Below are positions 1 through 40,085 of a stretch of 40,085 nt of DNA, piece after piece. The first letter of the stretch is position 1. Every line of letters starts with the position of its first letter. The notes under the pieces are model-generated. The model had not been told where the DNA came from. It did no database searches and saw only the letters and a program-made list of their open reading frames with translations. Both the position numbers and the translations under genes were made by a program. The stretch is from DATKZS01 sp035527835 [NCBI: bacterium]. GTDB lineage: Bacteria > RBG-13-61-14. The DNA is taken from positions 1-40,085 of the forward strand of contig DATKZS010000011.1 of the NCBI GenBank assembly GCA_035527835.1, written 5' to 3'.

Positions 1-146
1 CCGACCCGGCAGAGTTGAGCCGCGCGCGCGAAAACGCCGGCCGAAAAACTATCAGCTCTTGAATAAACCACGCGGAGAGTTCAAGGAAATCATGCATCGG
101 AATCGATACAAGAAGGCTTAAGTTAGTGCCATTCGGGACACCATAC

Positions 147-260
147 CTATTTCTCTCCATTTGATGGCTTCCTTCCGGCCTTGCGGGGCCAGAGGAGGCG
201 GTCGAGGCGTATTTCCAGATCATGGACAAATTCCTTTCTACCCAAAGGACGGCCAGTGCC
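147..260 (-). pseudogene. C-terminal remnant of a RAYT (REP-associated Y1 transposase)
   Basis: The last 37 codons of a minus-strand reading frame end in TAG (147-149) and read GTGRPLGRKEFV, then LDRLLWPRKAGRKP. I recognise this as the usual basic C-terminus of REP-associated tyrosine transposases (Y1_Tnp family): a GRPLG turn, a short helix and a PRK-GRKP tail. The catalytic part with the HUH motif and nucleophilic tyrosine is absent, because the frame upstream of about 260 stops resembling the family. Directly after the stop (120-146, read on minus) lies a REP-like tail, GGTATGGTGTCCCGAATGGC, which often flanks such transposases. The fragment cannot be active. It shows that a RAYT once sat here, which fits the many palindromic repeats in the window. 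The family call rests on a short stretch. Confidence 0.6.
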
Positions 261-343
261 CTGGAAATTGGTATAATGGCGGGGAAGAGAAGAGGAAGAG
301 AACCACCAAGACACCAATTGATCCCACCAACCCACCCATCTTC

Positions 344-682
344 TCAGCCGAAGCTCGGGCTAGCCTCATTCCCATCGGTCAAGAGGCTGAGTTTCTGGAG
401 CGCCATGTCCCGGCTTTTGGCGTCAGGGAAGCGGCGAACGAAATCCTTTAAGATGCGGGCGGCAAAATCAGGGCAGTCGAGCTTGTCGGCCAACAGCCTC
501 CCCAGCAGGATATAGGCCTGCTCCAGCACCTGCGCTCGCACCTGGTAATGGATCTCCCTCTCCTTCTCGATCAGGACCTCAAGCGAGCGAGCGGCCAGAT
601 CGAATTTTCCCGACTTGATCAACTCCCGGCAAAGGCTGATCTGCAATGGGCCGGAGAGCACTGCCCGGTACTTGATGAACTG
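344..682 (-). pseudogene. C-terminal fragment of a helical-repeat (TPR-like) protein
   Basis: The minus-strand frame runs in from the edge of the MITE at 683 and ends at TGA (344-346), giving about 112 residues. It starts QFIKYRAVLSGPLQ and holds two to three amphipathic helix pairs, including CRELIKSGKFDLAARSLEVL and the TPR-like AARILKDFVRRFPDAKSRD. There is no ATG with a ribosome site. The only start-like codon (GTG, 659-661) lies inside a region that already reads as protein, and the frame meets a stop (716-718) inside the MITE. I therefore read it as the 3' end of a larger gene truncated by the MITE. The parent could be a TPR protein or the cytoplasmic tail of a membrane protein such as a rhomboid; the sequence does not decide. 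Confidence 0.55.
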
Positions 683-825
683 AAATTGGGGACAGCCACC
701 TTTTCTGTTCGTAAGCTATTGAAATTTAAAGTTATTATCAATGCCATATTGCAAGTGCATGATGCTCCGATATTCATAAATTATATCAATAAGTTGCCAT
801 CCGAAAAGGTGGCTGTCCCCAATTT
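683..825. mobile_element. 143-bp MITE with perfect 23-bp terminal inverted repeats
   Basis: Positions 683-705 (AAATTGGGGACAGCCACC then TTTTC) are perfectly repeated in inverted orientation at 803-825. The match continues imperfectly for about 14 more bases inward, where both arms contain a GTAAGCTATTGA-like stretch. The roughly 97-bp interior is AT-rich, unlike its surroundings, and encodes nothing. The GGGGACAGCCACC end is one I know from non-autonomous elements linked to Y1/RAYT transposases, and a RAYT remnant lies 420 bp to the left. A TG dinucleotide flanks both ends (681-682 and 826-827), too short to claim a target-site duplication. The element cuts the helical-repeat gene fragment. 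Confidence 0.8.
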
Positions 826-898
826 TGTCCTGGCTGGGCTTGAGCCGCCGGATAAATCCTTCCAGGCCTCACACCTCCCGAACACGTATAGGTTGTAA

Positions 899-1138
899 CC
901 ACTAAAGTCCCCGGGAGCAAGCTCCCGGAACCTCCGCCACTTCATCGCCGGGTCGCTCACCGTGCAGGGGATCTTCGTGGGGCCGCGCATAAGCTTCGAG
1001 AACATGAACCGCGCCATGGCCCAGCACAAGATGCGGCCGGTCATTGACCGCGTCTTCGAATTCAGCGAGGCCCGCGAGGCCATGCGCCACATGACCGATA
1101 AAAAGCACTTCGGCAAGGTCGGCATCAAGGTCGGATAA
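899..1138 (+). pseudogene. C-terminal fragment of a zinc-type alcohol dehydrogenase / quinone oxidoreductase
   Basis: An open plus-strand frame from just after a stop (896-898) to TAA (1136-1138) reads LTVQGIFVGPRISFENMNRA, followed by MRPVIDRVFEFSEAREAMRHM and then HFGKVGIKVG. This is the typical C-terminus of MDR-superfamily NAD(P)-dependent alcohol dehydrogenases: the segment after the Rossmann fold with PVID-x-VF-F-EA-EA--HM and a closing GK-x-x-I-x strand. The GroES-like domain, zinc ligands and cofactor-binding domain (about 260 residues) are missing, and there is no start codon with a ribosome site. It is a degraded gene end. Similarity probably begins near NLRHFIAG (929). The first ten codons of the open frame may be unrelated. 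Confidence 0.8.
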
Positions 1139-1153
1139 GCTGTGGTCCCGTGC

Positions 1154-1181
1154 TTGCATTTTGAATCGAAATTTGTATAAT
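1154..1181 (+). promoter_or_regulatory. Sigma70-like promoter for the 1427 gene
   Basis: TTGCAT (1154-1159) and a perfect TATAAT (1176-1181) are separated by 16 bp. It lies just after the dehydrogenase remnant and would start transcription near 1188, giving a leader of about 240 nt before the ATG at 1427. Confidence 0.55.
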
Positions 1182-1426
1182 GGCCGCGGGGAAAGGACCG
1201 AGAGAGAGGGACTGTCAAGGCGGGCCGGGCCGGGACATGCGAGAGGGGGCATGGCCGGGTCCCGCGCCGAGCCGGAAGAACGATAGATCCCGCCGGCAAG
1301 CGATAGCCTCCGCCGGCGGCCGCTCACGCCGCCACGGTTGGAGGCGCTGGCGGGTGTTGCAGCCTTTGCCGACACCTCCGATTCCCGTATGGGAAAGAAG
1401 CCATCAAGCACTAAGGGGGCAAGGTC
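1182..1426 (+). other. Long GC-rich, potentially structured 5' leader
   Basis: No credible coding frame fills this 245-nt stretch. Several self-complementary pairs are visible. CGGGAC and CATGC near 1230 can pair with GCATG and GTCCCG near 1250-1262. GGCGGC near 1317 can pair with GCCGCC near 1332. GGAGG and TGT near 1340-1355 can pair with ACACCTCC near 1370-1378. This could be a regulatory leader or an untranslated stretch of degraded DNA. I could not match it convincingly to a known riboswitch class. A clear AAGGGGGCAAGG ribosome site stands 5 bases before the ATG at 1427. Confidence 0.3.
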
Positions 1427-1975
1427 ATGGAAGTCAAAGGCACGATGCTGCTGAATTACATCAAGCTGATCCGGGCCAACCGCGGCCGGGCCTGGGACCA
1501 ATACCTCAAGCCCGAGGACTGGGAGATCATCAACGGCCACGTCTATGCCTCCAACCGCTATCCTTACGAGGCCTTCCGCCGCATCGGGTTCGCCGTGTTC
1601 AAGGTGATCGCCAACTCCAACCTCGACGTCACCCGCGCCTTCGGACGATTCAACATGAAGACCCTCCTCGAAACCTACTCCACCTCCCTGCTCGCCGCCG
1701 GAGACCCGCTCGCGAGCCTCAAAAAACTCGCCGCCTCCAAGCGCGTCTTCATGGCCGACGACTCCGACAGCAAAATGGCGGACCACGGCGACAACTGGGC
1801 CCGCATCATCATCACCATGCCCTCCCAGGAATCCGACCACGAGCGGACCCTCGCATTCTGCCACCAGTACGCCGGACACCTCGAAGAGCTCGTCGAACAG
1901 GCCGGCGCCAAAAAACCATCCGCCACCGTCTCCCCAAAGGACCGCACCTACGAAGTCATGATCAAGTGGGAATAA
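1427..1975 (+). CDS. Conserved hypothetical protein, DUF2378 / V4R-like
   Basis: 182 residues, soluble, with no signal peptide. The N-terminus (EVKGTMLLNYIKLIRANRG) followed by NRYPYEAFRRIGFAVFKVIA, and the closing SPKDRTYEVMIKWE strand, follow the pattern of TIGR02265/DUF2378 and related V4R/HNOB-like small-molecule-binding domains: a helical N-half, then a beta-rich C-half ending in an E-x-x-I-x-W strand. The C-terminal cysteine and zinc signature of typical V4R domains is not seen; only one Cys remains (FCHQY). A ribosome site (AAGGGGGCAAGG) decides the ATG at 1427 over in-frame alternatives. The gene is monocistronic, with its own promoter at 1154. Function is unknown; a sensory or ligand-binding role is only inferred from the fold resemblance. 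Confidence 0.7.
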   Translation: MEVKGTMLLNYIKLIRANRGRAWDQYLKPEDWEIINGHVYASNRYPYEAFRRIGFAVFKVIANSNLDVTRAFGRFNMKTLLETYSTSLLAAGDPLASLKKLAASKRVFMADDSDSKMADHGDNWARIIITMPSQESDHERTLAFCHQYAGHLEELVEQAGAKKPSATVSPKDRTYEVMIKWE

Positions 1976-2275
1976 AGGCCCTCCCGCAAGCTTCTGTTCA
2001 GAGACATTTTCCGCGCCGGGTCCGGCAGAGCTGGCCCAAAGCTCAGGCCACGGAGGCCCCTCCGGGAGAATTTCTTCGCGCCGCCCTAAACCTGTTCTCA
2101 ATGATTCCACTCCGTTAAGCATCTTTCCTCCTCTCCCATCCTGGTTTTTGTGGCCTGCCCCTTAGGACGCGAAGCCACTTCCGCGGCCTAGAATCCGGCC
2201 TCCCGCGTCCCAACATCCAGGCCACCCGCGTCCCAATCCCCGGGCCACGGAATAGGCCACGGAAAATACGGAAAG
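1976..2275. other. Non-coding stretch between the DUF2378-like gene and the OPT gene
   Basis: No gene is supported here. The only regular structure is a pair of adjacent 23-nt imperfect direct repeats at 2197-2219 and 2220-2242, both of the form GGCC(T/A)CCCGCGTCCCAA, followed by GGCCACGG motifs. The base composition is GC-rich on the left and shifts at about 2270 into the GGTTTGG heptamers. Confidence 0.5.
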
Positions 2276-2310
2276 GGTTTGAGGTTTGTGGTTTGGGGTT
2301 TGGGGTTGGA
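2276..2310 (+). repeat. Heptamer repeat, GGTTTGR-type, five units
   Basis: Five consecutive 7-nt units read GGTTTGA, GGTTTGT, GGTTTGG, GGTTTGG, GGTTGGA. On the opposite strand they resemble the AAGCCCC array 100 bp downstream, so the two arrays form a loosely inverted, G-rich/C-rich pair. Confidence 0.8.
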
Positions 2311-2410
2311 TATAATTGGATCGTGGCCCCCAAGCCCTCGTCGCCCCGGGCCCGAACAACATTTTGTAGAGCGCCGCTACCCAAAATCATTCCCCCCTAT
2401 CTTCAACCCC

Positions 2411-2480
2411 AAGCCCCAAGCCCCAAGCCCCAAGCCCCAAGCCCCAAGCCTCAAGCCCCAAGCCTCAAGCCTCAAGCCTT
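2411..2480 (+). repeat. Heptamer array, AAGCCYC, ten units
   Basis: Ten contiguous units: five perfect AAGCCCC (2411-2445), then AAGCCTC, AAGCCCC, AAGCCTC, AAGCCTC and AAGCCTT. A degenerate unit precedes them at 2404. The minus strand has runs of four G at 7-nt periodicity, so it could form G-quadruplexes. The array runs into the 3' end of the OPT transporter gene: its stop codon (TGA, 2465-2467) and last residues (LEA) are encoded by the repeat. Confidence 0.9.
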
Positions 2481-4438
2481 CCTTTGCCTATAGCAAATAG
2501 CATCACGGCCGCGGCGATGAGCGCCAGCGCCGCCACCGGGTCCTGCCAGGCCCCCGCCCATTGCGGGCCGTGGTGGATGAATTCCATGAAGCGGCCGGGC
2601 AGGCTCTCGGCGCCAAAGGACCGGGCCAGGCCCAGGACCATGCCGAGGAATGCGGACCCGGCGATCAGCCCGGAGGCGTACAGCACTCCGCGCTCGCACA
2701 CCGTTTCCCGGCAGGCGTTCTCCGGGGAGCCGTCCGGGGCGGCCTCGGCATCCGGTCCCCCTGCCCCCTTCCCTCTCGCGGCCAATCTCCGCTGTGCGAC
2801 CGCCCGGACCAGTCCTCCCAGCATGATGGGAGTGGTCATGTACAGCGGCAGGTAAAAACCAACGGCAAACGGCAGCGAGGGGATGCCGACGACCTCCACC
2901 ACCGCCGCGGCGCTGATCCCGATCAGGACCAGGGTCCAGGGCAGGTCGCCGGAGAGTACGCCCTTGACCACCAGCGACATCAAGGTGGCCTGCGGCGCGG
3001 GCAGTTTTTCCGAGCCGATGCCGAAGGCCTGGTGGAGGCGGAGCACCACGATGCCGATCACGGCGGCGGAGGTCAAGACGCCGACGATCTCTCCGATCTG
3101 CTGGAGCCGGGGCGTGGCGCGGACCAGGTAGCCGGTCTTCAGGTCCTGGCTCACGTCGCCGGCGATAGCGGCGCTGATGCAGACAATGGCGCCGACCCCC
3201 AGCGCCGCGGCCTGGCCCGCCGAGTCGGTCCAGCCCAGGGCCTTGAACACCAGCGACGTGGCGAGCAGCGCGGCGATGGTCATGCCCGAAATCGGATTGG
3301 ACGACGACCCGATCAGGCCCACGATGCGCGAGCTGACCGCGACAAAGAAAAAAGCGAACGACACGGCCAAAACGGCCGACACCCAATTGCCCGGGACCAG
3401 GCTCTTGGGCAAAAAAATCATGGCCAGGCAAAGCGCCAGCACGCCGGCGGCGATGAACGAGCCGGGAAGGTCCTTTTGAGCGCGGTCCGCAACCGCGCTC
3501 CCCTGCCCTTTCGCGCCCAGGTTCTTCAAAACCGCGAGCCCGCTTGACAGGATCACGGGCAACGAGCGGACCAGGGTGACCACGCCGCCGAACACCACCG
3601 CCCCCGCGCCGATGTAGCGCACGTAATAGTTCCAGATGCCGTGCGCGTCCAGTTCCGCCACCGGAACCGGTGACGGATAGATCAGAGAGGCGCTCGAACC
3701 GGCAAAAAGCTTGATGGCCGGAATGAACACCAGCCACGCCAGCGCGCCGCCGCCGAACATGATGGCGGCGATGCGCGGCCCGATGATGTAACCCACGCCG
3801 AGCAGGGCGGCCGACGAATTGGCCGATACCTCGGCGGAGGGGAAACGCGGGATGAGCCATTTCGGGGTCTCTTTCAGAACGCCGGCCCCGCTCACCAGGT
3901 ACTCGTAAAGCCCTCCCAGCCCCAAGCCCGCGAACACCAGCCAGCCCTTGGTCCCGCCCTCCTGGCCCGCTTCCAGCACCGACGCGCAGGCCGTGCCTTC
4001 CGGGTACACCAGCTTCCCGTGCTCGCGCACGATCAGGTAGCGCCGGAGCGGGATCATGAACAACACGCCGAGCACGCCGCCGATGGACCCGAGCACGAAG
4101 ATTTTCAGGATCCCGGGCGAAAGCCCGAGCAGGATCAGGGCGGGCACGGTGAAGATGATGCCCGCGGCCAGGGATTCGCCGGCGCTGCCGATGGTCTGCA
4201 CCATGTTGTTCTCCAGGATGGTCGCCGGCGCGAACAGCCGGGTGCGCCCGAGCGCCCGGAACAGGGAGATGGACATGACCGCGGCCGGAATGGAGGCCGA
4301 CACCGTGAGCCCGACCTTCAGCCCCAGATAGGCGTTGGCCGCGCCGAACAGGATGCCGACCACGATGCCCAACAAGACCGCCCGCACCGAAAACTCGGCC
4401 AGTTCCCGGTAATCGTCATGGCCCGTTTCCCCGCTCAT
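2465..4438 (-). CDS. OPT-family oligopeptide (or metal-chelate) transporter
   Basis: 657 residues, an inner-membrane protein with about 14-16 hydrophobic segments. The N-terminus has the OPT hallmark GILFGAANAYLGLKVGLTVS, then SIPAAVMSISLFRALG and the conserved ENNMVQTIGSAGESLAAG. Later segments include GSSSNPISGMTIAAL and GDVSQDLKTGYLV, both typical of bacterial OPT proteins (TIGR00733-like). The family imports oligopeptides or metal-siderophore complexes by proton coupling; the substrate here is not known. The ATG at 4438 is the first Met of the conserved N-terminus. The gene is monocistronic. Its last three residues and stop codon lie in the AAGCCYC heptamer array, so the natural C-terminus may have been altered by repeat expansion. 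Confidence 0.92.
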   Translation of the reverse strand: MSGETGHDDYRELAEFSVRAVLLGIVVGILFGAANAYLGLKVGLTVSASIPAAVMSISLFRALGRTRLFAPATILENNMVQTIGSAGESLAAGIIFTVPALILLGLSPGILKIFVLGSIGGVLGVLFMIPLRRYLIVREHGKLVYPEGTACASVLEAGQEGGTKGWLVFAGLGLGGLYEYLVSGAGVLKETPKWLIPRFPSAEVSANSSAALLGVGYIIGPRIAAIMFGGGALAWLVFIPAIKLFAGSSASLIYPSPVPVAELDAHGIWNYYVRYIGAGAVVFGGVVTLVRSLPVILSSGLAVLKNLGAKGQGSAVADRAQKDLPGSFIAAGVLALCLAMIFLPKSLVPGNWVSAVLAVSFAFFFVAVSSRIVGLIGSSSNPISGMTIAALLATSLVFKALGWTDSAGQAAALGVGAIVCISAAIAGDVSQDLKTGYLVRATPRLQQIGEIVGVLTSAAVIGIVVLRLHQAFGIGSEKLPAPQATLMSLVVKGVLSGDLPWTLVLIGISAAAVVEVVGIPSLPFAVGFYLPLYMTTPIMLGGLVRAVAQRRLAARGKGAGGPDAEAAPDGSPENACRETVCERGVLYASGLIAGSAFLGMVLGLARSFGAESLPGRFMEFIHHGPQWAGAWQDPVAALALIAAAVMLFAIGKGRLEA

Positions 4439-4504
4439 TCAGGCCATGATAAGGACAAGAGGGGTCAAAGGCAAGGCTTGATCACAAGGTCAAAGCAGAG
4501 CAGC

Positions 4505-4533
4505 TTGTAAAACCTTCTTGCACGGACTAAAAT
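4505..4533 (+). promoter_or_regulatory. Sigma70-like promoter for the MNT-HEPN pair
   Basis: TTGTAA (4505-4510) and TAAAAT (4528-4533) with an exact 17-bp spacer, 20 bases before the nucleotidyltransferase start. Transcription would begin near 4540. Confidence 0.55.
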
Positions 4534-4552
4534 CATACCTGGGAGAATGAGC

Positions 4553-4873
4553 ATGGAAGCGAAAGTCGAGACCATTCTCGCCGAGTTGCGGGAGGGCCTG
4601 GAAAAACTGTATGGCGACCGGCTGGTCCACCTGATCCTTTACGGCTCCCGGGCCCGGGGCGACGCCGAGCCGGATTCCGACATTGACGTCATGGTCGTGC
4701 TCAAGGGGCCCATCAGCCATGGACAGGAAACCAGAAACACCAGCGACCTGCGGCTCTCCCTGTCATTAGAATACGACGTCCTCATTTCCTTCACCTACAT
4801 TTCCGAAGAACAATTCGCCGCGGAACAAAGCCCTCTTCTCATCAATGTCCGCCGCGAAGGGATAAGGGTGTGA
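4553..4873 (+). CDS. MNT-type minimal nucleotidyltransferase (MntA-like antitoxin)
   Basis: 106 residues with the core of the DNA polymerase-beta-like minimal nucleotidyltransferase fold. YGSRARGDA (G31-S32) is followed 10 residues later by DSDIDVMV with the metal-binding Asp43 and Asp45. The third acidic position may be Asp75 in LEYDVLISF. Such proteins pair with HEPN proteins; in characterised pairs the MNT enzyme AMPylates the HEPN toxin and silences it. I place the start at ATG 4553, not the ATG at 4547, because the GGGAG ribosome site (4541-4545) is directly against 4547 but 7 bases from 4553. It overlaps the HEPN gene by 4 bases (GTGA), so the two are translationally coupled. The active site looks intact although the partner is broken. 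Confidence 0.85.
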   Translation: MEAKVETILAELREGLEKLYGDRLVHLILYGSRARGDAEPDSDIDVMVVLKGPISHGQETRNTSDLRLSLSLEYDVLISFTYISEEQFAAEQSPLLINVRREGIRV

Positions 4874-5265
4874 ACCCAGACTGCAACGCATTGCTGGACA
4901 AAGCGCGGCAAAGCCTCGCCGCGGCCCGCCTGTTGGCGAAAGAAGGCTTTGCCGACATCTCCGTATCACGGTCCTATTATGCAATGTTCTATCTGGCCGA
5001 GGCCTTGTTGCTGGCAAAAGGCCTGACCTATTCCAAACACTCCGCCGTGATCGCTGCGTTCAGCAAGGAACTGGTCAAGCCCGGCCGCGCGCCCGCGGAA
5101 TTTCACCGCTAACTCATTGATGCCGAGGATGACCGCAAAGTCGGTGATTACGGTTACAAATCGAACTTATCGAAAGATGATGCACTTGCTCATCTTGGGA
5201 ACGCGGTGAAATTCATGGAAATGGCGGAAAAGCTGCTGAGAAGCGACAATGACGAACAACAATGA
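4870..5265 (+). pseudogene. HEPN-domain protein interrupted by an in-frame TAA
   Basis: Starting at GTG 4870, overlapping mntA, the frame encodes a HEPN (PF05168/UPF0332-like) domain: SRSYYAMFYLAEALLLAKGL, then SKHSAVIAAF. At codon 81 (5110-5112) a TAA follows EFHR. The same frame then continues for 50 codons (LIDAEDDRKVGDYGYK, then AVKFMEMAEKLL) to TGA 5263-5265. That continuation is exactly the conserved HEPN C-terminus (HR-Y-LIDA-D-R--GDYG), with Tyr expected at the stop, so one base change (TAC or TAT to TAA) explains it. The truncated product would be 80 residues. The RNase motif R-x6-H also reads RSYYAMFY, with Tyr41 for His, as in many UPF0332 members. A sequencing error or strain variant is possible. 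Confidence 0.85.
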
Positions 5266-5336
5266 CCGTTGATCGGGGAAATGTCCCCGGATTCATGCCC
5301 ACCTTTCCGCCCATCCCTCCCACCCGGCCATGCAAG

Positions 5337-5365
5337 TTGAATCGCGGATTGCGCTATGCTAGAAA
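5337..5365 (+). promoter_or_regulatory. Possible promoter for the acyl-CoA dehydrogenase gene
   Basis: TTGAAT (5337-5342) and TAGAAA (5360-5365) with a 17-bp spacer. The -10 element is a weak match. Upstream, a short GGGGA/TCCCC hairpin (5275-5288) follows the HEPN gene but lacks a T-run. Confidence 0.35.
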
Positions 5366-5416
5366 TAACATCTGTTATCGCACCGGCTCAATCCAAATAA
5401 TGCGAGGAGGCAAGAC

Positions 5417-6562
5417 ATGAAGAGGACGCTGTTTAGTTCGGACCATGAGATGTTCCGGGACCAGTTCAAGAAGTTCATGGAACGCGAGATCGTGCCGCAT
5501 TACGACCAGTGGGAGAAGGAGGGCGCGGTGCCGCGCGAGCTGTGGAACAAGACGGGCGGGCAGGGCTTTGTTTGCCCGTGGCTGCCCGAGGAGTACGGCG
5601 GGGTGGGCGCGGATTTCCTCTACTCGGTGATCGAGATCGAGGAGATCGCCAACTGCGGCATCACCGGGTTCGCGCTCAACCTGCACTCGGACATCGTGGT
5701 GCCTTACATCTACAACTTCGGGAGCGAGGAGCAGAAAAAGAAATGGCTGCCCGGGACCGCCTCCGGCGAGATCGTGACCGCCGTGGCCATGACCGAGCCG
5801 GACGCGGGCTCGGACCTGCAGGGCATCCGGACCACCGCGGTCAAGGACGGCGACCATTACGTGATCAACGGCCAGAAGACGTTCATCTCCAACGGGTTGT
5901 GCAACGACCTGGTGATCATCGCGGCCAAGACCGACCCCAAAGCGCAGCCGGCGTACAAGGGCGTGAGCCTGATCTGCGTGGAGGCGGGCACGCCCGGCTA
6001 CATCAAGGGCCGCAAGCTGGAGAAGATCGGCTGGCACTCGCAGGACACGGCGGAGCTTTCTTTCGAGGATTGCCGGGTCCCCCTGAAAAACTGCCTGGGC
6101 GAGGAAGGCCAGGGCTTCATCCAGCTCATGAAGGAGTTGCAGCAGGAGCGGCTGGTGTGCGCCGTGGGGTGCGCGGCCGGGATGTGGCGGACCCTGGAGA
6201 TGACCAAGGAGTACATCCTGGAGCGCAAGGCCTTCGGCCGTCCGATCGCGGCGTTCCAGAACACGCGGTTCAAGATGGCGGAGATGTACACGATGGCGGA
6301 GGTCACGCAGGCGTTCGTGGACCGGCTGATCGTGGAGCACATGGCGCACCATAACGTTGACGTCGAGACCTCGATGGCCAAGTGGTGGACCACGGAGAAC
6401 CTGAAGAAGATCGTGGACGAGTGCCTCCAGTTCTTCGGCGGCTACGGCTACATGGAGGAGTACCCCATCGCCCGCGCCTACCGCGACGTGCGCGTGCAGA
6501 CCATCTTCGCGGGAACCACCGAGATCCAGAAGGAGATCATCAGCCGGAACCTGCTCAAATAG
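5417..6562 (+). CDS. Acyl-CoA dehydrogenase, long-chain/isovaleryl-type active site
   Basis: 381 residues, usual family length. It would oxidise an acyl-CoA to the trans-2-enoyl-CoA with FAD, passing electrons to ETF. Visible motifs are AMTEPDAGSDLQGI (signature 1, FAD binding, about 124-137), the GWHSQDTAELSFEDCRVP segment, KAFGRPIAAFQNTRFKMAEM, and the C-terminal QFFGGYGYMEEYPIARAYRD with TIFAGTTEIQ. The Glu that acts as base in short/medium-chain enzymes (YEGT-x-E loop) is replaced by Ala in FAGT. Instead Glu244 in LQQERLVCAVG fits the helix-G base of long-chain and isovaleryl-CoA dehydrogenases. AGGAGG lies 7 bases before ATG 5417. The gene stands alone; no ETF gene is nearby. Substrate length is not determined. 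Confidence 0.93.
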   Translation: MKRTLFSSDHEMFRDQFKKFMEREIVPHYDQWEKEGAVPRELWNKTGGQGFVCPWLPEEYGGVGADFLYSVIEIEEIANCGITGFALNLHSDIVVPYIYNFGSEEQKKKWLPGTASGEIVTAVAMTEPDAGSDLQGIRTTAVKDGDHYVINGQKTFISNGLCNDLVIIAAKTDPKAQPAYKGVSLICVEAGTPGYIKGRKLEKIGWHSQDTAELSFEDCRVPLKNCLGEEGQGFIQLMKELQQERLVCAVGCAAGMWRTLEMTKEYILERKAFGRPIAAFQNTRFKMAEMYTMAEVTQAFVDRLIVEHMAHHNVDVETSMAKWWTTENLKKIVDECLQFFGGYGYMEEYPIARAYRDVRVQTIFAGTTEIQKEIISRNLLK

Positions 6563-6586
6563 GCGCGGGAGACGGCGGCGTTTTAT

Positions 6587-6653
6587 TAACCACAGAGGCG
6601 CGAAGGCGCGGAGATGAAGAGCAAAATATTATTCTTTGCGCCTTTGCGCCGTT
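6587..6653. repeat. Imperfect palindrome, GGCGCGAAGG family
   Basis: The left arm AACCACAGAGGCGCGAAGGC (from 6587) pairs with CTTTGCGCCTTTGCGCC (6634-6650). Each arm is itself a tandem repeat of about 8 nt. It follows the acyl-CoA dehydrogenase stop by 25 bases and could end its transcript. It has the layout of the AACCGCCAAGACGCC elements at 14863 and 39869. Confidence 0.75.
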
Positions 6654-6680
6654 ATGTTGAAAGGTCCCGTTGATGTGATC

Positions 6681-7073
6681 ATGGCCAGAATAAAATCAGT
6701 GAACGGTCCTGATTCGGCCGGCGGGATCATGGTCAGGGTGCTGATGAACTCGGGGCTGGAGGAAGTGCTCTCGTGGAAGTGCTGCAACCTGCAGGGCATG
6801 AACCTGGAGGTGCACGTGATCAACGGAAGCGATGAGCGGATCGAGGCCCGGAGCGAGATGGAGCTTACCGGGCCCGGCGGCGGGGAGCGGGTGGCGTGGC
6901 TGTACCCGCCGGGAGTACATGCCATCCTGCCCGGCGAGGCGCTGAGCTTTTACTGCTCCCATGATGAAGAGCGCTTCAAGACGTTCACTAACGTCATCAT
7001 CGAGGACGGGCGGGGCAGGAGGTTCCGGGCGCGGATCACGGGACGGGCCGAACCCGCCCGGATCATGGATTGA
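6681..7073 (+). CDS. Hypothetical small beta-rich protein
   Basis: I do not recognise this protein. From ATG 6681 it has 130 residues (MARIKSVNGPDSAGG...). A start at ATG 6729 (MVRVLMNSGLEEVL) gives 114 and has the better ribosome-site-like sequence (GGCGGG, 4 bases upstream). The body alternates hydrophobic and charged residues in strands (NLEVHVINGSDE, then VAWLYPPGVHAILPG, ALSFYCSH, and FTNVIIEDGRGRRFRARI), suggesting an Ig-like beta sandwich. It has no signal peptide or membrane segment. Three cysteines occur, two adjacent (KCCN). It lies between the acyl-CoA dehydrogenase and the 58-residue gene on the same strand. Codon use resembles that of its neighbours, so it is probably real. Confidence 0.6.
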   Translation: MARIKSVNGPDSAGGIMVRVLMNSGLEEVLSWKCCNLQGMNLEVHVINGSDERIEARSEMELTGPGGGERVAWLYPPGVHAILPGEALSFYCSHDEERFKTFTNVIIEDGRGRRFRARITGRAEPARIMD

Positions 7074-7131
7074 GGCGGCGGGTACGTGCTTTCCCGCATT
7101 GATGAGAGTAAAATTTTGAGGAGGCTCTGCC

Positions 7132-7308
7132 ATGAAGCGTGAGATGAAGAAGGTCGCGGCGGCCCTGGCGGCGGTGAACATGTACATGGCGGGAGAGGCG
7201 GCGGCGCATGAGCCGGGCCCGCCGCTGTTAATGTCTTTGTGGGCGCTGTCCGGGCGGCAGGAGATCATGAGCGCGCGGCAGGCCGTGGCGGCGAGACTGT
7301 GGAAGTAA
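7132..7308 (+). CDS. 58-residue conserved small protein upstream of the biotin carboxyltransferase
   Basis: A short gene with a strong ribosome site (GAGGAGG, 8 bases before ATG 7132). The product reads MKREMKKVAAALAAVNMYMA, then a Gly/Pro linker (EPGPP), then LLMSLWALSGRQEIMSARQ and AVAARLWK. The layout of a hydrophobic N-terminal helix, proline linker and W-containing C-terminal helix recalls the small gamma subunit of oxaloacetate decarboxylases and the epsilon subunits of acyl-CoA carboxylases, but there is no clear transmembrane helix. It ends 46 bases before the carboxyltransferase gene, so the two are probably cotranscribed. I infer an accessory or assembly role for the biotin enzyme. 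No family name can be assigned from sequence alone. Confidence 0.7.
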   Translation: MKREMKKVAAALAAVNMYMAGEAAAHEPGPPLLMSLWALSGRQEIMSARQAVAARLWK

Positions 7309-7354
7309 GTCAGGACCATTATCGGGCAGTGAGGGGCTGAAGGGAGGCTGTTAA

Positions 7355-9328
7355 ATGGCGAAGAAAGAGAAGAAGGACCGGAGGCATTCGGTCCAAGAGG
7401 CGCGGGATATGTCAGCCGGGAAAAAGGGCGGGGCCAAAAATCCGGTCAGGATCATGGACACCACCTTGCGCGACGGCCACCAGAGCATGCTGGCGACGCG
7501 GCTCCGGATGGAGGACATGCTCCCGATCCTGGACATGATGGACCGGGCGGGGTTCGCGGCGCTGGAAGTCTGGGGCGGCGCGACCTTTGACACGACCACC
7601 CGCTTTCTGAACGAGGACCCGTGGGAGCGGCTCAGCCTCTTCAAGAAGCACATGCCCAAGACCCCCCTCCAGATGCTCCTGCGCGGGCAGAACCTGGTGG
7701 GCTACCGCCACTACGCGGACGACGTGGTGGACGCCTTCGTGGAGCACTCCGCCGCGACGGGCATAGACATCTTCCGCGTGTTCGACGCCTTGAACGACGA
7801 GCGCAACATGCAGCGCAGCTTCGCCGCGATCAAGAAGACGAAGAAGCACGTCCAGGGCACCATCTGCTACAGCCTGACCGAGCGGCGGCTGGGCGGCCCC
7901 ATCTACAACACGAAATACTTTCTGGACAAGGCGCGGATTATGGAGGACATGGGCGCGGACTCGCTGTGTTTGAAGGACATGGCGGGCATGCTGGCGCCTC
8001 CCGACGCTTACGAGCTGATCACCGCGCTCAAGAGCGAGGTGAAAATACCCATCCAGCTCCATACCCACTACACCTCGGGCATGGGCTCGATGACGTATCT
8101 GAAGGCGGTGGAGGCCGGGGTGGACGCAATTGACTGCGCGCTGGCGCCGCTGGCGCTGCGCACCAGCCAGCCGGCGGTCGAGCCGATCCTGGTGGCGCTG
8201 GAAGGGAGCGACCGCGACCCCGGCATTGACCTGAACCTGCTCATCAAGTGCGGCGAGCACCTGGAAAAGGTCAGCCCCAAGTACCGCGACTGTCTGGACG
8301 CCACCCGGATGAGCGTGATTGACGCCGGCGTGCTCCTCCACCAGATCCCCGGCGGAATGCTCTCCAACCTGGTGAGCCAGCTCCGGGAGGCCGGCGCGCT
8401 CGACAAGCTCCACGAGGTGTTCGAGGAATTGCCCCGCACCCGGGCCGACCTGGGCTACCCGCCGCTGGTCACGCCGTCGTCGCAGATCGTGGGAACGCAG
8501 GCCGTGATGAACGTGCTCTTCGGAAGGTACCGGCAGGTGACGCAGCCGGTCAAGGACTACGCCGCCGGCCTTTACGGCAGGCCGCCCGCGCCGGTGGACC
8601 CGGAGGTGCGGAAAATCTGCCTCAAGGACTACAAGTATAAAACGCCCATCACCGGCCGGCCCGCGGACCTGCTCCCGCCCGAGATGGAAAAGGCCCGCGC
8701 CGCGGTCAAGGACATTACCAAGGAAATAGGCGACATTCTCACCTATGCGCTGTATCCGACGACCGGCATGAAGTACCTGCGCTGGAAACACGGGCTGGAG
8801 GCGCCGCCGCCGGAGGTCATGCCCAAGACCCTCGAACAGTGCAGGTGCGAGATGGAGCTGATGGAAAAGGCCAAGAAGGGCCTGCTCGTGGAGACGCCCG
8901 CCAAAAAGGAGGCGCCGGCGGCCGGGCCGGACGCCCGGACCTTCAACGTTTTCATCGAGGGCGAATACTTCCAGGTCGTGGTTGATCCCGCCGACGGCAA
9001 GGCCTCCGTGCAGCCGGCCGCGGGGCCATCGGCAAAAGCGCCGGCCCCATCCGCGGCCAGGCCGGCCGGGCCGTCGCCGAAGCCAGCGCCCGCCGCTCCC
9101 GCGGCATCGTGCACTCCCGGCGCGGTCCTCGCTCCCATGCCCGGCATCGTCATCGAGTACCGGGTCAAGCAGGGCGATGCGGTCAAGCAGGGCCAGGTGC
9201 TCCTGATCCTGGAAGCCATGAAGATGCAGAACGAGATCAAGGCCCCGGCCGCGGGCAAGGCCGCGGGCCTGGGCTTCAAGCCGGGCGACCGGGTGCAGAA
9301 AGGAGACGTGCTGCTGGTGGTCGAATGA
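7355..9328 (+). CDS. oadA: Biotin-dependent carboxyltransferase (OadA / PycB type) with C-terminal biotinyl domain
   Basis: 657 residues. The N-terminal carboxyltransferase TIM barrel starts at VRIMDTTLRDGHQS (32-44) and holds FAALEVWGGATFD, QMLLRGQNLVGY, DIFRVFDALND, SLCLKDMAGMLAP (carbamylated-lysine region) and IQLHTHYTSG (metal His pair). A conserved PYC/OADA domain follows (RADLGYPPLVTPSSQIVGTQ). A Pro/Ala-rich linker (about 560-590) leads to the biotinyl domain, with EAMKMQNEIKAP and biotinylated Lys623. This order fits oxaloacetate decarboxylase alpha and the B subunit of two-subunit pyruvate carboxylase. Neither the sodium-pump subunit OadB nor a biotin carboxylase gene is nearby, so decarboxylase and carboxylase cannot be told apart. 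The GGGAGG site before ATG 7355 supports the start. Confidence 0.93.
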   Translation: MAKKEKKDRRHSVQEARDMSAGKKGGAKNPVRIMDTTLRDGHQSMLATRLRMEDMLPILDMMDRAGFAALEVWGGATFDTTTRFLNEDPWERLSLFKKHMPKTPLQMLLRGQNLVGYRHYADDVVDAFVEHSAATGIDIFRVFDALNDERNMQRSFAAIKKTKKHVQGTICYSLTERRLGGPIYNTKYFLDKARIMEDMGADSLCLKDMAGMLAPPDAYELITALKSEVKIPIQLHTHYTSGMGSMTYLKAVEAGVDAIDCALAPLALRTSQPAVEPILVALEGSDRDPGIDLNLLIKCGEHLEKVSPKYRDCLDATRMSVIDAGVLLHQIPGGMLSNLVSQLREAGALDKLHEVFEELPRTRADLGYPPLVTPSSQIVGTQAVMNVLFGRYRQVTQPVKDYAAGLYGRPPAPVDPEVRKICLKDYKYKTPITGRPADLLPPEMEKARAAVKDITKEIGDILTYALYPTTGMKYLRWKHGLEAPPPEVMPKTLEQCRCEMELMEKAKKGLLVETPAKKEAPAAGPDARTFNVFIEGEYFQVVVDPADGKASVQPAAGPSAKAPAPSAARPAGPSPKPAPAAPAASCTPGAVLAPMPGIVIEYRVKQGDAVKQGQVLLILEAMKMQNEIKAPAAGKAAGLGFKPGDRVQKGDVLLVVE

Positions 9329-9365
9329 TCGGGCCTCCGCTCCGCTTGAGGCAACCACGACGGGG

Positions 9366-10640
9366 ATGAACACCGCAATGGGCTCTTTCTTCAACTTTCT
9401 TCACGGAACTGATCGTAAAAGGCCGCGAATGGGGACCGTGTCCGGGATCTTATCCAGGATGCTGCTCAAAACCGGCGGCGTGAACCTGATCGGATACTTC
9501 GATACCAGCTCCGGAGTGGCCCAGGCCGCGAGAGACTTCGCCTATAAGCTTCGCGACAGCGGCCTGCCCTTTTCCATCTACCCGCTGCGGGCCAAAGGGG
9601 TTCAGCGCCTCCCTTCCCTGCTCGACCAAGGAATGGCAAGACGCATCTCCCCAAGGCTTCCCTACCGCGCCAACCTCTGGCTGTTCGGGGCCCGGGAGAT
9701 CGCCCCCAGCCAGAGGAAGACCCCGGCCTTGTTTGCCAATCGCTATAACATCGTAGCTCCCTTCTGGGAGTATGCCAGCGGCATCGAGGGCGACCTCGCC
9801 GCCTGGGAAAAGGTGGATGAGGTCGCGGCCTTTACCGGCTTCATCCAGAGCGCCATCGAGCAAATGGCGCCGGGAAGATTCAGGATCTCCAGAGTTCCCT
9901 ATCCTCACCGCAGGGATTGGGAAATTACAGCGTCACGCCAGGAGACCCGGGAAAAACTCGGGCTCGGGACCGGAGACTTCGTGTTCATGTTCTCGTTCGA
10001 TTATTACAGCAGCTTCCGGCGCAAGAACCCGCTGGGAGTGGTGAGCGCCTTCGCCGCCGGGCTGGCGGGCAAAGCGGACGCCCGGCTCGTTATAAAGGTC
10101 AGCAACCCTGACTCCTTTCCCCGCCAGCGGGAGCTGTTGCGGGATCACATCCGCCAGGCGGGGGTCGAAGGGCAAGTGAAGCTGATCGAGGAGATCCTTC
10201 CCCGCGACGAGTTGATGACCCTGATGTCCTCTATTGATTGCTACGTTTCCCTCCACCGCGGGGAAGGCCTGGGGCTGGGAATGTTCGAGGCCATGGCCCT
10301 GGGCAAGCCCGTCATCGCCTCGCGCTACGGCGGCGCCCTCGATTTCTTAAACGACGCGAACTCCCTGCTGGTGCAATGCGCCCTCGCCAAGGCGCGGGAG
10401 GATCACCCCGCCTACCTTGCCGTCAAGCAATGGGCCGAGCCCGGCCTGGAACAGGCGCGGGAGTTCATGGTCAGGCTCTACCATGACCGGGGCCTGGCCG
10501 CGGAACTGGGCGCAAGGGCCCAACGGACCGCCCATCGCCTGCTCGCAAGTGATGAGTTTAATTCGAGCGCCCGGGAGCTGATCGCCCGGACGGGAGGCGG
10601 AGCAACGGCTTGCGCCGGAGATGATCGGCGCGCCCAATAG
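9366..10640 (+). CDS. Glycosyltransferase family 4-like protein
   Basis: 424 residues, GT-B fold, cytoplasmic. The C-terminal half has the GT4 donor-site pattern: HRGEGLGLGMFEAMALGKPV, with Glu300 and Glu308 in the E-x7-E motif, then IASRYGGALDFLND. The N-terminal domain opens with VNLIGYFDTSSGVAQAARDF, the Gly-rich acceptor-side loop of retaining GT4 enzymes. It probably transfers a sugar to a glycan or lipid precursor. The start is uncertain: ATG 9366 has only a weak CGGGG upstream, and the family-like sequence begins near residue 37, so ATG 9378, 9432 or 9462 are possible. It begins 37 bases after the carboxyltransferase but pairs functionally with the next glycosyltransferase gene. Confidence 0.88.
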   Translation: MNTAMGSFFNFLHGTDRKRPRMGTVSGILSRMLLKTGGVNLIGYFDTSSGVAQAARDFAYKLRDSGLPFSIYPLRAKGVQRLPSLLDQGMARRISPRLPYRANLWLFGAREIAPSQRKTPALFANRYNIVAPFWEYASGIEGDLAAWEKVDEVAAFTGFIQSAIEQMAPGRFRISRVPYPHRRDWEITASRQETREKLGLGTGDFVFMFSFDYYSSFRRKNPLGVVSAFAAGLAGKADARLVIKVSNPDSFPRQRELLRDHIRQAGVEGQVKLIEEILPRDELMTLMSSIDCYVSLHRGEGLGLGMFEAMALGKPVIASRYGGALDFLNDANSLLVQCALAKAREDHPAYLAVKQWAEPGLEQAREFMVRLYHDRGLAAELGARAQRTAHRLLASDEFNSSARELIARTGGGATACAGDDRRAQ

Positions 10641-10681
10641 CCGGACCACGTCGAAGCTCCCGGCCGAACGCTGAATCCCCG

Positions 10682-10698
10682 CCTCCGCCCGGCGGAGG
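10682..10698 (+). promoter_or_regulatory. Hairpin enclosing the ribosome site of the 10709 gene
   Basis: CCTCCG (10682-10687) and CGGAGG (10693-10698) form a 6-bp stem with a 5-base loop. The GGAGG ribosome site of the following gene is the 3' strand of the stem, so it would be hidden unless the helix is opened. This is visible complementarity only; a regulatory role is inferred. Confidence 0.4.
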
Positions 10699-10708
10699 AC
10701 CGTTGTTA

Positions 10709-13339
10709 ATGACGGAAATTCGTGACATAGCTTTAATCGGCCCCGGCCTGGAGACGGCGCCATGGGTGAAAGCGCTGGCCCCGGGGCTTGAGCCATTATC
10801 AATCCAATGGCGGTTTTATCCTGCCGTCAACGCTCTTCCCCCGTCTCCCCGGCATTGTCTGATGGCCATGGACCTGGCCCCGGGCGCGCCGGAACCAGAC
10901 CCCGCCCGGCTGAAGACTCTGGGCGCACAGGTTCGGAAATCCGGGACCGAGCTCCTGATCCTTAATTGCTCCTCAAGTCATCTGCCCGCGTGGGAGCCTC
11001 TGCTCCGGAGCGCGCAGGCCATCACCGCCGCCTCCCGCGCCGCTGCCTTCGCGCTGCTCGACCGCTTCCTCGCCTGCATCGAGCTGCCCGCCGGACCGGA
11101 GGGAGGACACGATCCAGCACCGGCGGCCGCCGCCTTGCGCCCCGCCGACCGGATCCACCTCGGCCTGCTCACCGCCTCGATCCAGCGGCGGTTCGGGGAT
11201 CGTCCTTCGGTTTCGGTGGTCATCCCGCTTTACAATACCCCGCCGGAGTATTTGCGCCAAACGATCCGGTCGGTGCTCGGCCAGGACGATCCGGACTGGG
11301 AGCTGGTCCTGGTTGACAATGGCGACCCCGCCATCACCGGGCCGGTGGTGGCCGAGTTCCAGGATCCGCGCATACGCTACTACAGCGGCATGGGCCGGCG
11401 CGGCGTGGCCATGGGCCGGAACCTCGGCAACCTGCTGGCCCGCGGCCGCTTCATCGCCGTCATGGACCACGACGACCTCTGCGCGCCCGAGCGCGTGCGC
11501 ACGATCAAGCGCGTCCTTTCCGAACAGGAGGGCTACCTCTATTCCGACGTGGTCCAGCTTTTCCCGGGAGGCAAGGTCGAGCTGAAGAGGCTCTCCCGCC
11601 CCGATCCCGGGAAACTGCGGCGCGAAACGTTCATTTTCAACCCCGCCGTGGCCTATCCCGCCCGCCTGGCCCGGGAGTTCGCTTATGATCCCCGGTTTGA
11701 GCCGGTGGACGACTATCATCTTATCCTGGCGATGCTGCGCCGGAACATAAAGTTCATCCACCTGGAACAGCCGCTGGTCCACTACCGCTGGCATGAGACC
11801 CAGTACAGCAAGGCCGCGGCGGTCAAGATGCTGGCGCTGGCCGCGGGGGCGCGGGCCGAGGATGAATACCTGCGGGCGGGCGGGGACCCCCGAGACCGGG
11901 AGAAGCGCTTCGAGCGGCTGGTCCTCTCGCTTATGGCCTATGGCTGCGACCGGGAGGCGCGGGAGCTGGCCGAGCTGGGGTATGGGCCGGCGCCTCTCCG
12001 GCGGGCCGCCCTGGCCGCAGGTCCGGCCGGCAAAGACGGCGCGGCCGAGGCCCTGGCCGCCGAGCCTTCTCCCCTGGCCCGGCGCCAGGCCGCCTGGCTC
12101 GCCTTGAAGCGGCAGGGCGAGTCCCGCGCCGCCGCCATCCTGGCCGACGGCATTCGGCAGAACCTCCTCGGACCGCGCGAGCGCTCTGACCTCGCCGAAC
12201 TGCTCATGCGCACGGGCGAGATTGAAGCGGCCCGGGCCGAGCTCAAAGAGGTCCTCCGCGAAAACCCGGGCCTCGCTCTCGGCCGCTTCCTGGGCCTGCT
12301 CCTCGAGTCAGGGGCCGCCCTGCCCGGGGCCGCGGGCTTAAAGCCCCCGGCGCTCGCGCTTTCCCCGGCCTCCGATCCCGGCCTCAGCGTCATCGTCGCC
12401 GTCAGTTCCGATGACGCCGGCCGGCTGCCCGCCACTCTCGCCCCGCTCCAGCGCGGCGGGTCAATCGCCGAGATCATCGTGATCGGCCCGGACGCCGAAG
12501 CCGCCCCGCCGAGGCCCTCCGCGGGCCCGGCGCCAAGGGCCATCAACGTTGCAGCCGCGCCTCCGGGCGCGCTGTGGAACCAGGGGGCGGCCCTCGCGGC
12601 CGGCAGCTTCCTGGCCTTCCTCCGGCCCGGCGACGCTTGGGCCCCCGAATTCGCGGGACAGGCGCTCGCCAGCCTGCGCTTGAATCCCGAGGCCGACGCG
12701 GTCTTGGGCGAGGTGAAAACCCCCGCGGGCGTGAAACTGCCCGGCCGCGCCATCGGCGTCTCGCCCCTGCTCCGCGACGAGCGCGCGCTGTTGTGCGGCT
12801 GCATCTGGAAGCGGGAGGCGCTCACCAGGATCGGCGGCTTCATCCCCGGGCTCTCCGCGGCCGGCGGCTGGGAGCTCCTCATCCGGGCCGCGAAGAACCT
12901 CCTCGTGATCCAGCCGGGCCTGGACGCGGGTGCCGGCGCACGGGAACCGCTCGCTCCGGAATTCATTTTCGAGGACGCCGGCTCGTGGCAAAGCAACCTG
13001 GCGCTGTTCCGGCTCACCAAGCTGATCCACTCCCCCCTGCGTTATCTGGACCATGACTTTTCAGGAGCGCCCCGCGAATGGCTGAGTGAGCGTTTCGCCG
13101 AGCTCGACCGCATCGCGCGGCGCTCGCCCCGCCTGATCGAGCTGCTCGACCCGTGGGAATACCTCTCCGAGTTCAACGACCCCCATCACCTCCTCTACCG
13201 GCTCGGCCGCCGCCTCTACCGGCTCGGCCGGTTCAAGGACGCCCGGCTGGCCTTGCGCGAGGCCCTGAGCCTAAAGCCCCGGGAGCCCAAAATCTGGGCG
13301 CGGCTCTTACTGTCCACGTTACGCTCGCTTCTCGCCTGA
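10709..13339 (+). CDS. Large multidomain GT2-type glycosyltransferase
   Basis: 876 residues. Residues 1-160 are an unrecognised N-terminal domain. Residues about 166-400 are a GT-A fold: SVVIPLYNTPPEYLRQTI, WELVLVDNGD, and GVAMGRNLGNLLARGRFIAV leading to MDHDDLC, the DxD metal site near 253. An Ala-rich helical, TPR-like stretch follows (about 430-550: RQAAWLALKRQGESRAA, EIEAARAELKEVLRENPG). A second GT-A-like unit begins near 558 (LSVIVAVSSDDAGRLPA ... GALWNQGAALAAGSFLAFLR ... GDAW) but lacks a proper DxD. The C-terminus ends in a TPR-like pair (LGRFKDARLALREALSLKPR). I chose ATG 10709 (GGAGG 10 bases upstream) over TTG 10703. It follows the GT4 gene, suggesting a small polysaccharide or glycosylation cluster. 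Confidence 0.85.
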   Translation: MTEIRDIALIGPGLETAPWVKALAPGLEPLSIQWRFYPAVNALPPSPRHCLMAMDLAPGAPEPDPARLKTLGAQVRKSGTELLILNCSSSHLPAWEPLLRSAQAITAASRAAAFALLDRFLACIELPAGPEGGHDPAPAAAALRPADRIHLGLLTASIQRRFGDRPSVSVVIPLYNTPPEYLRQTIRSVLGQDDPDWELVLVDNGDPAITGPVVAEFQDPRIRYYSGMGRRGVAMGRNLGNLLARGRFIAVMDHDDLCAPERVRTIKRVLSEQEGYLYSDVVQLFPGGKVELKRLSRPDPGKLRRETFIFNPAVAYPARLAREFAYDPRFEPVDDYHLILAMLRRNIKFIHLEQPLVHYRWHETQYSKAAAVKMLALAAGARAEDEYLRAGGDPRDREKRFERLVLSLMAYGCDREARELAELGYGPAPLRRAALAAGPAGKDGAAEALAAEPSPLARRQAAWLALKRQGESRAAAILADGIRQNLLGPRERSDLAELLMRTGEIEAARAELKEVLRENPGLALGRFLGLLLESGAALPGAAGLKPPALALSPASDPGLSVIVAVSSDDAGRLPATLAPLQRGGSIAEIIVIGPDAEAAPPRPSAGPAPRAINVAAAPPGALWNQGAALAAGSFLAFLRPGDAWAPEFAGQALASLRLNPEADAVLGEVKTPAGVKLPGRAIGVSPLLRDERALLCGCIWKREALTRIGGFIPGLSAAGGWELLIRAAKNLLVIQPGLDAGAGAREPLAPEFIFEDAGSWQSNLALFRLTKLIHSPLRYLDHDFSGAPREWLSERFAELDRIARRSPRLIELLDPWEYLSEFNDPHHLLYRLGRRLYRLGRFKDARLALREALSLKPREPKIWARLLLSTLRSLLA

Positions 13340-13423
13340 CCTTTTCCCCGAACCCGTCATTACCGCGCATACCCTACCCGTCTCTTTCCCCGTGCCGGAT
13401 ATAATGCCGTTACACTTTGTTTG

Positions 13424-13450
13424 TTGACAAACCACCATATGTAGTATAAT
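13424..13450 (+). promoter_or_regulatory. Promoter with consensus boxes for the zinc-ribbon gene
   Basis: A perfect TTGACA (13424-13429) and a perfect TATAAT (13445-13450) are only 15 bp apart. Alternatives are TTGTTG (13421) with 18 bp to the same -10, or TAATAA (13447) at 17 bp. The -35 lies in a small inverted repeat (TTTGT-TG-ACAAA, 13420-13431), which could bind a regulator. The region is AT-rich compared with its surroundings. Confidence 0.65.
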
Positions 13451-13526
13451 AATGATTCATGGATTCAATATATAAGGCTCTCGCGGTTGCGGGGAAGGCT
13501 CACAAGGAAAGAGGGAGGAAGCGCAC

Positions 13527-13844
13527 ATGATCTGTCCGGACTGCCTGGAGGCTTACGAGTTCGTGGAATTCAACGTTAATCCCGAGACCCTGGAACATCG
13601 CGGCGTGTTCAAATGCAGTTGCTGCGATTCGCTGATTTTCCCGGAGGCGCTGACGCGGGAGATGCTTTGGGAGGACGACATTGAAGACCGGCTCCGGATC
13701 AGCCGGCTTTTCCACATGCGGCGGGCTTTGGGCAAGGACGTGAAGCCGCCGATGGTGAAGATAGGGACGATCAAACTGGAGACCAGGCACCTGGAGCGCT
13801 ACATCAGGCACTTTTCCGAGCAGTCGCTCCGGCATCTGAAATAG
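13527..13844 (+). CDS. Small zinc-ribbon protein of unknown function
   Basis: 105 residues. Four of the five cysteines form two knuckles: CPDC (3-6) and CSCC (30-33), about 24 residues apart, as in a rubredoxin-like zinc ribbon. The rest is helical and charged (REMLWEDDIEDRLRISRLF, ETRHLERYIRHFSEQ). GGGAGG lies 9 bases before the ATG. It has its own strong promoter and stands alone, downstream of the glycosyltransferases and upstream of an EamA transporter. It may bind nucleic acid or protein. I do not recognise a named family. Confidence 0.75.
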   Translation: MICPDCLEAYEFVEFNVNPETLEHRGVFKCSCCDSLIFPEALTREMLWEDDIEDRLRISRLFHMRRALGKDVKPPMVKIGTIKLETRHLERYIRHFSEQSLRHLK

Positions 13845-13877
13845 CCGCAAGCGCCCCGGTTCAAAAGAGATTTTTTT

Positions 13878-13958
13878 ACCGCGGAGGCTTAAGAGAACGC
13901 GGAGAAGAGAAATTTTTTATCAGGGGAAAACCTTTGCGCTCTTTGCGTCTTGGCGTGA
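13878..13958. repeat. Degenerate palindrome, CGCGGAG/CTTTGCG family
   Basis: The left arm starts ACCGCGGAGGCTTAAGAGAA (13878-13904) and the right arm holds CTTTGCGCTCTTTGCGTCTT (13932-13958). They pair imperfectly, and the layout matches the 6587 element. It lies between two genes on the same strand, about 34 bases after the zinc-ribbon stop. Confidence 0.55.
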
Positions 13959-13991
13959 AAAATTTCTTCATCCACATCAGTCCAACCATCC

Positions 13992-14864
13992 ATGATGCGT
14001 GATACCAGGTCAAGCGGGACATGGCTGGTGATTCTGGCCGCCCTGTTGTGGAGCACGGGCGGGGCGGCGATCAAATACGTTGACGCCGACGGCGCGGTGG
14101 TGGCGGCGGCCCGGTGCCTGATCGCGGGCCTGGTTTTCCTTCCCTTCATCCGTCCCGGCCGGGTGCGATTTTCCTGGAAGCTCCTCGCGCTGATGCTTTG
14201 CTATCCCCTGATGAGCGCGAGCTTCGTCATCGCCACCAAGTGGACCACCGCCATGAACGCCGTGGCCATTCAGTACACGGCGCCGCTGTGGATCTTCCTG
14301 GCGCTGGCCGCGGCCGGGACGATCAGGCCCACGGCCCGCCGCGCCGCGCCCATGGTCCTGGCCGCATTCGGCATCATCCTCTTCCTCCTGGAGCCGGCCG
14401 CGGGCACGAGCCTTAAAGGGAACCTGGTGGCCATCGTCTCCGGCGTCGGGTTCGCGCTGGTCATCGTGCTCTTCCGCGCCCTGCGCGATGAGCATTCCCT
14501 GACGCTGGTGAGCCTGTCCAACTTAGCCACGGCGCTCGTGCTCTTCCCCTATATCCTGCATACCGGGCAGGCGGCCCAGCTGCGAGGGCTCGACGGCGGG
14601 GGCTGGCTGTGCCTCCTGTACCTGGGCGCGTTCCAGATCGGACTCGCCTATGTCCTGTACTCGCGCGGGCTGCGCACTATCACCGCGCTCAAGGCCTCCA
14701 CCATCTCGCTGATCGAGCCCGTGCTCAACCCGGTCTGGGCCTTCATAATCATGAGCGAACTGCCCAGCGGCTACGGCGTCGCCGGGGCCGTGGCTATTTT
14801 AGGGGGAGTGACGGCGGATGCTTATCTTAATCCGGGGGGTAAACAAGTGGAAAGGGAAGAGTAA
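13992..14864 (+). CDS. EamA/DMT-superfamily transporter
   Basis: 290 residues with ten hydrophobic segments, built as two EamA repeats (about 10-137 and 150-282). Typical motifs are ILAALLWSTGGAAIKYV at the start, ARCLIAGLVFLPF, and ATKWTTAMNAVAIQYTAPLW in the first half. In the second half are LYSRGLRTITALKASTISLI and EPVLNPVWAFIIM. The family exports or imports small metabolites such as amino acids or nucleosides; the substrate is not predictable. No good ribosome site precedes ATG 13992, so ATG 13995 is equally possible. Its TAA (14862-14864) overlaps the first bases of the palindromic repeat that separates it from the convergent lysS gene. Confidence 0.9.
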   Translation: MMRDTRSSGTWLVILAALLWSTGGAAIKYVDADGAVVAAARCLIAGLVFLPFIRPGRVRFSWKLLALMLCYPLMSASFVIATKWTTAMNAVAIQYTAPLWIFLALAAAGTIRPTARRAAPMVLAAFGIILFLLEPAAGTSLKGNLVAIVSGVGFALVIVLFRALRDEHSLTLVSLSNLATALVLFPYILHTGQAAQLRGLDGGGWLCLLYLGAFQIGLAYVLYSRGLRTITALKASTISLIEPVLNPVWAFIIMSELPSGYGVAGAVAILGGVTADAYLNPGGKQVEREE

Positions 14865-14930
14865 CCGCCAAGACGCCAAGAGCGCCAAGATTTATTGGAA
14901 ATAAATTTTATTCTTGGCGTCTTGGCGGTT
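14863..14930. repeat. Palindrome of the AACCGCCAAGACGCC family, convergent terminator-like
   Basis: The left arm AACCGCCAAGACGCCAAGA (from 14863) is perfectly complementary to the right arm TCTTGGCGTCTTGGCGGTT (to 14930). Each arm contains tandem CGCCAAGA units, and the loop is AT-rich. It lies between the converging EamA and lysS genes, ending 15 bases before the lysS stop. It could serve as a bidirectional terminator. A longer member with 30-bp arms is at 39869-40076. Confidence 0.88.
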
Positions 14931-14945
14931 GTTCTTCGTCTCAAT

Positions 14946-16517
14946 TTACTCCAGCGCTTTCTTGATCATCTCCCCTGCCCGGTCCTTGCCCACGAGCTTG
15001 ACAAAGGTGCCGAAGCGGGGCCCGCGGTCCTGGCCGAGGAGGACTTGGTAGATGGCTTGGAAGAGGGACTTGGGGTCTTGCCCGGCTTGCTTGGCGGTGT
15101 CGAAGACCATGGCCTGGTAGTCGTCCTCGCTGTCGCCCTGGCACGATTCGAGCCTTAGGAGCAGGGCCTGGAACATGGCGCGTTCCTCGTCGGTGGGCTT
15201 GCGGTATTTTTTGTTGGGCTCGATGAAGTCCTGGAAATAGCGCACGGCGCGGTCCACGAGCTTTGAGGTGACATGCTCGTTGGCGGCGATCTCGGAATCG
15301 TAGCGGGTGAGATAATCGTGGAGCAGCGCTCGGTCGCCGGCGCCGATGCCGGAGATGAGGTTGAGCGCGAGCGAGAAGTTGACGCGGCCGGTATAGGCCG
15401 GGGCCTCGCGGCCGATCTGGTGGAGGTGCCAGACCACGGAGTCGTATTGGGCGGCGGCGAGCCCGGGGAATTTTCTGAGCTCGTTCAAGTAATCGTCCAC
15501 GCTTTTGGGGATGACGTCGAAGAAAAGGCGGCGCTGCTTTTTGGGGTTCGGGAAGAGGTAGTAGAGCAGGCTCTCGATGGGGGCGTAGGTCATCCACGAG
15601 TCCACGGTCAGTCCCTCGCCCACGCTCTTGCTGATTTTCTTGCCCTGCTCGTCCAGGAACAGCTCGTAGACCATGCCGGTCGGCGGGTCGCCGCCGAGGA
15701 CGCGGCAGATCTTGCCGGAGAGCCGGGCCGAATCAATCAGGTCCTTGCCGTACATCTCGTAGCGGACGTTGTAGGTGAACCACCGGAGCGCCCAGTCCGC
15801 CTTCCAGCCGACCTTCACGTGTCCGTCGAGCGCGGAGACCTCCCCCTGGTGGCCGCAGCCCTCGACCCGGTTCCTGCCCTCGCCGAACACGCCGGTGTCC
15901 TCGTAGCGCACGAGCGCCCGTTCGGGGTCCACGCCGGTGACAATGGTGGTGTAGAGCTTGCCGCACTTTTCGCAGATGGGGATGATGGGCGACCAGGTCT
16001 CGCGGTTCTCCTCCTGCAGGGTGGGAAGGATCACGGCCCGGATTTTCTCGTAGTTCGCGAGCACGCGGCGCATGGCGTCGTTGAAGGCGCCACCGGCGTA
16101 TTCGACGGCGGAGCTTTTGAGCTCGAACTTGAAGCCGAAGCGCTCGAGGAAGGCGACGAGCTCGCGCTCCATGTGGGCGGAGTATGACTCGTCGCCGCCG
16201 AAGGGGTCGGGGATCCGGGAGAGCGGCTTACCCAGGTTCTCGCGGACGAGCTCGGGATTGGGCACATTGCCGGGGACCTTGCGCAGGCCGTCCATGTCGT
16301 CGCAGAAGACGTAGAGGCGGGTTGAGCGGCCGGGGTTCATTTCATGGAAGGCGTTCTGGACCATGATGGTGCGCGCGACCTCGGCAAAGGTCCCGATGTG
16401 CGGCCGGCCGGACGGGCCGAAGCCGGTCTCGAAAATCACGGGCGCGCCGTCGGCCACGTTTTTCAGGCTGATGTTTCCGGCCTCCTGGAAGGGCCAGGAG
16501 GAGGGGACATTTGACAC
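14946..16517 (-). CDS. lysS: Lysyl-tRNA synthetase, class I
   Basis: 523 residues. It charges tRNA-Lys with lysine. The Rossmann-type class I signatures are present: PSGRPHIGTFAEVAR (HIGH-like, H40-I-G-T) and KKISKSVGEG (KMSKS-like, K294-S298). Family-specific segments include YVFCDDMDGLRKVPGNVPNP and PFGGDESYSAHMERELVAFL. A zinc-finger-like CEKCG and EGCGHQGEV follow. Length and motif order match the archaeal-type class I LysRS that replaces the class II enzyme in some bacteria such as spirochaetes and alphaproteobacteria. The C-terminal helical anticodon-binding part is complete. It lies downstream of prfB on the same strand, separated by 215 bp that hold a palindromic repeat. It starts at ATG 16517; no strong ribosome site is evident. 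Confidence 0.95.
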   Translation of the reverse strand: MSNVPSSWPFQEAGNISLKNVADGAPVIFETGFGPSGRPHIGTFAEVARTIMVQNAFHEMNPGRSTRLYVFCDDMDGLRKVPGNVPNPELVRENLGKPLSRIPDPFGGDESYSAHMERELVAFLERFGFKFELKSSAVEYAGGAFNDAMRRVLANYEKIRAVILPTLQEENRETWSPIIPICEKCGKLYTTIVTGVDPERALVRYEDTGVFGEGRNRVEGCGHQGEVSALDGHVKVGWKADWALRWFTYNVRYEMYGKDLIDSARLSGKICRVLGGDPPTGMVYELFLDEQGKKISKSVGEGLTVDSWMTYAPIESLLYYLFPNPKKQRRLFFDVIPKSVDDYLNELRKFPGLAAAQYDSVVWHLHQIGREAPAYTGRVNFSLALNLISGIGAGDRALLHDYLTRYDSEIAANEHVTSKLVDRAVRYFQDFIEPNKKYRKPTDEERAMFQALLLRLESCQGDSEDDYQAMVFDTAKQAGQDPKSLFQAIYQVLLGQDRGPRFGTFVKLVGKDRAGEMIKKALE

Positions 16518-16573
16518 CGTGAATCCTCCGATACCGAAGATTTAACGCCCAGCAAGTAAAAAAGATTATCTTT

Positions 16574-16696
16574 GCCGCAGATGAACGCAGATGAACACAG
16601 ATAAGAAAAATGAAGTTAAATTAAAACTCAATGTGTTCCTTGTTTATTCTTGCTCCTTGCTTCTCTCATCTGCGTTTATCTGCGTTCATCTGCGGC
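16574..16696. repeat. Palindrome of the CGCAGATGAA family
   Basis: The left arm (16574-16605) is tandem CGCAGATGAA units ending in ACAGATAAG. The right arm (16667-16696) is the complement with TCTGCGTTTATCTGCGTTCA. The intervening sequence of about 60 bp is AT-rich. It fills most of the 215-bp gap between prfB (upstream) and lysS. Confidence 0.85.
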
Positions 16697-16732
16697 CAAA
16701 AACTCTTGGCTTCAACAACCGATCTTTTCTCT

Positions 16733-17888
16733 TTATTCCGCCCGGGCCTGGGCCGGTTCGGGTTCGGGCTTGGCCGGGGGCGGCTTTCCATTCATGCTTT
16801 CCTGCATGAGGTAGGCCTCGATGAAGGGATGGATGGCGCCGTCGAGCACGGCCTGGACGTTTCCGGTCTCGTGGTCGGTGCGCAGGTCCTTGATCAACTG
16901 ATAGGGCTGGAGCACGTAGGACCGGATTTGCGAGCCCCACTCGATTTCCTTCTTGTCGGAGGAGAAGGCCTCGATTTTTTCCTTTTGCTTGCGCTCCTCC
17001 AATTGGTAGAGCCTGGCTTTGAGGACCTTCATGCAGAAGGCCCTGTTCTTGTGCTGGCTGCGCTCGTTCTGGCACTGGACCACGGTGTTGGTGGGGAGGT
17101 GGGTGATGCGGACGGCGGAGCTGGTCTTGTTGACCTTCTGGCCGCCGTGTCCGGAGGCGCGATAGGTGTCAACCCGGAGGTCTTCGGGATTGATCTCGAC
17201 CGAGATGTCTTCCTCGATGTCGGGAAGAACGAAGACGGCGGCGAAGCTGGTGTGGCGCCGCTTGTTGGCGTCAAAGGGGGAGATGCGGACCAAGCGGTGC
17301 ACGCCGCGCTCGGCCTTGAGATAGCCGTAGGCATATTGGCCGCGGACGGCGAACATGATGCTCTTGATGCCCGCTTCTTCTCCGGGCTGCTCGTCGAGGA
17401 TTTCAACCTCGTAGCCCATGCGCTCGAAGTAACGCATGTACATGCGCGAGAGCATTGATGCCCAGTCCTGGGCCTCGGTGCCGCCGGCGCCGGCGTTGAT
17501 TGAGAGGAAGCAATCGCTCTGGTCGTGCTCGCCGGAGAGCATGCGCTCGAGCTTCAACTGTTTCACCCTGGGCTCGAGCGACTCGATGGCGGCGCCGGCC
17601 TCCTTGGCCGCGGCTTCATCGTTCTCCTCGTCGGCCAGGTCAAGGAGCACCTCGGCGTCCTCCAGCTCCTTGTCCATGCGCCGCCACTTGGCGAGCTCGT
17701 CAACGATGCGCTTTTGTTCGCGGTTTACCTTGGCGGCGCGCTCGGGGTCGGTCCAGAAGTCAGCCGACTCCATGACGGCGCGGAGCGCGGTAAGCTTCTG
17801 CTCCATCCCGGCAAAGTCAAAGATACCCCCGGAGCTTGTTGTACTCTTCCTTCAAGGCTTTCAGCTTCTCGCGGTGCTCACTGAACAT
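16733..17888 (-). CDS. prfB: Peptide chain release factor 2 with programmed +1 frameshift
   Basis: The reading frame is complement of 17888-17820 joined to 17818-16733, skipping T 17819. From ATG 17888 (AAAGGAG 8 bases upstream) the zero frame gives 23 codons ending in CTT and then TGA (17819-17817). The context CGGGGGTATCTTTGAC is the classic prfB slip site with an internal Shine-Dalgarno-like GGGGG. After the +1 slip, translation continues D-F-A-G-MEQKLTALRAVM, giving 384 residues. RF2 features are the SPFDANKR loop holding the SPF stop-codon reader and ASGHGGQKVNKTSS with the catalytic GGQ at 248-250. It terminates translation at UGA and UAA, and autoregulates through the in-frame UGA. lysS follows downstream. 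A start at 17806 would miss the N-terminal 27 residues. Confidence 0.95.
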
Positions 17889-17949
17889 TTCGTATTCTCC
17901 TTTGCGGCGGTCCAAGGCCCCTAAATGTAGCCTTTAATCGCCGATTTCA

Positions 17950-18157
17950 TTCCCGCACCCCGCAAGGGGTGTAAATATGAATAGCCGTAGGTGCAACCTA
18001 CGGAGCCGCGCCCCAAGGTTCTCCAACCCTGAAAGGGTTGTACCAAAAGCGGGGGGCGACCCCTTCAGGGTCGGAATGGCGCCGCACGCTTTTCCGGGGG
18101 TTGCACCACCCGGCTACTCACATCGTTCCCCTTCGGGGAAATATTTTGGACGGCAAT
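17950..18157. repeat. Mosaic of five short hairpins (REP-like)
   Basis: The 404-bp gap between prfB and the divergent formyltransferase has no gene. It holds five compact palindromes: CACCCC-gcaa-GGGGTG (17956-17971), CCGTAGGT-gca-ACCTACGG (17985-18003), CAACCCT-gaa-AGGGTTG (18024-18040), GACCC-cttca-GGGTC (18058-18072) and TTCCCC-ttc-GGGGAA (18126-18140). All have 3-5 base loops but different sequences. A second mosaic of the same style is at 36952-37151. Such mosaics resemble RAYT-associated REP clusters. Confidence 0.8.
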
Positions 18158-18231
18158 GAGCGCCTGATTTAATTATAACCTGATTTCGTCGGTTTGAATA
18201 GGGGCCAAGGTCTGGCACGGCATGGACTGTG

Positions 18232-18260
18232 TTGAAGCTGGGCCGGGGCTTTGCTATAGT
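18232..18260 (+). promoter_or_regulatory. Promoter for the formyltransferase-like gene
   Basis: TTGAAG (18232-18237) and TATAGT (18255-18260) with a 17-bp spacer, 33 bases before ATG 18293. It argues against the in-frame TTG at 18260, which lies inside the -10 box and so upstream of the transcript start. Confidence 0.55.
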
Positions 18261-18292
18261 TGGCGGGAATTCGAGATCGAGAGGTTGAAGGC

Positions 18293-19072
18293 ATGGCGGT
18301 TAAGCCGATACATGACCCGGCAACAGGCCCGCTTCGGGCGGTGGCGCTGATGAGCGGGAGCGGCACCAACGTGCGGCGGATCCTGGAGCACGGCGAGCGG
18401 ATCAGGAGCGAGGAGGGCCGGCCGCTGTTCGAGATCGCGGCCGTTTTTTCCGACTGCTTTGACTCGAATGCCGCCGAGATCGGGCGCGATTATGATCTGC
18501 CGGCGATCACGCACGACCTCGCCGGATGGCTCAAGAAACACGGGGTATCGAGGAAGGACCTCAAGCGCAGGGAGGATTTTGACCGCGAGAACGTCGAGCT
18601 GCTCCGGCCCTCCGGGGCGCGGGTGGCGATCTACGGCGGATACATGGCCATCGCGTCGCCGACGCTGATCCGGGCGTTTGTGGGCGTTAACGTTCACCCG
18701 GCGGACCTGTCGGTGAGGGACGCTTCGGGGAAGAGGCGCTGGACCGGGGGGCACGCGGTGCGTGACGCGATCGGGGCGGGCGAGAAGAGGATCCATTCGA
18801 GCACGCACCTGGTGATCGAGGAGGTTGACGCGGGCCCGCTGCTCATGATCTCGAAGCCGCTGGCGGTGGAGGTCGAGGCGGGCGCGGACCTGGGGAACCC
18901 GGAGGTCCTGGATCGGGTCTCAAAATATAACCAGGACCGGCTCAAGGAGGCGGGCGACTGGGAGATTTTTCCGAAGACCATCGAGGCCATCGCGCGGGGC
19001 TGGTTCCAGATGGACGAGAAGGGCGCGGTTTATTACAAGGGGGAGCCGGCGCCGTCCGGGGTCCGGCTTTGA
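18293..19072 (+). CDS. Formyltransferase-fold protein, PurN-like
   Basis: 259 residues. The N-terminus RAVALMSGSGTNVRRIL is the phosphate-binding loop of glycinamide ribonucleotide formyltransferases. The catalytic Asn-His-Asp set of the fold is visible as Asn133 and His135 in VGVNVHPADLS and Asp179 in IEEVDAGPLL. It differs from canonical PurN (about 200 residues). It has an insert of charged residues (KKHGVSRKDLKRREDFD, about 81-97) and an extended C-terminus ending in RGWFQMDEKGAVYYKGEP. It stands alone, with no purine genes beside it. It may be a 10-formyl-THF-dependent transferase for another acceptor, or a divergent PurN. ATG 18293 is chosen from GAGAGG upstream and the promoter position. 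Confidence 0.8.
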   Translation: MAVKPIHDPATGPLRAVALMSGSGTNVRRILEHGERIRSEEGRPLFEIAAVFSDCFDSNAAEIGRDYDLPAITHDLAGWLKKHGVSRKDLKRREDFDRENVELLRPSGARVAIYGGYMAIASPTLIRAFVGVNVHPADLSVRDASGKRRWTGGHAVRDAIGAGEKRIHSSTHLVIEEVDAGPLLMISKPLAVEVEAGADLGNPEVLDRVSKYNQDRLKEAGDWEIFPKTIEAIARGWFQMDEKGAVYYKGEPAPSGVRL

Positions 19073-19076
19073 GATA

Positions 19077-19139
19077 GGTGGGCCCGGCACTCTTGTCGGG
19101 CGGCGCTGCATGGCGCGGGACAGGAGTGTCCCGGCCACC
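19077..19139. repeat. Large imperfect palindrome, GGTGGCCGGGACACTCCTGTC type
   Basis: Two 24-base arms (19077-19100 and 19116-19139) pair with only a few mismatches around a 15-base loop. It lies 5 bases after the formyltransferase stop and 17 bases before the protease start, so it could end transcription of the former. The motif resembles another REP family. Confidence 0.85.
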
Positions 19140-19156
19140 ATGAGGGCGGAAATATA

Positions 19157-20284
19157 ATGTTACAAGGCGGCATAAAAATATTCACGGTACGGGGCATCGA
19201 GATCCGGCTGGATTACTCGTGGTTCCTGATTTTCGTCTTGGTGACGTGGTCGCTGGCGGCGCAGTATTTCCCGCAGCAGCACCCGCACTGGACGCAGCCG
19301 CTTTACTGGTCGCTGGGTCTGGTGACGAGCCTGTTGTTTTTCCTGTCGGTGCTGCTGCACGAGCTGGCGCACAGTTTCGTGGCGCAGTCGCGTGGCATTC
19401 CGGTGCCGCGGATCACGCTGTTCATTTTCGGGGGCGCGGCGCAGATCGCCAGGGAGCCGAAGAAGGCGGGCGACGAGTTGGTGATGGCGCTGGCGGGCCC
19501 GGGGATGAGCGTGCTGATCGGGGCGGTTTCGGGGCTGCTGTGGTGGGTGTTCAAGGGCATGGGGCTGGAGCCGTTCTCGGCGCTGTTCGGGTGGCTGGCG
19601 CTGATCAACGTGTCGCTGGCGGTTTTCAACCTGATCCCGGGCTTTCCGCTGGACGGGGGGCGGGTGCTGCGCGCGATCATCTGGGGCGTGTCGAAGGATT
19701 CGAGCCGCTCCACCATGATCGCGGGCGCGGTGGGCAAGGGCGTGGCCTTCATGTTCATCTTCATGGGCGTGTTCATGCTGTTCCGCGGCTCGATCTTCAA
19801 CGGGGTGTGGATCGCGTTCATCGGGTGGTTCCTGTTGCAGGCGGCTTCGGCCAGCACGCGGCAGCAGGCGCTGACGGACCTGCTGGCCGGGCACACGGCG
19901 GGGGAGGTCATGCTGACCGACTGCCCGTTCCTCGATTCCGACACGCTGGTTTCCGACCTGGTCTACCGCCACATCCTGCACACGGGGCGGCGCTGCTTCC
20001 CGGTGCTGGACCACGGCAAGGTGTCGGGGATCGTCACCGTTCACAACGTCAAGGCCGTGCCGGTGGAGCAATGGTCCCAGACCACGGCGCGCTCGATCAT
20101 GATACCCGCGGAGCAATTAAAATCCGTGCTGCCGGAGACGCCGCTCACCAGGGTGATGGAGCTGATCTCGGCCGACGGCGTGAACCAGGCGCCGGTGGTG
20201 AAGGACGGAAGATTCATCGGCATGGTGTCACGCGACGCGGTCATGGATTTCTTGAGGAACAAGAGCGAGCTGGGGCTGAAGTGA
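19157..20284 (+). CDS. Site-2-protease-type membrane metalloprotease with CBS pair
   Basis: 375 residues, M50 family. Six hydrophobic segments lie in the first 235 residues. The zinc motif is LLHELAHSF with His68, Glu69 and His72; the third ligand is Asp166 in NLIPGFPLDGGRVLRA. Two CBS domains follow (about 245-305 and 312-370: LVYRHILHTGRRCFPVL, GIVTVHNVKAVP, then APVVKDGRFIGMVSRDAVM). Such proteins cleave within membrane segments, and CBS domains usually bind adenine nucleotides, so activity may respond to energy state. Substrates are unknown; an anti-sigma factor is possible but none is nearby. Start ATG 19157 has a weak GAGGGCGGA site. It ends with TGA, followed at once by the GCGTAGA repeat. 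Confidence 0.93.
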   Translation: MLQGGIKIFTVRGIEIRLDYSWFLIFVLVTWSLAAQYFPQQHPHWTQPLYWSLGLVTSLLFFLSVLLHELAHSFVAQSRGIPVPRITLFIFGGAAQIAREPKKAGDELVMALAGPGMSVLIGAVSGLLWWVFKGMGLEPFSALFGWLALINVSLAVFNLIPGFPLDGGRVLRAIIWGVSKDSSRSTMIAGAVGKGVAFMFIFMGVFMLFRGSIFNGVWIAFIGWFLLQAASASTRQQALTDLLAGHTAGEVMLTDCPFLDSDTLVSDLVYRHILHTGRRCFPVLDHGKVSGIVTVHNVKAVPVEQWSQTTARSIMIPAEQLKSVLPETPLTRVMELISADGVNQAPVVKDGRFIGMVSRDAVMDFLRNKSELGLK

Positions 20285-20383
20285 TGAGTAGAGCGTAGAG
20301 CGAAGGGCGTAGGGAGAAAAAACTCCGCCTTGATTGGTTTTTTGATTCACGCTGTTCGCCCTTCGCTCTACGCCCTACGTTCC
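20285..20383. repeat. Palindrome of the GCGTAGAGCGAAGG family
   Basis: The left arm (20286-20314) has GAGTAGAGCGTAGAGCGAAG followed by GGCGTAGGG. The right arm (20353-20378) is its complement, with a perfect 17-bp core GCGTAGAGCGAAGGGCG. The 38-base loop is AT-rich. It begins directly after the protease stop and ends 40 bases before the acyl-CoA synthetase gene. A sister copy is at 34253-34330. Confidence 0.88.
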
Positions 20384-20422
20384 GTTGAGTCCATGGTTTA
20401 TTCCAGCTAAAGGGAGGGATTG

Positions 20423-22168
20423 ATGGGGAAATATTCGCCGAACATCATCGCCAATTGTCTCATCTCGCTTAAGAAGCATAATCCCGGCGGCGAAGCCGTG
20501 GTGTACGGCGAGCGGAGGGTGACGTGGGGCGCGCTCGCGGGCCGGGCCCTGAAGCTCGCGCGGGCCATGCAGAAGCTCGGGGTGAAGAAGAACGACAAGG
20601 TGACGTTCATGTTCCACAACTGCCCCGAGTTCGTGGAGCTAAATTACGCGATCCAGGTTGCGGGCGCGGTGCCGGTGCCGATGAACTACCGTTTCATCCC
20701 GCGCGAGATCGAGTTCCAGGCCCAGCACTCGGACTCGACCCTGTTCATCTACGAAAGCATCTGGCGGGAGCAGGTGGAGAAGGCGGCGCCGAACCTCACC
20801 GGCATCCGGAATTACGTGTGCCGCGGCGAGGGCGGAATTTCCGGGGCCATTGAATACGAGGAGTTCGTGAGCTCGGGCGAGGAGAGCGACCCCGCGGTCG
20901 CGACCGAGTGGGAGGACGCCGCGGTCATGGTCTATACCGGCGGCACCACCGGCTTCCCCAAGGGCGTGCTCCTTTCCTACGGCGCGCACCTGGACATGTT
21001 CGCGATCCTGCTCGCCAACGTGATCGTGCGGGGCGTGCAGATCGAGCTGACGCCGGAGCAGCTCGAGAACATCAAGGACGCGATCTCGATCCCGGGCCTG
21101 CGCTACGTGCAGCCGCTGCTGCGCACCAAGCTGATGAAAGGGTTCGTGGCGCGGCCCGGCGTCAAGAAAAAAGCGCAGTCTTTCCTGCGCTACGTGCTCT
21201 CGCACCCGGAGGCGGCGCGCTTCGGGTACGCCAACACCATCAAGTACATGGTGCCTTCGATGCCCTTCTTCCACGACGCGTCGTACCAGATCCTGCTCAT
21301 GGGCATCATGGTGGGCAACATCTGTTACGTGCTGGTGCCGGGCGTGAAGTTCGAGCCCGCCGCCATCCTGGAAATCGTGCAGCGCGAGCAGCCCATATTC
21401 ATGGCCAACGTGCCCACCGGCTGGAAAAAGCTCGTGTCCTATCCCGGCCTCAAGGAATACGACGTGTCCTCGCTCAAGATCGCGGCCACCGGCGCCGGCG
21501 CCGCCTCGGTCGCGCTCAAGCGCAAAATGTTCGAGACCTTCCCCGGCGTCCTGGTGCTGGACATGTTCGGCCAGACCGAGATGACGCCGGTGACCAGCTT
21601 CCGCATTGACGCCGGCCCGGACTCGCTCAAGGAGCGGTCGGTGGGCCAGTCCATTGTCGAGGTCAAGATCGTTGACGAGAACGGGGCGGAGGTGCCGCCG
21701 GGGCAGGCCGGAGAGATCATGTATAAGTCGTCCACCGTGATGATGGGCTATTACAAGGACGAGGGCAAGACGAGCGAGGCCATGGAGGGCGGCTGGTTCA
21801 AGAGCGGGGACCTGGGCTACCTGGACGAGGAGGGCGAGGTCCGGCTGATAGACCGGAAGAATGAGTGCATCAACACGGGCGGGGAAAAGGTATTCCCGCT
21901 GGAGGTGGAGGAGATCGTGCACCAGCACCCTCAGGTGGACGACGTTTGCATCATCGGGGTGCCGGACGACGAGTGGGGCTGCACGGTGCGCGCGGTGGTG
22001 CAGCTCAAGCGCGGCCAGAAGGCGAACCCGGAGGACATCATCGAGTTCTGCCGGGACAAGCTGGCGGGCTTCAAGATCCCGCGCTCGGTGGTGTTAGTGG
22101 ATGAGCTGCCGCTCTCGCCGGTGGGCAAGGTGCTGCGGCAGAAGATCCGGGATATGTACGGGAGCTGA
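20423..22168 (+). CDS. AMP-forming acyl-CoA synthetase (ANL superfamily)
   Basis: 581 residues. It activates a carboxylic acid to the acyl-AMP and then the acyl-CoA. Motifs in order are YTGGTTGFPKGV (171-182, ATP P-loop), MPFFHDASY (acyl pocket region), MFGQTEMTPVTSFR, and GWFKSGDLGYLDEEGEVRLI with the ribose-binding Asp. Then come RKNECINTGGEKVFPLEVEE (hinge) and SPVGKVLR with catalytic Lys569. Between the P-loop and MPFFH there are about 97 residues instead of the usual 45 or so, including LTPEQLENIKDAISIPG and a Lys-rich stretch. The start is ATG 20423 (AGGGAGGG upstream), not the TTG at 20420. It is monocistronic. It could supply the acyl-CoA dehydrogenase at 5417, but substrate length is unknown. 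Confidence 0.92.
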   Translation: MGKYSPNIIANCLISLKKHNPGGEAVVYGERRVTWGALAGRALKLARAMQKLGVKKNDKVTFMFHNCPEFVELNYAIQVAGAVPVPMNYRFIPREIEFQAQHSDSTLFIYESIWREQVEKAAPNLTGIRNYVCRGEGGISGAIEYEEFVSSGEESDPAVATEWEDAAVMVYTGGTTGFPKGVLLSYGAHLDMFAILLANVIVRGVQIELTPEQLENIKDAISIPGLRYVQPLLRTKLMKGFVARPGVKKKAQSFLRYVLSHPEAARFGYANTIKYMVPSMPFFHDASYQILLMGIMVGNICYVLVPGVKFEPAAILEIVQREQPIFMANVPTGWKKLVSYPGLKEYDVSSLKIAATGAGAASVALKRKMFETFPGVLVLDMFGQTEMTPVTSFRIDAGPDSLKERSVGQSIVEVKIVDENGAEVPPGQAGEIMYKSSTVMMGYYKDEGKTSEAMEGGWFKSGDLGYLDEEGEVRLIDRKNECINTGGEKVFPLEVEEIVHQHPQVDDVCIIGVPDDEWGCTVRAVVQLKRGQKANPEDIIEFCRDKLAGFKIPRSVVLVDELPLSPVGKVLRQKIRDMYGS

Positions 22169-22220
22169 GGCGGGCGCGACTGAAGCTGCTTCCACATCGC
22201 AGTTGCGGCGAACGGCGCCG

Positions 22221-22270
22221 AGCGGCGCTTTGCAGTGCGCGGGCACGGCCGCGCTTTCATTGGCGCTGAT
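22221..22270 (-). repeat. GCGGC-type REP copy, inverted member
   Basis: Read on the minus strand it gives ATCAGCGCCAATGAAAGCGC, followed by a GC-rich hairpin and GCACTGCAAAGCG. It matches the copies at 22363 and 36343. With the 22363 copy it forms an inverted pair around about 90 bp, between the acyl-CoA synthetase and the DUF4380 gene. Confidence 0.75.
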
Positions 22271-22362
22271 GTCTCGCGGGCCTGATGCCCTGCGGACAAC
22301 TGACGGATAGATAGGTGAAGCATCAAGCCGTGAGACGGAATGAGGCTTGTCTAACCATATCA

Positions 22363-22410
22363 GCTTTAATGAAAGCGGCGTCGTGCCGCGGCACTCCAAA
22401 GCGGCGGGTC
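22363..22410 (+). repeat. GCGGC-type REP copy
   Basis: Reads CAGCTTTAATGAAAGCGGCG, then TCGTGCCGCGGCACT, then CCAAAGCG. The hairpin GCGGC-gtcgt-GCCGC sits in the middle. It is clearly homologous to 22221-22270 and 36343-36390. Confidence 0.75.
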
Positions 22411-22452
22411 GCGGATTAGGCCGCTCGTACAGTAGGAAGGAGGGGTAAGGAG

Positions 22453-23526
22453 ATGAAGGCTTGGTGGTTGGCGGTGATGGCGCTGGGTCTTTTGCCGGCG
22501 GCGGCGCTGGCGGCGGTGGTCAAGGAGGGCGTGGATTACAAGGGGTGGAAGTGCGTGTCGCTTTCGAACAAGACGACGCAGGTGCTGGTGGCGCCGGAGC
22601 TGGGCGGCCGGATCATCCAGTACCGGGTGAACGGCAAGGAGTGGCTGTGGGTGAACCAGGACCTGGCGGGCAAGGTGGAGCCGCTGCCGGAAAAGGTGGA
22701 CATGGATTTGTGGAAGAATTACGGCGGCGACAAGCTGTGGCCGGCGCCGCAGGGCTGGAGCGGCAAGGGCCAGTGGCCCGGTCCCGGCGACGCGGTGATG
22801 GACGCGCCGTTCAAGTATGAGGTGCTCGCGGGCAAGGGCAAGCAAGTGAAGCTCAAGCTCACCGGGTCGAGCGAGGGCGGATACGCCGGCGTGCAGTACG
22901 AGCGCACGCTCACCTTGAAGGACGGATCGAGCCGGCTCACCATCGAGATCACCATGAAGAACGTCTCCGACCGCGCCGTGTCCTGGGGCATCTGGGAGGT
23001 GGCGCAGATGGACTTCTCGGACCACGGCAAAAAGCGCGGCGCTAACGACTGGAACGAGGACGCCTACCTCGCGATCCCGCTGAACCCGAACAGCCGCTGG
23101 CCGGAGAAGTGCCAGGTCATGTTCGGCGAGGCCTCGAGCTTCAACTGGCAGCCGGACTATCAGAAGGGCCTGATGATCGTGCGCTACATGAATTTCGTGG
23201 GCAAGATGACGCTGGACGTGTCGGCCGGGTGGGCGGCCATGGTTGACCCGGCCAAGGGCCAGACCTTTGTCGAGCGCTTCCCGGCCTACGACGCGACCCA
23301 GGATTATCCGGACGGCGGGAACTTCGAGGTCTGGGTCGCGGGCAAGGGCGAGTTCGTGCACAAGAACGAGCGCCGCGTGGCCGCGGACGATCCTCAGGGC
23401 CGCCTGATCGAGATGGAGCCGCTGGGCCCCAAAGTCACTCTCAAGCCCGGAGAAGAAACCTATCTTAAGACCAGTTGGGAGGTATATAAGGGCGGGCTCG
23501 AAGCCGTGCCGGAAATGAAAAAATAA
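22453..23526 (+). CDS. Secreted DUF4380-like protein (galactose-mutarotase fold)
   Basis: 357 residues. A signal peptide is clear: MKAWWLAVMALGLLPAAALA, with likely cleavage after Ala-Leu-Ala near 20-21. The mature part is beta-rich and follows the DUF4380 pattern: VLVAPELGGRIIQYRVNGKE, WPAPQGWSGKGQWPGPGDAV, TIEITMKNVSDRAVSWGIWE, and FPAYDATQDYPDGGNFEVW, with ETYLKTSWEVYKGG at the end. The GGRI and WPAPQ segments match the carbohydrate-recognition face of aldose-epimerase-like superfamily members. It is probably periplasmic or extracellular and may bind or process sugars; no enzymatic function is established for the family. GGAGGGGTAAGGAG before ATG 22453 fixes the start. Confidence 0.85.
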   Translation: MKAWWLAVMALGLLPAAALAAVVKEGVDYKGWKCVSLSNKTTQVLVAPELGGRIIQYRVNGKEWLWVNQDLAGKVEPLPEKVDMDLWKNYGGDKLWPAPQGWSGKGQWPGPGDAVMDAPFKYEVLAGKGKQVKLKLTGSSEGGYAGVQYERTLTLKDGSSRLTIEITMKNVSDRAVSWGIWEVAQMDFSDHGKKRGANDWNEDAYLAIPLNPNSRWPEKCQVMFGEASSFNWQPDYQKGLMIVRYMNFVGKMTLDVSAGWAAMVDPAKGQTFVERFPAYDATQDYPDGGNFEVWVAGKGEFVHKNERRVAADDPQGRLIEMEPLGPKVTLKPGEETYLKTSWEVYKGGLEAVPEMKK

Positions 23527-23548
23527 GCCGGTTTAATGGCCGTGTTGA

Positions 23549-23583
23549 GGGACGGACTCATCCCCGGAGGAGGGTCCGTTCCC
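23549..23583. terminator. Hairpin after the DUF4380 gene
   Basis: GGGACGGAC (23549-23557) pairs with GTCCGTTCCC (23574-23583) with one bulged T, around a C/G-rich loop. It is 23 bases after the stop and has no T-run, so it is a possible rather than certain terminator. Confidence 0.45.
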
Positions 23584-23689
23584 CGCTATTAACAATAATA
23601 TCACGATGCTTTGCGCGCTGGGGGAGCGCGGGGAGCGCCGGTTGACACCCTCCCCTTTGTCGAATAAAGTAAATGACAGGGAAGAATTG

Positions 23690-25273
23690 ATGCCGCCGCG
23701 CGTGTTATTATCCTCGGTCTTCAAGCCGTTCGGAATTGACAATATTTATAGCCGAAGGGAATCCAAGATCGAGCTGTTCCACAACCAGCTCACCAAGGCT
23801 CAGGGACCGTTCTCGATCCGCAACTTTTACCATACCTTCGGCCTCCACCTCATCGCCAAAAATATTTCCGCCCCGACCACGGTGCTGGATTTCCCCACCC
23901 TGGATCGCTTCCGCCGGGAAGTTAAAAAGGGCTACGACATCGTAGGGCTGGGCGCGATCACGCCCAATTTCCAGAAGGTGAAACGGATGGTGGAGGAGAC
24001 GAGAGAGCTTTCGCCCGGGTCCACCATCGTGCTCGGGGGCTTCTGCGCCTCGGTCCCGGACATTGAGAAAATGATGAAGGTGGATTACGTGTGCGTGGGC
24101 GACGGCATCACCTTTATGCGCGACCTGTTGGGTGAGCCCCAGGAGTTCCGGTTCCAGAACCCGGACATCTGGAGCGAGACGCGGGAGATTTTCGGGGCGC
24201 CGGTGTTCGGGGCGAGGAACCCGCAGATTGTGGTCGGGCTGGGCTGCTCATACGGCTGCGATTTCTGTTCGCCCAGCCATTTTTTCGGCCGGCGGCACAT
24301 CAAGTTTTTCAAGAACGGCGATGAGCTGTATCAGGAGATGCTGCGGGTGGAGCGGCGTTTCGGCTCGCTGGTGATCGGCTTGGTGGGCGACGATAATTTT
24401 TTGCTCGACCTGACGCGGGCCGAGGAGCTCCGGCGCCGGGTGGTGGAGGGCGGCAAGGTCTGGAACCTCTTCATTTTCGGGTCCGCGGACAAGGCGGCCG
24501 AGTTCGGGCCGGAGAAGCTGGCGGAGATGGGGGTGAGCACGATCTGGATCGGCCGCGAGAGCAGGTTTTCGGAATATCCGAAGATGCGCCGCGTCAATCT
24601 TCCGGAATTGATCGCCGGGCTCAGGTCTTACGGGATCAAGACCATCTTGAGCTCGATCCTGCTGGTGGACCGGCACACCAAGGAGAACATCGGGGAGGAC
24701 ATTGATGAACATCTGGCCGCCGGGCCGACTTTCAGCCAATTCTGCCATTACGGTCCGCTGCCGGGAACTCCGCTTTACGACCGGATGAACGAGGATGGCA
24801 GGCTTCTCACCGCCATTCCCTACGAGGAATGGCACGGATTCAAGCAGCCGTGGTTCGTTCACCCCGCATTCACGCTGGCGGAGGCCGAACAAATCCAGGA
24901 GCGGGCCTACCAGCGCGATTTCCACGAGCTCGGCCCGTCGCTGATGCGCTTCATCGCCGCGGAGCTCGAGGGCTGGCGGAACCTGCGAAACTCCAGCCGG
25001 TCTCATCTCCGGGCGCGGGCAAAATATTTTGCGGGCCAGATGTGGAAATACAAGGTCATGCTCCTGACCATGGAGTATGCCGCGCCCTCCAGGGAGATGA
25101 AATGCAAGGTGCGGGAGACGCGGGAGCGGGTGGAGAGCTCATTCGGCAAAGCCGGCGCCTTGGAAAAGTCCCTCGCCCTCGGGCTGGCCGGGACGAGCCG
25201 TTGGCGTGAGTTCCGGAGCCGGCGCTGGGGCGACGCAGTGCAGCCGCGAACCAGAGTAGCCCATTATAACTGA
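23690..25273 (+). CDS. Radical SAM protein with putative cobalamin-binding N-domain, paralogue 1
   Basis: 527 residues. Cys186, Cys190 and Cys193 in GLGCSYGCDFCSPSHFFGRR are the C-x3-C-x2-C ligands of the 4Fe-4S cluster that cleaves SAM. The preceding 170 residues have a Rossmann-like pattern (YDIVGLGAITPNFQKVKRMV, STIVLGGFCASVPD, DYVCVGDG), as in BchE-type B12-dependent radical SAM enzymes, but without the DxHxxG base-off histidine. The radical barrel continues with VIGLVGDDNFLLD, IWIGRESRF and YGIKTILSSILLVDRHTKEN. A distinctive C-terminal helical domain contains EGWRNLRNSSRSHLRARAKY. The start is ATG 23690; the upstream in-frame extension is not protein-like. It is followed by a paralogue on the same strand. 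The substrate is unknown; methyl transfer or ring chemistry is possible by family analogy. Confidence 0.88.
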   Translation: MPPRVLLSSVFKPFGIDNIYSRRESKIELFHNQLTKAQGPFSIRNFYHTFGLHLIAKNISAPTTVLDFPTLDRFRREVKKGYDIVGLGAITPNFQKVKRMVEETRELSPGSTIVLGGFCASVPDIEKMMKVDYVCVGDGITFMRDLLGEPQEFRFQNPDIWSETREIFGAPVFGARNPQIVVGLGCSYGCDFCSPSHFFGRRHIKFFKNGDELYQEMLRVERRFGSLVIGLVGDDNFLLDLTRAEELRRRVVEGGKVWNLFIFGSADKAAEFGPEKLAEMGVSTIWIGRESRFSEYPKMRRVNLPELIAGLRSYGIKTILSSILLVDRHTKENIGEDIDEHLAAGPTFSQFCHYGPLPGTPLYDRMNEDGRLLTAIPYEEWHGFKQPWFVHPAFTLAEAEQIQERAYQRDFHELGPSLMRFIAAELEGWRNLRNSSRSHLRARAKYFAGQMWKYKVMLLTMEYAAPSREMKCKVRETRERVESSFGKAGALEKSLALGLAGTSRWREFRSRRWGDAVQPRTRVAHYN

Positions 25274-25330
25274 GTTTGACGGGGTGAGGTCGGTTCACTA
25301 GAGCCGGTTTCATAACCCTTTCAAGAAGAA

Positions 25331-25408
25331 GAAACAAGGATATTAAGGATAATCAGGATAAGAAAAGCCCCTGGATTTATCCTTAAAATCCTTAATATCC
25401 TTGTTTCT
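25331..25408. repeat. Palindrome of the ACAAGGATATTAAGGAT family
   Basis: The left arm GAAACAAGGATATTAAGGAT (25331-25350) is perfectly complementary to ATCCTTAATATCCTTGTTTC (25389-25408). Tandem AAGGAT units continue inward in both arms. It lies between the two radical-SAM paralogues, 57 bases after the first stop. Related elements are at 27945 and 39690. Confidence 0.88.
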
Positions 25409-25478
25409 GATCTTCTGGTCGGGGATGATGGTGCTGGTTATGAAACCAGTTGTAGATTAAGATTCGGAGGAAGTCGGG

Positions 25479-27080
25479 ATGCGGCCGCGGATTCTGCTGT
25501 CATCGGTTTTCAAGCCTTTCGGCGTTGACAATATGTACAGCCGGAAAGGTTCCAAGATCGAGCTGTTCCATAATCAGATCACCCAGTTCCAAGGGGTGTT
25601 CTCGCTGCGCTCCCATATGTATAGTTACGGGCTGCACGCCATCGCCAATAATATAGACGCCCCCACCACCGTCCTGGAATTTCCCAGCTTCGAGCGCTTC
25701 CGCACGGAAATAAAAAAAGGCTATGACATCGTGGGCATTGGCGCATACATGCCCAATTTTCAGAAAGTGAAACGGATGGTGGAGGAAACGCGCAAGCTTT
25801 CGCCGCGCTCCACCATTGTCCTGGGCGGCTTCTGCGCCGCCGTCCCGGACCTGGAGAAGATGATGGACGTGGACTACGTGTGCATCGGCGACGGGGTCAC
25901 GTTCATGCGGGACCTGCTCGGAATGAGCAAGGATTTCACGTTCCGCGACGCGGAGATGTACGGGGAGGCCCGGGAGATGCTGGGCGTTCCCGTGTTCGGG
26001 CTGCGCAAATATCCGTATATAGTGGTGGGCCTGGGCTGTTCCTATGGCTGCGATTTTTGCTGTCCCAGTCACTTTTTCGGCCGCAAGCATATCAAGTTTT
26101 TCACCGGCGGCCGTGAGATCTTCGAGACCATGGTCCGGATCGAGCGCAAGTACCGCTCGAACCTGATTTGCCTGATCGGGGACGATAATTTCCTTCTTGA
26201 TTTGAAGCGGGCGGAAGAACTCCGGAAGTGCGTGGCGGACAGCGGCAAGGTTTTCAACATGCTGGTCTTCGGGTCATCGGACCAGGCGGTGGAGTTTGGG
26301 CCGGAGAAGCTGGCCGAGATGGGGGCAGGGACGCTCTGGATCGGCCGCGAGAGCATGTTTGGAGGCTATCGCAAGAACGCGGACATGAATATCAAGGGGC
26401 TGGTGGCGGAGCTCAAGCGCTATGGCATCAAGACCATCTTGAGCTCGATCCTGCTGCTGGACCAGCACACCAAGGAAAACATTGTAACCGACATTGACGA
26501 CCACCTGGCGTGTAAGCCTACCATGAGCCAATTCGCTCATCTTGCTCCCGTCCCGGGCACCCCCCTGTTCGACCGGATGCGCGAGGACCGGCGGATCCTG
26601 ACCGCCATTCCCTTTGAGGACTGGAATTACTTCACCCAACCGTGGTACACTCATCCCCACTTCAGCCTTACGGAAGCGCAGGAGGTCCAGGCCCGCGCGT
26701 ACCTGCGCGACTTCCACGAGCTCGGGCCTTCGCTCCTGCGCTATCTGGAGACGGAATATGAAGGCTGGCGGAACTTGAAGGATTCCGGCAAGCCGCATTT
26801 GCGCGCCCGGGCCGCATACTTCGCCGGCGAGATGCGCAAATATAAGGTCTTGCTTCTGGCCATGGAACACCTGGCGCCCACGGAGGAGATGCGGGACATG
26901 GTCCGGGAGGTCCGCGGGCGGGTCGAGGGGTCTTTTGGCCGCGCCAACGCACTGGAACAGGCGGTGGCGCGCGGCATCTTTGTCGCCGGCCGCTTCCGCG
27001 AGTTCCGGACCCGGCACTGGGGCGACGCCATTCAGCCAAGGACCATCGTAAAATACTATAACCAGGACCGGAAGGTATAA
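25479..27080 (+). CDS. Radical SAM protein with putative cobalamin-binding N-domain, paralogue 2
   Basis: 533 residues. It is collinear with paralogue 1 over its whole length; by my count 71 of the first 100 residues are identical. The cluster cysteines are Cys187, Cys191 and Cys194 in GLGCSYGCDFCCPSHFFG, with one extra Cys at 195. Shared blocks include LLSSVFKPFG, SKIELFHNQ, KKGYDIVG, PNFQKVKRMVEETR, YGIKTILSSILLLDQHTKEN and FHELGPSLLRY. The most divergent parts are residues 36-60 (QGVFSLRSHMYSYGLHA) and the strand before the cluster, likely substrate-side differences. GGAGGA lies 7 bases before ATG 25479. The pair is a tandem duplication that has been retained, suggesting two related reactions. 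No substrate gene is obvious nearby; an SDR follows. Confidence 0.88.
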   Translation: MRPRILLSSVFKPFGVDNMYSRKGSKIELFHNQITQFQGVFSLRSHMYSYGLHAIANNIDAPTTVLEFPSFERFRTEIKKGYDIVGIGAYMPNFQKVKRMVEETRKLSPRSTIVLGGFCAAVPDLEKMMDVDYVCIGDGVTFMRDLLGMSKDFTFRDAEMYGEAREMLGVPVFGLRKYPYIVVGLGCSYGCDFCCPSHFFGRKHIKFFTGGREIFETMVRIERKYRSNLICLIGDDNFLLDLKRAEELRKCVADSGKVFNMLVFGSSDQAVEFGPEKLAEMGAGTLWIGRESMFGGYRKNADMNIKGLVAELKRYGIKTILSSILLLDQHTKENIVTDIDDHLACKPTMSQFAHLAPVPGTPLFDRMREDRRILTAIPFEDWNYFTQPWYTHPHFSLTEAQEVQARAYLRDFHELGPSLLRYLETEYEGWRNLKDSGKPHLRARAAYFAGEMRKYKVLLLAMEHLAPTEEMRDMVREVRGRVEGSFGRANALEQAVARGIFVAGRFREFRTRHWGDAIQPRTIVKYYNQDRKV

Positions 27081-27152
27081 GAGGGAAAGAGAAGAGGGCA
27101 TATCAAGGTCCGCTTTCTTGACTGATTGCTGTCTATTAATAGAGGGGGAACA

Positions 27153-27914
27153 ATGGCGGTGAACTTCAGCTTAAAGGACAAGGTGGCGATTGTTACCGGA
27201 GCAAGCCGGGGCATCGGCGAGTCCATCGCGCGGACCTTCGCCGCGCAAGGCGCCAAGGTGGTGTTGTCGTCGCGCAAGCAGGAGGCGCTGGACGCCGTCG
27301 CGGACTCGATCAAGAAGGCCGGCGGCGAGGCCCTGCCGGTGGCGTGCCACACCGGCGAGTGCGGCCAGATCAACGCGCTCTTCGACCAGACCATGGCCGC
27401 GTACGGGCGGGTGGACATCCTGGTCAACAACGCCGCGACCAATCCGTACTTCGGCGACGTGCTCCACATCAGCGAGAGCCAGTTCGACAAGACCTTTGAC
27501 GTCAACACCAAGGGCTATTTCTTCATGGCCCAGAAGGCGGGGCTGATCATGATGCAGCAGAAAAAGGGCTGCATCATCAACGTGGCCTCCATCGCCGGCA
27601 TCCAGGCCTCGCCCATGCAGGGCGTGTACGGCATGACCAAGGCCGCGGTCATTCTCATGACCAAGTCGTTCGCCAAGGAGCTGGCCCCGTTCGGCGTCCG
27701 TTCCAACGCCATCTGCCCCGGACTCACCGCGACCAAATTCAGCAAGGTGCTGATCGAAACCAAGCCGATTTACGACGCCGCCATGATGATGATCCCCATG
27801 AAGCGCCACGCGCAGCCCGACGAGATCGCGGGCGCCGCGCTCTTCCTGGCCTCCGAGGCCGGGAGCTACGCCAACGGCGCGGTCATCGTGGTGGACGGAG
27901 GGGCAACGACCTGA
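27153..27914 (+). CDS. Short-chain dehydrogenase/reductase (FabG-like)
   Basis: 253 residues, classical SDR. The cofactor loop is VTGASRGIG (14-22). LVNNAATNPY (90-99) supplies the NNA motif. The catalytic set is Asn118, Ser146 in NVASIAGIQAS, and Tyr159 with Lys163 in VYGMTKAA. The C-terminus has SNAICPGLTATKF and the closing NGAVIVVDGGATT, as in 3-oxoacyl-ACP reductases and related NAD(P)H alcohol dehydrogenases. A start at ATG 27153 is set by AGAGGGGGA upstream; the in-frame Met at 27126 has no site. It lies 72 bases after the second radical-SAM gene on the same strand and may be cotranscribed with it, so it could reduce or oxidise a shared product. The substrate is not determined. Confidence 0.9.
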   Translation: MAVNFSLKDKVAIVTGASRGIGESIARTFAAQGAKVVLSSRKQEALDAVADSIKKAGGEALPVACHTGECGQINALFDQTMAAYGRVDILVNNAATNPYFGDVLHISESQFDKTFDVNTKGYFFMAQKAGLIMMQQKKGCIINVASIAGIQASPMQGVYGMTKAAVILMTKSFAKELAPFGVRSNAICPGLTATKFSKVLIETKPIYDAAMMMIPMKRHAQPDEIAGAALFLASEAGSYANGAVIVVDGGATT

Positions 27915-27944
27915 AGAAGGCCATTCGGGCAATTTTAAAAATGA

Positions 27945-28014
27945 TTAAACAAGGAGGTACAGGATATTCAGGATAATAAAATCTTATCCTTGACATCCTG
28001 AATATCCTTGTTAA
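27945..28014. repeat. Palindrome of the AAGGAT/CAGGAT family
   Basis: The left arm (27945-27976) has TTAAACAAGGAGGTACAGGA followed by TATTCAGGATAA. The right arm (27984-28014) holds TTATCCTTGACATCCTGAAT and then ATCCTTGTTAA. They pair well over ACAAGGA and ATATTCAGGAT. It sits between the convergent SDR and DegT genes and can serve both as a terminator. Confidence 0.82.
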
Positions 28015-28074
28015 TGAATTCTTTGTTTGCGGGCTCGGGCCGCGCTGGGTCTCTGCGCGAAATCAATCCCGCCG

Positions 28075-29271
28075 CTATTTACGGTAATACCCGAGCACCT
28101 TCTTCACCGCGGCGATCACGTCGTCCACGTCGGACCCGCCAAGCCACGGGTTGAGCGGGAGCGAGATCAGCGACCGCGACGCCCGCTCCGCGTGGGGCAG
28201 GCTGCCCGGCCGGTAGCCGTACTTGTCGCGGTAATAGCTCTGCTCGGGCACGCTCAGAAAATGAACCCCTACCCCGATCCCTTCACGCTGGAGCGCGTTA
28301 AGGATGTGATCGCGGTCAACCCGGAGCTTGCCGAGCTCCACCATGACCGCATACAGATGGTACGCGCTCTCGCAGTAGTCGGGCACCGTGAGCAGCGCGA
28401 GCGCGTCGTCCTCCCCCAAAGCCTCGTCATAGCGCGCCGCGATCTCCCGGCGCCGCTGCTGAAAGGCCGGGAACTTGTCGAGCTGGCTGAGCCCGATGGC
28501 CGCGAGCACGTCGGACAGATTGTACTTGAAGCCGACCTCCTTGACGTCCGTGTGCCGGAAGCCGGACGGGCCGTAGCGGCCCATGGCCTCCTTGTTGATC
28601 CCGTGCCAGCGCAGCCGCCGCGCGCGCTCGGCCATCGCGTCATCATTCGTGACCAGCATCCCGCCCTCGCCCGTGGTCACGTTCTTGGTGGCGTAGAAGC
28701 TCATGCAGGTGAGCTCCGAGATCGAGCCCACCGGCCGGCCCTTGTAAAATGTCCCCAGCGCGTGCGCGGCGTCCTCGATGACCCGCAGTCCGTGTTCTCT
28801 CGCCAGCTCCGTGATCGGGTCCAGGTCGCAGGCGATCCCGGTCATGTGCACCGGCATGACGGCCCGCGTTTGCGAAGTGACCGCCGCCGCGATCAGGTCA
28901 GGGTCAATGTTGAGGTCGGAGGAACGGACGTCAACGAAGACCGGGCGCGCGCCCACCGCCTCGATCATGTTGACGGTGGCGGCGAAGGTGATGGGCGTGG
29001 TGATGACCTCGTCGCCGGGCCGGAGATCGAGGCAGAGCAGCGCCACGTGCAGGGCGGCGGTGCCGGAGGTCATGGCCACGCCGTGGGCCGCGCCGCTCAT
29101 GGCCGCGACCCGGCGCTCCAGCTCCTCGCATTTCCTGCCCGTGGTGATCCAGCCGGAGCGCATGGCCTCGAGCACCGCCCGCTCCTCCTCCGGCCCCAGC
29201 ACCGGCCGATGGAACAAGAGCGGCTCCTGCCGCACGGGCGTTCCGCCCTCTATGGCCGGCTTGTCGTCCAT
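28075..29271 (-). CDS. DegT/DnrJ/EryC1/StrS-family aminotransferase
   Basis: 398 residues, PLP-dependent fold type I. Lys196 in SFYATKNVTTGEGG is the Schiff-base lysine. Other family blocks are GRKCEELERRVAAMSGAAHG, SGTAALHVALLCLDLRPGDE, EDAAHALGTFYKG, and the C-terminal GVGVHFLSVPEQSYYRDKYG, then SRSLISLPLNPWL. These enzymes typically aminate keto-sugars in surface-polysaccharide or antibiotic-sugar pathways. The ATG at 29271 overlaps the trpA stop in TGATG, with GAGAGG just upstream, so translation is coupled to trpA. A GTG at 29274 is a less likely start. The pairing with trpA is unusual. Glycosyltransferases are 15 kb away, not adjacent. Confidence 0.92.
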   Translation of the reverse strand: MDDKPAIEGGTPVRQEPLLFHRPVLGPEEERAVLEAMRSGWITTGRKCEELERRVAAMSGAAHGVAMTSGTAALHVALLCLDLRPGDEVITTPITFAATVNMIEAVGARPVFVDVRSSDLNIDPDLIAAAVTSQTRAVMPVHMTGIACDLDPITELAREHGLRVIEDAAHALGTFYKGRPVGSISELTCMSFYATKNVTTGEGGMLVTNDDAMAERARRLRWHGINKEAMGRYGPSGFRHTDVKEVGFKYNLSDVLAAIGLSQLDKFPAFQQRRREIAARYDEALGEDDALALLTVPDYCESAYHLYAVMVELGKLRVDRDHILNALQREGIGVGVHFLSVPEQSYYRDKYGYRPGSLPHAERASRSLISLPLNPWLGGSDVDDVIAAVKKVLGYYRK

Positions 29272-30071
29272 CACCTCTCGTCAATACCCCTTCGCAAGGC
29301 GCTCACGAATTCCCGCACCTTCCCCACCATTTCATCGCTGTCGCCATACTCTCCCACGATCCGGACAATGGCGCTGCCCACGACCACGGCGTCGGCCTCC
29401 CGCGCCACCGCCGCCGCCTGTTCCGGCGTCGAGATGCCGAAGCCCACCGCCACCGGCAGCGCGGAATACTTTCTGATCCGGGCCACGTCACGGGGGATGG
29501 TGGTCGAGACCGACGCCCGCTCTCCCGTCACCCCCGTCACGCACACGTAATAGATGAACCCGCTCGCCACCGCCGCGATCTCGGCCATGCGGCCGTCCGG
29601 AGTGGTCGGCGCCGTCAAGTAGATCACGTCCAGCCCGGCCTTTCGCGCCAGCCCCCGCAGACCCTCGCCCTCCTCCGGCGGAAGATCCACGATGAGAATA
29701 CCGTCAACCCCGGACTCCTGGGCCTCGCTCACGAACTTTTCCTCCCCGAACGAGAACACCGGGTTGTAGTAGCCGAAGAGCAAGAGCGGCGTGTCATGGC
29801 GCTTCCGGAAATTTTCCACCAGCTCGAAGAGCTCGGGCAGTCCGAAATAATTCTTCAGCGCGCGCTCCGACGCCGCCTGGATGGTGGGCCCGTCGGCCAT
29901 GGGGTCGGAAAACGGCATGCCCAGCTCGATCACGTCCGCGCCGGCCTCGGCCAGGGCCTCGAGCAGCTCGAGCGTGCGCGGCAGGTTCGGGTCGCCCGCG
30001 GTGATGAAAGGGACCAGGCCGACCCGGCCCTCCTTTTTCAGCTGGTCAAAATGTTTGCCGATGCGCGACAT
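29271..30071 (-). CDS. trpA: Tryptophan synthase alpha subunit
   Basis: 266 residues. It cleaves indole-3-glycerol phosphate to indole and glyceraldehyde 3-phosphate, normally in complex with TrpB. Starting at ATG 30071, catalytic Glu49 (DVIELGMPFSDP) and Asp60 (MADGPTIQ) fall exactly on their E. coli numbers, which supports this start over the in-frame ATGs at 30098 and 30089. GGAGGA lies 10 bases upstream. Other motifs are LVPFITAGDP at the N-terminus, FGYYNPV, GILIVDLPPEE, GFIYYVCVTGVTGERA and the phosphate-binding VGFGISTPEQ plus VVVGSAIV. No trpB or other trp gene is in the window. It heads a two-gene operon with the DegT aminotransferase. Confidence 0.96.
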   Translation of the reverse strand: MSRIGKHFDQLKKEGRVGLVPFITAGDPNLPRTLELLEALAEAGADVIELGMPFSDPMADGPTIQAASERALKNYFGLPELFELVENFRKRHDTPLLLFGYYNPVFSFGEEKFVSEAQESGVDGILIVDLPPEEGEGLRGLARKAGLDVIYLTAPTTPDGRMAEIAAVASGFIYYVCVTGVTGERASVSTTIPRDVARIRKYSALPVAVGFGISTPEQAAAVAREADAVVVGSAIVRIVGEYGDSDEMVGKVREFVSALRRGIDER

Positions 30072-30192
30072 GGAATCATGATCCTCCATAAAAGTCATTC
30101 CAGATTATAGCCACATTGCCGGAAAAACAACCGGGGCAAAAGCGCCGGTGTCATATTTTGACCGCGCCGGCTTTGCGGTTACCATACTTGCC

Positions 30193-30999
30193 ATGAACCA
30201 GTGGACCACGCCGGCGATCGTGCTTGCCGTCGAGCCGCGCGGAGAATCGGACCTCTCAGTGCGCTTGTTCACGCCGCGGCAGGGCCGGATCGTGGCGGTG
30301 GCCAAGGGCGCGCTGCGCTCGAAAAAGCGGTTCGCCGGGATCTTCGACCTGGCCCAGGTGGTGGAGGCCGGGCTCATGACCGCGCCGCGCAGCGGCCGCA
30401 TCATGGTCGAGCACGCGGCGGTCATCGAACAGTTCCCGCGCTTCCGCGAGCACCCCCGCCGCCTCGCCCGCGCCGCCCTGCTGCTCGAAATCATATCGTT
30501 GGGCGCGCCCGAGCCCGCTCCCTCCGCCGCGCTCTACGATCTGCTCCGCGGCGGGCTCGGCCGGCTGCACGACGAGCCGGACAGCGACCGCTTCGCCATC
30601 GCTTATGCCTTCCGCATGATCGCGGCCATGGGCTACCGGCCGGGGCTGGATTGCTGCGTGCACTGCCTCCGGCCTTGGGCGAACGGACAGGCGCTCTTCA
30701 ACGCCGCCGCCGGCGGAGTGCTTTGCGCTTCCTGTTGCGAGCACGAAGATATTACTACCGGGGCGCGGCCCGCGGCCATGGAGATCACGCCCGACACCTC
30801 GCGCACCCTGACCGAGATCATGAAGGCCCCGGAGGCGCGGATCAGCCGGATCAGCTTCACCAGGAACGCGCTCACCCAGTCCCGCCGCCTTCTCGACCTG
30901 TTCATCGCCCACCACCTGCCCCGGCCCTCCCAGGTCATCCCGTTCATGGACGGACTGGACCGGCATGCAATTCCGGCAAGGCCCGGCGCCCGCCCCTGA
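30193..30999 (+). CDS. recO: DNA repair protein RecO
   Basis: 268 residues. RecO helps load RecA on SSB-coated DNA in the RecFOR pathway. The N-terminal OB fold starts TPAIVLAVEPRGESDLSVRL and FTPRQGRIVAVAKGALRSKK, the typical RecO opening. A helical domain follows. A zinc knuckle is visible as CCVHC and CASCC, about 24 residues apart. I choose ATG 30193 because the conserved sequence begins at once there. The GTG at 30148 would add 15 unlikely residues upstream of a possible TTGACC promoter (30158). With a -10 near 30183 the transcript would have almost no leader. It diverges from trpA. Confidence 0.93.
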   Translation: MNQWTTPAIVLAVEPRGESDLSVRLFTPRQGRIVAVAKGALRSKKRFAGIFDLAQVVEAGLMTAPRSGRIMVEHAAVIEQFPRFREHPRRLARAALLLEIISLGAPEPAPSAALYDLLRGGLGRLHDEPDSDRFAIAYAFRMIAAMGYRPGLDCCVHCLRPWANGQALFNAAAGGVLCASCCEHEDITTGARPAAMEITPDTSRTLTEIMKAPEARISRISFTRNALTQSRRLLDLFIAHHLPRPSQVIPFMDGLDRHAIPARPGARP

Positions 31000-31028
31000 T
31001 TGACACTCCGCGCCGCCTCCTTCATAAT
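31000..31028 (+). promoter_or_regulatory. Strong promoter for the GH31-like gene
   Basis: A perfect TTGACA (31000-31005) begins directly after the recO stop. It is followed after exactly 17 bp by CATAAT (31023-31028). The start of transcription would be near 31035, 38 bases before ATG 31073. CCTCC and GGAGG flank the -10 as a small inverted repeat. Confidence 0.7.
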
Positions 31029-31072
31029 GCGGAGGTATCGGTGGCCTTCGAGAAATCTTGCGGGAAGCGGCT

Positions 31073-34000
31073 ATGGATAATGTTGACGTAGAAAAAGCTG
31101 GGCCGGGCATCACGGGCCGCATGATTTTCCTGTGGATCGTCCTGCTCGACACCCTCCTCATCTATTTCCAGGAATACACGCCCTCCGAGCGGTTCATGAA
31201 CCTGAGCTCGGTGCGGCTGGGCGCGGACCCGGCGCCGGTGTACTGGGTCATCGCTGCGGCCGACCTGATTTCCCGCCTGTTCTTTGCCCGGCTGCTCATG
31301 GCCGAGCTGCCCTCGGCCGCGGACAAGCGCCGCTGGCTCACCGTCATCTTGGGCGGGCCCCTGCTGTTTTGCGGCCTGTGGTTCTTCGATTATACGTTCG
31401 TGCTGCTGCAGGAGAGCTTTTCCGGCTCGCCGGACCTGTTCGGCCGCCTGGCGCTGTGCATCGGCGGCGGCGGCGCGGCGGCGGCCGGGTGCGCGCTGTT
31501 CACGGCCATGGCGCGGACCGAGCGCTCCGGCGCCATGATCCGGGAGATGGGCCCGCTGCTCCTGCGCCAGTTCCCGCTGGCTTTGCTGCTCGGGCCGCCG
31601 GTCTTTGTTTTGCGGACGCTGAGCATCGTGTTCCTGGCGCTGCCCCTGGCCGGCCCGCTCATCCTGGCCGCGTTCAATTTGTGGATCGCGCTGTGGTTCT
31701 TCAGGTCGCTGGCAACAATGGTCAAGCCGAGAGGACCCAGCGTGGCCCCGGTGCACCCTCCCCTGATCGTGGCCTTTGCCGGCGGCTCGCTGACCGTGGT
31801 CCTGATCGGACTGGCCGTGGTGTTCGTGCCCGGACCGCGCCACAACCTGGACGCGGAACCCGCGCCCGCCATCGTGCTGCACGACCTCAAAGTGTCGCCA
31901 TCCAAATATGAGCCGCGCGGCGACAAGGTGATCGTTTCCTCGAAAGAGCTTGAGGTGGTGATCGGAAAGGATCCGTTCGACATCGCGGTGCTGGACCGGA
32001 ACCACAATGTTCTGCTCGGCCTGTGCAACGACCCCAAGCGCAGCGCGGACTACCGCGGCGTCGCCCTTAACCGCGAGCTCCGGGCCATGCACACCTTCCC
32101 GCTGCTCGGTCCCGGCCGGATCATCGGCGCCCGGGTCAGGCTGAGCTCGCTGGTCATGGACCAGGCGGAAAGCATCAGCCAGTCCTCCGGCGAGGTCATC
32201 GCGGAGAGCAGGGTCAAGGACCGGCCGCTGGTCACCACCTTTTCATTCTACGACCAGGACATTCTGAAAATCACGGTGGACCCGGGCTCGCGCTCGCCGG
32301 TCTACTCGACTTCCATCTCGTTCCTGGCCGGCGCGGACGACCACTTCCTCGGCCTCGGCGGCGGCTCCGAACAGATTGACCATCGCGGCTCGGACCTCGA
32401 CCTGATGATCCAGGACCGGCCCGGACCCATGAGCGGCCGCGCGCTCAACCTGGTGTCCTTTCTCACCGCGGGGCGCCTCAGCTTCTCGGCCGGACGCGGC
32501 AACCCCTGGCCCGTGCCCTTCGTGCTCATCTCGCGCGGCGTCGGTATTTTTCTGGACGAGACCGCGGACCCCAGGATCGAGCTCGGGAGCCGCTACCCGG
32601 ACGCCATCCGTTTTTCCGGGCGCGGCGGACCGCTCAACCTCTATATCATCACCGGCGCCACGCCGCTCGAGATCGTCAGGAAATTCGGCCGGCTCACCGG
32701 GCAGGACGCGGAGCTGCCCGCCGCGGCGCTCTTGCCGTGGGCCCAGGTGGAATCTTCCGGCCCGGACTGCGCGTCGGCCGCCGTTACCGGGCTCAGCGCC
32801 ATCCGCAAAGCCGGCGTGCCGGCTGCGTTCGCATATCTTGCCGGGCCGGCCTGCGCGGGACGGCAAGAGGTCATTAAAAAGGGCGCCGCGCAAGGCTTCA
32901 GTTTTGTCACCGGCGACCGGGCATGGCTCGCGCCCGGCGACGGAGAATATCAAGAGGCGCTCAAGAACAACTACCTGGTCATGAACCGGCTGGGCCTGCC
33001 CTATCATTATCTCACGGCGCGCGGCACACGCGTGATGCTGGATTTCACCAATCCGGCCACGGTCAAGTGGCGCGCCGGGAAATGGGTGAAGCTCAAGCAG
33101 GAGGGATTCAGCGGCCTGGTCCTCGATGGCGACTGCTTGATCCCGCCCGACTCCATTCTTTACACGGGCGATCCCGGCTACCTCCAGCGCAACCTCTATC
33201 CGCTGCTTTACGCCAAGGCCGTGTCCGGCGCGGCCGGCAAGGAACTCACGGTCTTTTCATCGCGCGGATACGCCGGCATGGAACGCTTCGTGCCCCTGGT
33301 CTGGCCGGACCCTGGACCGGCGAACGGCGAGCAAGACACGCCGCTGGGGGCGGCAGTGGCCCAGATGATCAACATGAGCGTCAGCGGGATCCCGCCGACC
33401 GGACCGGCACGGACGGATGGCAGGGGGAGCACACTCGATCCGCAAGCCGCCGTGGCCAGCGCGTCGCCCCTCTTCATCCTGCCCGCCGGCGTTTTCGGCA
33501 ACGGAGTCGCGGGCGGGGGCGCCGACACAGTCAAACAAATAAAGTACCTCGCCGAGATGCACGCGCGCCTTTTCCCGTACTTGTACTCGCTGGCCATCAT
33601 GCACGAACGCGGCGGTTATCCGCTCATCCAGACCCCCGCGCTGCGCGACCCGGCCGACCCGGCCTGGTACCATAATTCCTCTGAGTATTTGATCGGCGAC
33701 GGCCTGCTGGCGGTCCCGCCCGCGGGACCCGATAATATGAGGCGGGTGCATTTTCCGCCGGGAAAGTGGACCAACCTGGAAACCCTCGAGTCCTTCGGGC
33801 CCGGCGATCATGACCTCGCGGGAGTGACGACCGGGCTCATGCTCTTTCTCGCGGAGGGGAGTTTGTTGCCGCTCTTTGCCGAGCCTTTCCAGACCCTGCG
33901 GCCGGGCACGGACCAGGCCATCACCGGATCGCTCGAGAGCGGCGTCACGCTGATGTGGATCGCCGGGCCGCCCGCCGCCTTCACCCTGTTCGACGACACC

Positions 34001-34237
34001 CGCATCACCGTCCGCCGCGTGGCCGACTCCATCCTGGCGCGCAGCGCCGGCAAGGCCGGGAGGGATTTTACCTGGCGCATCCTCAACTGCGACCAGCCGC
34101 TCGCGGTGTTCGTGAACCAGGTCCGGCTCGACGACGCCGGGATCGAGTACCAGCCGCGCTCCCGCATCCTCACCGTGCCCGACGTCGCGGGCCCGGACTA
34201 CGAGATGGAAGTGGTGCTCAAGCCAACCGGACAGTAA
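31073..34237 (+). CDS. Membrane-anchored GH31-family-like glycosidase
   Basis: 1054 residues. Residues 1-260 hold six to seven transmembrane segments (for example IFLWIVLLDTLLIYF, WLTVILGGPLLFCGLWFF, SLTVVLIGLAVVFV). The rest is like GH31 alpha-glucosidases: an N-terminal beta domain with HFLGLGGGSEQIDHRG, then a barrel. In the barrel, LDFTNPATVKWRAGKWV leads to GLVLDGDCLIPP with the likely nucleophile Asp685. FSSRGYAGMERFVPLVWPDP puts the likely acid/base Asp746 61 residues later, close to the 66 of E. coli YicI. Both motifs are degenerate (LDGD for W-x-D-x-x-E; WPDP for W-x-GD). KYLAEMHARLFPYLYSL and HFPPGKWTNL are typical later GH31 blocks. ATG 31073 is preferred to TTG 31058. It probably acts outside the membrane on glycans; activity is uncertain. 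Confidence 0.8.
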   Translation: MDNVDVEKAGPGITGRMIFLWIVLLDTLLIYFQEYTPSERFMNLSSVRLGADPAPVYWVIAAADLISRLFFARLLMAELPSAADKRRWLTVILGGPLLFCGLWFFDYTFVLLQESFSGSPDLFGRLALCIGGGGAAAAGCALFTAMARTERSGAMIREMGPLLLRQFPLALLLGPPVFVLRTLSIVFLALPLAGPLILAAFNLWIALWFFRSLATMVKPRGPSVAPVHPPLIVAFAGGSLTVVLIGLAVVFVPGPRHNLDAEPAPAIVLHDLKVSPSKYEPRGDKVIVSSKELEVVIGKDPFDIAVLDRNHNVLLGLCNDPKRSADYRGVALNRELRAMHTFPLLGPGRIIGARVRLSSLVMDQAESISQSSGEVIAESRVKDRPLVTTFSFYDQDILKITVDPGSRSPVYSTSISFLAGADDHFLGLGGGSEQIDHRGSDLDLMIQDRPGPMSGRALNLVSFLTAGRLSFSAGRGNPWPVPFVLISRGVGIFLDETADPRIELGSRYPDAIRFSGRGGPLNLYIITGATPLEIVRKFGRLTGQDAELPAAALLPWAQVESSGPDCASAAVTGLSAIRKAGVPAAFAYLAGPACAGRQEVIKKGAAQGFSFVTGDRAWLAPGDGEYQEALKNNYLVMNRLGLPYHYLTARGTRVMLDFTNPATVKWRAGKWVKLKQEGFSGLVLDGDCLIPPDSILYTGDPGYLQRNLYPLLYAKAVSGAAGKELTVFSSRGYAGMERFVPLVWPDPGPANGEQDTPLGAAVAQMINMSVSGIPPTGPARTDGRGSTLDPQAAVASASPLFILPAGVFGNGVAGGGADTVKQIKYLAEMHARLFPYLYSLAIMHERGGYPLIQTPALRDPADPAWYHNSSEYLIGDGLLAVPPAGPDNMRRVHFPPGKWTNLETLESFGPGDHDLAGVTTGLMLFLAEGSLLPLFAEPFQTLRPGTDQAITGSLESGVTLMWIAGPPAAFTLFDDTRITVRRVADSILARSAGKAGRDFTWRILNCDQPLAVFVNQVRLDDAGIEYQPRSRILTVPDVAGPDYEMEVVLKPTGQ

Positions 34238-34252
34238 TCTTGATCTAACATC

Positions 34253-34330
34253 GCGTAGAGCGTAGAGCGGATGGCGAATAGCGTAAATCAGGTGACGGTC
34301 TTTCACGCCCTGCGCTCTACGCTCTACTCG
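34253..34330. repeat. Palindrome of the GCGTAGAGCG family, overlapping the GMC gene end
   Basis: The left arm (34253-34272) reads GCGTAGAGCGTAGAGCGGAT. The right arm (34301-34330) contains GCGCTCTACGCTCTACTCG. The shared core is the same as at 20286-20378. It lies between convergent genes. Its right arm encodes the last codons and the TAG stop (34317-34319) of the GMC oxidoreductase. Confidence 0.88.
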
Positions 34331-35867
34331 CTTCCGCCGCGATCCTCGTGGCCCCGGCCATGGCCAGGCCCATGATGGTGTGCTGGGGGTTGACGCCGAT
34401 GTTGGTGGGGAAGATGGAGCTGTCGAGCACGTAGACGCCGCGGGTGTCGTGGACCTGGAAGTCCGTCCCGACCACTGACTCATTGGGGTCGGTCCCCATC
34501 CGGGCGGTGCTGAAGAGGTGGGTCGCGATCATGGTATAGCAGCGCGGGTCGAGCGGCGCGTCATCCAGTTTTTTCAGCTCATCCTTTTTAAGCCGCGCGG
34601 GCAGGCCGTGCACTCCGGGCATGACGTACTCGGCGCCCGCCGCGAACATGACCTCCGCCAGCACCCGCAGCCCCTTCTTGAGATGGAGCACGTCGTTTTT
34701 GGTGATGCTGTAGAACACGGCGGCTTCCGCGCCCAGCGGCAGCACCCTGCCCTCCGCCTCGGAGATGATGGCGCAGCCCACGTTGCCCAGGCGCGCGTAG
34801 TCGGAAAGGCTCTGCTTGAACTCGGCGCCCACTCCGGGCAGGCGCACGGCCATCAGGTCCGGCGGAATCGAGAGCGCCTCGAACTTGACGCGGTCGCTTT
34901 TCCGATAATGCTCCGAGTCCCATCCCTGGGTGGCGCCCTCCCAGACCCTGACCTCGTCCTGGTACACGCCCATCAGCCCGGCCCCGGGATGCGCCATGAA
35001 ATGCCGGCCGAGATGGCCCGAGCCGAGCCCGATGCCGGAGCGCGAGAGCAGCACCGGCGTCTGCACCGGACTCGCGCAGACCACGATGCCCCGCCGCGCG
35101 TGCGCGGCCAGCCGGCCCCGCTTCTTTTTGGTGAGCGGGTCGCGGAAATCGGCGTGCACCGTGCGGGCCCTCCCCCGCACCACGTCAATGTGCCCGGCCT
35201 TGCAGCACGAATACAGGCGCGCGCCGCGCTCGAGCGCCATGGGGACATAGTTCAGGTCCATGGACTGCTTGGCCTTGATGGGGCAGCCGGTCAGGCACTG
35301 GGCCAGGCCCTGGCAGCCCTTCTCGTTGCGGGGGATGACGCGCGACTCCATGTTGAGCTTGTCCGCGCCTTCCTTCAGCAGCGCGTTGTTGCGGCCCATT
35401 GCCTCCGGCGACACCGGCTTCACGTTCAGCTCGCGCTCGAGCGTGTCAAAGGCCAGCGTGAGCTCGTCCCACGTCACGGCCTCGCCGATGTGGTGGGCGC
35501 GGTCCCATTTGTCGTACACGTCCTGGGGCAAGCGCCAGATGATGGCCGCGTTGATGACCGAGCCGCCGCCCACGCACCGGCCCTGGATCAGCGGGATCAC
35601 GTTCTTGCCCATGGCCGCGATCGTGCCCATGTCGCGGTAGCAGTGCTTCTGGATGTTGTAGGCCCGGCCGTTGAACTCGGCGGCGCTGACCCAGCGGCCC
35701 TCCTCGATCATGATCACGTCGTGGCCGGCCTCCGTCAGCACCCTGGCCGCGGCCGCGCCGGAGGGACCGGTGCCGATCACCACGAAGTCCGCCTCGTCCG
35801 TCCAGAATTCGTTTCCGGGCGCGCAGTCGAACACGTGGTCCGCGTATTTTTCCCACGGTCCCTTCAT
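34317..35867 (-). CDS. GMC-family FAD-dependent oxidoreductase, large subunit
   Basis: 516 residues. The N-terminal ADP-binding fold has DFVVIGTGPSGAAAARVL and the acidic end of strand 2 in VIMIEEGRW. CVGGGSVINAAIIWRLP is the GMC FAD-attachment region. A Cys-rich segment, KGCQGLAQCLTGCPIKAKQS, is typical of the cholesterol-oxidase/alcohol-dehydrogenase-like branch. The active-site end carries GVNPQHTIMGLAMAGATRIA with the conserved His. The family oxidises alcohols or sugars. It overlaps the small-subunit gene by ATGA (35864-35867), with GGAGG upstream, so the two are coupled; this excludes the longer start at 35960. The stop codon lies in the GCGTAGA repeat. The electron acceptor and substrate are unknown; no cytochrome subunit is nearby. 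Confidence 0.92.
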   Translation of the reverse strand: MKGPWEKYADHVFDCAPGNEFWTDEADFVVIGTGPSGAAAARVLTEAGHDVIMIEEGRWVSAAEFNGRAYNIQKHCYRDMGTIAAMGKNVIPLIQGRCVGGGSVINAAIIWRLPQDVYDKWDRAHHIGEAVTWDELTLAFDTLERELNVKPVSPEAMGRNNALLKEGADKLNMESRVIPRNEKGCQGLAQCLTGCPIKAKQSMDLNYVPMALERGARLYSCCKAGHIDVVRGRARTVHADFRDPLTKKKRGRLAAHARRGIVVCASPVQTPVLLSRSGIGLGSGHLGRHFMAHPGAGLMGVYQDEVRVWEGATQGWDSEHYRKSDRVKFEALSIPPDLMAVRLPGVGAEFKQSLSDYARLGNVGCAIISEAEGRVLPLGAEAAVFYSITKNDVLHLKKGLRVLAEVMFAAGAEYVMPGVHGLPARLKKDELKKLDDAPLDPRCYTMIATHLFSTARMGTDPNESVVGTDFQVHDTRGVYVLDSSIFPTNIGVNPQHTIMGLAMAGATRIAAEASRA

Positions 35868-36292
35868 GGCCTGGCCTCCGTGTCCCTCTGCACGAACCGG
35901 GGCGGAAGGTTCAGCCCGAGCGCCGTCCGCACCCGCTCGTCCGCGGCCCACCCCAGGCAAGCCACCGACTTGTGCAGCAGCACCATCTGCCGCGTGAAAT
36001 AGGTGTCGCTCTTTGACAGCGCGGAGAGACAGGCCTCGCGGTCGGAAGGCGCCAGCCTGGAAAAGCGCGCGCGGCGGCGGAGCCCGAGGAGCGGCCCCAT
36101 GAACTCGATGAAAAAGAGCGATGCGCGCAGCCCGATGGCGGTGGCGGCCGGCAGATACAGCACCATCTCCTCGAAAATTTTGTCCGCGCCCGTGTCCAGC
36201 GCGGACTCCGGGTAACGCTCATCGCCCCCCCGCGGAATCAGCGCCTCCAGAATGTCGCGCAGCCAATTGCGTTCTCGTCCGGAAAGCTTCAT
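35864..36292 (-). CDS. Small subunit of the GMC oxidoreductase (gluconate 2-dehydrogenase subunit 3-like)
   Basis: 142 residues, helical. The opening LSGRERNWLRDILEALIPRG is the typical start of gluconate 2-dehydrogenase subunit 3-type proteins, which have a conserved P-x-G after the first helix. A helical core with LRASLFFIEFMG, SRLAPSDREACLSAL and YFTRQMVLLHKSVACLGWA follows. There is no obvious twin-arginine signal, although many family members have one. It is likely a chaperone or structural partner of the FAD subunit, whose gene overlaps its stop by 4 bases. AGGGGAGG before ATG 36292 fixes the start. The export route is unclear because neither subunit has a signal peptide. Confidence 0.8.
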   Translation of the reverse strand: MKLSGRERNWLRDILEALIPRGGDERYPESALDTGADKIFEEMVLYLPAATAIGLRASLFFIEFMGPLLGLRRRARFSRLAPSDREACLSALSKSDTYFTRQMVLLHKSVACLGWAADERVRTALGLNLPPRFVQRDTEARP

Positions 36293-36342
36293 CGTGGCCT
36301 CCCCTTATTAGTGACCTGGTTATTATTCTAATCGGGTGATCC

Positions 36343-36390
36343 GGTCAGCGCCAATGAAAGCGGCGTCGTGCCGCCGCACTGCAACGCGCG
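36343..36390 (+). repeat. GCGGC-type REP copy, abutting a stop codon
   Basis: Reads GGTCAGCGCCAATGAAAGCG, then GCGTCGTGCCGCCGCACTGC, then AACGCGCGC. It is homologous to 22221-22270 and 22363-22410. It ends directly at the stop codon (36391-36393) of the minus-strand membrane-protein gene. Confidence 0.8.
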
Positions 36391-36924
36391 CTACTTCTTG
36401 AAGAAAAGCCTGGGCACCACGCTCTCGTCGCCCCATTCGTCGAGGGACCAGTAGGCGGTGTGGGCGAAGTAGAGGAACATGAGCACGTTGGTTCCGTCCC
36501 AGAGAAACACGGCGAAGAATGCGGGGTAATGATAGCCGTAGAGGTAGGCGAGCAGGAAGCCCAGGGAGGAATAGGCCTTGAGCACGCACAGGGGGACCAG
36601 GACGGCATAGAAGCGCCGCACGTTGGACTGGATCATGAAGCACATGAAGGCGAGCGTGAAGACGTTGCCCGCGGCCAGGACGCGCCAGATGAATCCGTCC
36701 TCCTTGAACGGGTACGGGGCCGTAGCGCCCAGCAGACCGCCCAGCATCCGGAACGACTTGATCGCGCCCTGCGGATCGAACGCATAGTTGAACGAGGGAA
36801 TGAGGAAGTGGACGCCGAGCAGGAAAAAGGCAATCTGGAAATTGCGATAGGCCTTGTTGGGCTGGGTCCAGAAGCGGCGGAACCATTCCTTCAAGTCTTC
36901 CTTGACGTGTCCGGCAAAACTCAT
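36391..36924 (-). CDS. Uncharacterised small membrane protein
   Basis: 177 residues. I do not recognise a family. An amphipathic N-terminus (SFAGHVKEDLKEWFRRFW) is followed by four to five hydrophobic segments: FQIAFFLLGVHFLIPSF, VLAAGNVFTLAFMCFMI, FYAVLVPLCVLKAYSSLGF and YHYPAFFAVFLWDGTNVLMF. An aromatic-rich stretch (YFAHTAYWSLDEWGDE) closes it. The topology suggests a small integral protein with its N-terminus in the cytoplasm. The start is ATG 36924, 7 bases after GGGAGG, not the TTG at 36942 that includes that site. It lies between two repeat regions, a mosaic upstream and a REP at the stop, so it is probably transcribed alone. Function unknown. Confidence 0.75.
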   Translation of the reverse strand: MSFAGHVKEDLKEWFRRFWTQPNKAYRNFQIAFFLLGVHFLIPSFNYAFDPQGAIKSFRMLGGLLGATAPYPFKEDGFIWRVLAAGNVFTLAFMCFMIQSNVRRFYAVLVPLCVLKAYSSLGFLLAYLYGYHYPAFFAVFLWDGTNVLMFLYFAHTAYWSLDEWGDESVVPRLFFKK

Positions 36925-36951
36925 GACATAACCTCCCGCCAATCGGTTTCA

Positions 36952-37151
36952 GCCCCGGCAGGGGCGGGCGAAAGTAGCCCGGCGATTCATCGCTGGGTGC
37001 GCCCCGGCGGCACGAATGCCCCAAGTCCCGGAGGGACGGCCGAATCTCACGCAACATAGCGTCGTCCGTCCCTAACGGGACTTGGCGGTTTTTCGATCCC
37101 GGGTTCCCAGGAATGGATTCCCGGGCTACTCTCGAAATGTCCCTCCGGGAC
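36952..37151. repeat. Second mosaic of short hairpins (REP-like)
   Basis: It fills the gap between the ThDP enzyme gene and the membrane-protein gene. Hairpins are GCCCC-ggca-GGGGC (36952-36964), CCC-x-GCGAT-tc-ATCGC-x-GGG (36978-36997), GTCCC-gga-GGGAC (37025-37037), GTCCC-taac-GGGAC (37068-37081), CCC-x-GGAAT-gg-ATTCC-x-GGG (37107-37124) and GTCCC-tcc-GGGAC (37139-37151). Two copies of GTCCGTCCC-like sequence are also inverted to each other. The last hairpin shares one base with the TAG stop (37151-37153) of the ThDP gene. Confidence 0.82.
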
Positions 37152-38950
37152 TATAATCTTTCTTCCCTTCTCTCTTTCTCGTATCGCTTGCGCCTCTGCT
37201 TGAGGTATTCGGGGATGGGGACGTCCCACCATCCCACGGCCGGGCTGCCGGAATAGGGGAACTCGCGGTTGACAATGACTTCGACCAGCGCGGGCCTCCC
37301 TGACCTCACGGCCTTTTTCACGGCGGGCCCGACCTCGCCCGGCCTTTTCACCTTCCGGGCGTTCCAGCCGAATGCCCGGGCCGCGGCCTGGAAATCCGGG
37401 CTGTAGATGCGGCCGCGGCGGTCCGTGAAGTCGGTGTTGATGGCGCGGCCGCGGCCGAATGCGCTCATCTGCAGGTCCTTGATCGCGATCCATCCCTGGT
37501 TGTTGAAGACCACGGCGACCACGGCGGCGCCGATCTGCCGGGCGGTGGCCATCTCCTGCATGGTCATCATGAATTCGCCGTCGCCCACCAGGGCGGCCAC
37601 CACCCGGTCCGGCCGCGCGATCTTCACGCCGATGGCGGCGGGCAGGGAAAAGCCCATGGTGGAGAAGCCGCCGGTGGTGACGCAGGCGCCGGCCACGGTG
37701 AAGGGGAACTCCTGGAGGAGCTGGGCCTGGACGTTGCCGGAGCTGGTGACCACGAAGGCGTCGGCGGGCAGCGCGTCGCGGACTTCCTTGAGCGCGCGCG
37801 AGATGGTGACGGGCGAGCGGCGCGAGTCCTGGAGCTTCTTCACGCGCTTCATCCACTGGTCCCGCCTTGACTTCAGCTCCCTGAAATAAGGAAGCGTCCG
37901 GTAATCGCGGGATTTCAACATGGGGCGGAGCAGCCCGATCAACTGTTCCAGCACGAGGCGGGCGTCGCCGACGATCCCGGCCTCGACGGGATAGTTCTTA
38001 CCGATCTCCGCGGGGTCCACGTCCACGTGGATGAGCCTGGTGGGAGGGATGGCGAAGGTCACGCCGTGGCGGAAGCTGGACGCGGTCTCGTCGGCGAAGC
38101 GGCAGCCGACGGCGAGGATCACGTCGGCGCCGCGGGTCATGGCGTTGCCCACGGTGGTGCCCTTGGAGCCGCCGAGCCACGCGGCGAGCGGGTGGTCCTC
38201 CGGGAACGAGCCCTTGCCCATGAGCGTGGTGACCACGGCGGCGCCCAGGATTTGGGCGAGCTCCTTGAGCGCGGCCTCGGCGCCCGAAGCGCGCACGCCT
38301 CCGCCCACCAATATAACGGGCCGGCGCGCGCGGGCGAGCAGCCGGGCCGCGGCCTCGACCTCGGTTGGGTCGCCGGCAATGCGGCCGCGGGGCGCGCGTT
38401 GGTTCGGGTCGGGGATGGTGACGTTCGCGGTCTCGGCCGAGACGTCCATGGGCAGGTCAATGAGCACGGGCCCGCGCCTGCCGGTCATCATCTGGTTAAA
38501 GGCGCGGTGCATGATGGAGGGGAGCTGCGCGGGCGAGTCCACCCTCCAGTGCCTTTTCACGATGGGCTGGAGCACGGAAGAAAAGTCGGCGTCGCGGTTG
38601 CGCTCGATTTCCTGGAGCAGTCCCTTGCCTCGCATGTAGGTATGGGCGCTGCCGGTGACGACGAGCACGGGCGTCGAGTCAACGAAGGCGGTGGCCACGC
38701 CGATGGCGGTATTGACGGCGCCGGGTCCGATGGAGGTGAAGACGGCGAGCGGCCGGCCGGTGACGCGGTAATATCCGTCGGCCATGTGCACGCCGGCCAT
38801 CTCCTGCATGCAGGGCAGCATGGTGATGTCGTTCCTGCCGATGAAGGCGTCGCAGAGCGCGAGGTTGCCGTGGCCGGGGATGGCGATGACGTGGGGCATC
38901 CCCTGCCGGGCCAGGTATTCGGCGACGATCTGACCGCCGGTCAGCTTCAT
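37151..38950 (-). CDS. Thiamine-diphosphate enzyme of the acetolactate synthase type
   Basis: 599 residues with the three-domain POX/AHAS layout. The N-terminal PYR domain has VIAIPGHGNL and catalytic Glu50 in PCMQEMAGVHMADGYYRVTG. The central domain has RRPVILVGGGV. The PP domain has ALVGDGEFMMTMQEMATA (G456-D457-G458) and VVFNNQGW, the metal/ThDP motif GDG-x24-NN. It could be an acetolactate synthase, glyoxylate carboligase, sulfoacetaldehyde acetyltransferase or 2-oxoacid decarboxylase; motifs do not decide. No AHAS small subunit is nearby, which argues against a biosynthetic AHAS. AGGAG 6 bases before ATG 38950 sets the start; the frame upstream to 39010 is not protein-like. It follows the phosphatase gene by 70 bases on the same strand. 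Confidence 0.88.
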   Translation of the reverse strand: MKLTGGQIVAEYLARQGMPHVIAIPGHGNLALCDAFIGRNDITMLPCMQEMAGVHMADGYYRVTGRPLAVFTSIGPGAVNTAIGVATAFVDSTPVLVVTGSAHTYMRGKGLLQEIERNRDADFSSVLQPIVKRHWRVDSPAQLPSIMHRAFNQMMTGRRGPVLIDLPMDVSAETANVTIPDPNQRAPRGRIAGDPTEVEAAARLLARARRPVILVGGGVRASGAEAALKELAQILGAAVVTTLMGKGSFPEDHPLAAWLGGSKGTTVGNAMTRGADVILAVGCRFADETASSFRHGVTFAIPPTRLIHVDVDPAEIGKNYPVEAGIVGDARLVLEQLIGLLRPMLKSRDYRTLPYFRELKSRRDQWMKRVKKLQDSRRSPVTISRALKEVRDALPADAFVVTSSGNVQAQLLQEFPFTVAGACVTTGGFSTMGFSLPAAIGVKIARPDRVVAALVGDGEFMMTMQEMATARQIGAAVVAVVFNNQGWIAIKDLQMSAFGRGRAINTDFTDRRGRIYSPDFQAAARAFGWNARKVKRPGEVGPAVKKAVRSGRPALVEVIVNREFPYSGSPAVGWWDVPIPEYLKQRRKRYEKERREERL

Positions 38951-39020
38951 GACAACTCCTTGCGGGTCGGGTTCGGGGTTCATTCTAGCCCAAGGCCGGG
39001 GCAGGGGCAACCGGCGCGGA

Positions 39021-39632
39021 TCACAGATGGAGCACTTCGTTGAAGCAGATCAGGCGCGGCGAGAGCGGGTTGAAGTCAAAGTGGGTGATGGAGCAGTTCT
39101 TGAGGGGCCAGGCGGCGGGGCCGGGGTCGAGCTCGAGCTTGAAGGAAGCGGAGGCTTTCTTGATGATGCGTTCGAGGAGGCCGAGGTGGGCGACCACGAT
39201 GATGCGGGGCAGGCCGGAGTTCAGGATCTCGTCGAGCGCGCGCTCGGCCCTTATGTCCACGTCCGCGTCGGACTCGGCTCCTGGGGCCAGGGTATGAAAC
39301 GGCTCGCCGCTTTTGAGCCGGCCGGGGACCCGGGGGAAGCGCTCGAATACCTGCGCGACGGTCAGTCCCTCGAATTCGCCCAGGTCGTACTCGATCAGGT
39401 CATCGAGGATGACGATCTCGGCGTTGTGGCGGCGGTTGATGATCTTGGCGGTCTCGGCGGCGCGGGAGAGCGGGCTGGTGTAGACGCGATAGGGGTTATA
39501 GTCGCGGAGCGCGGCGGCGGTGCGCAGCGCCTGGTCCCGGCCCTGCCCGCTCAGGCCGTAATCAACCCGGCCCTGGATGATCCCGTCGGCGTTGGCCTCG
39601 GACTGGCCGTGCCTTATGAACACCACCTCCAT
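39021..39632 (-). CDS. Histidine phosphatase superfamily protein (phosphoglycerate mutase-like)
   Basis: 203 residues. The catalytic loop VVFIRHGQSEANADGIIQGR has RHG with the phospho-acceptor His8. LSGQGRDQALRTAAAL and VYTSPLSRAAETAKII supply the second Arg. LIEYDLGEFEGLT is the usual acidic loop, and the second catalytic His is in IIVVAHLGLLERII. Members dephosphorylate phosphoglycerate, alpha-ribazole phosphate, sugar phosphates or other small molecules; the substrate is not predictable. It starts at ATG 39632 and may be cotranscribed with the ThDP enzyme gene downstream. The sequence is complete, with no insert. Confidence 0.93.
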   Translation of the reverse strand: MEVVFIRHGQSEANADGIIQGRVDYGLSGQGRDQALRTAAALRDYNPYRVYTSPLSRAAETAKIINRRHNAEIVILDDLIEYDLGEFEGLTVAQVFERFPRVPGRLKSGEPFHTLAPGAESDADVDIRAERALDEILNSGLPRIIVVAHLGLLERIIKKASASFKLELDPGPAAWPLKNCSITHFDFNPLSPRLICFNEVLHL

Positions 39633-39689
39633 TCAGTTCTCCATACCCGCCGGCGCTTCCGGGAACGCGCCGGGGCAACCGGGAAATTC

Positions 39690-39771
39690 ACGGACAGGAT
39701 TAACAGGAGTTGCCGGATCTTCGGAAAACATCATTAGATATATTACCTTCATCCTGTAAATCCTGTCTGAT
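39690..39771. repeat. Palindrome of the ACAGGATTAACAGGA family
   Basis: The left arm ACGGACAGGATTAACAGGA (39690-39708) pairs with CATCCTGTAAATCCTGTCTG (39750-39769). The spacer is AT-rich. It lies upstream of the histidine phosphatase gene and is related in style to the elements at 25331 and 27945. Confidence 0.8.
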
Positions 39772-39868
39772 AATATTTTCATGATATAAGAGTGCCGCCT
39801 CGCGGCATGGGCAATTGCATAGAATATTATACATCGCTTCAGTGCTGTCCAAAATAAACGGACCGGAG

Positions 39869-40076
39869 AACCGCCAAGACGCCAAGAGCGCCAAGGATTA
39901 TTTTTTAACAAGATTTTAAGAGGGCTTGGGTGCGAATGTTTCTTGCTTGGCGCTCCCGTCGGCCGGTCCGCCAAGCCGGTTGGGGCCAACGCTCCGGAGC
40001 TGTTATTTGCCGGGCCGCAAAGAAACATCATGATTTACTTGGCGATCCTTGGCGCTCTTGGCGTCTTGGCGGTTTT
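39869..40076. mobile_element. 208-bp MITE-like element of the AACCGCCAAGACGCC family
   Basis: A 30-bp arm at 39869-39898 (AACCGCCAAGACGCCAAGAG, then CGCCAAGGAT) is perfectly repeated in inverted orientation, ending at 40076. The roughly 150-bp interior holds further inverted pieces: CTTGGCG and CGCCAAG, and the pair GTTTCTT and AAGAAAC. There is no coding capacity. It is the long form of the short palindrome at 14863-14930. No clear target-site duplication is visible. The region 39772-39868 before it and the final nine bases hold no gene. Confidence 0.8.
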
Positions 40077-40085
40077 CTTACGGCC

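What the first reader, a model, noticed from the sequence alone, without database searches (positions are those of the whole stretch)
23690..27080. Tandem paralogous radical-SAM proteins with a conserved C-terminal helical domain
Two full-length collinear proteins (about 71 % identical in the first 100 residues by my count) carry C-x3-C-x2-C plus a BchE-like N-domain lacking the DxHxxG histidine. A C-terminal helical block ending in RRWGDA(V/I)QPRT is conserved in both. The duplication has been kept with divergence mainly at residues 36-60 and before the cluster. The cofactor may be cobalamin bound without base-off His. An SDR lies just downstream. I know no named family with this exact layout.
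Basis: partly seen in the sequence, partly recalled or inferred. Interest (0 to 1): 0.72.

Follow-up and report, generated by a model that had tools for sequence, protein, structure and literature searches.

The report
Tandem B12-type radical SAM enzymes
Two neighbouring, related genes encode enzymes of a well-known architecture (vitamin B12 plus radical SAM) that belong to an unnamed subfamily of unknown product; the gene pair is real but ordinary for this enzyme class.

Summary
Two collinear ORFs, 23690-25273 (527 aa) and 25479-27080 (533 aa), are 66% identical (348/528). Each has CX3CX2C, a Pfam B12-binding match above cut-off, and no DxHxxG in the N-domain. A cobalamin domain without that histidine, a radical SAM barrel and a C-terminal helical bundle is the known layout of 'class 1' cobalamin-dependent radical SAM enzymes (OxsB, TsrM, TokK; PMC13331322), so it is not new. 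The predicted model keeps the B12 fold. No NCBIfam model reaches its cut-off: an unnamed subfamily. Relatives occur in 27 of 386 genomes searched, without a conserved neighbourhood that I could find. The window's SDR has its best match in G003 on a contig without listed relatives. More than one copy or part-copy lies in 3 of 26 wide loci tested: L001 (three), L056 (one plus a broken copy), L083 (two). The window pair duplicated apart from the L001/L056 copies. Most likely paralogous cobalamin-dependent tailoring enzymes; reaction and product unknown. New member of a known kind.

The parts
23690..25273 (+). Copy 1: cobalamin-type radical SAM protein, 527 aa; nearer to the family consensus
   Evidence: Pfam B12-binding 34.1 bits (cut-off 32.1), Radical_SAM 26.5 (cut-off 29.5); departs at 5 of the 13 consensus sites listed
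25479..27080 (+). Copy 2: cobalamin-type radical SAM protein, 533 aa; more derived paralogue
   Evidence: Pfam B12-binding 34.0 bits (cut-off 32.1), Radical_SAM 21.9 (cut-off 29.5); departs at 11 of the 13 consensus sites listed
25479..25928 (+). Copy 2 N-terminal cobalamin-type Rossmann domain (residues 1-150), with the family motif ELFHNQ(I/V)TxxQGxFS at about 28-42
   Evidence: VIA-align: human methylmalonyl-CoA mutase 3bic_A Z 10.2, rmsd 2.3, 115 aligned, model 1-148; motif column counts. The model is poor (pLDDT under 50) at 11-49
26007..26654 (+). Copy 2 radical SAM barrel (residues 177-392): C187/C191/C194, DDNF 235-238, E291, K299, Q351
   Evidence: C187, C191, C194, E291, K299, Q351 invariant in 36 of 36 rows; acidic letters at 235 and 236 in all 36 rows
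26655..27077 (+). Copy 2 C-terminal helical domain (residues 393-533), five predicted helices
   Evidence: Separate model mean pLDDT 73.8, pTM 0.62, last 18 residues under 50; no Pfam family there at E <= 0.01 in 21 members
25330..25408 (.). 32-nt inverted repeat (91% complementary, 15-nt spacer) between the two genes; a related stretch lies at 27984-28017
   Evidence: I7, D10, I10
23642..23670 (+). Sigma-70-like promoter match just upstream of copy 1 (weak: 1 found in 22100-28100, mean 1.8 in shuffles)

Best explanation
Both genes encode anaerobic, cobalamin-dependent radical SAM enzymes of the class 1 layout: base-off cobalamin on an N-terminal Rossmann domain, a [4Fe-4S]/SAM barrel, and a C-terminal helical bundle. 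SAM is cleaved to a 5'-deoxyadenosyl radical, which abstracts hydrogen from an unactivated carbon. Cobalamin then most likely delivers a methyl group (my estimate about 50%) or assists a HpnJ/BchE-type rearrangement or cyclisation (about 30%). The substrate is probably a scattered-pathway metabolite such as a lipid or polyol, not the product of an adjacent cluster. The two copies arose by an old tandem duplication and probably act on different positions or related substrates; copy 2 is the more derived. Shown: sequence, domain matches, duplication, low dN/dS, no conserved neighbourhood in the loci compared. Inferred: cofactor binding, reaction, substrate, division of labour.
For: B12-binding Pfam hits above cut-off in both copies; 21 of 21 members of alignment A1 match it at E <= 0.01. 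C187, C191, C194, E291, K299 and Q351 are invariant in 36 of 36 rows. The profile finds AprD4 (2.4e-08), and weakly TokK (0.013) and TsrM (0.028), among solved structures. By VIA-align the full-length model best matches TsrM (Z 13.8, rmsd 7.2, 350 aligned) and AprD4 (Z 12.8), with OxsB, MgmA and TokK also listed; residues 1-148 match B12 domains of methylmalonyl-CoA mutase and IcmF at rmsd 2.3-2.7. In the HMMER alignment TokK Trp76, the residue that occupies the space under cobalt (PMC13331322), falls on profile position 92, which I take as Pro92 of copy 2; Pro is there in 15 of 18 core-clade rows. dN 0.247 against dS 1.01. The tree pairs the window copies at 100/99.
Against: Radical_SAM Pfam scores are below cut-off in both window copies. 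The TokK alignment is weak (11.4 bits for that stretch). The full-length model is mediocre (mean pLDDT 62.6, pTM 0.63; 164 residues under 50, including 11-49 and 152-206). Foldseek TM-scores to TsrM, CysS and AprD4 are only 0.35-0.40 by query length. Radical SAM proteins that I know as not needing cobalamin (MtaB, MiaB, RimO, NifB) match at Z 10-12 too. The best solved relative by sequence is AprD4, a diol dehydratase and not a methylase, which weakens the methylase guess. Nothing shows cobalamin binding, and no neighbour names a substrate.
Confidence: 0.6

Rival explanations
1. Non-methylating enzymes of the AprD4/HpnJ/BchE kind (dehydration, ring contraction or cyclisation), in which the B12-like domain is structural or cobalamin plays another role.
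For: HpnJ and BchE are the NCBIfam models matched by all 21 members of A1 at E <= 0.001; AprD4 is the top solved sequence (2.4e-08) and the second distinct protein by Z (12.8).
Against: Scores are far below cut-offs (HpnJ 31.3 and 28.8 of 577.6 bits; BchE 21.0 and 21.1 of 481.35). In five relatives' genomes the HpnJ model finds 30 to 42 matches each, none over cut-off, and the best ones (E 8.5e-60 or better in G001-G003) are far stronger than its match to this family (45.6 bits in G001 and in G122), so the resemblance is generic.
Confidence: 0.3
2. Membrane-lipid modifying enzymes analogous to archaeal GrsA or other radical SAM lipid enzymes, the two copies making successive changes to one lipid.
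For: No conserved cluster was found around the relatives, as would be expected for an abundant membrane substrate; an AMP-binding (acyl-CoA ligase-like) gene at 20420-22168 and an SDR flank the pair in the window; TIGR04072, a lipid-biosynthesis B12/radical SAM model, matches 14 of 21 members at E <= 0.001.
Against: TIGR04072 scores are far under cut-off (14.7 and 11.2 of 360 bits for the window copies). No neighbour of the pair has a match among the neighbours in L001 or L056. GrsA, Mss and Tes sequences were not compared.
Confidence: 0.2
3. The pair is redundant or decaying: an accidental tandem duplication with no division of labour.
For: L056 holds one intact copy and a broken second copy; copy 2 departs from the core-clade consensus at 11 of the 13 sites listed.
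Against: Both window copies are full length with dN 0.247 against dS 1.01, and the six invariant radical SAM letters are kept in both.
Confidence: 0.15

Closest known systems
Class 1 cobalamin-dependent radical SAM enzymes (OxsB, TsrM, TokK)
   Same: Cobalamin Rossmann domain, radical SAM barrel, C-terminal helical bundle, cobalamin not held by a His ligand (model matches)
   Different: Low sequence identity (TsrM 15% over 350 residues); family motif ELFHNQ-x-T-x2-QGxFS in the N-domain; substrate unknown; Pro at the TokK Trp76 position in a weak alignment
HpnJ (TIGR03471)
   Same: Radical SAM region similarity, 21 of 21 members at E <= 0.001
   Different: 31.3 and 28.8 bits against a 577.6 cut-off
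AprD4 (PDB 6fd2)
   Same: Best solved relative by profile, 2.4e-08 over profile positions 178-371; Z 12.8
   Different: 12% identity in the fold match; the curated AprD4 model (NF033070) is not listed for either window copy at E <= 1, and matches 3 of 21 members at E <= 0.001
TIGR04013 (MJ_1487-type B12/radical SAM)
   Same: B12 domain plus start of the radical SAM region (29.5 and 30.2 bits)
   Different: Far below the 251-bit cut-off
L001 proteins of uncultured delta proteobacterium AlinenSedimentsD2_bin-1424
   Same: Same subfamily, 51-57% identity to the window copies, three tandem copies
   Different: Separate duplication in the tree; no shared neighbour found

Membership tests
Class 1 cobalamin-dependent radical SAM enzymes | CX3CX2C cluster motif | tested here: met
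   Once in each copy; the three Cys in 36 of 36 rows
Class 1 cobalamin-dependent radical SAM enzymes | N-terminal Rossmann cobalamin-binding domain | tested here: met
   Pfam B12-binding above cut-off; fold match Z 10.2, rmsd 2.3, 115 residues to 3bic_A
Class 1 cobalamin-dependent radical SAM enzymes | Radical SAM barrel after the cobalamin domain | tested here: met
   Pfam Radical_SAM matches over 180-339 and 181-339 but below cut-off (26.5 and 21.9 of 29.5); fold matches to TsrM, AprD4, OxsB and other radical SAM proteins; invariant catalytic letters
Class 1 cobalamin-dependent radical SAM enzymes | C-terminal helical bundle | tested here: inconclusive
   Five predicted helices, block pLDDT 75-92 over residues 21-110 of the separate model; alone it matches only unrelated helical bundles
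Class 1 cobalamin-dependent radical SAM enzymes | Bound cobalamin and SAM cleavage | not testable with these tools
   Needs purified protein
HpnJ | NCBIfam TIGR03471 cut-off 577.6 bits | tested here: not met
   31.3 and 28.8 bits
BchE | NCBIfam TIGR02026 cut-off 481.35 bits | tested here: not met
   21.0 and 21.1 bits
TIGR04013 | NCBIfam cut-off 251 bits | tested here: not met
   29.5 and 30.2 bits
GrsA, Mss, Tes lipid enzymes | Sequence membership in the family | not tested
   No sequences of these were compared; known here only from paper passages

The most novel reading that the evidence does not exclude
A so far unnamed cobalamin/radical SAM subfamily, found with different copy numbers in tandem in related lineages of a poorly known bacterial group, carries out successive carbon-centred modifications of one core metabolite (for example a membrane lipid) and so marks an undescribed product.
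Probability: 0.12. Interest if true: 0.6.

Novelty: new member of a known kind. Interest (0 to 1): 0.25.

Why it matters
It is one more unnamed subfamily in a large, little-characterised enzyme class. The tandem pair gives a natural comparison: a His found in 15 of 16 other core-clade rows (position 383) is Asn in copy 2, and an Ile found in 16 of 16 (position 90, in the loop that would lie near cobalt) is Tyr in copy 2, while copy 1 keeps both. That could show how these enzymes change substrate.

Tried and rejected
Search of the window's own genome failed: none is held. The single genome-contig scan gave one locus. Viral contigs gave no relative. Plasmids gave six records at 22.6-24.6% identity, none covering 80% of the query.

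A conserved neighbourhood was sought among mechanically chosen ORFs in 22 sources (window, L001 and 20 fetched stretches, E <= 1e-10) and again in 13 sources (E <= 1e-8; rows printed for four of them, and for window/L001/L056 pairs). The chosen ORFs include antisense ones, so real neighbours may have been missed. Shared neighbours were between close kin (L054/L055; L045/L047; L044/L068/L070), of generic kinds (another radical SAM protein in L054, L055 and L056; what look, from their opening letters, like ABC and signalling proteins), an antisense pair (L001/L050), or the window SDR with an ORF in L058 (32%). No partner is proposed; an SDR partnership is judged weak.

The C-terminal domain searched alone gave no Foldseek match at E <= 0.001, and its best Z values are to unrelated helical bundles (GAT domain Z 9.8); no origin is claimed. 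The viral library gave 5 matches at E <= 0.001, four of them named as Fe-S oxidoreductase, B12-binding, radical SAM or methylthiotransferase proteins. A single-sequence search of solved structures found nothing.

Literature: six full-text searches showed no title or abstract that I recognised as this subfamily; that is not proof of absence. PMC13331322: passages and section 5. PMC13274423 and PMC11868695: passages only. Other papers: search listings only. From recall, not from a call: that DDNF and the E...K letters are usual in B12 radical SAM proteins; that lipid radical SAM genes often stand alone; that MtaB, MiaB, RimO and NifB work without cobalamin.

Rows dropped before counts: five of 41 matched ORFs were left out of the 36-row alignment (three repeats of loci fetched twice, one cut by its locus end, one broken copy). 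One kept row contains a masked run, and one (L050) is cut by its contig end. L054 and L055 are near-identical and both counted. The 16 'other core-clade' rows exclude the window pair. A1 holds 21 rows: 20 of these ORFs and one L001 copy re-cut at an inner start. L083 was fetched because a second copy was suspected there, so the 3 of 26 is not an unbiased rate.
Full report
Observation. Two collinear ORFs at 23690-25273 and 25479-27080 encode 527 and 533 residues and are 66% identical over 528 columns. Both carry one CX3CX2C and no DxHxxG in the N-domain; a DxHxxG-like DFHELG lies at 410/411, outside that domain. The closing motif is RRWGDAVQPRT in copy 1 and RHWGDAIQPRT in copy 2. By part, identity is 112/150 in the B12 domain, 9/26 in the linker 151-176, 141/216 in the radical SAM region and 84/136 in the C-terminal region. 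dN 0.247 and dS 1.01 (NG86; YN00 failed) point to an old, selectively kept duplication.

Families. Pfam gives B12-binding above cut-off in both (34.1 and 34.0; cut-off 32.1) and Radical_SAM below cut-off (26.5 and 21.9; cut-off 29.5). No NCBIfam model reaches its cut-off; the leading ones (HpnJ, TIGR04013, ApyD, BchE) score about 19-31 bits. Across the 21 members of alignment A1, HpnJ and BchE match 21 and TIGR04072 matches 14 at E <= 0.001. Pfam at E <= 0.01 finds only B12-binding (21 of 21), Radical_SAM (20 of 21) and Fer4_12 (1 of 21). A single-sequence search of solved structures found nothing. The profile found seven distinct sequences at E <= 0.1: AprD4, two biotin synthases, 9ccb (MgmA), TokK, TsrM and RlmN.

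Fold. The model of copy 2, from a five-row alignment, is of middling quality (mean pLDDT 62.6, pTM 0.63). By VIA-align it matches TsrM (Z 13.8), AprD4 (12.8), OxsB (11.4), MgmA (11.3) and TokK (10.7). Residues 1-148 match the B12 domains of methylmalonyl-CoA mutase (Z 10.2, rmsd 2.3) and IcmF. MtaB, MiaB, RimO and NifB match at Z 10-12 as well, and Foldseek TM-scores are low (0.35-0.40 by query for TsrM, CysS and AprD4), so the barrel match is not specific. The C-terminal domain alone is a five-helix model (pLDDT 73.8) with only unrelated bundle matches.

Cobalamin. [quoted passage not shown] In these the residue under cobalt lies in the loop after strand 3 (Asn186, Arg69, Trp76). In the profile alignment TokK Trp76 falls on profile position 92, which I take as Pro92 of copy 2. 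The alignment is weak (11.4 bits), so this is a lead only.

Relatives. Genome contigs gave one locus, L001, with three tandem copies and a separate 354-aa ORF between the first two. The held genomes of its class number three: G001 itself; G002, with one intact copy and a broken one; and G003, with four relatives at 31-33% identity. Of 386 genomes 27 have a match at E <= 1e-30. The held genomes of two other phyla gave 5 of 7 and 3 of 4 at E <= 1e-60. The tree of 36 rows pairs the two window copies (100/99) and groups the L001 and L056 copies separately (100/98). Of 26 wide loci tested by tblastn at E <= 1e-15, 3 hold more than one copy or part-copy: L001, L056 and L083 (L083 was fetched on suspicion of this).

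Neighbours. Among the ORFs compared, the window, L001 and L056 share none apart from the copies themselves. Across the other loci the shared neighbours are between close kin or generic. The best match to the window's SDR in G003 (72%) is on contig C64; the G003 relatives listed are on other contigs. A weaker SDR-like ORF (32%) does lie 4.4 kb from the relative in L058. The five genomes searched with the HpnJ model have 30 to 42 matches each at E <= 0.001, none over cut-off, so genes of this general kind are plentiful in these organisms. For the window's release-factor protein (16733-17806), only G003 of 386 genomes passes E 1e-150 (69% identity), which suggests but does not prove that the window comes from the same small group.

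Mechanism. The best reading is a pair of cobalamin-dependent radical SAM tailoring enzymes with separate but related roles. Of 13 sites conserved in at least 13 of 16 other core-clade rows but changed in a window copy, copy 2 departs at 11 and copy 1 at 5. Among them are His383 to Asn and Ile90 to Tyr in copy 2, the latter in the loop expected near cobalt. Cofactor, reaction and substrate are inferred. Methylation is the reaction most associated with the class (start of the abstract of PMC13142503 in the listing); the AprD4 and HpnJ resemblances keep a non-methylating reaction open.

Verdict. Real, well conserved, an unnamed subfamily, but an ordinary member of a known enzyme class. Interest 0.25.

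Noticed in passing
25330-25408, with a related stretch at 27984-28017: Palindromic intergenic element of 32-nt arms (91% complementary) between the two genes, with a partial relative downstream of the SDR.
   Followed up: partly
14863-14896, 39869-39902, 40045-40077: Repeated AACCGCCAAGACGCCAAGAGCGCCAAG element in direct and inverted copies; looks like a dispersed intergenic repeat.
   Followed up: no
22225-22269, 22360-22403, 36345-36389: Related 44-45-nt elements in both orientations (D8 and I1), two of them in the gap before the DUF4380 gene.
   Followed up: no
L056:9425-10026: Broken second copy: N-terminal part joined to the C-terminal domain with the radical SAM core missing and a shifted frame near its start; could be decay or a metagenome assembly artefact.
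   Followed up: partly
22453-23526: Protein with a DUF4380 match and weak mutarotase-like match just upstream of the pair.
   Followed up: no
window copies, residues 410-416 (DFHELG): A DxHxxG-like hexamer sits at the start of the C-terminal domain in both copies; the L001 copies have DFYRLG there, so the His is not conserved. Probably chance.
   Followed up: partly
2393-2483: Short tandem CCCCAAG repeat.
   Followed up: no
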